Positions 1-48,521 of a stretch of 48,521 nt of DNA are shown here, one piece after another. Origin of the DNA: Gemmatimonadota bacterium. Lineage in GTDB: Bacteria > Gemmatimonadota > Gemmatimonadetes > Longimicrobiales > RSA9. The first letter of the stretch is position 1. Each line of letters begins with the position of its first letter. The position numbers and the translations under genes were made by a program. Below the pieces are notes generated by a model. It did no database searches, was not told the DNA's origin, and worked only from the letters and a program-made list of their open reading frames with translations. The stretch covers positions 1-48,521 of the forward strand of contig JBDLIA010000015.1 of assembly GCA_039715185.1 (NCBI GenBank). The letters are read 5' to 3'.

Positions 1-1050
1 CGCGCCCAGCACCCCGCCGTCACGGCCGCGCGTGATCCGCACCACCGCAGCGTCGCACGCGATTCGCCTGGACGTTTCCGCGGAAACGCGCACGCCGTCC
101 CCAAGCTCCGAGCGCGGCGGGCCGCCCGCCCTCGCCACTTGCTCCCCAGACGTTTCCGCGGAAACGTGGGCGGCGCCATGCGCGGAGGGGACACGGTGCC
201 CGGATCTGTCTTCCGCCCCAGCTAACGTCGCCTCCTCCACGTGCAGCATGACCTGGTAACGCTCGGCGCGTGAGCCGCTGAGCGGGCCGTCCGTGAAGCC
301 GGCCGCGAGCGCGCGCTCGGCCACCAGCCCGACCGCGTCCGCGCGACGCTGCTCGGGCTTCGTCTGGTCTGGCTCGGCTCCCGGCGCGTCGGCGCCCTCT
401 CGCTCTGCGCCGTACAGAGCGTCGCTCGCGGCCTCGATTGCCCTCATCAGCGCCGCGCCCACCTCCGGGTCGAGCCTGCCCCTGACGACGTACATGCCGT
501 CCTCGTCGGGAAACACGCTGAACGTGCGGCTCCTGTGGCGCCGTTCCTCGGCCTTCGCCTCCTCACCGGCGCACAGCTCCGTCCAGCCGCGCGCGAGGCG
601 CTCGAGCTTCGCCGCCGAGCACGAGCGCGCGAGCTCGAGCAGCGCCGCCTCGCTCGCTGGCCCCGCCACCCTCGTCAGCGCGCGCACCTTAGTGAACGAC
701 AGCTCGCCCTCGCGCATCGCCGCCGACGTCAGCGGCAGCTCTCGCAGCGCTCTGGCCGTGCGCACCCGCTCCCTGGCCGGGCCGCGCTTGATGCCCACGC
801 GCCAGGCCAGCCACTCGGCGCTCGAGCCGAAGCCGGTGTTACGCCAGCCCCCGCGCTCGTCGAACTCCGCCAACAGCAGCATAGCCTCGTACTTCAGTAC
901 CTCGGCCTGCATGTAGGTCGCAGCGCAGCGCTCGCCCAGCAGGTACAGCTCGTCTTCGGGGTCGACTGACTCTGACGCCGCCTCGACCGGCGCCGCCCGC
1001 TCCCGCAACACCCACATCCCCCGCGCCTGCGCCCTCATCGCAGCGTACAT
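1..1050 (-). CDS. DUF222/13E12-type HNH endonuclease family protein, partial (C-terminus beyond left edge)
   Basis: An open frame of 350 codons runs from ATG at 1050 to the window edge without a stop. The protein has the helical DUF222 pattern: an acidic start, then GWRNTGFGSSAEWLAWRVGI, a repeated arginine-rich helix (GPARERVRTARALRELPL) and GELSFTKVRALTRVA. Further on is the segment VSAETSRRIACDA, which in this family precedes the C-terminal HNH nuclease domain. That nuclease domain would lie left of the window and is not seen. A purine-rich stretch (ggggggtgagg) lies just before the ATG; ATG at 1038 and 1017 are alternatives. DUF222-HNH proteins are widespread, often multicopy and suspected to be mobile or homing-like, but their role is poorly known. 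Two copies of the 16-bp palindrome lie inside the frame, each encoding VSAET. Family assignment is by pattern recognition. Confidence 0.82.
   Translation of the reverse strand, partial: MYAAMRAQARGMWVLRERAAPVEAASESVDPEDELYLLGERCAATYMQAEVLKYEAMLLLAEFDERGGWRNTGFGSSAEWLAWRVGIKRGPARERVRTARALRELPLTSAAMREGELSFTKVRALTRVAGPASEAALLELARSCSAAKLERLARGWTELCAGEEAKAEERRHRSRTFSVFPDEDGMYVVRGRLDPEVGAALMRAIEAASDALYGAEREGADAPGAEPDQTKPEQRRADAVGLVAERALAAGFTDGPLSGSRAERYQVMLHVEEATLAGAEDRSGHRVPSAHGAAHVSAETSGEQVARAGGPPRSELGDGVRVSAETSRRIACDAAVVRITRGRDGGVLGA
73..88. repeat. 16-bp perfect palindrome CGTTTCCGCGGAAACG, copy 1
   Basis: Perfect self-complementary 16-mer inside the DUF222-type gene. It is read as gtt-tcc-gcg-gaa-acg (VSAET) directly before SRRIACDA, so it coincides with a family-conserved protein segment. 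Confidence 0.9.
150..167. repeat. 18-bp perfect palindrome ACGTTTCCGCGGAAACGT, copy 2
   Basis: Same core palindrome extended by one pair to 18 bp. It is inside the DUF222-type gene in the same reading frame as copy 1 (again VSAET), 26 codons before it in the protein, in a low-complexity stretch. Confidence 0.9.
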
Positions 1051-1364
1051 CGGCCTCACCCCCCCGGATCGTCGTAAGTCGCAGCACCGCAACCGCCTGT
1101 ACCAATATACGGGGCCACCTGGCGAGGCTCTCAGGCGCCCGTGAGCCGGCGCGGGGGGGGGTCGGGGGGCGTCGGAGGTTGCGTGCGCGCGCGGCGAGCG
1201 GCACGCCCCGGGCGAGGCGAGTACAGCACCGCGAGCGGAGCCAGGCCGAGACCGGGGCGTCTTCAGCGCCTCAAATCTGTCAATGGCTGATTGGGACGAC
1301 TTCGGCGCAAATCACCATGGGCAGGTCCCGGGGGGCGGGCAGAAGAGGAAAATCGTCGCCCACA

Positions 1365-1380
1365 CGTTTCCGCGGAAACG
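1365..1380. repeat. 16-bp perfect palindrome CGTTTCCGCGGAAACG, copy 3
   Basis: Identical to copy 1 but in apparently non-coding DNA about 315 bp upstream of the DUF222-type start codon. Confidence 0.9.
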
Positions 1381-1423
1381 CCCGCGTCCGTCCAAGAGCC
1401 CCGCGACACCGCAACCCCAGCGG

Positions 1424-1439
1424 CGTTCCCGCGGAAACG
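1424..1439. repeat. 16-bp palindrome, copy 4 (one mismatch)
   Basis: CGTTCCCGCGGAAACG differs from the other copies by one T-to-C change. It starts 59 bp after copy 3 and lies 48 bp beyond the moaA stop codon. Confidence 0.85.
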
Positions 1440-1486
1440 TACTCAGTCAGCGACGCGGGCTCGATCGACCCGCGCAGAATTGCCCC

Positions 1487-2560
1487 CTACCCGCCCACCT
1501 GCGACAGCGCCACGAGTCCGCCCGAGCCCGCCGCGGATCCGGCCACGAGGTCGTGTTGGAGTGGCTTGATGGCCAGGGTCTCGAGAACGTGCGGGACGAT
1601 CGACTGGCCCGCGCGCAGGGGCGTCCGCAGGTCGGTCTGGATGTGCCCGAACAGGCAGGGCCGGAGCTGGCCGTCGGCGGTCAGGCGCATGCGGTTGCAG
1701 CGCTCGCAGAAGTTGTGGCTCATGGGCGTGATCACGCCCACCGTGCCGCGCGCGCCGGGCAGGCGAAAGTAGGTCGCGGGTCCGTTGCCGGCGGGCCCCT
1801 CCGCGGGCTCCAGGTCGTCGATCCGACGCAGCCGGTCCAGCATCTCGGGGGCGCCCACGAACTCGTCGACGGACAGGTCCAGGTTGCCGGCGACCGGCAT
1901 CAGCTCGATGAAGCGGACGTGCCAGGGACGTTCGACGGTGACGCGCGCGAAGTCTTCGAGCTCGTCGTCGTTGCGCCCGCGCATGACCACCACGTTGAGC
2001 TTGATAGGCGTAAACTCCGCCCGCTCGGCGGCGTCCAATCCCGCCATGATGCGCTCGAAGGACCCCGGCCGGCGGGCGATGGCGTCCACGCGGTCGGCCC
2101 GCAGCGAGTCGAGCGACACGTTCACGCGATCGAGGCCCGCGTCCTTCAGCGCCTCGGCGTGCTGAGTGAGCAGCACCGCGTTGGTCGACAGGGACACGTC
2201 CTCGATCCCGGGCACCGCGGCGATCTGTGCGATCAATTCCGGCAGATCGCGCCGGACCAGAGGTTCACCCCCGGTCACGCGCACGCGCTCGAGTCCCAAC
2301 TCGGCCATCTCGCCTACGACGCGCGCGATCTCTTCGTACGTGAGCAGCTCGTCGCGGCGCAGCCACGGCAGCCCCTCGACGGGCATGCAGTACACGCAGC
2401 GCAGGTTGCACTTGTCCGTGACGGACACGCGCAGGTAGCGGATGCGGCGGCCGTGCACGTCGGTCATCCCCGCCGGGCCCGGGTCGGAGGCCTCGTGCCC
2501 GCGGCGGAGCAAGGTCGCGCTATCGAGAAGGTCGTTCGGGCGGTCGAGAAGGTCGCTCAC
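1487..2560 (-). CDS. moaA: GTP 3',8-cyclase MoaA
   Basis: Radical-SAM enzyme that starts molybdenum-cofactor synthesis by rearranging GTP (with MoaC) towards cyclic pyranopterin monophosphate. The radical-SAM cluster motif CNLRCVYC is at residues 51-58, followed by VRVTGGEPLVR. The second 4Fe-4S site is in HNFCERCNRMRLT...LRPCLFG, and the protein ends in the Gly-Gly pair typical of MoaA. The GTG start at 2560 overlaps the moaE stop (GTGA). The Met at residue 32 is an alternative start that matches the usual family N-terminus. moaA is the last gene of the sigma/anti-sigma/Spy/moaD/moaE chain. moaC, mogA and moeA are not in the window. Confidence 0.95.
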   Translation of the reverse strand: MSDLLDRPNDLLDSATLLRRGHEASDPGPAGMTDVHGRRIRYLRVSVTDKCNLRCVYCMPVEGLPWLRRDELLTYEEIARVVGEMAELGLERVRVTGGEPLVRRDLPELIAQIAAVPGIEDVSLSTNAVLLTQHAEALKDAGLDRVNVSLDSLRADRVDAIARRPGSFERIMAGLDAAERAEFTPIKLNVVVMRGRNDDELEDFARVTVERPWHVRFIELMPVAGNLDLSVDEFVGAPEMLDRLRRIDDLEPAEGPAGNGPATYFRLPGARGTVGVITPMSHNFCERCNRMRLTADGQLRPCLFGHIQTDLRTPLRAGQSIVPHVLETLAIKPLQHDLVAGSAAGSGGLVALSQVGG

Positions 2561-3060
2561 GTGGGCGTGGCTCCCGGCGACGCTGCGCTCGCCGACGGCG
2601 AGTCACCCGGCGACCCGCCTCCGGGCGTTACTCCGCTCAGCCACTCCTCCGCTCCGTCGGCGTAGCGCTCGAACTTCCACACCGGCACGCGTCGCTTGAT
2701 CTCTTCGAGGATGGTCCGGGACAGCTCGTAGGAGTCGGCGCGGTGCGGCGTCGACACCGCCACCGCCAGGCTGACGTCGTCCACCTTCAGGTCGCCGACG
2801 CGGTGCGTCAGTGACACCCGGGCGGGTCGGTCGCCCGCGGCCTCTCGGGCGATTCGGAGGAGTTCGGCCTCGGCCATGTCGCGGTACGCCTCGTAGCGGA
2901 TGCCCAATACGGCGCGGCCCTCGTTATGGTCGCGGACCACGCCCAGAAACAGAAGCGCCGCGCCGTGCGCGGCGTCACTCACCTCGCGCAGCACGCGCGC
3001 GGTGTCGATCGGCTCGTCCGTGATCTGAGCCGTTATGCACCCAGAGTCGTCCCTCATCAC
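2557..3060 (-). CDS. moaE: Molybdopterin synthase catalytic subunit MoaE
   Basis: Large subunit of molybdopterin synthase, which converts cyclic pyranopterin monophosphate to molybdopterin with sulfur carried by MoaD. Family motifs seen are FLGVVRDHN, YEAYRDMAE, LTHRVGDLKVDD and the active-site region KRRVPVWKFE. After about residue 142 the protein ends in a Gly/Ser/Pro/Ala-rich tail longer than usual. It starts GTG-ATG, overlapping the moaD stop, with GGAGGG just before; ATG at 3057 is an equally good start. Confidence 0.95.
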   Translation of the reverse strand: MMRDDSGCITAQITDEPIDTARVLREVSDAAHGAALLFLGVVRDHNEGRAVLGIRYEAYRDMAEAELLRIAREAAGDRPARVSLTHRVGDLKVDDVSLAVAVSTPHRADSYELSRTILEEIKRRVPVWKFERYADGAEEWLSGVTPGGGSPGDSPSASAASPGATPT

Positions 3061-3449
3061 CCTCCAGCCACGGGTGGCAGCAGCGCGATTTCGTCGCCGT
3101 CCGCCAGCGCAGTGGCGAAGTCCGCGTAAACGCCATTCACCGCCACGGCGAGCGTCTGCGGGAGCCGCTCGAGTCCCGGCGCACGCGCCCGTGCCTCGGC
3201 CAGCGCGGCTGCCACGTCGTCGCCCACTCGCACGCGCACCTCCAGCTCTCCGGTCCCCGCCAGGTCGCGGTAGGAAGCAAAGAGCAGCACGCGGACGCGC
3301 GCGTTGGGGGCGACCGGCACGTGGCCGTCGCCGGCGTCCCCACTGGCCGGGACCGGCGCCCCCACGGCGTCGGCCGGGACCGGCGCCTCCACAGCGGCAG
3401 CGGCCGCGACGTGCGTAACCGCATCGACGGTGGCCGGGACGCTCCTCAC
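3057..3449 (-). CDS. moaD: Molybdopterin synthase sulfur-carrier subunit MoaD with N-terminal extension
   Basis: Small ubiquitin-fold sulfur carrier. The last 80 or so residues (VRVLLFASYRDLAG to the terminal VAGG) match MoaD, including the C-terminal Gly-Gly that is thiocarboxylated. The frame is open much further upstream but would run through the preceding gene. The GTG at 3449 overlaps that gene's TGA (GTGA), the linkage used throughout this operon, and gives 130 residues against the usual 80 or so. The extra 45-50 residues are Ala/Pro/Val-rich with a repeated APVPA unit. A shorter start at GTG 3320 would give a normal-length MoaD. Confidence 0.88.
   Translation of the reverse strand: MRSVPATVDAVTHVAAAAAVEAPVPADAVGAPVPASGDAGDGHVPVAPNARVRVLLFASYRDLAGTGELEVRVRVGDDVAAALAEARARAPGLERLPQTLAVAVNGVYADFATALADGDEIALLPPVAGG
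3345..3387. repeat. 16-bp direct repeat, 27-bp period, in moaD 5' region
   Basis: The sequence ggccgggaccggcgcc occurs at 3345-3360 and 3372-3387, with a partial third copy near 3431. On the minus strand it encodes APVPA in the N-terminal extension of MoaD, if that extension is translated. Confidence 0.8.
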
Positions 3450-3958
3450 CGCGGCGGCCGGTCCGAGTCGTCCTTGTCCTGGTCGCGACGCCTCGCGTTC
3501 CTCACGGCGTCGTTCATGTGCATCTGTAGCTGCATGAAGGAAGCCCTCTGCCTGGGCGTCATGAACCCCGCCAGGGCGTCCTGCTCCGAGCGCCAAAGTT
3601 CGTACTCGCGCCGCCTCAGGTCTTCCATGGCGCCGAGCCGGCGGCGGAATTCGTCGTCGCTGGTGTTGGCGTCCTCGATCGCCCGGATGAACCGGTGGCG
3701 CTCCTGCATGAGCTGCCGCTGCAACTCCCGGCGGTTCTCGCGGCCCCTCCGCAGCACGTCCTCCAGTCGCTGGCTCTGGCCCTCCTGCAGGTCGAGCTGG
3801 CGACGGGAGCGTTCCATGAACTGCCTGTGGAAGCGCTGCTCGAGCGCGGCCCGCCCGGGCCTCCGATCGGTGCGCACCTGGGCGTCCACGCCCGCGGCGG
3901 GCGCGAGCGCGGCCAGCGCGAGCGTGAGCACCGCTATCCCCTTCAGCCGTGTCATCAC
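3446..3958 (-). CDS. Spy/CpxP-like periplasmic protein
   Basis: The 170-residue protein has an N-terminal signal peptide (LKGIAVLTLALAALAPAAGVDA) and then an almost entirely helical, charged, Arg/Gln/Glu-rich body. The segments RQFMERSRRQLDLQEGQSQ and FMTPRQRASFMQLQ recall the LTxxQ-type repeats of the Spy/CpxP/ZraP group of periplasmic chaperones and stress sensors. It starts GTG-ATG across the anti-sigma stop, with AAGGAG 8 nt before the GTG. Its place behind a sigma/anti-sigma pair suggests an envelope-stress role (inference). Confidence 0.75.
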   Translation of the reverse strand: MMTRLKGIAVLTLALAALAPAAGVDAQVRTDRRPGRAALEQRFHRQFMERSRRQLDLQEGQSQRLEDVLRRGRENRRELQRQLMQERHRFIRAIEDANTSDDEFRRRLGAMEDLRRREYELWRSEQDALAGFMTPRQRASFMQLQMHMNDAVRNARRRDQDKDDSDRPPR

Positions 3959-4431
3959 GATTCCAACTCCTTCAACAGAGCCTCGAGCTCAGCGTTCGAC
4001 AATGCGTCCAGGACGGGAGCCCCCGCCAGGAGGCCGTCCTCGCCGGGCCAGGGAGCGACCGCCAGCACCGCCTCGGTGGCGGCCTGCTCGCCCGGCTCGT
4101 CCGCGGCCGGGCCGAAGCCCGCGCGCACGAGAACGGTCCCGACCAGGAACACGCCTGCCGCCGCAGCAGCCATGGGCAAAGCCCTGAAGCGCGCCCCCCG
4201 ACCGGCGCCCGCAACGCCTCCCGCGCGCACCGCGGCGAGCACCGCGTCCGAAAACCCCGCCGGCGCCTGCCGGCGTTTGGCCGCCAGGTCGCGCAGCAGC
4301 GTCAACTCCGCGGCGCACTCCGCGCAGCGCTCCAGGTGAGCGCCGGTTTCGGCCGCCGCGAGCGCCTCCAGCGCGCCGCCCTGGAACTCCACCAGGCGAT
4401 CGCGCACCGTCTCGCAGATCTGTCCGCTCAT
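3955..4431 (-). CDS. Zinc-finger anti-sigma factor (membrane-anchored)
   Basis: ATG at 4431 overlaps the sigma-factor stop (ATGA), giving 158 residues. The N-terminal third carries a cysteine pair in HLERCAECAAEL, the zf-HC2/ZAS signature that holds ECF sigma factors. One membrane-spanning segment follows (roughly residues 84-106, FRALPMAAAAAGVFLVGTVL), then a short C-terminal extracytoplasmic part. It probably binds and inhibits the sigma factor encoded immediately upstream. Confidence 0.85.
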   Translation of the reverse strand: MSGQICETVRDRLVEFQGGALEALAAAETGAHLERCAECAAELTLLRDLAAKRRQAPAGFSDAVLAAVRAGGVAGAGRGARFRALPMAAAAAGVFLVGTVLVRAGFGPAADEPGEQAATEAVLAVAPWPGEDGLLAGAPVLDALSNAELEALLKELES

Positions 4432-5069
4432 GTGAGCCACTCCCTGAGCCGCTTGATCCCCATATGGTAATTTACTCGCATCGCGCCTTCCGTGGATCCG
4501 CACGCTTCGGCGATCTCACGGTAGCTCATTCCCTCGAATACCCTCAGCGTTATCGCCAAGCGCTGCTTCTCCGGCAACTCTGCCAACCTCTCCCCCACCC
4601 GGTCCGCTTCCGTTCGGATCAGCGCGATCCGCGCCGGATCCTCCTGGCTGACGGGTTCATCCACGCTCTCCAGCGAGCGCTCCCGGCGTCGCCCGCGCGT
4701 GCGCAACGCCGATCTCGCGGTGTTGATCACGATGCGGATGAGCCACGTCCGAAAGCTCGCCTCCTCGCGGAATCGATCCAGGCCCTTGAACGCCTTCAAG
4801 AAAGCATCCTGGGCGACGTCGGCGGCGGTGTCCTCGTCGCCGACCACCCGAAACGCCGCGTCGAAGGCCACGTCCTGGTGCCGGAGGACCAGCGTCTCCA
4901 GCGCGCGCTCGTCGCCCAGCCGCGCACGCCGTACCAGCGACGCGTCGTCCGGCCCCTGCGCGAGCGGGCCGACCTGGAGGGCTGCCGGATCGTTCACCGA
5001 AAGTTGGACGCGCGAGGCGTCCGGAGTGTTAGGCCCTCTGTTGGGGCCGACGGGTGGCGGAGCGGACAC
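4428..5069 (-). CDS. RNA polymerase ECF sigma factor (RpoE-like)
   Basis: Region 2 is seen in LVLRHQDVAFDAAFRVVGDE, DVAQDAFLKAFKGLDRF and FRTWLIRIVINTARS. Region 4 is LAELPEKQRLAITLRVFEGM, then SYREIAEACGSTEGAMRVNY, a helix-turn-helix for -35 recognition. There is no sigma region 1 or 3, so this is group 4 (ECF). The first 40 or so residues are Pro/Asn-rich and may be untranslated; GTG at 4994 is an alternative start. It heads a chain with its anti-sigma factor, a Spy-like protein and moaD-moaE-moaA, so it may autoregulate this operon (inference). Confidence 0.92.
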   Translation of the reverse strand: MSAPPPVGPNRGPNTPDASRVQLSVNDPAALQVGPLAQGPDDASLVRRARLGDERALETLVLRHQDVAFDAAFRVVGDEDTAADVAQDAFLKAFKGLDRFREEASFRTWLIRIVINTARSALRTRGRRRERSLESVDEPVSQEDPARIALIRTEADRVGERLAELPEKQRLAITLRVFEGMSYREIAEACGSTEGAMRVNYHMGIKRLREWLT

Positions 5070-5082
5070 GGGTGAGGCCGAA

Positions 5083-5113
5083 CCGGGGCGCGCCGTGGGT
5101 CAGCGCGCCCCGG
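5083..5113 (-). terminator. Hairpin after HU gene
   Basis: An 11-bp perfect stem (CCGGGGCGCGC / GCGCGCCCCGG) with a 9-nt loop begins 10 nt after the HU stop codon. There is no strong T-run, so it is either a GC-rich terminator or an mRNA-stabilising hairpin. Confidence 0.6.
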
Positions 5114-5122
5114 CATGGTGGG

Positions 5123-5431
5123 TCAGAAAAGGGGCTCGGCCGTGAGCGGCTCCCCGGCCACTTGCCCCCGCATCTCCTTGGAGGGCTTGAACACGGGGAC
5201 GGCCCGGGACGGCACGTGAACGCGGTCGCCAGTGCGCGGGTTGCGCGCCATGCGAGACTTGCGCTCCCGGACCTTGAACGTCCCGAAACCGCGGATCTCG
5301 ATATGGCGGTGCTCCGCCAAGGCCTCCTTGATCGCGTTCAGCAGCCCGTCCACGACCAGGGCGCAGTCCTTCTTGGTAATCCCGGGGCCGATCGCGTCTG
5401 CGACCTGCTCCACGAGGTCCGCTTTCGTCAT
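5123..5431 (-). CDS. hup: HU-family DNA-binding protein
   Basis: Nucleoid-associated protein that bends and compacts DNA as a dimer. It begins MTKADLVEQVADAIG, with the HU signature region IEIRGFGTFKVRERKSRMAR followed by NPRTG and the DNA-binding beta arm. It is 102 residues, slightly longer than typical HU (about 90), with a short extra tail. ATG at 5431 is chosen because GGGAGGAG lies just upstream; a longer frame starts 18 nt earlier. It has its own promoter and a hairpin after the stop. Confidence 0.93.
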   Translation of the reverse strand: MTKADLVEQVADAIGPGITKKDCALVVDGLLNAIKEALAEHRHIEIRGFGTFKVRERKSRMARNPRTGDRVHVPSRAVPVFKPSKEMRGQVAGEPLTAEPLF

Positions 5432-5581
5432 GTCTCCTCCCAGACCCATTGCGGCGGTGCGTTTCTCACGTGCGGACCGAGGCTCGTCGAGTCGTCCACG
5501 GTCTCGCGAACGGAACGGAGAGCAGCATTCGGCGTGCTGGAAAATCGCCTTCGGAACCCGCTCCGCGGGCGAGGCGCGACC

Positions 5582-5610
5582 ACCATAAGTCCATATGGTG
5601 TAAGCGTCAA
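5582..5610 (-). promoter_or_regulatory. Sigma-70-type promoter of the HU gene
   Basis: TTGACG (5605-5610, minus strand), 17-bp spacer, TATGGT (5582-5587). This is an AT-richer patch than its surroundings and lies about 150 bp before the HU start. The -35 box overlaps the carA stop codon. Confidence 0.7.
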
Positions 5611-6767
5611 CCCCGATTCAGACGCTCTTCCATGGCCGCCACGAAGCGGTCGAAGAGGTAGCTCGCGTCGTGCGGCCCGGGAGCCGCCTCGGGGTGATAC
5701 TGGACCGCGAAAACCGGCAGGGAGCGGTGTGCAACGCCCTCCACGGTTCCGTCGTTGAGGTTGCAGTGCGTGACCACCAGATCTGGCGCCCCGCTCACCC
5801 CCTCCTCGCCGTCCGCGTGCACCGCGAAGCCGTGGTTCTGGCTGGTGATCTCCACCGCCCCGTCCTCCACCCTCCGCACGGGGTGATTCCCGCCGCGGTG
5901 GCCGTACAGGAGCTTGTAGGTGTCCGCCCCCCAGGAGCGCGCGATCAGTTGGCAGCCCAGGCAGATGCCGAAGATGGGCACGCCTCTTTCTGCCACCGCG
6001 CGCAGCACGGCATCCGCGTCCGGGATGGCGGCCGGGTCTCCCGGGCCGTTCGACACGAAGACGCCGTCCGGATCCAGCGCCTCCACGTCCTCCAGGCCCG
6101 CGCTCGCGGGCAGCGTGTGGCACTCGCAGCCGCGCTCGGCAAGCATGTCCAGCGAGCGGCTCTTCACGCCGAAGTCCAGCGAGGCCACTCGGAAGCGCCG
6201 CCGCCCCGCCGCCGGCGTGACGTACGGCTCCGCGGTGGTCACCTCGCCGGACAGGTCGCGCCCCTCCATGCCTGGCTGGGCGCGGATCTCGGCCAGCAGC
6301 GCGTCCTTGTCGGTGCCGGGGGCCGCGATCGCCGCGCGCATGGCCCCGGCGGAGCGGATGTGTCGGGTCAGCGCGCGCGTGTCCACGCCGGTCAGGCCCG
6401 CCACGCCTGCCTCCGTCAGGTAGTCCTCGAGCGTACCCTCGGAGCGCCAACTGGCCGGGGCGCGCGACAGGTCGCGGACCACGAAGCCTGCCACCTGCAC
6501 CTTGCTGGACTGCGGATCGGCGCCGTTGACCCCGTAGTTGCCTACCTGAGGGGCGGTCATCACGACTATCTGGCGGGCGTAGGACGGATCCGTGAGGACC
6601 TCCTGGTATCCGCACATGACGGTGTTGAACACGGCCTCGCCGTGCGCCGGCCCGAGCGCCCCGAAGGGCTCTCCCGGGAAAGCCCTCCCGTCCTCCAGGA
6701 GCAAGTATGCGTTTCTAGTCAATTCATTGTCATTATGCGTGTTAACCCACGGGCTATCGACTACCAC
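5607..6767 (-). CDS. carA: Carbamoyl-phosphate synthase small subunit
   Basis: Glutamine amidotransferase subunit that feeds ammonia to CarB for arginine and pyrimidine synthesis. The N-terminal domain shows NAYLLLEDGRAFPGEPFGA, VFNTVMCGYQEVLTDPSYA and PQVGNYGVN. The class I glutaminase domain has VSNGPGDP, the nucleophile region GICLGCQL and the His/Glu end AVQYHPEAAPGPHD. Length 386 fits the family. The GTG start at 6767 adds 15-20 residues over the usual N-terminus; TTG at 6722 is an alternative. No Shine-Dalgarno is seen for either. carB is not adjacent. Confidence 0.95.
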   Translation of the reverse strand: MVVDSPWVNTHNDNELTRNAYLLLEDGRAFPGEPFGALGPAHGEAVFNTVMCGYQEVLTDPSYARQIVVMTAPQVGNYGVNGADPQSSKVQVAGFVVRDLSRAPASWRSEGTLEDYLTEAGVAGLTGVDTRALTRHIRSAGAMRAAIAAPGTDKDALLAEIRAQPGMEGRDLSGEVTTAEPYVTPAAGRRRFRVASLDFGVKSRSLDMLAERGCECHTLPASAGLEDVEALDPDGVFVSNGPGDPAAIPDADAVLRAVAERGVPIFGICLGCQLIARSWGADTYKLLYGHRGGNHPVRRVEDGAVEITSQNHGFAVHADGEEGVSGAPDLVVTHCNLNDGTVEGVAHRSLPVFAVQYHPEAAPGPHDASYLFDRFVAAMEERLNRG

Positions 6768-6910
6768 ATGACACTAACGCTAGGCTCGGATCCGCTCCAG
6801 GCCGACCCTGGCGCCGGCCATCACGCCGCGCCGTGGCGCAACCGAAGGCTCCGGGGCGCTCCTGTCAACCGGCTTGCCTCCGGCACCGCCCTCGGGTCAG
6901 GTTCGCGCGC

Positions 6911-7555
6911 GTGAGCGACCTGATCTTCATCCACGCGGACGAGTCCTGCCTGGGCAACCGGCGCGACAAGCCGTCGCCGGGCGGCGCCGGCGGCCTGGTC
7001 GAGATATGGCGGGACGGCGCCTGGGCCCGCCGCGACTTCTGGCTGAGCGAACCGGCCACCACCAACAACCGCATGGCGCTGCGCAGCGCCATCGAGCCCC
7101 TCGGCGCCCTCAGCCGCCGCTGCCGGGTGCGCTTCACGTCGGATTCGCAGTACCTGGTCAGGGGCATGTCGGAGTGGGTCGCCGGCTGGATCAGCCGCGG
7201 CTGGAGGCGCAAGGCGGGGCCCATCGAAAACCTCGAGCTGTGGCAGGACCTGGTCGAGGAGGCCGATCGACACGACGTGCGCTGGCACTGGGTGCGGGGC
7301 CACTCCGGCCATCCGCGCAACGAATTCGCCAACTACCTGGCGATCGAGGCGGCTCGGGGCGCCACCGGGAGCGCGGGGCTGATCCCCTCCGGTTTCGACG
7401 ACTGGCTGCTGGCCGAACGCGACTCGGGCCGCTACCTGGACTTCGACGAGTTCGCGGGACCCGACGGCACCTGGCCGGAGCTGGAGCTCGCGGGCGACAG
7501 CGGGGTGGACAGCCACTCCGGCGGCGGCGGGCCTTCCTCCACCACCGACGCGTAG
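6911..7555 (+). CDS. rnhA: RNase HI-family protein with substituted catalytic residues
   Basis: The fold is clearly RNase HI: HADESCLGN, PGGAGGLVE, TTNNRMALRSAI, FTSDSQYLVRGM, ENLELWQDLV, HWVRGHSGHPRNEFANYLA. Of the four catalytic acids, Asp10 and Asp78 are kept. The Glu of the usual TTNNRMEL is Ala56, and the last Asp (NERxDELA in E. coli) is Asn141; His131 is kept. Activity on RNA-DNA hybrids is therefore doubtful unless neighbouring acids substitute. GTG at 6911 gives the standard N-terminus; the frame is open from 6833. About 65 residues follow the core, and the 3' end overlaps lipB by 124 bp. Confidence 0.85.
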   Translation: MSDLIFIHADESCLGNRRDKPSPGGAGGLVEIWRDGAWARRDFWLSEPATTNNRMALRSAIEPLGALSRRCRVRFTSDSQYLVRGMSEWVAGWISRGWRRKAGPIENLELWQDLVEEADRHDVRWHWVRGHSGHPRNEFANYLAIEAARGATGSAGLIPSGFDDWLLAERDSGRYLDFDEFAGPDGTWPELELAGDSGVDSHSGGGGPSSTTDA

Positions 7556-8196
7556 CCGTACTCCGCCGCGAACGCCGCGACCACGGCGTCCTGGGCGCGT
7601 ACGATCGAGATTTCTTCGCCCAGAATCGACCGCATCGAGATGACCGTGCGGCCGTGTATGCCGCAGGGAACGATCGACGCGAAGTAGGACAGGTCGGTCG
7701 CGACGTTGAGCGCGAAGCCGTGCGAGGTGATCCAGCCGCTCGAGACGCGCACGCCGATGGCGGCCACCTTGCCCGCGTCCGTCCACACCCCGGTCAGGCC
7801 CTCTTCCCGTTTCCCGTCGATGCCGAACGTCGCCAGCGCGTCGATCAGCACGCGCTCCAGGTCGCGCACGTAGCGGTGCAGGTCGCGGCGCTCTTCCGCC
7901 AGCGCGAGGATGGGGTAGCCGACGATCTGGCCGGGACCGTGGTAGGTGACGTCGCCGCCGCGGCCGGACTCGAAGAGCTCGATGCCGAGCAGCCGGCGGT
8001 CGGCCTCGTCGAGCAGGACGTGCTCCTCGTCCGAGGCGGTGCCGAGCGTGATCACGTGGGGATGCTCGAGCAGCAGCAGCTGGTCGCCGATGTCGCCGGC
8101 GCGGCGCCGGCGCACCAGCGCCGCCTGGATCCGCTCCGCCTCCGCGTAGGAGACGCGGCCCAGGCGCCTTACGGTCAGCGAGGTTTCGACGCGCAT
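7432..8196 (-). CDS. lipB: Octanoyl-ACP:protein transferase LipB
   Basis: Transfers octanoyl groups from acyl-carrier protein to lipoyl domains, the first step of lipoate assembly. Motifs are LEHPHVITLG, SGRGGDVTYHGPGQIVGYPI, GVWTDAGKVAAIGVRVSSGW (catalytic Lys), TSHGFALNV and IVPCGI (catalytic Cys). The last 35-40 residues are Pro/Ser-rich and are the part antisense to the rnhA 3' end. It follows the E2 gene, whose lipoyl domain is a natural substrate, by 19 nt. Confidence 0.95.
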   Translation of the reverse strand: MRVETSLTVRRLGRVSYAEAERIQAALVRRRRAGDIGDQLLLLEHPHVITLGTASDEEHVLLDEADRRLLGIELFESGRGGDVTYHGPGQIVGYPILALAEERRDLHRYVRDLERVLIDALATFGIDGKREEGLTGVWTDAGKVAAIGVRVSSGWITSHGFALNVATDLSYFASIVPCGIHGRTVISMRSILGEEISIVRAQDAVVAAFAAEYGYASVVEEGPPPPEWLSTPLSPASSSSGQVPSGPANSSKSR

Positions 8197-8215
8197 CGCC
8201 CGTTCGTGTGCGCGC

Positions 8216-9664
8216 CTAGGCCGCGTCCTCCGGGACGCTCTCCATGACCTCCTTCAGCCGCGCCAGGAAGCGCGCGGCGTCGGCGCCGTCCACGATGCGG
8301 TGGTCGTAGCCGAGCGAGAACATCGAGCGCTTGCTAATGACGATCGCGTCCTGCCCGTCCACTTCCACCACCACCGGCCGTTTCTCGATGGCGCCGGTCC
8401 CCAGGATTGCCGCGGTACCCTCGGGAATCACGGGCATGCCCACGTAGGTGCCGAGCACCCCGGGGTTGGTGATGCTGAAGGTCGCACCCTGGATCTCGTC
8501 CGGCATGAGCTTGCGATCGCGCGCCCTCGCGGCGAGGTCGCTGATGGCGCGCGCGACCCCCACCAGCGTCAACTCGTCGGCGTTGCGGATCACCGGCACG
8601 ATCAGGCCGGGGTTCAGGTCCACCGCGATGCCCAGATTGACGTTGCCCCGATAGACCAGGTTGTCACCGGACACCACGCCATTCACCGTCGGGAACTCGG
8701 GCAGCACGCGGGCCACCGCCTGGGCGACGAACGCGGTGAAGCTGACCTTGACGCCCTTCTCGGCCCAGCGCGCCTTGCCCGCCCGGCGGGCCCGGTCGAT
8801 GGCCGTGAAGTCGACCTCGATGAACGAGTGCACGTGCGGCGCGATGCGCTTGGCGCGGACCATGTGGTCGGCGGTGAGCTTGCGCATGCGGCTCATGGGC
8901 TCGACGCGGTCCGCGTCGCGCACCGGGTACTCGGGGTGCTGGACCTTGCCGTAGAAGGTCTGCCACAGCGCGGCCTCGTCCAGCGCGCCACCCGCGGCCG
9001 GCGCGGCGACCACCGGCGCCGCCGGCACGGGCGCGGCGGGCGTCGGCGCGGCCGGGGGGCCTCCCTCCACGAAGGCGAGGATGTCCTGCTTGGTCACGCG
9101 TCCCGCGCGTCCGGTCCCCGGCACCGCGCCGATGTCCACTCCGTGCTCGGCGGCGATGCGCCGCACCAGCGGGGTCGAGCGGCGCCTCAGGCGCTCATCG
9201 GCGGTCTCGGGCCCGGCGGGCTCGGCGGCCTGAGTGGCGGGCGCGGCCGGCGCCGGGGCGGAAGGTGCGGCGGGTGCCGAGGCGGGCTCGGCGGGAGCGC
9301 TCTCCTCGGCCGCTGCAGCCGGAGCCGGCGCCGCCTCTTTTGCGACCTCTTCGGGCGCCTCCTCTTCGGCGGCCGGCTCCGGTGCCTCCTGCGCCACCAC
9401 CGGCGCCCCGCCGTTGCCTCCGGCCTCGGTGTCGATGAACGCCACGACGGTCCCCACTTCTACGGTCTCGCCCTCCTGGACGCTTATCTCGACCAGGGTG
9501 CCGGCGGCCGGAGCCGGGATCTCCGCGTCCACCTTGTCGGTGGATATCTCCAGGATCGGCTCGTCGCGCTCAACCGCGTCTCCCACCGTCTTCAGCCACT
9601 TGGATACGGTGCCTTCGGCGATCGATTCGCCCATCTGAGGCATCGGGACTTCGATTCGAGACAT
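8216..9664 (-). CDS. Dihydrolipoamide acyltransferase (E2) of a 2-oxoacid dehydrogenase complex
   Basis: The domain order is classical. A lipoyl domain at 1-80 has EISTDKVDAE with the lipoyl Lys at 44. An Ala/Pro/Glu linker follows, then an E3/E1-binding domain (STPLVRRIAAEHGVDIGAVP...GRVTKQDILAF), a second linker, and the catalytic domain ending in FSLGYDHRIVDGADAARF with the HRxxDG catalytic His/Asp. Whether it acts on pyruvate, 2-oxoglutarate or branched-chain acids cannot be settled. The paired E1-beta and the single lipoyl domain favour a pyruvate or branched-chain type. It sits between E1-beta and lipB. Confidence 0.93.
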   Translation of the reverse strand: MSRIEVPMPQMGESIAEGTVSKWLKTVGDAVERDEPILEISTDKVDAEIPAPAAGTLVEISVQEGETVEVGTVVAFIDTEAGGNGGAPVVAQEAPEPAAEEEAPEEVAKEAAPAPAAAAEESAPAEPASAPAAPSAPAPAAPATQAAEPAGPETADERLRRRSTPLVRRIAAEHGVDIGAVPGTGRAGRVTKQDILAFVEGGPPAAPTPAAPVPAAPVVAAPAAGGALDEAALWQTFYGKVQHPEYPVRDADRVEPMSRMRKLTADHMVRAKRIAPHVHSFIEVDFTAIDRARRAGKARWAEKGVKVSFTAFVAQAVARVLPEFPTVNGVVSGDNLVYRGNVNLGIAVDLNPGLIVPVIRNADELTLVGVARAISDLAARARDRKLMPDEIQGATFSITNPGVLGTYVGMPVIPEGTAAILGTGAIEKRPVVVEVDGQDAIVISKRSMFSLGYDHRIVDGADAARFLARLKEVMESVPEDAA

Positions 9665-9679
9665 GGTACTCTTCGGGCG

Positions 9680-10705
9680 CTAGTAGTGAGCCAGGTATCT
9701 GCAGGCCGTCACGATGTCATCGACCTGCGGCAGAAAGTAGTCCTCCAGCGGAGGCGAGTACGGCACCGGCGAATCGATCGAGGTCACGCGCAGGATGGGC
9801 GCATCCAGCCACTCGAACGCCTTTTCGTTCACGCGCATGGAGATCTCACCGGCGATGCCCCCCGTGCGGGTGTCCTCGTGCACCACCAGTAGTCTGTTGG
9901 TCCGCTTCACGCTATCCAAGATAGCGTCCTCGTCCAGCGGAAGAAGCGTACGCAGGTCCAGGACCTCCACGTCGATGCCGTCTTCGACGGCCAATCTTTC
10001 GGCCGCGCTCATGCTCTCGTGCACCATCATGCCGTAGGTCACGACCGTGACGTCGGCGCCGGGGCGGCGCACGAGCGCTTCCCCGAGCGGCACCACGTAG
10101 TCTTCGGCGGGCAGCGTCTCGCGCAGCGCGGGGGCCCGATAGAGCTTCTTGTGCTCGAAGAAGAGGACCGGATCGTCGTCGCGAATGGCGGCCTTGAGGA
10201 GCCCCTTGGCGTCTCGGGCGGTGCACGGGTAGACGATCTTGAGCCCGGGCGTGTGAAAGAACGCCATTTCGGGGTTCTGCGAGTGGAACGGACCGCCCCG
10301 CACGCCGCCCCCTACCGGGCCGCGCACGACCACGGGCATGGGCCCGCTGCCGCGGTACCGAGACGTGGCGATGTAGTTGGTGAGCGGCTGGTAGGCGCAC
10401 GAGACGAAGTCCATGAACTGCATCTCCACCACCGGACGCAGGCCCATGTGCGCCGCGCCCGCCGCGGCGCCGGTGAACCCGGCCTCGCTGATGGGCGTGT
10501 CCACGACGCGCTGCCCGCCGAAGCGGTCCAGGAAACCTTCGGTGACCTTGAAGGCGCCGCCGTAGAAGCCGATGTCCTCGCCCAGGAGGAACACCCGCTC
10601 GTCGTGCTCCATCTCGTCCCAGAGAGCCTCGCGGATGGCCTCCAGCATGGTGACCGGCTCCCCGCGCAGAGACTGCGAGACGTGCTCGGGGCGGGTCTGG
10701 GTCAT
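9680..10705 (-). CDS. 2-oxoacid dehydrogenase E1 component, beta subunit
   Basis: Transketolase-like beta subunit of a thiamine-diphosphate E1 (alpha2beta2 type). Motifs are VTMLEAIREALWDEM, VFLLGEDIGFYGGAFKVTEG, VVDTPISEAGFTGAAAGAA, EMQFMDFV, RGPVGGGVRGGPFHSQ, VLFFEHKKLYR and VVTYGMMVHE. ATG at 10705 is chosen because it follows the secG stop; an ATG at 10750 would add 15 residues and overlap secG by 26 bp, and neither has a clear ribosome site. The E1-alpha and E3 partners are not in the window. Confidence 0.9.
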   Translation of the reverse strand: MTQTRPEHVSQSLRGEPVTMLEAIREALWDEMEHDERVFLLGEDIGFYGGAFKVTEGFLDRFGGQRVVDTPISEAGFTGAAAGAAHMGLRPVVEMQFMDFVSCAYQPLTNYIATSRYRGSGPMPVVVRGPVGGGVRGGPFHSQNPEMAFFHTPGLKIVYPCTARDAKGLLKAAIRDDDPVLFFEHKKLYRAPALRETLPAEDYVVPLGEALVRRPGADVTVVTYGMMVHESMSAAERLAVEDGIDVEVLDLRTLLPLDEDAILDSVKRTNRLLVVHEDTRTGGIAGEISMRVNEKAFEWLDAPILRVTSIDSPVPYSPPLEDYFLPQVDDIVTACRYLAHY

Positions 10706-10724
10706 GCCGGGGAGATCCGGAGCG

Positions 10725-11108
10725 TCAAGGTCCTCCGGGGTCGTCTCCATCCTGCGCGGGCGGCTCCGTGGGAGCGGCGCCGTCCTCGGCTGGAGCCACG
10801 GCGCCGGGCAGCACCGGGGTGGGCGCCGCCGCGCCGTTCTGGAACTCGTCCTGGAGGACCGACGTCGGCGCGGTCCCGCGCGACGACATGATGCTCAGCA
10901 CGAGCGCCAGGACGAGAAAGCTCCCGCCGAACCACCACGACAGCTTGGTCAGCAGGGTAGCGGCCTGGCGACCCCCGAGAACCGAGTCCGTCGAGGCGTT
11001 GGCGCCCCCCATCGCGGCGAGCCCGCCGCCCTTCCCTGCCTGCAGAAGCACGACGACCATGAGCAGGACGCCGATCGTCAGCAGCACCGCGAAAGTCAAT
11101 CCGAACAC
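10725..11108 (-). CDS. secG: Preprotein translocase subunit SecG
   Basis: Small membrane subunit of SecYEG. Two hydrophobic helices (FGLTFAVLLTIGVLLMVVVL and WWFGGSFLVLALVLSIM) flank the conserved loop LLQAGKGGGLAAMGGA...VLGGRQAATLLTK. The roughly 50-residue C-terminal tail is Pro/Ala/Asp-rich. It has a GTG start with GGGAGAC about 7 nt upstream. The secG-tpiA-pgk neighbourhood is common in bacteria. Confidence 0.93.
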   Translation of the reverse strand: MFGLTFAVLLTIGVLLMVVVLLQAGKGGGLAAMGGANASTDSVLGGRQAATLLTKLSWWFGGSFLVLALVLSIMSSRGTAPTSVLQDEFQNGAAAPTPVLPGAVAPAEDGAAPTEPPAQDGDDPGGP

Positions 11109-11174
11109 GCGTTCGTCTCCCTGGTATATCTGACCCCGGTCAAGCCTTGAAAAATCGGGGTTTTCTGCCTCGTG

Positions 11175-11954
11175 TCAAGCGCCATCGGCCGACGCAGGCG
11201 CCGCCGCCACGATCGCCGCGAAACTCTCCACCTGCAGGCTCGCTCCGCCGACCAGGACGCCGCCCACCTCGGGGGCACGCAGCAACTCGGCCGCGTTCGC
11301 CGGCTTGACGGAACCGCCGTACAGGACCGGCACCCCGGCGGCCGCGGCGCCGAGCCTCGCAGTCAGGCGCGCGCGCAGCACCTCGTGCGCCGCGCTGGCG
11401 TCCCCGGGCGTGGCCGTGCGACCGGTGCCGATGGCCCATACCGGCTCGTACGCCAGGACCAGCGCGGCCAGGCGCCCGTCGTCCAGCCGGGCGGTCACCG
11501 CGTCGAGCTGCCTGGCCAGCACCGCCTCCACCTCACCCGCGTCGCGTTGGGCCTCGGTTTCGCCAACGCACAGCACGGGCGTGAGCCCCGCCTCGAACGC
11601 CGCTCCGACCTTGCGCGCGGTTTCCTCGTCGGTCTCGCCGAACAGGTGGCGTCGCTCGCTGTGCCCCACCAGCGCGAGCGTGGCGCCGGCCGCCGCGGCC
11701 ATGGGCGCGGACACCTCGCCGGTGAACGCCCCGCTGTCCTTCCAGTGAATGTGCTGGACCCCGAGCCGCACGGGCGTGCCCGCGCCGAGGCCTTCGGCGA
11801 GCGCCGCCAGGGACAGCGCCGGCGGGAACAGCGCCACCGTGGGGCCGGGCTCGCCCAGCGCGTCGGCGAGACGCGAGCCGAAGGCGCGCGCCGCCTGGGG
11901 CGCGTGGTGCATCTTCCAGTTACCGGCGATCACCGGCGGCCGTACGGCGCTCAT
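11175..11954 (-). CDS. tpiA: Triosephosphate isomerase
   Basis: Interconverts dihydroxyacetone phosphate and glyceraldehyde-3-phosphate. Motifs are VIAGNWKMH (substrate Lys), LVGHSERRHLFGE (catalytic His), LAYEPVWAIGTGRTATP (catalytic Glu and loop 6) and YGGSVKPANAAEL (phosphate site). The 259 residues are a full-length TIM barrel. ATG overlaps the pgk stop (ATGA at 11951-11954). Confidence 0.97.
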   Translation of the reverse strand: MSAVRPPVIAGNWKMHHAPQAARAFGSRLADALGEPGPTVALFPPALSLAALAEGLGAGTPVRLGVQHIHWKDSGAFTGEVSAPMAAAAGATLALVGHSERRHLFGETDEETARKVGAAFEAGLTPVLCVGETEAQRDAGEVEAVLARQLDAVTARLDDGRLAALVLAYEPVWAIGTGRTATPGDASAAHEVLRARLTARLGAAAAGVPVLYGGSVKPANAAELLRAPEVGGVLVGGASLQVESFAAIVAAAPASADGA

Positions 11955-13138
11955 GCTACCTCCGTCTCCAGAGCCGCTACCCCGGGCAGCGGCTTCCCCT
12001 CCAGAAACTCCAACGAAGCCCCTCCGCCGGTGGACACGTGCGTCATGCGATCATCCAGACCCGCCGCGGCCAGCGCGGCCGCGGTGTCGCCCCCGCCCAC
12101 GATTACGGTCGAGCCACGCTCGACGGCCTCCGCGGCGGCGCGCGCCAGTCCGTTCGTGCCCGCGTCGTACGGGGGCCGCTCGAACCGCCCCATGGGGCCG
12201 TTCCAGATCACCGTCCGCGAAGCCGCGACGGCGCGCGCGAAGATGCCCACCGAGCGCGATCCTATGTCCAGAATGCTGCCGTCCGCCGGTACCTGGTCGC
12301 GGCTCAACCGCGCGGGCTCGTCCGCCCCCTCGCGCAGCACCACGCAGTCCACCGGCAGGGTCAGCCGGGGGCCGGCGGCGCGCAGGAGCTTGGCCGCCGT
12401 GTCGACGCGGTCCTCCTCCACCAGAGACCGCCCCGTCTCGAGTCCCAGCGCGCGAAAGAAGGTGTTGGCCATCGCGCCCCCGATCAGCAGGCCGTCCGCC
12501 CGCTCCAGCAGGTGCTCGATCACCTCGATCTTGCCGCTGATCTTGGCCCCGCCGAGGATCGCCAGGAATGGCCGGTCGGGGTCGTCGAGGGCCGCTGCCA
12601 GGTAGCGCAGCTCGCGCGCCATCAGGTCCCCGGCCACCACGGGCCGACCCGAACGGCGCGCCGCGAGGGCGGCGGCGTGGACGGAAGCGTGGGACCTGTG
12701 CGCGGCCCCGAAGGCGTCGTTGACGTACACGTCCGCCCCCTCCACCAGCGCCTCCCCGAACGCGGGGTCATCGGCCTCCTCGCGGGGATCGAAGCGCAGG
12801 TTCTCGCGCACCACCACTTCGCCCGCGGCGAGCGGCGCGCGCGCCTCCTCGTCGGTCTCCGCGAAACGCACCGGGGCGCCGAGCGCGCGCGCCAGCGCGT
12901 CGGCCACCGGCCGCAGCGACAGCGCGGGATCGCTGACGCCGCCGGGGCGCCCCAGGTGCGACGCCACGACCACCGCCGCGCCGCGCTCCAGCAGTCGCCG
13001 CAGGGTGGGGATCGTCTCCTCGATGCGGGTGGCGTCGGTGACGCGCCCGTCCTGGAGCGGCACGTTGAGATCCGCGCGCAGGAAGACGCGCTTGCCCTCC
13101 AGCGAATCGCTCAGGTCGTCTATCGTCGGTACGGGCAT
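11951..13138 (-). CDS. pgk: Phosphoglycerate kinase
   Basis: Forms ATP from 1,3-bisphosphoglycerate. Motifs are KRVFLRADLNVPLQDGRVTD, VVVASHLGRPGG, VRENLRFDPREE, FGAAHRSHASVH, LAILGGAKISGKI and VIVGGGDTAAAL, then THVSTGGGASLEFLEGKPLP near the end. At 395 residues it is full length. It is transcribed with tpiA from its own putative promoter, behind a hairpin that separates it from the zinc-ribbon gene. Confidence 0.97.
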   Translation of the reverse strand: MPVPTIDDLSDSLEGKRVFLRADLNVPLQDGRVTDATRIEETIPTLRRLLERGAAVVVASHLGRPGGVSDPALSLRPVADALARALGAPVRFAETDEEARAPLAAGEVVVRENLRFDPREEADDPAFGEALVEGADVYVNDAFGAAHRSHASVHAAALAARRSGRPVVAGDLMARELRYLAAALDDPDRPFLAILGGAKISGKIEVIEHLLERADGLLIGGAMANTFFRALGLETGRSLVEEDRVDTAAKLLRAAGPRLTLPVDCVVLREGADEPARLSRDQVPADGSILDIGSRSVGIFARAVAASRTVIWNGPMGRFERPPYDAGTNGLARAAAEAVERGSTVIVGGGDTAAALAAAGLDDRMTHVSTGGGASLEFLEGKPLPGVAALETEVA

Positions 13139-13174
13139 GCGCGCGGTCGGTGAGGGTCGAGGCGTCGGCCGCCG

Positions 13175-13204
13175 AACCTACCGGGGCGCGCCCCGCGCGA
13201 TCAA
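13175..13204 (-). promoter_or_regulatory. Putative pgk-tpiA promoter with operator-like palindrome
   Basis: TTGATC (13199-13204), 18-bp spacer, TAGGTT (13175-13180) on the minus strand, about 37 bp before the pgk ATG. The spacer contains the perfect 14-bp palindrome CGGGGCGCGCCCCG (13182-13195), well placed for a regulator. The -10 box fits only the TAnnnT core. Confidence 0.5.
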
Positions 13205-13223
13205 GGCTGGGCCCCGAACGCGA

Positions 13224-13257
13224 AACGGCCACGGGGGTGTGTCGCCCCGTGGCCGTT
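13224..13257 (-). terminator. Strong hairpin between zinc-ribbon gene and pgk
   Basis: A 13-bp perfect stem (AACGGCCACGGGG / CCCCGTGGCCGTT) with an 8-nt loop. It lies 34 bp past the zinc-ribbon stop and just upstream of the pgk promoter. There is no clear T-run. Confidence 0.65.
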
Positions 13258-13290
13258 CACGGTGCCCGCCGATGCCGCGGGCGCGGTCCG

Positions 13291-13491
13291 TCAGCGGGCG
13301 CTCGGCTGCCCCGCCACCTGCACCGCGAACCGGACGGAGTCCGAGCCGCGCGAAGACACCTCCAGCGGGGTGTCGCAATAGCTGCAACTGATCACGGCCC
13401 GGCGCTGCGCCATCTCGAGTTCGGTCACGTCTCTGTGGCCGCACACGGGGCAACGGTAGGTCCCGATCAGCAGATCTTCCACGTCCGTCAT
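13291..13491 (-). CDS. Small zinc-ribbon protein
   Basis: The 66-residue protein carries two cysteine pairs, YRCPVCGHRDV and ISCSYCDTPLEV, about 23 residues apart, the layout of a rubredoxin-knuckle zinc ribbon. I do not recognise a named family. ATG at 13491 is chosen because GAGG lies 6-7 nt before it; the frame also has an ATG at 13503. It lies between gapA and pgk, with its own upstream spacer and a terminator-like hairpin after it. It could bind nucleic acid or a protein partner; the function is unknown. Confidence 0.7.
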   Translation of the reverse strand: MTDVEDLLIGTYRCPVCGHRDVTELEMAQRRAVISCSYCDTPLEVSSRGSDSVRFAVQVAGQPSAR

Positions 13492-13596
13492 GCGCATCCT
13501 CATGGCTACCGAACGCTACACCCGGCTTCTTGGCCCAGTCAACGATGCTGTAACGCGTGATCGTCCATAATAGAGACGATTTCCGCGCCCGAAACG

Positions 13597-15418
<1,822 letters not shown>

Positions 15419-15439
15419 GGCGCTGGGGGGCGCCTCCCC

Positions 15440-16237
15440 TCAGCCGCGCCGCAGCGCGGCCCGCATCTCCTCCAGCGGCGCCTCCAGGCCCCACCAGATG
15501 CTGAACGCCGCGGCCGCCTGCCGAACCAGCATCTCACGGCCGTCGGAGGCGCTGAGCCCGAGGCGCGCCGCGTCCTGGAGCAGTCGGCTCGGGGTCTCCG
15601 CGTAGGTCAGGTCCATGACCGCGCTCACCCTGCCCACCCGCTCCAGCTCCACGGGCGCCGGGTCGGCGGCGTGCAGTCCCAGCGGGGTGGCGTTGACGAC
15701 CAGGTCGAAGGGGCCGTCGGCGTACGGGTCGCCGACGCGGGCTCCGGCGCCGAGCTCGCCCACGAGTCGCAGGGCGCGCTCGCGCGTGCGGCCGGCGACG
15801 ATCGCCTCGGCGCCCTCCGCCAGCAGGACCGCCACCGCCGCGCGCGCCGCGCCCCCCGCGCCGAGCACCAGCGCCCGCTTCACGCGGCCTTCACCCTCCA
15901 GGAGCTGGCGCTTCGCCGCGGCGAAGCCCTGCACGTCCGTGTTGTCCCCGTGCAGCGCGCCTTCCTCCTGCCAGAAGGTGTTGCAGGCACAGGTGGCGCG
16001 CGCCTCGGCGGAGGCGGCGTCCAGCGCCGAGAAGGCGACCTCCTTGTGCGGCACGGTGACGTTGCCCCCGCCACCCGCGTCGGCCAGCCCGCGCATCAGC
16101 TCGGCGACCATGTCCGCGCCGCAGCGCAGCGCCACGTAGGAGCCGTCGAGCCCGGCCGCCGACAGGGCGGCGGAGTGCAGAGCAGGCGACAGCGAGTGGC
16201 CGACGGGGTCGCCCAGGAGCGCGAAAACGCGCGTCAC
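15440..16237 (-). CDS. aroE: Shikimate dehydrogenase
   Basis: NADPH-dependent reduction of 3-dehydroshikimate in aromatic amino-acid synthesis. Motifs are LLGDPVGHSLSPALHSAAL (shikimate site), NVTVPHKE (catalytic Lys), GDNTDVQGF (catalytic Asp), the glycine-rich loop LVLGAGGAARAAV, the NADP-type VAGRTRERA and LVVNATPLGL. It is 265 residues, full length. The GTG start overlaps the stop of the preceding TsaC-phosphatase gene (GTGA, 16234-16237). Confidence 0.96.
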   Translation of the reverse strand: MTRVFALLGDPVGHSLSPALHSAALSAAGLDGSYVALRCGADMVAELMRGLADAGGGGNVTVPHKEVAFSALDAASAEARATCACNTFWQEEGALHGDNTDVQGFAAAKRQLLEGEGRVKRALVLGAGGAARAAVAVLLAEGAEAIVAGRTRERALRLVGELGAGARVGDPYADGPFDLVVNATPLGLHAADPAPVELERVGRVSAVMDLTYAETPSRLLQDAARLGLSASDGREMLVRQAAAAFSIWWGLEAPLEEMRAALRRG

Positions 16238-17412
16238 GGCGCCAGGATCGGAGCCAGGCGTTCCAGCGCGTTCTCGATCGCCCGACGCAACGTCAGGTAG
16301 GTCTCCTCGTAGGCGGCGTCCGAGCCCCCGAAGGGGTCCTGGATCGCCCGCTCTTCGGCACCCTCGGATGCGAAAGAGGTGAGCAGATCCACCCGGTCGC
16401 CACCGCCCAGGTGATGGACGGCTTCGACGTGCGCAGGCCCCATCGCCAGGATCAGGTCGGCCCAGTGGACGCGCTCGCGCGATAGCTGCCGCGCGCGGTG
16501 GTCCGCCAGGTCGATCCCCTGCCCTGCGGCGACGCGCAGCGCGCCCGCAGACGCCGGCGCGCCGACCGCCGCCGCCACGCCCGCCGACGTCACCGCCACC
16601 GGACCCCAGCCTCGCTCCGCCAGCAGGGCGCGCGTAACGCCCTCGGCCATGGGGCTTCTACAGGTGTTGCCGGTGCACACGAACAGCAGATTGAACGTGG
16701 TCCCTGCGCGCTCCTCGTCCCGGCCCGAGCCGGCGCGCGCGTCGTAGTCGCCGTCGATGTCGGCCAGCGCCGACCTGATCCGGCCCTCTTCGATGGCCCC
16801 GGGGCGGATCAGGCGCGGGCGGCCGCGGCAGTCGACGATGGTCGACGGGTGCGCCTCGGGCAGGCGCCCCGCGTCCAGCACGAGCAGCTCGCCGGCGCGT
16901 GACTCGGCCAGCCAGGAGAGATCCTCCACGCTGCGGGCCGGGCGCTCGCCGGGCCGGTTGGCGCTGGTGGAGGTCAGCGGACCGCCGGCGACCTCGAGCA
17001 GATCCCGCACCGCCGGATGGGGGGAAACGCGGATGGCCACGCCGCCGTCGTCCGCACGGGCGCCCGCGGGAAACGCCCCCTCCGGGTCGTCCAGAATGAG
17101 CGTCAGAGGGCCGGGCCAGAAGGAGTCGGCCAGCAGCTCCGCGGCCGGCGTCCACGACAGCGCCCCCGCCTCGGATCGATCCCTCAGCAGGAGCAGGAAG
17201 GGCTTGTCCCGGGGCCGGGCCTTCAGCGCCGCGAGCGACGTCAGGCCTTCGTCGGACAGGAGCCCGCCCAGGCCGTAGACGGTTTCCGTCGGGTACGCCA
17301 GCAGCCCTCCGCCGACCAGGTGTGCGCGCACCGTGGCGGCCGCCACGCGCCTTTCCGCTTCGGTCCCGTAGGGGACGACCGCGCGGGGTCGGGGATCGCC
17401 GCCGACGCTCAC
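16234..17412 (-). CDS. Fusion: Sua5/TsaC-type threonylcarbamoyl-AMP synthase + low-molecular-weight protein phosphatase
   Basis: Residues about 15-205 are a YrdC/Sua5 domain (GGGLLAYPTETVYGLGGLL, ALKARPRDKPFLLLL, FWPGPLTLIL, LTSTSANRPGE, STIVDCRGRPRLIRPG) that makes threonylcarbamoyl-adenylate for tRNA t6A37. Residues about 240-392 are a low-molecular-weight tyrosine phosphatase with the P-loop CTGNTCRS (Cys246) and the catalytic-Asp region IQDPFGGSD. In other bacteria the two are often neighbours (ywlC-ywlE). The frame is open to 18195, but that part is antisense-frame noise across radA. GTG at 17412 overlaps the radA stop (GTGA) and gives 392 residues. Confidence 0.92.
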   Translation of the reverse strand: MSVGGDPRPRAVVPYGTEAERRVAAATVRAHLVGGGLLAYPTETVYGLGGLLSDEGLTSLAALKARPRDKPFLLLLRDRSEAGALSWTPAAELLADSFWPGPLTLILDDPEGAFPAGARADDGGVAIRVSPHPAVRDLLEVAGGPLTSTSANRPGERPARSVEDLSWLAESRAGELLVLDAGRLPEAHPSTIVDCRGRPRLIRPGAIEEGRIRSALADIDGDYDARAGSGRDEERAGTTFNLLFVCTGNTCRSPMAEGVTRALLAERGWGPVAVTSAGVAAAVGAPASAGALRVAAGQGIDLADHRARQLSRERVHWADLILAMGPAHVEAVHHLGGGDRVDLLTSFASEGAEERAIQDPFGGSDAAYEETYLTLRRAIENALERLAPILAP

Positions 17413-18770
17413 GCGAACGCCACCTCCGCGATCGCGCCGATGTCCGGCAACCGGGTGACGCGGAGGCGGTCGGCCGACGGCCCCGGATCCTCCGCCGCGT
17501 CCGGGATGAGGGCGCGCTCGAAACCCAGCCGGGCGGCCTCGGCCAGCCGCCTCGCCAGACCGGGCACGGGCCGCAGCTCGCCGGTCAACCCCACCTCCCC
17601 CAGGACCACCGTATCGTGCGCGACCGGGCGTCCGCGCGCGCTGGACAGGATGGCGGTGCACACCGCCAGATCCGCGGCCGTCTCGCCAAGGCGCACGCCA
17701 CCGGTGACGTTGAGAAACACGTCCTGTCGGCCGAAGGTCACGCCCGTGCCCTTTTCCAGCACCGCGAGGAGCATCGCCAGCCGCCGCGCGTCCACGCCCG
17801 TGCTGACGCGCTGCGGCGACCCGAAGGTGGACTCGGCGCACAGCGCCTGCACCTCGACCAGGAGCGGCCTCGTGCCCTCCATCGTCACCGTCACCGCCGC
17901 GCCCGGCGCCGATCTGCTCCGGTTCGACAGCAGGACCTCGGAGGGATCCTCCACGGCCACGAGGCCCGCCCCCGTCATCGTGAACAGGCCCACCTCCTGC
18001 GCGCTGCCGAACCGGTTCTTGGCCGCCCGCAGGATGCGGTGCTCGGCGCCGCGCGTCCCCTCGAAGTAGAGCACCACGTCCACCATGTGCTCGAGCGTCC
18101 TCGGTCCGGCCACGGCGCCGTCCTTGGTCACGTGCCCGACGAGCACCACCGCGGCCCCGGTCGACTTCGCGTATCGCTGTAATCGCGCGGCGCATTCCCT
18201 TACCTGTCCCACATTTCCAGCAGTACCATCGACGTCATCGACCCGCATGGTCTGGATCGAGTCGATGAGGATGATCGAGGGCGACTCAGAAAGCGCGGCG
18301 GCGACGACCGCGTCCGCGTCTGTCTCGGCCAGGAATAGTACGTCGCGCGTGCCGGGCCCGAGCCGCTCCGCCCGGAGCGCCACCTGCTCGGCCGACTCCT
18401 CGCCGGACACGTAAAGGACCGGCCCGCTGTCGCTGGTCAGCGCGGCGGCGGCCTGGAGCAGCAGCGTGCTCTTCCCGACCCCGGGTTCGCCGCCCAGCAG
18501 CACCACCGACCCGGCCACGAGTCCGCCGCCGAGCACGAGGTCCAGCTCGGCGATGCCGGTGCGCCGGCGCGACCGCGGCGCCGATGGCCCCTCGCCCAGC
18601 CTGGCCGGGGCGGCCGCCCCGGCCCTGAGGGTGGGTCCGCGCTTGCCGCGCGCCGGTGCGGGGGCCTGGGCGAGCGTATTCCAGGCTTGGCACGCGGGAC
18701 ACTGGCCCGCCCAGCGGGCGGACTCGTTGCCGCATTCGGTGCAGAAGAAGAGCGTCCGGGTGGCCGGCAC
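17409..18770 (-). CDS. radA: DNA repair protein RadA/Sms
   Basis: RecA-like branch-migration ATPase in recombination repair. An N-terminal zinc finger (FFCTECGNESARWAGQCPAC) is followed by Walker A GGEPGVGKSTL, Walker B SIILIDSIQTM, the RadA-specific KNRFGSAQEVG and a Lon-like C-terminal domain (VFLNVTGGVRLGETAADLAV, GEVGLTGELRPVPG). It is 453 residues, full length. It lies 8 nt after dnaB. Confidence 0.97.
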   Translation of the reverse strand: MPATRTLFFCTECGNESARWAGQCPACQAWNTLAQAPAPARGKRGPTLRAGAAAPARLGEGPSAPRSRRRTGIAELDLVLGGGLVAGSVVLLGGEPGVGKSTLLLQAAAALTSDSGPVLYVSGEESAEQVALRAERLGPGTRDVLFLAETDADAVVAAALSESPSIILIDSIQTMRVDDVDGTAGNVGQVRECAARLQRYAKSTGAAVVLVGHVTKDGAVAGPRTLEHMVDVVLYFEGTRGAEHRILRAAKNRFGSAQEVGLFTMTGAGLVAVEDPSEVLLSNRSRSAPGAAVTVTMEGTRPLLVEVQALCAESTFGSPQRVSTGVDARRLAMLLAVLEKGTGVTFGRQDVFLNVTGGVRLGETAADLAVCTAILSSARGRPVAHDTVVLGEVGLTGELRPVPGLARRLAEAARLGFERALIPDAAEDPGPSADRLRVTRLPDIGAIAEVAFA

Positions 18771-18778
18771 GGCGGAGC

Positions 18779-20167
18779 TCAGGCCGCGGAAACGGGGGAT
18801 CGCGCCATCGACTCGAAGCGCGTGAACTCCTTGCGGAAGAAGAGCTCCACGGTGCCGGTCGGTCCGTTGCGCTGCTTGCCGATGATCAGCTCCGCGCGCC
18901 CCACGACCTCCTGCTCCCGGGCCTCGAGGTCGCCCAGGTAGTACTCCGGGCGATAGAGGAACATCACCAGGTCGGCGTCCTGCTCGATGGATCCCGATTC
19001 GCGCAGGTCCGACAGCTGCGGCCTGTGGTCTGCGCGCTGCTCCGGCGCCCGGGACAACTGCGACAGCGCGACGATCGGCACGGACAACTCCTTGGAAAGC
19101 GCCTTGAGGCCGCGGCTGATGGCGCTCACCTCCTGCTGCCGGCTCTCCGCGTTGGGCCCGTGCATCAGCTGGATGTAGTCGACCATGATGAGGCCGAGGT
19201 CCGGCACGTCGGCCTTGAGCCGCCGCGCCTTCGCGCGCATCTCCAGCATGGATAGGGACCCCGAGTCGTCGATCCAGATGGGGGCGGCGTTGAGGTGACC
19301 CGCGGCCTGAGCCAGGCGCACGTAGTCGTCGTCCTCCAGCCGGCCGCGCAGCAGCCGGCTCAGGTCCACCAGGCCCTCGGAGCAGAGCATGCGCTGGACG
19401 AGCTGCTCGCGGCTCATCTCCAATGAGAAGATGGCGGCCGGCACCTGGTGCGATATCGCCGCGTGCAGGCTCATGCCGATCGTCAGCGCGGTCTTCCCCA
19501 TGCTGGGGCGGGCGGCCACGATGATCAGGTCCCCCTTCTGGAACCCGCCGGTCTTCTGGTCCAGATCGTAATAGCCCGTGGAGACGCCGGTGATGCCGCC
19601 CTTCGCCTCCTGCAGCCGCTCGATGCGCTCGAACGCGCCGTAGAGCAGTTGCTTGATCCAGATGAAGCCTTCCCTGTCGTGCAACTGTGCGATCTGGAAG
19701 ATCTTCTGCTCGGCCTCGTCCAGGAGCTCTTCCACCGTCCGCACTCCGGGCTCGTAAGCGTCCCGGATGATGTTCGACGAGGCTTCGATCAGGCGCCGCT
19801 GGATCGCCCGCTGGCGGATGATCCGGGCGTGGTAGTCGACGTTGGCCGCGGTGGGCACGGCGTCGAGCAGCTCGGCCAGGTAGGGGAGCCCGCCGATGCC
19901 GTCCAGCTCGTCGGTCTTCTTGAGCTCTTCGCTGACCGTCACCGGGTCGATGACCTCGCCGCGCTGGAACAGGCGGGCCATCGCCCGAAAGATGCGGCGA
20001 TTGGCCTCGCGGTAGAACATCGAGTCGTCGACGACCTCGACCGCCTTGGCGACCGCGTCTTCGTCGATCAGCATGCCTCCCAGCACGCTCGTCTCGGCTT
20101 CCGCGGCGTAGGGCGCGCGCCGATCGGCGCGCGTTACCGGCGGCCCCAGATCCTCGATGACCTTCAC
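18779..20167 (-). CDS. dnaB: Replicative DNA helicase DnaB
   Basis: Hexameric 5'-3' fork helicase. The N-terminal helical domain begins APYAAEAETSVLGGMLIDED. The RecA-like domain has Walker A ARPSMGKTALTIGMSLHAA, SLEMSREQLVQRML, Walker B LGLIMVDYIQLM, KALSKELSVPIVALSQLSR, DLRESGSIEQDADLVMFLYR and IIGKQRNGPTGTVELFF. No intein is seen. It lies 10 nt after the udg gene. Confidence 0.97.
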   Translation of the reverse strand: MKVIEDLGPPVTRADRRAPYAAEAETSVLGGMLIDEDAVAKAVEVVDDSMFYREANRRIFRAMARLFQRGEVIDPVTVSEELKKTDELDGIGGLPYLAELLDAVPTAANVDYHARIIRQRAIQRRLIEASSNIIRDAYEPGVRTVEELLDEAEQKIFQIAQLHDREGFIWIKQLLYGAFERIERLQEAKGGITGVSTGYYDLDQKTGGFQKGDLIIVAARPSMGKTALTIGMSLHAAISHQVPAAIFSLEMSREQLVQRMLCSEGLVDLSRLLRGRLEDDDYVRLAQAAGHLNAAPIWIDDSGSLSMLEMRAKARRLKADVPDLGLIMVDYIQLMHGPNAESRQQEVSAISRGLKALSKELSVPIVALSQLSRAPEQRADHRPQLSDLRESGSIEQDADLVMFLYRPEYYLGDLEAREQEVVGRAELIIGKQRNGPTGTVELFFRKEFTRFESMARSPVSAA

Positions 20168-20177
20168 GCGCGCCTCA

Positions 20178-20936
20178 TCATCGGCTGCCTTCGTCTACGG
20201 TGCGTCGAAGCAACTGCAGGTCCTCCCACGCGGTGGTCACGAACTCGGGGCTCCGCAATAGAAAGGCGGGATGATAGGTGGCTATCACCGGCACGCCCTC
20301 GTACGCCCCGACGCGTCCGCGTAGTCGCCCCAGGGAACTCTCGCTGCCCATCAATCGCTGAGCCGCGAACCGTCCGACGGCCAGCAACGCCGCGGGCTCC
20401 ACCGCGTCGATCTGGTCGCGCAGGTGCCCCGAGCACGCGTCTACTTCGTCCGGCTTCGGATCGCGGTTTCCCGGCGGGCGGCACTTGATCACGTTGCCGA
20501 TGTACACCCGCTCCCGGGGCAGACCGACGGCCGCGAGGAGCAGGTCCAGCAGCTTGCCGGCCGGGCCGACGAAGGGCAAGCCCGTGCGGTCCTCCTCCGC
20601 GCCCGGCGCCTCCCCCACGACCATCACGGGAGCGCCGGCTGGCCCGTCTCCCCACACCACGTGGGCCCTTCCTTCGCAGAGCCGACAGCGCGTGCACGTC
20701 GCGGCCGCCGCCGCCAGTTGGGCGAGCCGGGAAGCGGCCGGGGAGGTGGCCGGGGCCGCGGGGCTCGGAACCGCCCGCGGAGCTGGGGCCGAAGCGGGAG
20801 TCGCCTGGCGCGCTCTGCGGACCAGACCCAGCGCCTCCCGGGCCGTGATGTCTTGCAGGAAGAGGGAGCTCTCTCCTCGCTCCCTCAACTGGCGCAGCAG
20901 CGCCGCGATAACCGCCCCGGACGCCCCCTCGCTCAC
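20178..20936 (-). CDS. Family 4 uracil-DNA glycosylase (iron-sulfur)
   Basis: Removes uracil from DNA. The iron-sulfur ligands are visible as CTRC near residue 85 and the pair in VIKCRPPGNRDPKPDEVDAC. Catalytic motif 1 is MVVGEAPGAEEDRTGLPF, then VGPAGKLLDLLL, and motif 2 is IATYHPAFLLRSP. The first 75 or so residues are an Ala/Pro-rich extension. The frame stays open to 21881, but that overlaps coaBC. GTG at 20936 overlaps the coaBC stop (GTGA) and gives 252 residues. Confidence 0.93.
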   Translation of the reverse strand: MSEGASGAVIAALLRQLRERGESSLFLQDITAREALGLVRRARQATPASAPAPRAVPSPAAPATSPAASRLAQLAAAAATCTRCRLCEGRAHVVWGDGPAGAPVMVVGEAPGAEEDRTGLPFVGPAGKLLDLLLAAVGLPRERVYIGNVIKCRPPGNRDPKPDEVDACSGHLRDQIDAVEPAALLAVGRFAAQRLMGSESSLGRLRGRVGAYEGVPVIATYHPAFLLRSPEFVTTAWEDLQLLRRTVDEGSR

Positions 20937-22147
20937 GCCAGGAATCGACCGAATCGATCCAGAATCGCCTCGGCGACCTCTTCTTTGGGCAGGAGCGGCA
21001 GCGCCTCCTCCCCGCCGTCCCCGTCGATCAACGTGACGCGATTGGTGGCCGACTCGAAGCCGCTGTCCTCTCCCACCATGTTGAGCGCGATCTGGTCCAG
21101 CGATTTCTGCTCCAGCTTGCCCCGCGCGGCGACCGCCCCGGCCTCGGTCTCGAGCGCGAAACCGAGCGTCGCGAGGCGCTCGGGGCGGTCGCCGATCGTC
21201 TCGGCCAGGATGTCCGGCGCCGCCGTGAGCTCCAACGCGCCCGGGCCCTCGGATTTCTTCACCTTCCGCTCCGAGGTCTGCGCGGGCCGGAAGTCGGCCA
21301 CCGCCGCGGCCATGATCAGCGCGTCGGCGCCCCCGAGCTCGCGACGGACGGCGTCCAGCATTTCCTCGGCGGTGTGGACCTCGACGGCCCTCACACGCGC
21401 GGGCAGCGGCACCGAAAGCTGGCCGTGGACGAGGACCACCTCCGCGCCGCGCCGCCACGCGGCCGCGGCCATCGCCACGCCCATCCGGCCGGAGGAGCGG
21501 TTCGACAGGAAGCGGACCGGGTCCACCGGCTCGCGCGTCGGCCCCGCCGTGACCAGCACCCGCTTGCCCGAAAACGGTCCCTCGACCTCCAGCAGGCGAC
21601 CGATTTCCTCCCGGATCACCGCCGGGTCCTCCATGCGGCCGGGGCCCTCCCCCTCGTCGAACGCGAGCGGGCCTACTGCGGGGCCGCACAGGCGGTATCC
21701 CAGGTCCACCCGCAGCCGCTCGGCGTTTGTCTGGGTCGCGGGGTGCGACCACATGAGGTCGTTCATGGCGGGGCAGATGAGGACCGGCGCCCTGGTCGCG
21801 AGCAGGATCGCGGCGAGCAGATCGTTCGAGCGCCCGACGGCCGCGCGCGCCAGGAAGTCGGCCGTCGCCGGCGCCACGCACACGACGTCGGCATCTCGCG
21901 CGAGGCGGATGTGGTCCAGCGCGGCGCCGGGGGCGAGCAGGTCGGAGGCGACCGGCCGGCCCGTGACCCCCTCGAAGGAGAGCGAGCCAACGAACGCCGA
22001 CGCGGAGCGCGTCAGAATGACGTCGACCTCGGCGCCCAGGCGCGTGAGATCGCGCGCGAGCTGTACGGTTTTGTAGGCGGCGATGCCGCCGGTGACTCCC
22101 AGCAGCACCCGTCGGCCCCGCCAGGGGCGGCGAGGCGCGTCGATCAC
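20933..22147 (-). CDS. coaBC: Bifunctional CoaBC (phosphopantothenoylcysteine decarboxylase/synthetase)
   Basis: Two consecutive steps of coenzyme A synthesis. The FMN-dependent CoaC half has RVLLGVTGGIAAYKTVQLAR, APATADFLARAAVG and ICPAMNDLMW. The CoaB half has RVLVTAGPTREPVDPVRFLS, NRSSGRMGVAMA, ALIMAAAVADFRP, GFALETE and QIALNMVGEDSGFESATNRV. It is 404 residues, full length. It is followed by udg with a 4-base overlap and preceded by rpoZ with a 63-bp gap. Confidence 0.96.
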   Translation of the reverse strand: MIDAPRRPWRGRRVLLGVTGGIAAYKTVQLARDLTRLGAEVDVILTRSASAFVGSLSFEGVTGRPVASDLLAPGAALDHIRLARDADVVCVAPATADFLARAAVGRSNDLLAAILLATRAPVLICPAMNDLMWSHPATQTNAERLRVDLGYRLCGPAVGPLAFDEGEGPGRMEDPAVIREEIGRLLEVEGPFSGKRVLVTAGPTREPVDPVRFLSNRSSGRMGVAMAAAAWRRGAEVVLVHGQLSVPLPARVRAVEVHTAEEMLDAVRRELGGADALIMAAAVADFRPAQTSERKVKKSEGPGALELTAAPDILAETIGDRPERLATLGFALETEAGAVAARGKLEQKSLDQIALNMVGEDSGFESATNRVTLIDGDGGEEALPLLPKEEVAEAILDRFGRFLA

Positions 22148-22210
22148 GATGAAGCCGGCCGGGCCCCGGCCTCGCGCGCTAGGCGCCCGCTCGGCAAGGG
22201 GTGACCCGGG

Positions 22211-22429
22211 TCAGGCGCCCGGCTGACGCCGGCGGTTGACGAGGCGGAATTCGATGTCGCCGGAGGACAGCGCCTCGAGCGACCGGGTGGTGAGCTTCTT
22301 GGTGTGTCGTGTCAGCACGGCCTCGCGCGGCAGCGCGTTCAGCTCGCGCGTGTAGCGCGCCGCGACCAGAACGCCGAGGTACTTGGTGCCCGAGGGCTCA
22401 GCGACGTCTCCGGGGGTGAACACCCGCAT
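22211..22429 (-). CDS. rpoZ: RNA polymerase omega subunit
   Basis: Short 72-residue protein with the omega pattern GTKYLGVLVAARYTRELNAL, KKLTTRSLEALSSGDIEFRL. It helps fold and assemble the beta' subunit. Its ATG directly follows the gmk stop codon. The gmk-rpoZ-coaBC order is a classic bacterial arrangement and supports the call. Confidence 0.93.
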   Translation of the reverse strand: MRVFTPGDVAEPSGTKYLGVLVAARYTRELNALPREAVLTRHTKKLTTRSLEALSSGDIEFRLVNRRRQPGA

Positions 22430-23074
22430 CTAGTCTTCCTCCAGTATGCCCGCGATCTGCGTGTCGATCCTGCGCAGGGCCTCTTCCAATGCCGCCTGGC
22501 GCGGGACGCGTCGCAACTCCGCGTCCACGATCGCACCCAGGGCGGCCACGCCCGCGTCAAAATCGTCGTTGACGACAACATAATCGAAACCGGGGGCCGA
22601 GGGGAGTTCGTCGCGCGCGTTGCGCAGCCGGCGGCGGCGCTCGGCTTCGGCCTCGCTCCCCCGCCCCGCCAGGCGCCGGGCCAACTCGTCTCCGGATGGC
22701 GGCAGCACGAACACGAGAACGGCTTCCTCGAACCGCTCGCGGATCGCTTTGGCGCCCTGGATGTCGATGTCCAGAACCACCACCCGCCCGTCATCGAGCG
22801 CGCTCTGTATCGCCCTCCGGGTGGTGCCGTAGCGGGCGTCGTGCACGACCGCCCATTCCACGAGTTCGCCGGCCTCGATGAGCGCGTCGAATTCGTCATC
22901 GTCCACGAACGTGTAGTCCACGCCGTCGGTCTCATGAGGACGCCGCTCGCGGGTGGTCACCGACACCGAGAACACCAGATCGGAGCGCGCCTCGAGCAAT
23001 GCCCGTGCGAGCGACGTCTTGCCGGCGCCGCTGGGCGCGGCGACCACCAGCGGGAACGGACGCGCGCCCCTCAC
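22430..23074 (-). CDS. gmk: Guanylate kinase
   Basis: Phosphorylates GMP to GDP. It has P-loop PLVVAAPSGAGKTSLARALL, SVSVTTRERRPHETDGVDYT (GMP-binding), YGTTRRAIQSALDDGRVVVL, DIDIQGAKAIRERF, VFVLPPS and RRLRNARDEL. GTG at 23074 overlaps the yicC stop (GTGA) and gives 214 residues, normal for the family. The frame stays open upstream to 23458 but has no protein-like sequence there. Confidence 0.95.
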   Translation of the reverse strand: MRGARPFPLVVAAPSGAGKTSLARALLEARSDLVFSVSVTTRERRPHETDGVDYTFVDDDEFDALIEAGELVEWAVVHDARYGTTRRAIQSALDDGRVVVLDIDIQGAKAIRERFEEAVLVFVLPPSGDELARRLAGRGSEAEAERRRRLRNARDELPSAPGFDYVVVNDDFDAGVAALGAIVDAELRRVPRQAALEEALRRIDTQIAGILEED

Positions 23075-23955
23075 TCGACGTTCTCCACCTGCTCCCTGAG
23101 CCGCTCCACCTCGTTCTTCATCTCGATCACCCGATGCGAAATGTCGGCGTCGTTCGCCTTGGCGCCGATGGTATTGACCTCGCGGTGCATCTCCTGGACG
23201 AGGAACGCCAGCCGCTTGCCGACCGGTTCGTCGGGCGCCGACTCCACGGTGTCGCGCAGCCGCTCGACGTGCGCGCGCAGCCGCACCGTCTCCTCTCCGA
23301 TGTCCCACCGATCGGCCAGATAGGCAACCTCCTGCGCCAGCCGCGCCTCGTCCACGTCCACGCCATCGCTCAACTCGCGGATGCGCCCGCGCAGGCGGTC
23401 CCGCTCCTCGACCAGGCGCTGGGGAGCGCGCGCCTCCACGGCCTCCACCGCGTCGCATATGGCGCCGACGCGGGCGAGAAGGTCCACCGCCAGCGCCGCG
23501 CCCTCGCTCTCGCGCATGGCGATCACCCCGCTGGCCGCGTCCTGCACTGCGGCGGCCACCGCCTCCGCGGGGATTCCCGCACCGGCGTCCTGATCCACCG
23601 TGAGCACGTCGCCCAGGCGAGCCAGCAGGCCCACGTCCACGGCGCCGCTCAAGCCCAGCTCGCGCTGGAGCTCCTCCAGGGCTTCAACGAGGGCTCGCGC
23701 GCGCGGCACGTTGACGCGCACCGCCCCTCGTGGCTGTTCGGCGTCAGCCAGCAAGCGCACGCTGACGTTGGCGTGGCCGCGCCGCAGGCGGGCTCTGAGC
23801 GCGTCTCGGACGCCACCTTCGTGCTCCTCCAGGCCCCGTCCGAGCCGCAGGTTGGCGCTGAAGAAGCGGTGGTTTACCGTGCGCACTTCGACACGCAGGC
23901 GCCCGCCCTCGACGTCGGCCTCTCCCGCGCCGAACCCCGTCATGCTTCTGATCAA
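23071..23955 (-). CDS. yicC: YicC/YloC-family endoribonuclease
   Basis: Starts MIRSMTGFGAGEADVEGGRL with the invariant MTGFG, then EVRTVNHRFFSANLRLGRGL. The conserved C-terminal DUF1732 part is KRLAFLVQEMHREVNTIGAK, then ANDADISHRVIEMKNEVERL and REQVENVE. E. coli YicC is a metal-dependent endoribonuclease linked to small-RNA decay, and the gene commonly precedes gmk as here. At 294 residues it is full length. Confidence 0.95.
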   Translation of the reverse strand: MIRSMTGFGAGEADVEGGRLRVEVRTVNHRFFSANLRLGRGLEEHEGGVRDALRARLRRGHANVSVRLLADAEQPRGAVRVNVPRARALVEALEELQRELGLSGAVDVGLLARLGDVLTVDQDAGAGIPAEAVAAAVQDAASGVIAMRESEGAALAVDLLARVGAICDAVEAVEARAPQRLVEERDRLRGRIRELSDGVDVDEARLAQEVAYLADRWDIGEETVRLRAHVERLRDTVESAPDEPVGKRLAFLVQEMHREVNTIGAKANDADISHRVIEMKNEVERLREQVENVE

Positions 23956-23977
23956 GGCGCCCTCCCGCGTGCGGCGT

Positions 23978-25906
23978 TCAGTTGTAGAAGTCCCAGCGCA
24001 GGCCGGTGATCACCCTCTGGCGCAGCAGCCGGCGCTCGGGGAACACCTGTCCGTCCTCCAACAGAGTGTTCTCCCAGCGGACGAACAGGCGCGCCGTAAC
24101 CACTCGTACGTTGAGCACGAAGTCCAGGGTGGACACGCCCTCCAGCTCGGTCAGGACGACCGGCGCCACCGGCTCCCCATCCAGCGTCGGCTGGCTCAGC
24201 ACGGGGAACAGCGCCGCGCCGCGCCGGGAGTGGAATAGCCCGGCGTAGATGTGCAGGTTGTCGGAGGCGAGTGGCAGGTGGTCGTAGACCAGACCGGCGC
24301 GCCACGCCCTGGCCGGCAGGTACGGCCCGGTCGCGCCCTCGCTCCAGTCCTGCACCCACCCCTCGACCCGGAAGGGCAAGCCGCCCGCCCGCACCCGCCC
24401 CTCCGCCTCCCACCCCTGCGCGTCCGCGCCCGAAAAGCGCGCGCCGCGCGGGTCGAAGCCCAGGCCGAGCGCGACGATGCTGTCGACCTCCACCTGGACG
24501 CGGCCGCCGGCCACGCGCAGCGGACCGAGCGTGAGCCGCGCGCCGTAGCGACGCCGCTTGAGCGCCGTGCGCGAGACGCCCGCCGTGCCCAGCCCCGTGT
24601 GCGGCACGCCCAGCTCCCCGCCCGAGGCAGCGCCGGTCAGCTCCAGACCGCCCACGACCCGCAGGGCGCCCCGAGCGTCCCAGGAAGTGGCGGGATCGAA
24701 GCCGACCACGCTGGACCAGCGGTCGTGCCCCACGCCGCCGGCCAGCAGAACGCGGTCGGCGAGGGACAACGCTCCCCGCATCCCCAACTCCAGCTTGGGC
24801 AACGGGCCCTCGTCCCTCCAGCGCGCATCGCCCTCCAGAAAGACAGGCCCTCGCGCGACGCCCACTCGCAGGCCCGCCTGGATGGGATCGGGCTCGCGCG
24901 TGCGCGGTCCCACATCGAACGAGTCCACGGCAACCGGGTCGGGGGACAGCGTGTCCACGGGCAGCTCGACCGTCAGCTCGCTCTTCCCCCCGAACACCTC
25001 CAGCACCACGCCGGGTGCGACTTCCGCCGACGCCCGACCGACGATGTCCAGGCGGCGCGAATCGCCCTCGAGCGGGTGATTGGGGTCGCGGCGCACTTCG
25101 TCCAGGCGCGCCTGCACGCGCACACCCCAGTCCTCTCCCGTGACGCCCCAGTGCGCGAACGCGTTCAACGCCACGGCCCCTTCGACGCCGCCCCGGCCGT
25201 CCGTTTCCACGCGCGTCACGCCCAATCCGAGAGGACCCCATAGCACCCTGGGGATCAGCGCCACGCCAGTGAAGATCTCGGTGTCCAGGTCGCCCGCCGC
25301 CGCCTCCACGCGCGTGTAGGGGCGAGCCTCGTCGGCCACCCTGGTCGTCAGGTGGACGCGGATGGCGTCCAGCGCGCGCTCCACGCGGACGGTCTCCAGG
25401 CTCGCGAGCTCGATCCGGCTCAGGTCCACCGTCGAGGCGCCCAGCGGGTCGAGACGAAAGCCGTCCCAGTAGACCTCGACGGCGGCGCCGGCGCCGCCGG
25501 CCGTGGTCAACGCCTCGGGGGCGCCCAGGTAGCCGAATCTGAGCAGGTGCAGGCCCGCGACGCCGGCCAACAGGTCCGACAGCGTAATGGCGGCCGCCGA
25601 CAGCAGCGCGTCACGATCCCAGCGGACTTCGGCCTCCACCCAGCCGGTGTCGGCCGGCGCCGGCAGGATCGGCATGGTCGCGATGGGCAGGCTGTCGACG
25701 GTCGGCTCCTGCTCCGCCCCGACAGCCGGGTCGAGGACCGAGTCGGTGGGCGGGGCCGCCGCGCTGTCCGCTGGCAGCGTGTCGCTCGGGACCGGCTCCT
25801 GGGCGAGCAGCGAGCCCGCGTACAGGACCGCCATCAAGACGGGCACGAGCGCCCGGCCCAACCGGTGCCGAGCCCGGGGGCGCGGGCCTCCCGGGTGTCG
25901 CGTCAC
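23978..25906 (-). CDS. Outer-membrane beta-barrel protein with TonB-receptor-plug-like domain
   Basis: GTG at 25906 overlaps the pepA stop (GTGA) and gives 642 residues. A signal peptide (ALVPVLMAVLYAGSLLAQEP) is followed by an Asp/Pro/Ala-rich linker. A plug-like segment comes next (residues about 95-190: ITLSDLLAGVAGLHLLRFGY, VEVYWDGFRLDPLGASTVDL, IELASLETVRVERALDAIRV). The rest is a long series of alternating amphipathic strands (about 200-642) ending in VITGLRWDFYN, a barrel-like C-terminus. No TonB box is evident. I cannot name the substrate or family. Its place between pepA and yicC is unusual for a TonB-type protein. Confidence 0.75.
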   Translation of the reverse strand: MTRHPGGPRPRARHRLGRALVPVLMAVLYAGSLLAQEPVPSDTLPADSAAAPPTDSVLDPAVGAEQEPTVDSLPIATMPILPAPADTGWVEAEVRWDRDALLSAAAITLSDLLAGVAGLHLLRFGYLGAPEALTTAGGAGAAVEVYWDGFRLDPLGASTVDLSRIELASLETVRVERALDAIRVHLTTRVADEARPYTRVEAAAGDLDTEIFTGVALIPRVLWGPLGLGVTRVETDGRGGVEGAVALNAFAHWGVTGEDWGVRVQARLDEVRRDPNHPLEGDSRRLDIVGRASAEVAPGVVLEVFGGKSELTVELPVDTLSPDPVAVDSFDVGPRTREPDPIQAGLRVGVARGPVFLEGDARWRDEGPLPKLELGMRGALSLADRVLLAGGVGHDRWSSVVGFDPATSWDARGALRVVGGLELTGAASGGELGVPHTGLGTAGVSRTALKRRRYGARLTLGPLRVAGGRVQVEVDSIVALGLGFDPRGARFSGADAQGWEAEGRVRAGGLPFRVEGWVQDWSEGATGPYLPARAWRAGLVYDHLPLASDNLHIYAGLFHSRRGAALFPVLSQPTLDGEPVAPVVLTELEGVSTLDFVLNVRVVTARLFVRWENTLLEDGQVFPERRLLRQRVITGLRWDFYN

Positions 25907-27426
25907 GCGCGCGCCCGTGTGCGCACCCACTCCACCAGAAGGCGCGTGGGCCACCCGGTCGCGCCCTTGCGCAGATAGCTCGCCGCGGCCTCGGACCGGT
26001 ACGCGGTGCCCGCGATGTCCAGGTGCGCCCAGTGGCTGCGCGGAGCGAACTCGCGCAGGAACCAACCGGCGGTGATGGTGCCGGCGGGCCTGCCCCCGGA
26101 GTTCTTGATGTCGGCGACGTCGCTCCGGATCTGCTTGCGGTACTCGTCCCACAGCGGGAGTGGCCAGCAGCGCTGACCCGAGCGCTCGCCGGCCGCTTGC
26201 AACTCGCCGATGAGCTCCTCGTCGTTCCCCATCACCGCCGCGGCCTGGTGCCCGAGCGCTATGACGACCGCCCCCGTGAGCGTGGCCAGATCCACCACCG
26301 CCACCGGGTCCAGCTCCTTGGCGTAATCCAGCGCGTCGCCCAGGATCAGACGACCCTCGGCGTCGGTGTTCACCACCTCCACCGTCTTGCCCGAGCGCAT
26401 GGTGATGACGTCGCCGGGCTTGAGCGCGCGCCCGGAGGGCATGTTCTCGGTGGCCGGTACTATGGCCACCACGTTGGTCTCGACCGAGAGGTCGGCGAGC
26501 GCCCGCATCGCGCCGAGCACGGCCGCCGCGCCCGACATGTCGTACTTCATGTCCTCCATGCCCGCGGACGGCTTGATGGAGATACCGCCCGAATCGAAGG
26601 TGACGCCCTTCCCCACCAACGCGATCGGCCGGTCGCCCGGCTTGCCGCCGTCGTGCTTCAGGACGATGAAACGCGGCTCCTCGTCGCTACCCCGGGCGAC
26701 CCCGAGCAACCCGCCCATGCGCTCGGCCTCGATCCACCCGGGCTCGAACACTTCGCAGCTCAGGCTGCGCTCCGCCGCCATCGCCGCGACCCGGTCCGCG
26801 AGCGCGGTGGGCGTGGCGACGTTCCCGGGGAGGGTCGCAAGCGCGCGCGCGAAGTTCTCACCGCCCGCTATGGCGCGGCCCTCGCGCACGCCTTCGCGGG
26901 CCGCGTCCGCCGCCGGGCCGGCCAGCAACGTGAGCTCGGCGACCGACGCGCGCGGCGCGTCCTCGTCGGACTCCGTCTTCAGGTCGCGGTAGTCCCAACA
27001 AGCCAGCGCGAACCCCTCGGCCGCCGCGTGGGCCGCGTTGCGCGGTCCCATGTCCTCCACGTCGCCGCCCAGGCGCTGATCGAACGCCACGCGGCTCACG
27101 CCCAGCGCCTCGGCCTTGCGCACCGCCGTGCCCACGACCTTGCGCACGGTCTCCATGGTGTACTCGTCGGGCTCGCCCGCCCCCACGATCAGCACGCGCT
27201 CGGCGCCGACCTCTCCCTCGCGCGGATAGAGCAGCAGCGTTTCGGCGAGCTTGCCGCGGAAGTCTCCGGCGTCCAGCGCGCGGCTGATCGTGCCGCCCAG
27301 CCTGTCGTCCAGGGCGCCCGCGGCGCCGCTGAGTCCGTCCTCGCTCTGGAGCGCGTGCGCCACGAGCAGGGGCGTCTCGATCTCCTCGGGCGCCAGGTCG
27401 ACTACGTCGATGGTCATGTCGGCCAT
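25903..27426 (-). CDS. pepA: Leucyl aminopeptidase (M17)
   Basis: Two-metal cytosolic aminopeptidase. The C-terminal catalytic domain has GKGVTFDSGGISIKPSAGME, DMKYDMSGAAAVLGAM, PATENMPSGRALKPGDV and the M17 signature NTDAEGRLILGDALDYA. The N-terminal macro-like domain runs to about residue 170. It is 507 residues, full length. ATG at 27426 has a nearby alternative three codons in, and no strong ribosome site is seen. Confidence 0.96.
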   Translation of the reverse strand: MADMTIDVVDLAPEEIETPLLVAHALQSEDGLSGAAGALDDRLGGTISRALDAGDFRGKLAETLLLYPREGEVGAERVLIVGAGEPDEYTMETVRKVVGTAVRKAEALGVSRVAFDQRLGGDVEDMGPRNAAHAAAEGFALACWDYRDLKTESDEDAPRASVAELTLLAGPAADAAREGVREGRAIAGGENFARALATLPGNVATPTALADRVAAMAAERSLSCEVFEPGWIEAERMGGLLGVARGSDEEPRFIVLKHDGGKPGDRPIALVGKGVTFDSGGISIKPSAGMEDMKYDMSGAAAVLGAMRALADLSVETNVVAIVPATENMPSGRALKPGDVITMRSGKTVEVVNTDAEGRLILGDALDYAKELDPVAVVDLATLTGAVVIALGHQAAAVMGNDEELIGELQAAGERSGQRCWPLPLWDEYRKQIRSDVADIKNSGGRPAGTITAGWFLREFAPRSHWAHLDIAGTAYRSEAAASYLRKGATGWPTRLLVEWVRTRARA

Positions 27427-27456
27427 TCGGTGTTCTCGGGGTCGGTCGGGACGCGC

Positions 27457-28667
<1,211 letters not shown>

Positions 28668-28671
<4 letters not shown>

Positions 28672-29801
28672 GCGCGCTCTCCCAGCGGCGCGACGCGCTT
28701 GCCCAGCGGGCCCACGTATTCCGCCTTGGGGCGGATCAGCCGATTGTCGGCGAGCTGTTCCAGCACGTTGGCCGTCCAGCCGGACGCGCGGGAGATGGCG
28801 AAGACGTTGGTGAACTGATCGACCGGAACGCCCAACGTGTAGTAGACCGCGGCGCTGTAGAAATCGACGTTGGCGTAGATCTTCTTGCCGCGCGCGTCCA
28901 TTTCATCGCGCATGACGGCGTTTGCCGCTTCGGAGATATCGATCCATCGGCTCTCGCCGCGCTCCCGCCCCAACTCCCGGGCCAGAGCTTTCAGGATGGG
29001 CGCGCGCGGGTCCAGCGCTTTGTACACGCGGTGGCCGAACCCCATGATACGCTCCTTGCGCTCCAGCGCGCCGCGGATCCAGTCGCCGGCCGCGGCCGCG
29101 TCGCCGATGTCCATCAGCATCCGCATCACGCGCTGGTTCGCGCCGCCGTGCAGCGGACCCTTGAGCGTGCCGATGGCCGACACGATCGCGGAGTACATGT
29201 CGGCCAGCGTCGCGACCGTCACGCGCGCCGAAAACGTGGACGCGTTCAGGCCGTGATCCGCGTGCAGGATCAGCGCGACGTCCATGATGTGCGCTTCCAG
29301 CTCTCCCGGAGCGCTGCCCGTGAGCATGCGCAGGACGTCCTCGGCGAGCCCCCTCTCCGGATCCGCCTCCACCGGGTCGGCCCCGTGCCGCAGGCGCTCG
29401 TAGGCCGTGCTGATCGAGCAGATCTGCCCGGTGATACGCACCGCCTTGCGTCGGTTGGCCTCGAGCGAGTCGTCCTCCGCCTCGGGGTCGAAATTGCCCG
29501 CGGCCGACAGGCCCGTACGCAGGGCCGCCATGGGGTGGATGTCGGTGGGCAGGAGGCGCAGGACCTCCAGGACTCCGGGGTGCAGGCGGCGGGCTTCGCC
29601 GAGCTCCCGCCCGATGCCCTCCAGCTCCGTCGCGTTGGGCAGCTCGCCGTTCCAGAGCAGGTAGCACACCTCCTCGAACGACACGTTTTCGGCGAGGTCA
29701 CCGATCTCGTAGCCTGCGTAGATCAGGCGACCCTCGTCGCCAATGACCTTGCTCAGGGACGTCTTGGCTGCGACGACCCCTTCCAACCCCTGACTGGACA
29801 T
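28668..29801 (-). CDS. gltA: Citrate synthase (short type)
   Basis: Condenses oxaloacetate and acetyl-CoA. Short 377-residue form as in Bacillus CitZ and 2-methylcitrate synthases. Motifs are [54 protein letters not shown] (catalytic His), [31 protein letters not shown] and [18 protein letters not shown] (catalytic Asp). Discrimination from methylcitrate synthase is not certain, but linkage to icd favours citrate synthase. Ribosome site GGAGGAG is 4 nt from the ATG. Confidence 0.94.
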
Positions 29802-29815
29802 GACTCCTCCGAACG

Positions 29816-29837
29816 AAAAAGCGCCCCGACGCGGCGC
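29816..29837 (-). terminator. Terminator-like hairpin in gltA leader
   Basis: On the minus strand a GC-only 5-bp stem (GCGCC / GGCGC) with a 7-nt loop is followed directly by TTTTT. It ends 14 nt before the gltA start codon, immediately before the ribosome site. It resembles an attenuator, though the stem is short. Confidence 0.4.
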
Positions 29838-29941
29838 AGCGGGAGCGTCGAGTCGGCGGCGGAAGCGTGCTTGCTGAAGCTTGGCTGCCGGTGGATCGGC
29901 GACCGGATGCGGGAACTGCCGCCAGGCGGTCTCGCGCTGCG

Positions 29942-29971
29942 AGTATACGCGCCCGCTCGCGCGCGAGGCAA
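29942..29971 (-). promoter_or_regulatory. Putative gltA-icd promoter
   Basis: TTGCCT (29966-29971), 18-bp spacer, TATACT (29942-29947) on the minus strand. TATACT is the best -10 match in this gap. It lies about 145 bp before the gltA ATG. Confidence 0.55.
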
Positions 29972-29979
29972 GCCGGCAA

Positions 29980-30003
29980 AAAGCGCCAACTCACGGGCGC
30001 TTT
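29980..30003 (-). terminator. Rho-independent terminator upstream of gltA promoter
   Basis: Minus strand: AAAGCGCC, 8-nt loop, GGCGCTTT followed by two further T (TTTTT in all). It lies directly upstream of the gltA -35 box and would stop transcription arriving from the right on the minus strand. In the plus orientation the T-run is shorter. Confidence 0.55.
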
Positions 30004-30042
30004 GGTACCCGGGGCGCCCTTTCGCGCGGCGCTCGCCCGGCC

Positions 30043-30071
30043 TTGATCGGACCCTCTGCCTGCGCTAGCTT
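30043..30071 (+). promoter_or_regulatory. Putative promoter of the 30236 gene and psd-ade-ppk run
   Basis: TTGATC (30043-30048), 17-bp spacer, TAGCTT (30066-30071). The -35 box is identical to that proposed for pgk, and both -10 boxes fit TAnnnT. It lies about 165 bp before the chosen start codon. Confidence 0.4.
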
Positions 30072-30235
30072 CAGTCTGCGTCGGAGTCGATCCGGCGCGG
30101 TTCCGCCGCGGCCGAAGCTTTCTCTCCCATACGGTCGGTCGGCGGTCGTTCCCCAGAATCGAAGCGATGTCCGTGGCGCGCGCGCGCCACGTGTACAGCG
30201 ACAGGACCCCGAGCCCCGGAGCCCTCGTGCCTGGT

Positions 30236-30553
30236 ATGACTCCATCCCGCTCGCGCGGCAGCTTGGCCGCCATCCGGCCTGGCGTGCGCGCGCAGATACG
30301 CGCCATTCTCTTTCATGGAGTGCGCGCGACCTGCCAGGCGGCGGGTCTGCGCGAGGGGGACGTCGTCCGCTGCCGTGAGTCTGGGCCATCGGGGATAACG
30401 CTGGACGTGGAGAACGGGCCAACCACGTCGCTGAGCCGTCAGGTGGCTCGCTTCGTGGAGGTGGACCTGCTGGGGAAGCAGAAGCCGGCGGCCCATCGCG
30501 AGATTTCGAGTCGCTTGCCGGACCCCGCGCTGGACGGCCCGACCGCCGCATAA
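30236..30553 (+). CDS. Small FeoA/SH3-like protein of unknown function
   Basis: The C-terminal half (AAGLREGDVVRCRESGPSG, ITLDVENGPTTSLSRQVARF, VEVDLLGK) has the spacing of the FeoA/SH3-like barrel: a G-x-x-x-G-D turn, a central I-T-L strand, then residues leading to a final V-E-V strand. The first 40 residues are Arg-rich and helical. ATG at 30236 is chosen; ATG at 30167 in the same frame would add 23 residues. Neither has a ribosome site. It lies divergent from gltA and ahead of psd. FeoA similarity is weak and rests on pattern only. Confidence 0.5.
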   Translation: MTPSRSRGSLAAIRPGVRAQIRAILFHGVRATCQAAGLREGDVVRCRESGPSGITLDVENGPTTSLSRQVARFVEVDLLGKQKPAAHREISSRLPDPALDGPTAA

Positions 30554-30633
30554 GTTCGCCGCCGCTGCGGCGCGCGGCCTGGCGGCTGACGCTCGCGGCG
30601 CTGGCGCGAGCACCGACGGCGCGCGCCAGCCGA

Positions 30634-31410
30634 TTGGCGGCGCGGCTGGCCGACTCGCCCGTCCCCAAGGCCCTCCGCTGGCCACTGTACAGGGCCTTCG
30701 CCGCGGCCGTGGGTGCCGACACGGGCGAAACCGAGCGGCCGTTGGCCAGCTACGGCACCTTCGACGCGTTCTTCACCCGGCGGCTGCGAGCGGGAGCGCG
30801 CCGGTGGCCCGATGATTCGTCGGTCGCCGGGTCTCCGGTGGACGGCGTGGTGGGCCGCTTCGGAAAAGTCGAGGACGGCGCCGCGCTCCAGGCCAAGGGG
30901 CGCCCCTATCTCGTCGACGAGCTGCTCGGGGACGCCGACCTCGCCGCTCGCTTCGCTGGGGGCGTTTACCTGACCATCTACCTGGCCCCCAGGCACTACC
31001 ATCGCGTGCACGCCCCGCTGGCCGGCGCGCTCCGGACTGTCCGGCACGTGGCCGGGCGGCTGCTGCCGGTCAACGCCCCGGCGGTCGCGCTGGTGGACCG
31101 CCTGTTCGTGTCCAACGAGCGCGTAGCCTGCGCCATCGAGGGCGACTCGACCGCGGTCGCGGTGGTCGCCGTGGGCGCGCTCAACGTAGGCCGCATCTCG
31201 GTGCCCGCGGCGCCCGGCTGGAATCCGCGAGCCGGCATCGACCGGGCGCACCGCTACGACCCCACCCCCAGGCTCGAGCGGGGTGACGAATTGATGATCT
31301 TCCACCTCGGCTCCACGGTGGTGCTCTTGTTCGATGGATACCGGCTCGCACCCGGGCTGAGGCGGGGCGCGGAGATCCGGCTCGGGGACCCGATCGCGGT
31401 GAAGCGATGA
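30634..31410 (+). CDS. psd: Phosphatidylserine decarboxylase proenzyme
   Basis: Makes phosphatidylethanolamine. Motifs are YGTFDAFFTRRLRAGAR, SPVDGVVGRFGKVED, YLTIYLAPRHYHRVHAPLAG, RLLPVNAPAVALVDRLFVSN, VGALNVGRISV and the self-cleavage site FHLGSTVVLLF, where the Ser of LGST becomes the pyruvoyl group. The first NTG codon of the open frame is TTG at 30634. The frame is open upstream to about 30379, and the segment from 30565 reads like a typical N-terminus, so a non-AUG upstream start is possible. Its stop overlaps the ade ATG (ATGA). Confidence 0.92.
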   Translation: MAARLADSPVPKALRWPLYRAFAAAVGADTGETERPLASYGTFDAFFTRRLRAGARRWPDDSSVAGSPVDGVVGRFGKVEDGAALQAKGRPYLVDELLGDADLAARFAGGVYLTIYLAPRHYHRVHAPLAGALRTVRHVAGRLLPVNAPAVALVDRLFVSNERVACAIEGDSTAVAVVAVGALNVGRISVPAAPGWNPRAGIDRAHRYDPTPRLERGDELMIFHLGSTVVLLFDGYRLAPGLRRGAEIRLGDPIAVKR

Positions 31411-33128
31411 AGCGAGAACAACTCATAGCGGCGGCGCGAGGAGACCGCCCACCGGACCTGGTGCTGCGCGGCGGCAAGCTCCTCAACGTGCTGTCGGCGC
31501 GAACCGAGCGGGTCGACATCGCGCTCTCCGGCGAGCGCGTGGTGGCCGTGGCGCCCGAAATCAGGGGGCCGACCGAGGTGGACTGCAGCGGCCGGTGGCT
31601 CGCACCGGGCTTCATCGACGCCCACATGCACCTCGAGAGCTCCATGATCACGCTGCCCGAGTTCGCCCGTGCGGTGGTGCCGCGGGGCACCACGGCGGTG
31701 GTAATGGATCCCCACGAAATCGCCAACGTGCACGGCGTCGAAGGCATCCGCTGGGTGCTCGACAGCCGCGCGGGCGTGCCGCTGGCCGCCTTCGTGATGG
31801 CCAGCTCGTGCGTGCCCGCCACCCACATGGAAACCGCGGGCGCGCGGCTCGAGGCGGAGGACCTCGCTCCGCTGCTGGGCGTTCCCGGCGTGCTGGGACT
31901 GGCGGAGGTGATGAATTTTCCGGGCGTGGTGGCGGGCGACGCGGGGCTCATGGCCAAGCTCGACGCGGCCGACGGACTCATCGTGGATGGACACGCGCCG
32001 GGTCTGTCGGGGCGGGCCCTGGACGCCTATCTGGTCGCGGGACCCGGCAGCGACCACGAGTGCCGGGCGCTGGATGAAGCCGCCGAAAAGCTGACCAAGG
32101 GCATGCGCATCCTGATCCGCGAAGGAAGCACCGCCCGCAACCTGGACGCGCTCCTCCCCCTCGTCACGCCCGCCACGGAGCGCAGGTGCTGCTTCGCGAC
32201 CGACGACCGACACCCCGTCGACCTGCTCGCCGAAGGACACATCGACCACGTGTTGCGGCGCGCCATCGCGTCCGGGCTCGATCTGCTCACCGCTTACCGG
32301 CTGGCGACGCTCAACGCGGCCGAATGGTTCGGGCTCGCGCGGGCCGGCTACGGCTCCATAGCGCCGGGAACCCGGGCGGATATCGTGGTACTCGATGATC
32401 CCGAGGCGGTCGCGGTGACCGAGACGTACGTGGGAGGTCGCAGGGTCGCCCGCGCAGGCGCGCTCGAGGTACCCCTGGCCCCCGCTTTGCCCGCGCCAGC
32501 CGGGAACATCACACTCCCCGTGGGTTGGGGAGATGCCCTGCGGATCGAGTGGAAGGACGCAGCGGCCCGCGTTATCGAGGTCATCCCGGGCCAGATCGTC
32601 ACCGGCGCCGGCACGACCCGCCCGCGCCGCGGCGCGGACGGCGAGCTCGGCCTCGATCCGGACCAAGACCTGTGCAAGCTGGCGGTCGTGGAGCGTCACG
32701 GCCGCTCGGGCCGCGTCGGCGTGGGACTGGCGCGGGGCGTGGGACCTCCGCGCGGGGCCATCGCCTCGTCCGTAGCGCACGATTCGCACAACGTCATCGC
32801 CGCGGGCGCCGACGACGACTCGATGCGCACGGCGGTCGCGGCGCTCGCCGAGCAGGCGGGCGGCCTCGCGGTCGCCAGGGGAGACCGGGTGTTGGACCGG
32901 CTGCCGCTGCCGATCGCCGGACTCATGAGCGACCGGCCGCTCGAGGAAGTGGCCGCGGGGGTGGAGCGGGTGACCGCGGCGTACGCCGGCCTGGGAGGCA
33001 CTCACGAGGAGCCCTTCATGGCGCTATCCTTTCTGGCGTTGCCGGTCATTCCGGCGCTGAAGCTGACCGACCACGGCCTCGTGGACGTAGATCGCTTCGA
33101 AGTGGTGCCCCTATGGATAACAGACTGA
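31407..33128 (+). CDS. ade: Adenine deaminase
   Basis: Converts adenine to hypoxanthine in purine salvage. Amidohydrolase fold: RWLAPGFIDAHMHLESSMIT (metal-binding HxH), GTTAVVMDPHEIANVHG, LAEVMNFPGV, DGHAPGLSGRALDAYL, CCFATDDRHPVDLL and YGSIAPGTRADIVVLD. The family-specific C-terminal domain has VAHDSHNVIAAGADDDSM and LPIAGLMSDRPLEEV. It is 573 residues, typical. It is translationally coupled to psd (ATGA at 31407-31410), an unusual pairing. Confidence 0.95.
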   Translation: MKREQLIAAARGDRPPDLVLRGGKLLNVLSARTERVDIALSGERVVAVAPEIRGPTEVDCSGRWLAPGFIDAHMHLESSMITLPEFARAVVPRGTTAVVMDPHEIANVHGVEGIRWVLDSRAGVPLAAFVMASSCVPATHMETAGARLEAEDLAPLLGVPGVLGLAEVMNFPGVVAGDAGLMAKLDAADGLIVDGHAPGLSGRALDAYLVAGPGSDHECRALDEAAEKLTKGMRILIREGSTARNLDALLPLVTPATERRCCFATDDRHPVDLLAEGHIDHVLRRAIASGLDLLTAYRLATLNAAEWFGLARAGYGSIAPGTRADIVVLDDPEAVAVTETYVGGRRVARAGALEVPLAPALPAPAGNITLPVGWGDALRIEWKDAAARVIEVIPGQIVTGAGTTRPRRGADGELGLDPDQDLCKLAVVERHGRSGRVGVGLARGVGPPRGAIASSVAHDSHNVIAAGADDDSMRTAVAALAEQAGGLAVARGDRVLDRLPLPIAGLMSDRPLEEVAAGVERVTAAYAGLGGTHEEPFMALSFLALPVIPALKLTDHGLVDVDRFEVVPLWITD

Positions 33129-33129
33129 A

Positions 33130-36100
33130 ATGAAAGAAGATCGAGTACTCTCTTTCGAGTTTTCCGACAGGGCTACGCTGGACCGGGCGGCGGAGGATCC
33201 GCTCCCCTTCGACCTTCCCGTGCGCCAGCTCATCGTCGAGGTCTTCCGCGACGTCTACCTGGACACCCCCGCAGGCGACCTGCACCGTCGCGGCGCCCAC
33301 GTCCGGCTACGCGTGTACGACTCCGGCCGGCGCCTGCTCACCGCGGACGTGAGGGAGCCCGCCGAAGACGGCGGGGTGCGCCGGCGCACGCGCGTCGCGG
33401 ATGTGCCGGACGAGGACATCGCCGCCCTGGTGCGCGGCGACTCGGAGCCCGCGGCGTTGGTGCGGGCGCTGGTGGACCCGGAGCTGCTGGGCGTGGCGTT
33501 TCAGCTGGAGACCCTGCGGCGCATCCGCCTGGCGGAGCCCCCCGATGGCGACGGCGACTCCATCCGCTTCGCCTACGACTCGGTCACCCTGCGCCGGCGC
33601 GAGACCGCCGCCGACATCCACCAGCTCGAGATCCGCATTCCGGAAGAGGAAGCTGGCCAGATGGCCGGGCTGGTCCAGGCCTTCGAGACCCAATACATGG
33701 TGCGGCCGGTGCTCGGCGACCTCGCGCACCGCGCGCGCGACATGCTGGAGGACCTCGAGGTCGCGGTCCTCGAACAGGCCATCCGCGGGGCGCGCGAGGT
33801 GGCCGTCCTTCCCTATCACGACGGCCGCGTCGCGCTGCTCGAGACGGCGGAGGGCTTGAGGGTCATGTGCGGCCTCGGTACGGGCGAGGCCGCGGCGCGC
33901 CTGCCGCTCCGCGCCGGCATGGGACGCGCCGGAGGAGCGCTGCGGCTCCTGGGCGTAAGCTCCGGGTCGGGGGCGCGCCCCACCGTCGAGGTGTGGGTGG
34001 CCGAGGGCATCGGCGGCAACGCCGACGACGCCGGAGAGGGATCCGTGTGGCTTCCGGTGGAGCAGGTGCTCGGCATGGTGGGCGGACCGGCGCTGCGCCA
34101 CCCGCGCACGCTGGCGGCTCTGAACGTGCTCGCGCGCTCGGAGCTGCCCGTCCGCTCCGGCGAGGGGGCGCCCGAGCTGCCCGTCGCCATCCAGGGCCAG
34201 CTCGGTGCGCGCAGCGGAGCTCCACCCTGGGCCCGCTTGGCCGCCCCGGTGGCGCCGGGCGAGGACATCCCGCCCGATCACTTGCTCAACGAGGAATTAC
34301 TGCGGCTGGCCTTCGACGAGCGCATCCTGACCGTCTGCAACGACCCCGACGTGCCGCTGCTCGAGCGCGTGCGCTTCCTGTCCATGTTCGGCGCGCGGCA
34401 AGACGAGTTCTTCATGCGCCGGGTGGCGAAGTACAAGGATGAGCTGAGCGGCGAAAAAACTCACCTGACGCCCGACGGTCTGGGACCGGCCGCCCAACTG
34501 GACGCCATAGGCGTGCGCGCCCGCGAGTTGCTTACCCGCGCGTACATCACAATGTGTACCAAGCTGGTGCCCGCGCTCGCCGCCGAGGGCATCCAGATCA
34601 CGCGCTGGGACGCGCTGGACGAGCAGGAGCAGGACTACCTCCGCTCGAGCTTCGGCAAGCAGGCCGAGGCGGTGATCGTGCCGCTGGCGGCAGACCCGAG
34701 CCATCCCTTCCCGCACATCCGCAACCTGAGGCCGGCCTTGGCGGTGGTGCTGCGCCTGCCGGAGAGCGCGAGCGAGCACTTCGTGGCCATCGAGTTGCCG
34801 GGCGAGCTGCCGCGCTTCGTGCCGCTCCCCGGCGGCGCGCGCTTCATCCCGCTCGAGGAGGTGATCGTCGGCACGCTCCCCGAGCTCTACCCCGGCTTCG
34901 ATGTCGCCGCGGCCCACACCTTCCGCGTGACCCGCAGCGCCGCGACCAGGGAGGTCGACGAGGACGGGCCGCTCGACGTCCTACGCGCCGTGGAGGAGCG
35001 CATAGCGTCCAGGCCGTTCCGCCAGGCGGTGCGGCTGGAGGTGGACCGTCCCATGCCCGCCTGGATGCGCGCGCACCTGCTCGCGCGGCTCCAGGCCGAG
35101 GATCGCGCCGGCGCGGCGTCGCTCACCGATGCGGACGTGTACGCCGCGGACTGGCTCGTGGACCTGGCCGCGCTGAAGGAGCTGGCGGCGGTACACCGGC
35201 CCGACCTGCGTTTCCCGCCCGCCCAGCAGAGTGACCCCTTCGAAGGCGCCGCCTCGCTAATCGCCGAAGTCGCCGACAAGGATCGCCTGTTGGAATTCCC
35301 GCGGGACGACTTCGAGCGAACCGTGGTGCGCCTCCTGGAGGAGGCCGCCGACGACCCCGACGTGGTCAACCTGCGCGTGACCCTGTACCGGACCGACCGC
35401 GCGTCGCCCGTGGTGGCGGCTCTGAGGAGGGCGAGGGCCAACGGCAAGGACGTCCTGGCACTCGTGGAGCTCAAGGCCAGCTTCGACGAACAGCGCAACA
35501 TCGAGTGGGCGAAAACCCTGGAGAGATCGGGGATCCATGTGATCTTCAGCCCGCCCCGCTACAAGGTCCACGCCAAGCTGGCGCTCGTTACGCGGCGCGA
35601 GGGCGAAGGCCTGGCGCGCTATGCATACGTGGGCACGGGCAACCTGAACGCGGCGACGGCCGCCGCCTACGTGGACGTGGGGATTCTGACCCGTCACGAG
35701 GGCATCACGGATGACGTGAACGCCGTCTTCAACCTGCTGTCCGGCTACTCCGCGCCGGGTGAGTTCGGCCATCTCCTGGTCGCGCCGTTCAACATGGCGG
35801 GTGCGCTACAGTCCAGGATAGAGCGCGAAGTGGAGCACGCGCGCGCCGGCGGAGAGGGGCTGATCCGCGGCCAGTTCAACGGCCTGACCGACCACACGTT
35901 GATAGGTGCGCTTTACGGGGCCTCCCAACAGGGGGTGCGCGTCGAGTTGGCGGTTCGCGAGCTGGTGGCGCTGCGGCCAGGCGTGGAAGGCCTGTCGGAA
36001 AACATCCGCATCGTGAGCCGGGTGGGTCGCTACCTCCAGCATTCGCGGATCTTCCATTTCCACAACGCCGGCGAGCCGGAATACTTCATCGGCTCCGGCG

Positions 36101-36285
36101 ACCTGCGACCGCGCAACCTGCGCCGCCGCATCGAGGTCGCCACGCCGGTCTACGACGCCGACCACCAGGCCGCGCTGGATGGCATCCTGACCGACTACCT
36201 GGAAGCGCCCGACGCCTGGACCCTCCAGGGGGATGGCTCGTGGCGGCGCGGCGAACAGGTCGTCGGCGGGCCGGTGGGGTCCTGA
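33130..36285 (+). CDS. ppk1: Polyphosphate kinase 1 with N-terminal CYTH-like and Nudix-like regions
   Basis: At 1051 residues it is about 350 longer than ordinary PPK1. Residues about 380-1045 are PPK1: LLNEELLRLAFDERILTVCN, LLERVRFLSMFGARQDEFFM, RYKVHAKLALVTRRE (His814, the expected phospho-histidine), YVGTGNLNAATAAAYVDVGI, RYLQHSRIFHFHNAG (His971) and FIGSGDLRPRNLRRRIEVAT. Residues about 1-210 look like a CYTH/triphosphate-tunnel domain (VYLDTPAGDLHRRGAHVRLR, LLTADVREP, QLEIRIPEEEA). Residues about 215-345 (EVAVLPYHDGRVALLETAEG, LLGVSSGSGARPTVEVWVAE, VWLPVEQVLGMVGGPAL) recall a Nudix fold without an intact Nudix box. The start is 1 nt after the ade stop. Confidence 0.93.
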   Translation: MKEDRVLSFEFSDRATLDRAAEDPLPFDLPVRQLIVEVFRDVYLDTPAGDLHRRGAHVRLRVYDSGRRLLTADVREPAEDGGVRRRTRVADVPDEDIAALVRGDSEPAALVRALVDPELLGVAFQLETLRRIRLAEPPDGDGDSIRFAYDSVTLRRRETAADIHQLEIRIPEEEAGQMAGLVQAFETQYMVRPVLGDLAHRARDMLEDLEVAVLEQAIRGAREVAVLPYHDGRVALLETAEGLRVMCGLGTGEAAARLPLRAGMGRAGGALRLLGVSSGSGARPTVEVWVAEGIGGNADDAGEGSVWLPVEQVLGMVGGPALRHPRTLAALNVLARSELPVRSGEGAPELPVAIQGQLGARSGAPPWARLAAPVAPGEDIPPDHLLNEELLRLAFDERILTVCNDPDVPLLERVRFLSMFGARQDEFFMRRVAKYKDELSGEKTHLTPDGLGPAAQLDAIGVRARELLTRAYITMCTKLVPALAAEGIQITRWDALDEQEQDYLRSSFGKQAEAVIVPLAADPSHPFPHIRNLRPALAVVLRLPESASEHFVAIELPGELPRFVPLPGGARFIPLEEVIVGTLPELYPGFDVAAAHTFRVTRSAATREVDEDGPLDVLRAVEERIASRPFRQAVRLEVDRPMPAWMRAHLLARLQAEDRAGAASLTDADVYAADWLVDLAALKELAAVHRPDLRFPPAQQSDPFEGAASLIAEVADKDRLLEFPRDDFERTVVRLLEEAADDPDVVNLRVTLYRTDRASPVVAALRRARANGKDVLALVELKASFDEQRNIEWAKTLERSGIHVIFSPPRYKVHAKLALVTRREGEGLARYAYVGTGNLNAATAAAYVDVGILTRHEGITDDVNAVFNLLSGYSAPGEFGHLLVAPFNMAGALQSRIEREVEHARAGGEGLIRGQFNGLTDHTLIGALYGASQQGVRVELAVRELVALRPGVEGLSENIRIVSRVGRYLQHSRIFHFHNAGEPEYFIGSGDLRPRNLRRRIEVATPVYDADHQAALDGILTDYLEAPDAWTLQGDGSWRRGEQVVGGPVGS

Positions 36286-36305
36286 CGCGCCCCCGCGGGC
36301 GACGC

Positions 36306-36845
36306 CTAGTCTTCCTTGCGGCGGTACACCGAGTCCCAAACCGATCGCCACGTCTCGCCCTCGTCGGTCGAGAGTTCGATCACCTGGCGAACCGTGCCGT
36401 CCGGGGATGGCGTGAGCGTTGTCCGGTCCAGGTAGGTACTGCCGTTGGGTCTCTGTATCCGGCCCTGGAAACGGACCGCGCCCTCGCCCGGGCGCTCGAC
36501 CAGCGTCTTCTCCTTGACACCGCCCGGCCTCGTTGCGTTACCGGTCACCCACACCTGCTTCCAGTCGCCCGTGGCGGGGATGTGGTAGAAGAGGCTCTTG
36601 CCTTCTCCCCCGCCGGAGTCGGTCCAGTGCTCCATCACCGCGCAGCCCTCGAGGATCTTCTCGATCCGGTTGTGCCCAACGACCTGGTCGTTGACCAGCA
36701 CGTCCCACTCGCCGAGCCAGAAGTCCAGCTCAGCGAACGACTCCACTTCGGCGCAAGCCGGCGACGCCGGCCGACCCTGCGCTGACGCCGGCGCCGCGCC
36801 GGCGACGAGGAACACTGCGAGTAAGGCCGAGCGGACGCGAAGCAC
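36306..36845 (-). CDS. Exported protein with FWLGEWDV motif
   Basis: The 179-residue protein has a signal peptide (SALLAVFLVAGAAPASAQG) then AELDFWLGEWDVLVNDQVVG, IEKILEGCAVMEHW, SLFYHIPATGDWKQVWVTGN and STYLDRTTLTPSPDGTVRQV. This is the pattern of secreted DUF1579-like, lipocalin-type proteins of unknown function. GTG at 36845 is preferred because a perfect AGGAGG lies 6 nt upstream; an ATG at 36896 would add 17 unsupported residues. It is convergent with ppk1, 20 bp away. Confidence 0.75.
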   Translation of the reverse strand: MLRVRSALLAVFLVAGAAPASAQGRPASPACAEVESFAELDFWLGEWDVLVNDQVVGHNRIEKILEGCAVMEHWTDSGGGEGKSLFYHIPATGDWKQVWVTGNATRPGGVKEKTLVERPGEGAVRFQGRIQRPNGSTYLDRTTLTPSPDGTVRQVIELSTDEGETWRSVWDSVYRRKED

Positions 36846-36955
36846 GAACAACCTCCTGGGCGAAAGTACGTCCTGCGGTAACAGAAGGAGTGACACCGGC
36901 GCGCGTTGGGCGGTTTGGTGATGTTCCAGAGAGGTGCCGGACGAGCCGGCGCGGA

Positions 36956-37366
36956 TCAGCCGGTCGAAGAGATAAGCTCCAGCACGCGCCGCTCGATCTC
37001 GTCGCGGACGGCGCGGAACCCGGCGTCGTCCAGTTCCTTGGGGTCCGGCAGATCCCAGTCCAACCGCCGATCGGCGGGGACGTGCGGACAGGCGTCGCCG
37101 CAGCCCATCGTGACCACCGCGTCGAACACCCCGGACGCGACCTCGTCGATCGACCGGGATCGGTGCGTGGAGAGGTCGACGCCGCGCTCCGCCATGAACG
37201 CGATGGCGCGCTCGTTGACCGCGCCCGACGGCCGCGAACCCGCGCTCAGGGCCTCAAGGCTTTCCCCGCCGACAGCGCGCGCGAACCCCTCGGCCATCTG
37301 GCTGCGGCAGGAGTTCTCGACGCACACGAACAGAAGGCGCGGGCGGCGCTCGGATCCGGATTCCAT
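36956..37366 (-). CDS. arsC: ArsC-type arsenate reductase (low-molecular-weight phosphatase fold)
   Basis: The 136-residue protein has LLFVCVENSCRSQMAEGFAR, the P-loop with nucleophile Cys15, then SAGSRPSGAVNERAIAFM, GVDLSTHRSRSIDEV and VVTMGCGDACPHVP with Cys89 and Cys93, then DWDLPDPKELDD. The extra Cys pair marks the reductase branch and not a plain phosphatase. The electron donor (thioredoxin or a low-molecular-weight thiol) cannot be told from sequence. No arsR, arsB or acr3 is nearby. ATG at 37366; the frame continues upstream only as shadow of the divergent ATPase. Confidence 0.88.
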   Translation of the reverse strand: MESGSERRPRLLFVCVENSCRSQMAEGFARAVGGESLEALSAGSRPSGAVNERAIAFMAERGVDLSTHRSRSIDEVASGVFDAVVTMGCGDACPHVPADRRLDWDLPDPKELDDAGFRAVRDEIERRVLELISSTG

Positions 37367-37489
37367 GGCCGCACGTTGGCGATCGCGTGGGCGGTCTACA
37401 AGTGGCCTTGGCACGCGCGCCGCGCAGCGACTACCCTGAGACACCCGGGGACGATTGGTACGCGCAGCACAGCTACCGGAGGGAACCCT

Positions 37490-38629
37490 TTGGAGGCAGC
37501 ATCTTCTCCTACGTGGCCGGGACCCCGCCCCTGGGTCGGGCGCGAGGCGCTGCTGGAGGCGCTGGCGGCCGACCTCGCACGCGGCGTCGAGGGGGGAGGT
37601 CGGGCGGTCTTCATCGAGGGCCCGCCGGGATCTGGCAGGACCACACTGCTCCACCGCTTCGCCAACGCCGCCACCTACAGGGGGAAGGCGCTGTCGGCTG
37701 CGTTCTGCGACGCCGCCGACCCGGACGCGTCGGCCTGGTCGCAGGTCGCCTCTCAGCTCACCCGTAGGGACAGGCTGAGCGCGGCGCTCAAGCGCTCGGC
37801 GTCCGGCTGGGTCGGCCTCATCCCGCTCGTGGGAGGCGTGCTCGAGGCGACCATCGAGACCCGCGACGCGCTCAAGGGCGAAGCAGAGCGACCGCCCGAA
37901 GAGACGTCCGATGCCGCGGTCGCGCAGGTCCGCATGCTGCTCAGCCTGGGAGCCCAGCGCCCACGCCTCATCCTCATGGACAACCTGGACGCGGGCGACA
38001 CGGAGGAGTTCGCGGGGGCGGCCGCGCTGGTGCAGCGCCTTAAGGGCGTCCCGCTCGTCTTCGTGGCTGCCGCGCGCGCGGGGGCCGGGGGACGAACGCG
38101 GGACCTGATGCTCGAGGCCGATCGGCTGGGGATCGCGGCCCACCACGAGATTCCGCCGCTGTCGTTCGAGGACGCCATGCGCGCGGTCACAACGGCCGTG
38201 GGATCGCCGCCTCCCGAAGCCTGGGAAGCGTGGTGGCGCGACCACTTCGACGGCACGCCGGCGCGACTGTGGCGACTGCTGGGGCAGGCGCACGCCGCCG
38301 GGGCGTTGTCATCCGTCTCGGGGCGATGGACCTGGAGCGCCGCCCCGCCCGCCTCCGCCGTTGGCCCGCCGCAGGCAGCTGCTCTACCAGGTGTGTCGGC
38401 AGAGCAGGCCGATCTGCTGCGTACCGCCGCATCCCTGGGTGCGCGCTTCCACGCCGACGAGTTCGCCGCCCGCGTGGGCTCCTCCACGGAGGATCTCGAT
38501 GATGCGCTACACGGGCTCGTGCGCGCCGGCGTGCTCACGATCGTGGATACCGTCGAGCGCGACGCGGAGTTCGTAGACGTGCTCGAGTTCGTTGACCCGC
38601 CCGGCCGACGCGCGTGGCTCGCCGGCTGA
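37490..38629 (+). CDS. AAA_16-type ATPase, short form
   Basis: TTG at 37490 is chosen because GGAGG is placed 7 nt before it; this gives 379 residues. The start WVGREALLEALAADLARGVE resembles AAA_16/ORC-type ATPases. Walker A is FIEGPPGSGRTTLLHRFA, Walker B RPRLILMDNLDAGDTEE, then VPLVFVAAARAGA. A segment SGWVGLIPLVGGVLEATIET lies between Walker A and B, and the larger ATPase at 40575 has a counterpart. The C-terminal part is a winged-helix-like stretch (EQADLLRTAASLGARFHADE, FAARVGSSTEDLDDALHGLV). There is no DNA-binding or enzymatic output domain. It is divergent from arsC. Confidence 0.7.
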   Translation: MEAASSPTWPGPRPWVGREALLEALAADLARGVEGGGRAVFIEGPPGSGRTTLLHRFANAATYRGKALSAAFCDAADPDASAWSQVASQLTRRDRLSAALKRSASGWVGLIPLVGGVLEATIETRDALKGEAERPPEETSDAAVAQVRMLLSLGAQRPRLILMDNLDAGDTEEFAGAAALVQRLKGVPLVFVAAARAGAGGRTRDLMLEADRLGIAAHHEIPPLSFEDAMRAVTTAVGSPPPEAWEAWWRDHFDGTPARLWRLLGQAHAAGALSSVSGRWTWSAAPPASAVGPPQAAALPGVSAEQADLLRTAASLGARFHADEFAARVGSSTEDLDDALHGLVRAGVLTIVDTVERDAEFVDVLEFVDPPGRRAWLAG

Positions 38630-38782
38630 CCACGCCCTGGTCGCGGCGATGTGCCCATGAGAGTCAGAGTTCCTCCCACCGAATTCCCGTAATCTGCCCT
38701 ACATAGAGCGTCCCAGGCATCTGCATACTTGGGGAATCGGCCGGAGAGACTCGTCGCCTCCCGCATTGGCCCGAGGGGCGTA

Positions 38783-38811
38783 GGGCCAGGCCGTGGAACG
38801 GCCGGGCCTTT
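38783..38811 (+). terminator. Hairpin after the short ATPase gene
   Basis: A 10-bp stem with one mismatch (GGCCAGGCCG / CGGCCGGGCC), 5-nt loop, then TTT. It abuts the -35 box of the lipoprotein promoter and would separate the two transcripts. Confidence 0.45.
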
Positions 38812-38839
38812 GACAAGCACCCCCGGACGGCGCAATATT
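38810..38839 (+). promoter_or_regulatory. Putative promoter of the large lipoprotein gene
   Basis: Consensus TTGACA (38810-38815), 18-bp spacer, AATATT (38834-38839), in an AT-richer patch of the 353-bp gap at 38630-38982. It lies about 145 bp before the start codon. Nothing else recognisable is seen in that gap. Confidence 0.5.
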
Positions 38840-38982
38840 TTCCCAGTATCTGCGCCCGACCCGACTTCGCATTCAGCCCAGCTTTCGGGCTTCTTGGGTG
38901 CGCGCCGTCGGTCAAGACGATCACAGGCCTGGCTCACAAAAAGCTTCGGAGCGAGACGCTCCCCTGCGCTAGGAGATAGAAA

Positions 38983-40458
38983 GTGCGTGCACTCCCCATC
39001 ACGCGGAACCCCTGGCGACTTGTCGCAGCAGGGGTCGTTGTCGCCCTCGCCGCCTGCGCCGATGCTGCTACGCGCGACGACGAGCCCGCGGGTCCGCAGT
39101 TCTCGGGACACCAGGGCGGCGTCGATTGCAGCGGCGACCCCGCCCTCGTCGGCACCAGCCCTCTGACCGTCAACGTCATCGACGGCGCAACCGGTCTGCC
39201 GCTCACCACCGGCTTCGTTGCGGTGTTCGTGCACCCGGTGTGCGGCCCGATACGCTTCCTGGAAGACACGGTCTTCAACGGCACCATCGTGTTCGCGGAT
39301 CTCGTGGCGACCAGAGGCTTCGTGCACGTCCGCGACGGCGTCACGCTGGCGGCGGCGGCGCTGAACTTATCGCCACCGCCACTGAACGAGCCGGACCTGG
39401 ACCTGATGGGGCCCGATCCTGCGCACGCGGCCACGATGACCGGCGATCGCGGCGCCTCGCTGCCGGTCACGCTGGGCAACTACCTGGCCGCGCTGGACGA
39501 TCCGCCGGTCCGTATCCGCAACAACGGCTCCGAGGTCACGATCGTGATGCCGCCGCAGGCGCCCATCGTGGTGGAGCTGTTTAACCTGGACCTGCCGGAT
39601 ACGGAACTGCCCGTGTCGGCCCTGCTGCCCTTCGGCGCGGCCGCCGCGTGCGACGACATCCCGTGGATCGCGGCCGACGCCGAGCAACTCGCGCTGTGCG
39701 AGAGCGGCAAGGGCATCGCCTACGTCACCGGAATGGACGAGGAGAGCGGCGCCGCTACGGCGCTCGTCATGGGCGACCCCAACGACCCGGACTGCGTCAT
39801 CGAAGTGATAGGCGAGGGCGGTGCGAGCAATGAGCTGATTGCCGTCTCGGCGCCCTGCTCGGACGCCGACGCGAACAACGTTCTGCGGTTGTTCCCGCGC
39901 CCGGCGCTGTGCGTGCTGCCTCCGGCGGCGGGCGCCGGCTTCATCGAGGACACGCGGGGCAGCGCCAAGAACATCGACTACCTGAACGCCACGTTCGGGG
40001 CCACCGCGCTCAACTACCCGGGCGTGCCGGGTGACCCCGACGACCAGGTGCCCGACCTGACCAAGGTAGCGGTCTATGGCGACTTCCTGCTGTTGGGCAG
40101 CCCCGCGAACGGCCAGTTCAAGTCGAAGGAGACCACGCCCAACGGAGCCAACGGGGAGAACCTGACGTTCACCGCGATTAGCCAGATGGACGGGGACGTG
40201 GTTTGCGCTTTCCCCGATAATACCGGCAACGCAGTCATTTTCTGCGTGAGCGATGACGGCGTGAACGTCAAGTACGCGATCATCCAGAGCGGCCTGAGCC
40301 CGGACCGTACCGAGTTCGCCTTCTCCCTCGGAGAGCAGGGCGGCGATGGCATTCCGGATCCGGCCCAGGAGGGAGGCGAAGCCCGCCAGGTAGTGCCGCC
40401 GCCGCCGGCGTCCTGCGACTACGAGTTCGACGGCAGCCGCTTCAGCGTGAAGTTCTAG
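38983..40458 (+). CDS. Large predicted lipoprotein, function unknown
   Basis: The 491-residue protein starts at GTG with AGGAG 8 nt upstream. The signal peptide ends in the lipobox VALAACAD. The mature part is acidic with scattered cysteine pairs (residues 49-88, 224-235 and later), suggesting disulfides. A segment PLTVNVIDGATGLPLTTGFV resembles an Ig-like or carboxypeptidase-regulatory-like fold. The C-terminal half has EDTRGSAKNIDYLNATFGAT and GENLTFTAISQMDGDVVCAF. I do not recognise the family. It sits between the two ATPase genes and ends in a textbook terminator. Confidence 0.75.
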   Translation: MRALPITRNPWRLVAAGVVVALAACADAATRDDEPAGPQFSGHQGGVDCSGDPALVGTSPLTVNVIDGATGLPLTTGFVAVFVHPVCGPIRFLEDTVFNGTIVFADLVATRGFVHVRDGVTLAAAALNLSPPPLNEPDLDLMGPDPAHAATMTGDRGASLPVTLGNYLAALDDPPVRIRNNGSEVTIVMPPQAPIVVELFNLDLPDTELPVSALLPFGAAAACDDIPWIAADAEQLALCESGKGIAYVTGMDEESGAATALVMGDPNDPDCVIEVIGEGGASNELIAVSAPCSDADANNVLRLFPRPALCVLPPAAGAGFIEDTRGSAKNIDYLNATFGATALNYPGVPGDPDDQVPDLTKVAVYGDFLLLGSPANGQFKSKETTPNGANGENLTFTAISQMDGDVVCAFPDNTGNAVIFCVSDDGVNVKYAIIQSGLSPDRTEFAFSLGEQGGDGIPDPAQEGGEARQVVPPPPASCDYEFDGSRFSVKF

Positions 40459-40485
40459 GGCCTAGCAGGACACGCCGTGGCACAC

Positions 40486-40517
40486 GCGGGGCCCTCCGAT
40501 CGGAGGGCCCCGCTTTT
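40486..40517 (+). terminator. Strong rho-independent terminator
   Basis: A 12-bp perfect stem GCGGGGCCCTCC / GGAGGGCCCCGC with loop GATC, followed by TTTTCTT. It lies 28 bp past the lipoprotein stop. Confidence 0.92.
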
Positions 40518-40574
40518 CTTCCCGGTCGGGTGCCGCGGAGGCGGACGGCGCCGCATCGCCCTACCTTTCCTCAC

Positions 40575-43238
40575 ATGAGCATCTTCGTCGGCCGGGACAC
40601 CGAAATGCAGGCGTTGAACGGCGCGCTCGCCGGCGCGCTGGAAGGCCGCGGGCGCGCGGTGTTCCTCTCCGCCGAGGCGGGGGCCGGCAAGTCGACGCTG
40701 GTGGACCATTTCCTGTCCCGGGTGGCCGACTCCAACCCCGAAGCGCGCATCCTGCGCGCGGGCTGCTCGGAGCAGTACGGAGGCGGCGAGCCCTACCAGC
40801 CGTTCGTGGAGGCGTTCCGCGGACTGCTCGCCGAGGACGCCGCAGGAAAGCCCACGGGACTGCGCGAGATCGCCAAGAAGATCGCGCCGTACTGGATCGC
40901 GGCGATCCCCGTGGCGGGCGAGTTTCTGGCGGCGTCGGTCACGACGGCCAAGGAGTTGCGCCAGTCGATGGGGGCCGGCGGGCGCGCCCCCGATGCGCCG
41001 AGCGAAGAAGCCCTGTTCTTCCAGTACACCCAGTTGTTCTTCGCGGCGGCGGAGTCGGACCCGATAGTGCTGTTCATCGACGACCTGCATTGGGCCGACA
41101 CCGCGAGCGTTTCGCTGCTCACGCACATGGCCCGTCGAGTGGGCGACCAGCGCATCCTGATCCTGGGCTCATACAGACCCGTGGACGTGGACGTGTCCCG
41201 TCATCCCATGCGGAACGCCCGACAAGAGTTGGAGCGCTACGGCGTGGCCGATGAGTTGCACCTGGAGCGGCTCGCCACGGCCGCGCTCGCGAAGTTGGTC
41301 AGCGGTCGCGTGGGCGCGGCGCCGGATGAAGAGCTGCTGGCGTGGCTCGAGCAGAGAGCCGGCACCAACGCGCTGTTCTTCGAGGGCATGCTGGAATGGC
41401 TGTCTGCCGAGGGGTTCATCGCGACCAGGGGCGCAACCGCCATTCTCGCGAGCCACCCCGAGGAGGTACAGATCCCGCGCTCGGCGGTAGCCACCATCGA
41501 GAAGCGCCTGGAGCGGCTGGACGAGGAGGAAAGGCGCACGCTCGAGTACGCCAGCGTGGAGGGCCGCGAGTTCGCGTCCACCACGGTGGCGCGCCTGCTG
41601 GACGTGGACGAGCTGGACCTCGAGGAGAGGCTCGAGCCGCTGGCGCGAATGCACCAGCTCATTCGGCTCGTGGACACGCGCGACATGCCGGATGGGGACC
41701 TCGCCAGCATCTACTCATTCAGCCATTCCCTCGTGCACGAGGTGCTGCACGACGCCATCCAGGGCAAGCGCCGCATTCTCCTCCACCGCAAGGTGGCGCA
41801 GATCCTGGAGGAGACGTTCGCACCGGATCTCGCGGGCATCTCGTCGCGACTCGCCGTCCACTTCGAGGAGGGGCGGCTCAAGGACCGGGCCTTCGAGTTC
41901 GCGGTCATGGCCGCCGAGCGCGCCGCGGCGCTGTACGCCCACTGGGACGCGATGGAGCAGCTCGAGCGGGCGATCCGCAGCGCCGAGGCTCCTGCCGACT
42001 CCGGCCGGGCGTGGGAGCTCCTTGGACAGGAACGATACGCGGTCGGACGCTACACGGAGGCCGAGAGCGCCTTCGGCGAGTCGCTCGGCTTCGTGCGGGA
42101 AGCCGGTGACGACGAAGTCACGCTGCGCGTACGACGCCTCCTCCTTCTGGCCGAACGCGACCACGGGGCGCGCCCTGCCCCCGAGATACTCTCCGAGTTG
42201 GAGGAGTTGCGGACAGAGGCCTCCCGGCTGCAGGCGCACGGCGAAACGTGCGAGATACTCTGGCAGCTCATCATCCATCCGGCCACCAACGCCGCCATGG
42301 ACGTCGAGCTGGCGGGCGAGGCGCTGGCGATCGCGCAGGAACAGGCCGACGACAGGCTGACCGCCAAGGGCCACGGCATCTTCGGAATCGCTCTCACGCT
42401 TGCCGGGGCCCCCGAAGCCGCGCTGGAGCAGACGGAGATGGCCCGCGACGTCTACCGACGGCTGGGCGACCGGGCGAAGGAGGGGAGCTGCCTGAACAGC
42501 CTCGGCATCACCCAGACCGTGCTCGGCAACCTCGCCACCGCGGACGATCACTTTCTGGAGGCGATCGCGATCTTCGACGACCTCGTCGATCCCTCGATGG
42601 GGGCCATCGCGCGCCAGAACTTCGCCGTCAGCCTCATCCGGCAGGGGCGCTTCGACGACGCCAGAGAGGCGCTCATGGAGGCGATCGCCCTGGCCGAGCG
42701 CATGGACGCGCCGGCCCAGACGTACGCGCCGCTGTACAATCTCGCCGAAAGCTACGAGATGGAGGGTGCGTGGGAGGAGGCGGAGGCGCGCTGGCGACAG
42801 CTTCTCGAGGGAGCTTCGGCGGGGGGCTTTGCCGCCGAGGAGATCATCGCCTGGTGCGGTATCGGTACCTGTCGACTGGCCCTGGGGAACGTGGAAGGCG
42901 CGCGCCAGGCGGAAAAGGCAGCGCGCGAACTGCTTGGAGAAGGCGACGACTGGGGCGAGGACCGGAAGGCCTACGCCCTCCTCCTCGCCCGGCTGGCGGC
43001 GCACGATGGAAGGGCGGAGGATGCGGATGAGAGCATGCGTGCGGCGGAGCAGCGTCTGGAGCAGCTCGACCCGTACGAATGGACGCGGGTCCACCTGGAA
43101 CGGGCCCAGCTGCTCGCGCCGGAGGACGCCGCGACCGCGATCGTCCTGGCGCGTGAGGCGCGCGAGGCGAGCGCACGGCTCGGAGCGCTGGCGCTGACCC
43201 GCACCGCGGACGAACTGCTAACGACATTGGAGGCATGA
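40575..43238 (+). CDS. AAA_16/STAND-like ATPase with TPR-like C-terminal region
   Basis: The 887-residue protein starts at MSIFVGRDTEMQALNGALAG. Walker A is FLSAEAGAGKSTLVDHFLSR, Walker B PIVLFIDDLHWADTASVSLL, and a sensor region ILILGSYRPVDVD follows. This is the arrangement of MalT/AfsR-like and adenylate-cyclase-linked ATPases. From about residue 440 onward it is alpha-helical repeat with TPR character (WELLGQERYAVGRYTEAESA, SCLNSLGITQTVLGNLATAD, YNLAESYEMEGAWEEAEARW). There is no HTH, cyclase or kinase domain at either end. Only a short gap separates it from the upstream terminator. Its stop overlaps the next gene (ATGA), implying coupled expression with the peptide-binding lipoprotein. 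Confidence 0.8.
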   Translation: MSIFVGRDTEMQALNGALAGALEGRGRAVFLSAEAGAGKSTLVDHFLSRVADSNPEARILRAGCSEQYGGGEPYQPFVEAFRGLLAEDAAGKPTGLREIAKKIAPYWIAAIPVAGEFLAASVTTAKELRQSMGAGGRAPDAPSEEALFFQYTQLFFAAAESDPIVLFIDDLHWADTASVSLLTHMARRVGDQRILILGSYRPVDVDVSRHPMRNARQELERYGVADELHLERLATAALAKLVSGRVGAAPDEELLAWLEQRAGTNALFFEGMLEWLSAEGFIATRGATAILASHPEEVQIPRSAVATIEKRLERLDEEERRTLEYASVEGREFASTTVARLLDVDELDLEERLEPLARMHQLIRLVDTRDMPDGDLASIYSFSHSLVHEVLHDAIQGKRRILLHRKVAQILEETFAPDLAGISSRLAVHFEEGRLKDRAFEFAVMAAERAAALYAHWDAMEQLERAIRSAEAPADSGRAWELLGQERYAVGRYTEAESAFGESLGFVREAGDDEVTLRVRRLLLLAERDHGARPAPEILSELEELRTEASRLQAHGETCEILWQLIIHPATNAAMDVELAGEALAIAQEQADDRLTAKGHGIFGIALTLAGAPEAALEQTEMARDVYRRLGDRAKEGSCLNSLGITQTVLGNLATADDHFLEAIAIFDDLVDPSMGAIARQNFAVSLIRQGRFDDAREALMEAIALAERMDAPAQTYAPLYNLAESYEMEGAWEEAEARWRQLLEGASAGGFAAEEIIAWCGIGTCRLALGNVEGARQAEKAARELLGEGDDWGEDRKAYALLLARLAAHDGRAEDADESMRAAEQRLEQLDPYEWTRVHLERAQLLAPEDAATAIVLAREAREASARLGALALTRTADELLTTLEA

Positions 43239-44803
43239 TGCGAGGACGGACGGCGGGGACCCTGCTCGTGGGGACGTTCGCGTTAATGGCGTGCGGGGAC
43301 GGCGGTGACGGAGCCCGGGCGACCGCTCCCGCCATCGCGGTCGTGTGCACCGACGTGCCGCCCGCCTCCCTGAACCCTTTCGTCACTCCCGACCAGGTCG
43401 CCGTGGACCTGCTGCCGCTCCTCTACACGCCGCTCGTACGCGTTGGAGAGGCCGGGATCGAAGCGGGTGCGGCCGCCTCCTGGGAGTGGAGCGAGGACGG
43501 GTCCGATGTGCGATTCAGTCTCCGCGACGACCTGACCTGGCACGACGGCACGCCGCTCGTAGCGGAGGACGTGGTGTGGACGCTGCGCACCGCGGCCGAC
43601 CCGGCCTACGCTTACTGGGCGGGCGCCGATTTCCAGGGACTCGTGAGCGCGGAGATCACCGCCGAGCGGGAGATCCTGGTCACCTTCGACGGGCCCTACG
43701 TGCCGGGCCTGGAGCCGTTCGCCGTGCTCCCGATCCTCCCCGTCCACTTGCTCGCCGAGGAACCCGCCGAGACCTTCGCGCAGGCCGTATTCCACCGGGA
43801 GCCTACCGGCAGCGGGCCCTACGCGTTCGTGGAGTGGGCGGCGGACGGGAGCCTCACGTTGCAGCGTCACGACGCGGTGCCCACCGATCCGAGGGGAGGA
43901 CCGGAGAGACTCGTTTTCCGCTTCATACCAGAGGTGTCCACCCAACTCATCGAGCTCCAGACGGGCGGCGCGGACCTCTGCCTGATGGGCGGGTCGGCGC
44001 TGGACGAGGCCGAGGAAGCCGCGGGCATCGAGGGGATGGCGGTCGGCCCCGTCGGCGTACAGGTGATCCCGCTCTCCAACGACGTGGCTCCGTTCGACGA
44101 CGCGAGCGTCCGGCGCGCGTTTTCGGCGGCGCTGGATCGTCAGGAACTTGCCGGCGTCCTGTCGCCGGTGGCTAGCCCGGCCGGCACGTTCATGCCGTCC
44201 GCCAGCGGCTCGCGTGACCCGGACATCGTGCAGCCGGACAACGACCCGGCGCTCGCCTCCGCGCTGCTGGACAGCGCCGGCTGGTCGCTTCCCGGTGATT
44301 CCGACGTACGCGTGAACGCGTCGGGCGAGCCGCTGGTTTTCGCGATCGTGGCGCCGCTGGGCGCGCAGAACATCCTCACCGCGGTCCAGTCCCAGCTCCG
44401 TCGCGTGGGGATGGACGCGCGCCTGGAGCTGATGGAAGGCGCTTCCTTCATCGAGGCGATCACCGACCCGGAGCGCCGGCCCGCGGCGATGGCTCTGCTC
44501 TTCACGCCGGAGCGGATCGAAACCTTCGATCCCTTCGGCGAGCTGCACTCCGAGGGATTCGCGAACCTGGCGGGCTACGCCAACGCCGAGGTCGACTCGC
44601 TGATCGACGCGCTCTCCGAGATCACCGACACCGGCGAGCGCGCGGACATCTACCGCGAGCTGCAGCGCGCGATCGCGCGCGACGTGCCGACCGTCTACAC
44701 CGTCTATTCACCGCGAGCGCTTGCGGTAGGACCGCGGCTCACGGGGGTGCGGGTGACCGGCGCGGGTCCGTTCGGCGCGATCGCGGACTGGCGGAAGCGC
44801 TAG
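43235..44803 (+). CDS. Oligopeptide-type ABC transporter substrate-binding lipoprotein (SBP family 5)
   Basis: The 522-residue protein has a lipoprotein signal (LLVGTFALMACGDGG). The family 5 pattern follows: SLNPFVTPDQVAVDLLPLLY, AAASWEWSEDGSDVRFSLRD, DLTWHDGTPLVAEDVVWTLR, GSGPYAFVEWA, VRRAFSAALDRQELAGVLSP, and a C-terminal region with DIYRELQRAIARDVPTVYTV. It should bind peptides, nickel-like complexes or other solutes; the ligand is unknown. No permease or ATPase of the Dpp/Opp type is in the window. The stop codon TAG is formed inside the inverted repeat that starts at 44801. Confidence 0.9.
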   Translation: MMRGRTAGTLLVGTFALMACGDGGDGARATAPAIAVVCTDVPPASLNPFVTPDQVAVDLLPLLYTPLVRVGEAGIEAGAAASWEWSEDGSDVRFSLRDDLTWHDGTPLVAEDVVWTLRTAADPAYAYWAGADFQGLVSAEITAEREILVTFDGPYVPGLEPFAVLPILPVHLLAEEPAETFAQAVFHREPTGSGPYAFVEWAADGSLTLQRHDAVPTDPRGGPERLVFRFIPEVSTQLIELQTGGADLCLMGGSALDEAEEAAGIEGMAVGPVGVQVIPLSNDVAPFDDASVRRAFSAALDRQELAGVLSPVASPAGTFMPSASGSRDPDIVQPDNDPALASALLDSAGWSLPGDSDVRVNASGEPLVFAIVAPLGAQNILTAVQSQLRRVGMDARLELMEGASFIEAITDPERRPAAMALLFTPERIETFDPFGELHSEGFANLAGYANAEVDSLIDALSEITDTGERADIYRELQRAIARDVPTVYTVYSPRALAVGPRLTGVRVTGAGPFGAIADWRKR

Positions 44804-44891
44804 TGTGCCGGCGCGGAAGTCCCGTGTGCACCGAGGCGCGTGGGATGCAGGGCGGGCCGAATGCCTACGGGACTTCTGCAACGGTACACTA
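44801..44891. mobile_element. MITE-like element: 25-bp imperfect inverted repeats with TA at both ends
   Basis: The left arm (44801-44825) starts TAGTGTGCCG and ends GAAGTCCCGT. The right arm (44867-44891) starts ACGGGACTTC and ends CGGTACACTA. After reverse complementing, the arms agree at 21 of 25 positions, with the innermost 10 bp perfect. TA dinucleotides at both outer ends fit the TA target duplication of IS630/Tc1-mariner elements. The 41-bp core has no gene. A single long hairpin acting as a terminator is the alternative. Confidence 0.6.
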
Positions 44892-44962
44892 GGGGTTCGA
44901 GCGGATCATGGAGACGGGGGGTCGGGTAGTATCGATAGGACCCCGCCGTTCCCCGTCATGCC

Positions 44963-45487
44963 ATGAACGCTCAGCGAATTGCCTGCCTGGCGCTCGCGCT
45001 GGTGCCGGCCCTCGCCGCCGGCGCCTGCGACCTGTCGCTCACCGATCCCCGGCACCGCATCACCGGAGACTACGACGCGCTCTGGATATGGTACGTGGAC
45101 GTGCCGAGCCTGGGCATAGCCGACGAGGGTGACTGCGACGGGCACCTGGACATTACCCGGCAGCGCGGCGAGGACTTCTCCGGCCGGCACGCCATCCTGT
45201 CGACCTTCGGCGACTGTATCCCCGAGCGCTCGGGAAGGATCCGCGGACACGTGTACTCCGACGGCGATCTGGACCTGGAGATAGAGCTCCGGGACGGACG
45301 CTTCGGGGTGTTCGAGGTAGAGCACGGCTGTCGCGTGATCCACCGAGATCGCCGGCTGGAGGGGCGCTTCCGTCACGGTCGCATCGACGCCTTCGCCGAC
45401 GCGCAATTCCGGTGCTTCCTGGAGGGCGGCGAGAGAGACGTCTTCGTGGAGTTGGATCTGCTGGCCGACGAGCGGCGCCGCTTCTGA
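44963..45487 (+). CDS. Small predicted lipoprotein or exported protein, function unknown
   Basis: The 174-residue protein has signal LACLALALVPALAAGACDLS, modified here as seen in RIACLALALVPALAAGAC; the lipobox AGAC is imperfect, so lipidation is uncertain. The mature part is rich in short beta-strands (GDYDALWIWYVDVPSLGIAD, GHLDITRQRGEDFSGRHAIL, GRIRGHVYSDGDLDLEIELR, FRCFLEGGERDVFVELDLLA). It carries four or five cysteines and looks like a compact beta-barrel or lipocalin-like fold. I do not recognise the family. It lies behind the MITE-like repeat and ends at a strong bidirectional terminator. Confidence 0.7.
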   Translation: MNAQRIACLALALVPALAAGACDLSLTDPRHRITGDYDALWIWYVDVPSLGIADEGDCDGHLDITRQRGEDFSGRHAILSTFGDCIPERSGRIRGHVYSDGDLDLEIELRDGRFGVFEVEHGCRVIHRDRRLEGRFRHGRIDAFADAQFRCFLEGGERDVFVELDLLADERRRF

Positions 45488-45502
45488 GGTGGGGAGCCGG
45501 TC

Positions 45503-45532
45503 GGCGGGGGTGGCCACACGGCCACCCCCGCC
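45503..45532. terminator. Bidirectional hairpin between convergent genes
   Basis: A 13-bp perfect stem GGCGGGGGTGGCC / GGCCACCCCCGCC with loop ACAC, midway between the convergent genes ending at 45487 and 45541. There is no T-run on either side. Confidence 0.75.
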
Positions 45533-45540
45533 GTGATCGG

Positions 45541-45774
45541 CTAGCTGGCCGAGCGCCTGCGGGTCGCCGCGAGCCTCGTCTCCGCTCGATCGATGGCGAC
45601 GCCCTCGGCCTCCTCCCTCGTCGATCCGCGCCCGCGAGCCACGCGCGCACCCGGATCGACGTTGTCGACCGTACACAGGTAGGTGTCGCCCAATCGGTAG
45701 GAAACAACCCTGACGGACCAGCCTGCCAACTCCAGGCGCCGCTCCGCCCAATCCTCCGGCTTGATAGCGCTCAC
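45541..45774 (-). CDS. Small conserved-looking protein coupled to the rhodanese
   Basis: GTG at 45774 overlaps the rhodanese stop (GTGA) and gives 77 residues. The order helix, three strands, helix (PEDWAERRLELAGWSVRVVS, YRLGDTYLCTVDNVDPGARV, GSTREEAEGVAIDRAETRLA) resembles a small dsRBD-like alpha-beta fold. No family is recognised and no catalytic residues stand out. Its tight linkage to the sulfurtransferase suggests joint expression. Confidence 0.6.
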   Translation of the reverse strand: MSAIKPEDWAERRLELAGWSVRVVSYRLGDTYLCTVDNVDPGARVARGRGSTREEAEGVAIDRAETRLAATRRRSAS

Positions 45775-46628
45775 CGCTCCACCGGCGCGCCAACCAGATT
45801 GCCCCACTCGGTCCAGGACCCATCGTAGTTGCGGACGTCGTCATAGCCCAACAGGTACTTGAGCACGAACCAACTGTGGCTGGAGCGCTCGCCGATGCGG
45901 CAGTAGGTGATCACCGGCCGGTCGGGCGTGATGCCCTCGCCCTGGTATAGCGCCGCGAGTTCATCGTAGGACTTGAAGGTCCCGTCCTCGTTCACCGCCT
46001 TGCCCCACGGGATGTTGGACGCGCCGGGGATGTGGCCTCCCCGCTGACACGTCTCGGGCAGGCCCGGAGGCGCCAGAATCTCGCCCGAGAACTCCGCGGG
46101 ACTGCGCACGTCCACCAGCCCGGCCGAATTCGCATCGACCACCGCCTGCACGTCCGGCAGCATCGCGCGCAGCGCCGGGTCGGCATCGGGCACCGGGTAG
46201 GACGTCGTCTGCTGCGCCGCCGCGTCGGTGTTCAGCGAGCGACCCTCGGCGATCCACTTCGCGCGCCCGCCGTCCATCATCCGCACGTCTGAGTGGCCGT
46301 ACAGCTTGAGCTGCCAGAACGCCCAGGCCGCGAACCAGTTGTTGTTGTCTCCGTACAGCACGATCGTCGTGTCCGGAGAGATCCCGGATGCGCCCAGGAG
46401 TGCGGCGAGCTCGGCCGGAGGAGTGATGTCCCGGATGACGGTGTCGCACAACTGCGTCGTCCAATTCCAGCCCACCGCGTTGGGGATGTGGCCGTCATCG
46501 AATGATGAAGTGTCGACGTCCACTTCCACCACCCGGACACCGGCGTCGTTCAGGTGCGACGCCACCCAGTCCGTGTTTACGAGAACTTGGGACGTGTCTA
46601 CGAGAACCTCGGGAGATACGTAGGCCAT
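45771..46628 (-). CDS. Thiosulfate sulfurtransferase (two-domain rhodanese)
   Basis: The 285-residue protein has tandem rhodanese domains. The inactive N-terminal domain has VRVVEVDVDTSSFDDGHIPN, AVGWNWTTQL and TTIVLYGDNNNWFAAWAFWQ. The C-terminal catalytic domain has VDVRSPAEFSGEI, GGHIPGASNIPW and the active loop ITYCRIGERSSHSWFVLKYL with the persulfide Cys. The CRIGERSSH loop is the form found in actinobacterial CysA/SseA-type thiosulfate sulfurtransferases. ATG at 46628; the 155-bp gap upstream holds no clear gene or promoter. Confidence 0.93.
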   Translation of the reverse strand: MAYVSPEVLVDTSQVLVNTDWVASHLNDAGVRVVEVDVDTSSFDDGHIPNAVGWNWTTQLCDTVIRDITPPAELAALLGASGISPDTTIVLYGDNNNWFAAWAFWQLKLYGHSDVRMMDGGRAKWIAEGRSLNTDAAAQQTTSYPVPDADPALRAMLPDVQAVVDANSAGLVDVRSPAEFSGEILAPPGLPETCQRGGHIPGASNIPWGKAVNEDGTFKSYDELAALYQGEGITPDRPVITYCRIGERSSHSWFVLKYLLGYDDVRNYDGSWTEWGNLVGAPVER

Positions 46629-46783
46629 GGCGGCCTCCTCGCTGAGAACCGATTCGCTATCGGAATCCGCGCTGCGGACTCTTAGTCTCGCGCTGGCGCG
46701 GCGGCGGCTATCAAGGGTTCGATCGGCCTCGGCGCTCGGCAGGATGTGTGCGTCGACAGGTAACCGAACGTCTTAACATTGCG

Positions 46784-48521
46784 TCACGTGTCCTGTGGAT
46801 CAATGCCCCTCATGAGCGAGCGCAGCCGCGCGGCCGAGTATCGCTCAGCGGACTCGTCCGCGACGACGCCGCCGCGCGCCAGGACGACGATGTCGTCGCC
46901 CACCGCGAGCGCCTGAGCGGGGTCGTGGGTGACGAGGAGCACGGCCACGCCGGCGCCCCGGACCGCCCGGATCGCGTCGAGCACCCTGTCCGTAGCGGTT
47001 ACGCCAAGCGCCGCGGTGGGCTCGTCCAGGATGAGCACCCTGGGGGAGCCGGCCAGAGCACGCGCGATGGCGAGCGCCTGTCGCTGCCCTCCGGACAGCG
47101 CCGCCAGCGGCCGGTCGACGGGATCCAGCGACACCCCGAGGGCCGCGGCACCGGCTCGCGTCGCGGAGCGGCAGGCGGTCGCGTCCAGGGGCCGCAGCGG
47201 CGCGCCGCCCTGCTCCGCGCCCAGGACGAAGTTGCGCCACACGCTCATGAGCGGCGCGAGCGCCAGGTGCTGGTGCACGACCGCGATGCCCGCCCTGCGC
47301 GCATGTGCGGGCGAGCGCAGCCGCGCCTTCCGGCCGTCGAGCAGCACGGCGCCCTGGTCCGGAGCCTCGACCCCCGTGAGGGTCCGGATCAGCGTGCTCT
47401 TCCCGGCCCCATTGTCCCCTACCAAGCACGTGACCCGGCCCGCGTGCAGCCGAAGCGAGGCCTCGCGCAGCGCGTCGACGGCGCCGTAGGAGCGGCTCAC
47501 CTCGCGCGCCTCGAGGACGGGCGTCGTCGCGCCCGCTGCAGACGGCGGCACGGCAGGCGCGAACTGCGTCGGGGCGGGCGGGGCTTCGGTCTCGCCCGCG
47601 TGCGCCGCCGATCTCGCCGCGGCGATCCTGGACCTGTGGTTCAGCCACGCGGCGCCCAGCAGTAGCGCACCGAGCGCCGCCTGGAACCAGTCCGCGTCGA
47701 CCCCGGTGATGACCATCCCCTGGCGCGCGACTCCGTAGATCAGCGCGCCGAACGCCGCGCCGAGGACGCTGCCGTACCCGCCGGTCAGGAGCGCGCCCCC
47801 GATGACCGCCGCCACGATGGCGTGGAATTCCTGGCCCTGCCCGCGCAGCGCGTCGGAGCCGCCGAAGCGCAGCAACTGGATCAGCGCGATCAGCCACGCG
47901 GCGACCGATGTCGTCACGAACAGCGTCACCTTGACCCCGCGCACCGGGACCCCCGCGGCGCGCGCGGACTCAGGAGCCCCGCCGGCCGCCAGGATCCAGT
48001 TTCCCAGCACGGAACGCGCGAGCACCCAGCCGAGCGCCGCCGTGATCGCGACCCACCAGCCGATGGAGACGCGCAGCCCGGCGACCTCGGAAGCCAGCAG
48101 CGCGCGCAGCGCCTCCCACGTCGCGCTCGACCCGGACGCCGCGAGCTGCGTGCTCCCGGTCAGCCCTCTCGCGAGCCCGATGGTCGCCCCGCGCACCGCG
48201 AACATCACCGCGAGCGTTACGATGAGGGACGGCAGGCCGGTGCGCACGACGACGGCGCCGTTGAACGCGCCGATCGCGCCGGCCAGCGCGAGGCCGGCCA
48301 GCGCGGCCACGGTGGGATCCCAGCCCGCCTCGCCGATCAGCCCCGCCATCAGCATCCCGGACGCGCCAATGGTGGCGCCGACGGACAGGTCGAACTCGCC
48401 GGCGATCATCAGCAGCGCAACGGCGGCGGCCAGGATGCCTAGCGGGGCCGCGGCGTTGAGGACCGTGGCGAGACCGGCCCAGGACCGGAAGGCCGGACCC
48501 GCGGCCAGCGCGAAGAACAGC
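46784..48521 (-). CDS. Sugar-type ABC transporter: permease fused to ATP-binding domain, partial (5' end beyond right edge)
   Basis: The frame is open to the right edge (578 residues visible). The N-terminal half is an RbsC/FrcC-like permease: LGILAAAVALLMIAGEFDLS, then VGATIGASG, LPSLIVTLAVMFAVRG, an EAA-like turn GGAPESARAAGVPVRGVK, and AIVAAVIGGALLTGGYGSVL. After an Ala/Pro linker comes one ABC domain with Walker A LVGDNGAGKSTLIRTLTG, the Q-loop region VVHQHLALAPLMSVW, signature LSGGQRQALAIARAL, Walker B RVLILDEPTAAL and the H-loop VLLVTHDP. RbsA normally has two ABC domains and is a separate protein; here a single ABC domain is joined to the membrane part. No substrate-binding protein is visible nearby. 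Confidence 0.9.
   Translation of the reverse strand, partial: LFFALAAGPAFRSWAGLATVLNAAAPLGILAAAVALLMIAGEFDLSVGATIGASGMLMAGLIGEAGWDPTVAALAGLALAGAIGAFNGAVVVRTGLPSLIVTLAVMFAVRGATIGLARGLTGSTQLAASGSSATWEALRALLASEVAGLRVSIGWWVAITAALGWVLARSVLGNWILAAGGAPESARAAGVPVRGVKVTLFVTTSVAAWLIALIQLLRFGGSDALRGQGQEFHAIVAAVIGGALLTGGYGSVLGAAFGALIYGVARQGMVITGVDADWFQAALGALLLGAAWLNHRSRIAAARSAAHAGETEAPPAPTQFAPAVPPSAAGATTPVLEAREVSRSYGAVDALREASLRLHAGRVTCLVGDNGAGKSTLIRTLTGVEAPDQGAVLLDGRKARLRSPAHARRAGIAVVHQHLALAPLMSVWRNFVLGAEQGGAPLRPLDATACRSATRAGAAALGVSLDPVDRPLAALSGGQRQALAIARALAGSPRVLILDEPTAALGVTATDRVLDAIRAVRGAGVAVLLVTHDPAQALAVGDDIVVLARGGVVADESAERYSAARLRSLMRGIDPQDT

Follow-up and report, generated by a model that had tools for sequence, protein, structure and literature searches.

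A 16-bp palindrome within and around DUF222-HNH genes: a candidate ParB/Noc-type recognition site with a REP-RAYT-like genomic organisation

Introduction

Why should one 16-bp palindrome occur both inside the coding sequence of a gene and in the non-coding DNA upstream of it? The question is raised by the window analysed here, a stretch of 48,521 bases that is the complete contig C15 of a draft genome (G000; 3.66 Mb, 252 contigs). A first-pass annotation of this DNA proposed that the palindrome is kept as DNA and not only as protein, and that it may be the recognition or landing site of an HNH nuclease, so that the element marks, targets or protects its own locus. To our knowledge, DUF222 is a large family of no known function, and DUF222-HNH genes are multicopy in many bacteria.

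Results

Palindromes at a truncated DUF222 gene

Scanning the window recovered the three perfect copies and the one single-mismatch copy that had been listed (Table 1). Three of them lie where they had been placed, while the second spans 151–166 and not 150–167. No further copy is present in the 48,521 bases even when up to three mismatches are allowed (0.52 expected), in agreement with the earlier view that the window holds no other full copy, and composition predicts only ∼1e-5 perfect copies per window, which upholds the judgement that chance recurrence is very unlikely. The two in-gene copies sit in the minus-strand DUF222 frame and are read there as VSAET, as first described; the gene matches PF02720 with an E-value of 5e-27 and 95.4 bits, against a curated cut-off of 24.4. 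Because this gene runs off the first base of the contig, its HNH part and its 3′ flank are missing from the window. Of the DUF222-HNH gene as annotated, the window thus contains the DUF222 part, and the HNH part falls beyond the contig end; an HNH domain is seen in a paralog on contig C160 of the same genome (PF02720 with PF01844) and at locus L159. The start codon is uncertain, with our simple gene caller setting it at 1050. Directly upstream, on the minus strand at 1487–3596, lie molybdenum cofactor genes, of which moaA is confirmed by Pfam, and the next open reading frames resemble moaE and moaD/ThiS.

Table 1. Positions of the DUF222 gene, its conserved peptide and the four palindromes in the window
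Feature	Position	Strand	Comment
DUF222 (PF02720) gene	1–1092	−	3′ end cut by contig start; HNH part missing here
Conserved peptide VSAETSRRIACDA	49–87	−	Coding passes through palindrome
Palindrome copy 1, perfect	73–88		Within conserved DUF222 motif
Palindrome copy 2, perfect	151–166		In variable linker and in VSAET frame; 78 nt away from copy 1
Palindrome copy 3, perfect	1365–1380		Intergenic, between moaA stop and DUF222 start
Palindrome copy 4, one mismatch (CGTTCCCGCGGAAACG)	1424–1439		59 bp from copy 3

Genome-wide distribution and shape of the site

A genome-wide count, which had been proposed as a check, gave 40 perfect copies in the window's genome, with six more carrying one mismatch and four carrying two, against 0.001–0.002 perfect copies expected by composition and none for a reversed-pattern control. 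Seven of the 40 are in DUF222 coding sequence. Outside it, 30 of the 33 copies are intergenic in a genome whose DNA is 88% coding (p = 1e-24), where gene edges are approximate, having been set by a simple codon-usage script. Since most copies lie in unrelated intergenic DNA, the palindrome is not a marker restricted to the locus of the element. The idea that it protects that locus finds no support.

The neighbours of the dispersed copies include genes for a His-tRNA synthetase, a TonB receptor, an amidohydrolase, TPR proteins and peptidases, among others, and no functional theme was seen among them in the window's genome. The copies occur between convergent and divergent genes alike, which disfavours a promoter-operator role. 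Only the palindrome itself is common to the dispersed copies, but its borders are constrained: position −1 is a purine in 80 of 80 half-flanks (the core CGTTTCCGCGGAAACG is thus bordered by a purine at −1 and a pyrimidine at +1), and position −2 is G or C in 76 of 80, giving a two-fold symmetric site of 18 bp or more. Some palindromes form doublets, 32–62 bp apart.

Co-variation of in-gene and dispersed copies

The DUF222 motif V-S-A-E-T-S-R-R-L-A-C-D was compared at 37 sites from family-based searches, after two false motif matches among 39 rows had been left out. Perfect 16-bp palindromes were found at 19 of the 37, and at least seven of the eight symmetric pairs are kept at 29 of the 37, compared with two of 1746 nearby same-phase 16-mers. 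The version of the palindrome differs by lineage, with in-gene and dispersed copies changing together: CGTTTCCGCGGAAACG is the version of the window's genome, CGTTTCAGCTGAAACG that of genus g9 (∼6–12 dispersed copies each), CGTCTCCGCGGAGACG with CGTCCCCGCGGGGACG that of G208, and CGTTCCCGCGGGAACG that of the genus to which G162 belongs (30 copies in G162 itself and 26–67 in most relatives). Even within G208, the paralog on contig C2 and its nearby sites are all CGTTTCAGCTGAAACG, and the paralogs on C7, C20 and C78 are of the CGTCYCC type. The G162-type protein reads VPAGT, in which two amino acid changes (Ser to Pro and Glu to Gly) fall at symmetric bases and leave the palindrome intact. The pair at positions 7 and 10 co-varies (C:G with A:T), and the in-gene palindrome uses rare codons (GTT, 3%; GAA, 16%). 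Extra copies further upstream inside DUF222 genes keep the VSAET frame, at spacings that are multiples of three. Together with the DUF222 association and the filled and empty insertion site described below, this co-variation bears out the proposal that selection keeps the word at the DNA level, and ties it to DUF222.

The in-gene palindrome is a feature of a subfamily. Some DUF222 lineages are without it, and one from genus g9 encodes VSAET as GTG AGC GCG GAG ACG, with no palindrome. Free variation of the VSAET codons is therefore contradicted for the palindromic subfamily, given the 29 of 37 sites, and does hold in some other lineages, such as this one from g9. In the few actinobacterial DUF222 loci looked at, the palindromic pattern was not found. 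Residues of the recognition helix show suggestive differences between site versions (AREH, ARRL/ARCL); a correlation between the two was too inconsistent and was dropped. At locus L209 (6488–7987), a DUF222-HNH gene has a linker with several VSAET repeats, as if the palindromes had multiplied inside the gene.

Association with DUF222

Our phylum sample comprised 298 genomes, 55 of them with PF02720. The exact palindrome is present in 21 of the 298, and 20 of these 21 have PF02720 (Fisher p = 1.4e-15), in line with the earlier suggestion of a link to DUF222-HNH genes. With the degenerate word CGTYYCNGCNGRRACG, at least six copies were counted in 39 of 55 DUF222-positive and nine of 243 DUF222-negative genomes (p = 2.5e-27), and counts of the reversed word never exceeded three in the sample. 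Enrichment near the genes, a further check that had been proposed, was also evident, with an extra palindrome within 2 kb of 21 of 44 palindromic DUF222 genes, compared with 0 of 44 for the reversed word and 0 of 12 non-palindromic DUF222 genes. The alternative outcome that had been envisaged, an even spread with no tie to DUF222, was found in its first half only: the sites are spread over the genome, and the tie is strong.

Six of the nine DUF222-negative exceptions belong to genus g63, whose other members have DUF222. These six genomes keep 9–56 perfect sites with DUF222 not detected, and they are the hardest observation to reconcile with DUF222 alone; either the sites are maintained by some other factor, or the DUF222 gene has been lost or was missed in draft assemblies. 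Outside g63, three of ∼235 DUF222-negative genomes have at least six sites. One genome of family f8 (G177) has 13 degenerate-palindrome matches and no DUF222 match, where a diverged or lost DUF222 protein, or another system, is possible.

Beyond the phylum, we considered 48 genomes chosen solely because they carry the palindrome outside the DUF222 motif. PF02720 was found in 30 of the 48, and in 18 of the 19 Gammaproteobacteria in the set, as raw counts; the DUF222-negative genomes are mostly from taxa where one chance match is likely. Viral contigs gave 19 palindrome matches, none of them in the DUF222 motif, and these are probably mostly chance.

Domains and predicted fold of the protein

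Full-length relatives comprise PF02720 followed by a PF01844 HNH domain, which by sequence resembles that of IscB and McrA-type nucleases. The DUF222 N-terminal domain was modelled with a mean pLDDT of 90.5. In a Foldseek comparison with the PDB, the first 20 matches were all ParB, Noc or Spo0J, with probabilities of 0.85–1.00, modest E-values (0.036 for the best, up to 1) and TM scores of ∼0.5. Among them are DNA-bound structures, namely the Noc domain with its site (6y93; TM 0.65 by target) and ParB with parS (6s6h, 4umk and 6t1f). The N-terminal domain is accordingly predicted to fold like ParB/Noc. A sequence profile of the domain found nothing useful in the PDB, so that ParB emerged by fold comparison alone; among Pfam families, HTH_ParB was the sole other one to match more than one member (three of 12, best E-value 0.002, under the curated cut-off). 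Pfam gave no match to the N-terminal CTPase domain (ParBc) in full-length DUF222-HNH proteins and none to the Y1 HUH transposase domain (Transposase_17), DUF222 and HNH being the only domains found. Against the PADLOC defence families, there were only weak HNH matches.

The palindrome itself resembles parS (TGTTTCACGTGAAACA) and the Noc site. Like parS (TGTTTCAC-GTGAAACA) and the Noc-binding sequence NBS (TATTTCCC-GGGAAATA) (PMC7383237), it is a 16-bp two-fold symmetric site with a GTTTC-type half-site (PMC7383237, PMC8429893): CGTTTCAG may be set beside parS TGTTTCAC, and CGTTTCCG beside NBS TATTTCCC. The half-sites CGTTTCAG, CGTTTCCG, CGTTCCCG and CGTCTCCG share with parS and NBS their length, symmetry and GTTTC-like core. 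The predicted fold and the site are two independent lines, and therefore indicate recognition of the ParB/Noc type.

A probable landing site and a putative mobile unit

A DUF222-HNH gene in G162 and G200 has a palindrome on either side, the right-hand one 12 bp past the stop codon. At the same chromosomal place, seven relatives (G059, G209, G042, G053, G046, G071 and G055) have one palindrome and no gene, and in four others the place is empty and the palindrome is decayed or deleted. This is one filled and empty pair, found in one genus, and on this comparison of sequences the palindrome behaves as a landing site, as originally proposed. The palindrome is retained on both sides of the insert, so the target is not destroyed by insertion. 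Two dispersed-type palindromes flank the gene in G162, in G200 and on contig C20 of G208; in the window, the 3′ side is cut off.

Paralogs at different loci in G298, G148 and G259 share homology that starts within ∼12 bp of the 5′ palindrome and ends shortly past the stop codon, which puts the 5′ boundary of the putative mobile unit at the palindrome. For the C60 and C160 copies of the window's genome, homology starts 15–16 bp before the upstream palindrome, and several G298 paralogs are without an intact 3′ palindrome. In the DUF222 copy on contig C63 of G298 (locus L405), an in-frame deletion has removed the HNH domain, which may leave a version that only binds, with a non-autonomous or regulatory role.

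Discussion

Proposed mechanism and alternatives

The original observation holds and was understated, and its interpretation is upheld in part. The explanation that we favour, at a probability of about 0.7, is that of a DNA-binding protein of the ParB/Noc kind, joined to an HNH nuclease and encoded by a mobile gene, that has a parS-like site of its own and a REP-RAYT-like organisation. The palindrome would be the recognition site of the DUF222-HNH protein family, bound as a two-fold symmetric dimer by the ParB/Noc-type helix-turn-helix of the DUF222 N-terminal domain, which the HNH domain follows. The gene would constitute a ∼1.6 kb mobile unit with the palindrome as its 5′ end and, in some copies, another at its 3′ end. 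It would have entered the chromosome exactly at a resident palindrome at least once, perhaps when HNH nicked or cut the DNA and repair drew on another copy, and the dispersed sites between host genes change in step with the DUF222 version present. The sequences themselves show the copies, their co-variation and association with DUF222, the 5′ boundary, the one filled and empty pair and the predicted fold; binding of the protein to the site, cutting or nicking there by HNH, and the insertion and spread that would result are what we infer from these patterns. Cleavage is presumably restrained or absent, because a host cut continually at tens of chromosomal sites would not survive. A role of the in-gene copy in autoregulation, or in exchange between paralogs, is conceivable. 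On this view the window holds an example of such a gene, truncated at the contig end, with two sites inside the gene and two upstream. At even odds, we put the fuller proposition that DUF222 is a ParB/Noc-derived DNA-binding domain, whose VSAET/VPAGT subfamily combines an HNH gene, a parS-like palindrome in its own motif and tens of genomic copies into a self-propagating protein-plus-site system, a non-transposase counterpart of REP-RAYT that uses its own sites as landing places.

Alternatively, the palindrome could be the site of a separate host factor, such as a nucleoid factor of the Noc or SlmA type, which a mobile DUF222-HNH gene targets. Nine species share an identical 16-mer at one orthologous intergenic site, where the 16-nt upstream spacer is only about half identical and losses are deletions and not point changes; this conservation, the persistence of sites in the g63 genomes and the insertion of DUF222 at an older palindrome all fit a host site. 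Against it, so few DUF222-negative genomes outside g63 have six or more sites, and the site version follows the DUF222 version even between paralogs of one genome. DUF222 is also itself predicted to have the ParB/Noc fold that binding would require, and we regard such a hijack as unlikely. Less probable again is that the palindromes are tiny REP-like mobile repeats, which the DUF222-HNH protein copies and which play no part in binding or regulation for the host. The extragenic bias, the doublets and the in-frame extra copies in DUF222 genes would suit this, but the orthologous copies are of long standing, have passed down vertically and are held by purifying selection, and an insertion of the palindrome alone was nowhere directly observed. 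An SOS (LexA) box, another transcription-factor operator, an RNA hairpin or a terminator would also be palindromic, intergenic and often near gene ends; an operator is disfavoured because the sites lie between both convergent and divergent genes, which share no functional theme, the co-varying 7/10 pair would fall in the loop of a hairpin and a terminator would want the U tract that is missing, so that this group is very improbable. We give almost no credence to the in-gene palindrome as a by-product of VSAET conservation and codon bias, even though the fixed letters of the V-S-A-E-T codons are self-complementary (10 of 14 positions are palindromic by necessity) and some g9 genes encode VSAET with no palindrome, since rare codons are used, the compensatory change to VPAGT keeps the palindrome and the same word occurs 30 times in non-coding DNA.

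Relation to known systems

The favoured protein-plus-site system is like REP-RAYT, in which RAYT denotes the REP-associated tyrosine transposases, in that the gene is flanked by palindromes that are also dispersed extragenically, and in that palindrome and protein versions co-evolve with compensatory changes that keep the symmetry (PMC2817692). The proteins are unrelated: here DUF222, with its predicted ParB-like helix-turn-helix, is joined to HNH, with no Y1/HUH transposase. Unlike REPs, the palindrome is perfect and loopless, lacks a GTAG head and also occurs in the DNA that encodes the conserved motif of the protein. Tens of dispersed sites recall Noc, whereas in DUF222-HNH proteins no CTPase domain was detected and an HNH nuclease domain is present instead; the genes, unlike those of ParB/Noc, are multicopy, mobile and sporadic, and the central bases of the site differ from parS and NBS. 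HNH homing endonucleases similarly have an HNH gene at a presumed target with an empty allele in relatives, but the dispersed palindrome survives at the insert ends and is neither unique nor destroyed. The REP13E12 (DUF222-HNH) repeats of M. tuberculosis share the domain family and are multicopy; the accessible portions of their descriptions present them as containing a putative prophage attachment site and as a hotspot of gene conversion, give no defined function, and contain no palindrome or ParB link (PMC13061034, PMC10589994).

In the open literature, which excludes most subscription journals, no relevant paper was found for the palindrome string, and the accessible portions of the DUF222 literature there mention neither a palindrome nor ParB. 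Neither a DUF222-ParB relation nor the palindrome was found described in that literature, and the system may be an undescribed one. A predicted ParB/Noc-type domain with a defined cognate site makes the function of DUF222-HNH proteins testable by a simple binding assay. If correct, our reading would link the DNA recognition of chromosome partition to a nuclease and a mobile element, and would add a second, transposase-free kind of REP-like system. It would also provide a rare case in which the DNA encoding a protein motif holds a putative recognition site fixed, with amino acid changes that compensate one another.

Other features of palindrome neighbourhoods

Within 47 kb of mixed accessory genes, contig C16 of the window's genome (L025–L027) has ten perfect palindromes as well as several near ones, along with near-identical repeated stretches (27719/44136; 420 also on C158:617). 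Palindromes inside unrelated genes of G162 and G000 are mostly in the VSAET/VPAGT frame. At C57:13217–13540 of G162 and its orthologs (L338–L346), palindromes border a hotspot where genes are gained and lost, with LRR/Big_2 proteins and a hybrid sensor kinase present or absent beside these palindromes in sister species.
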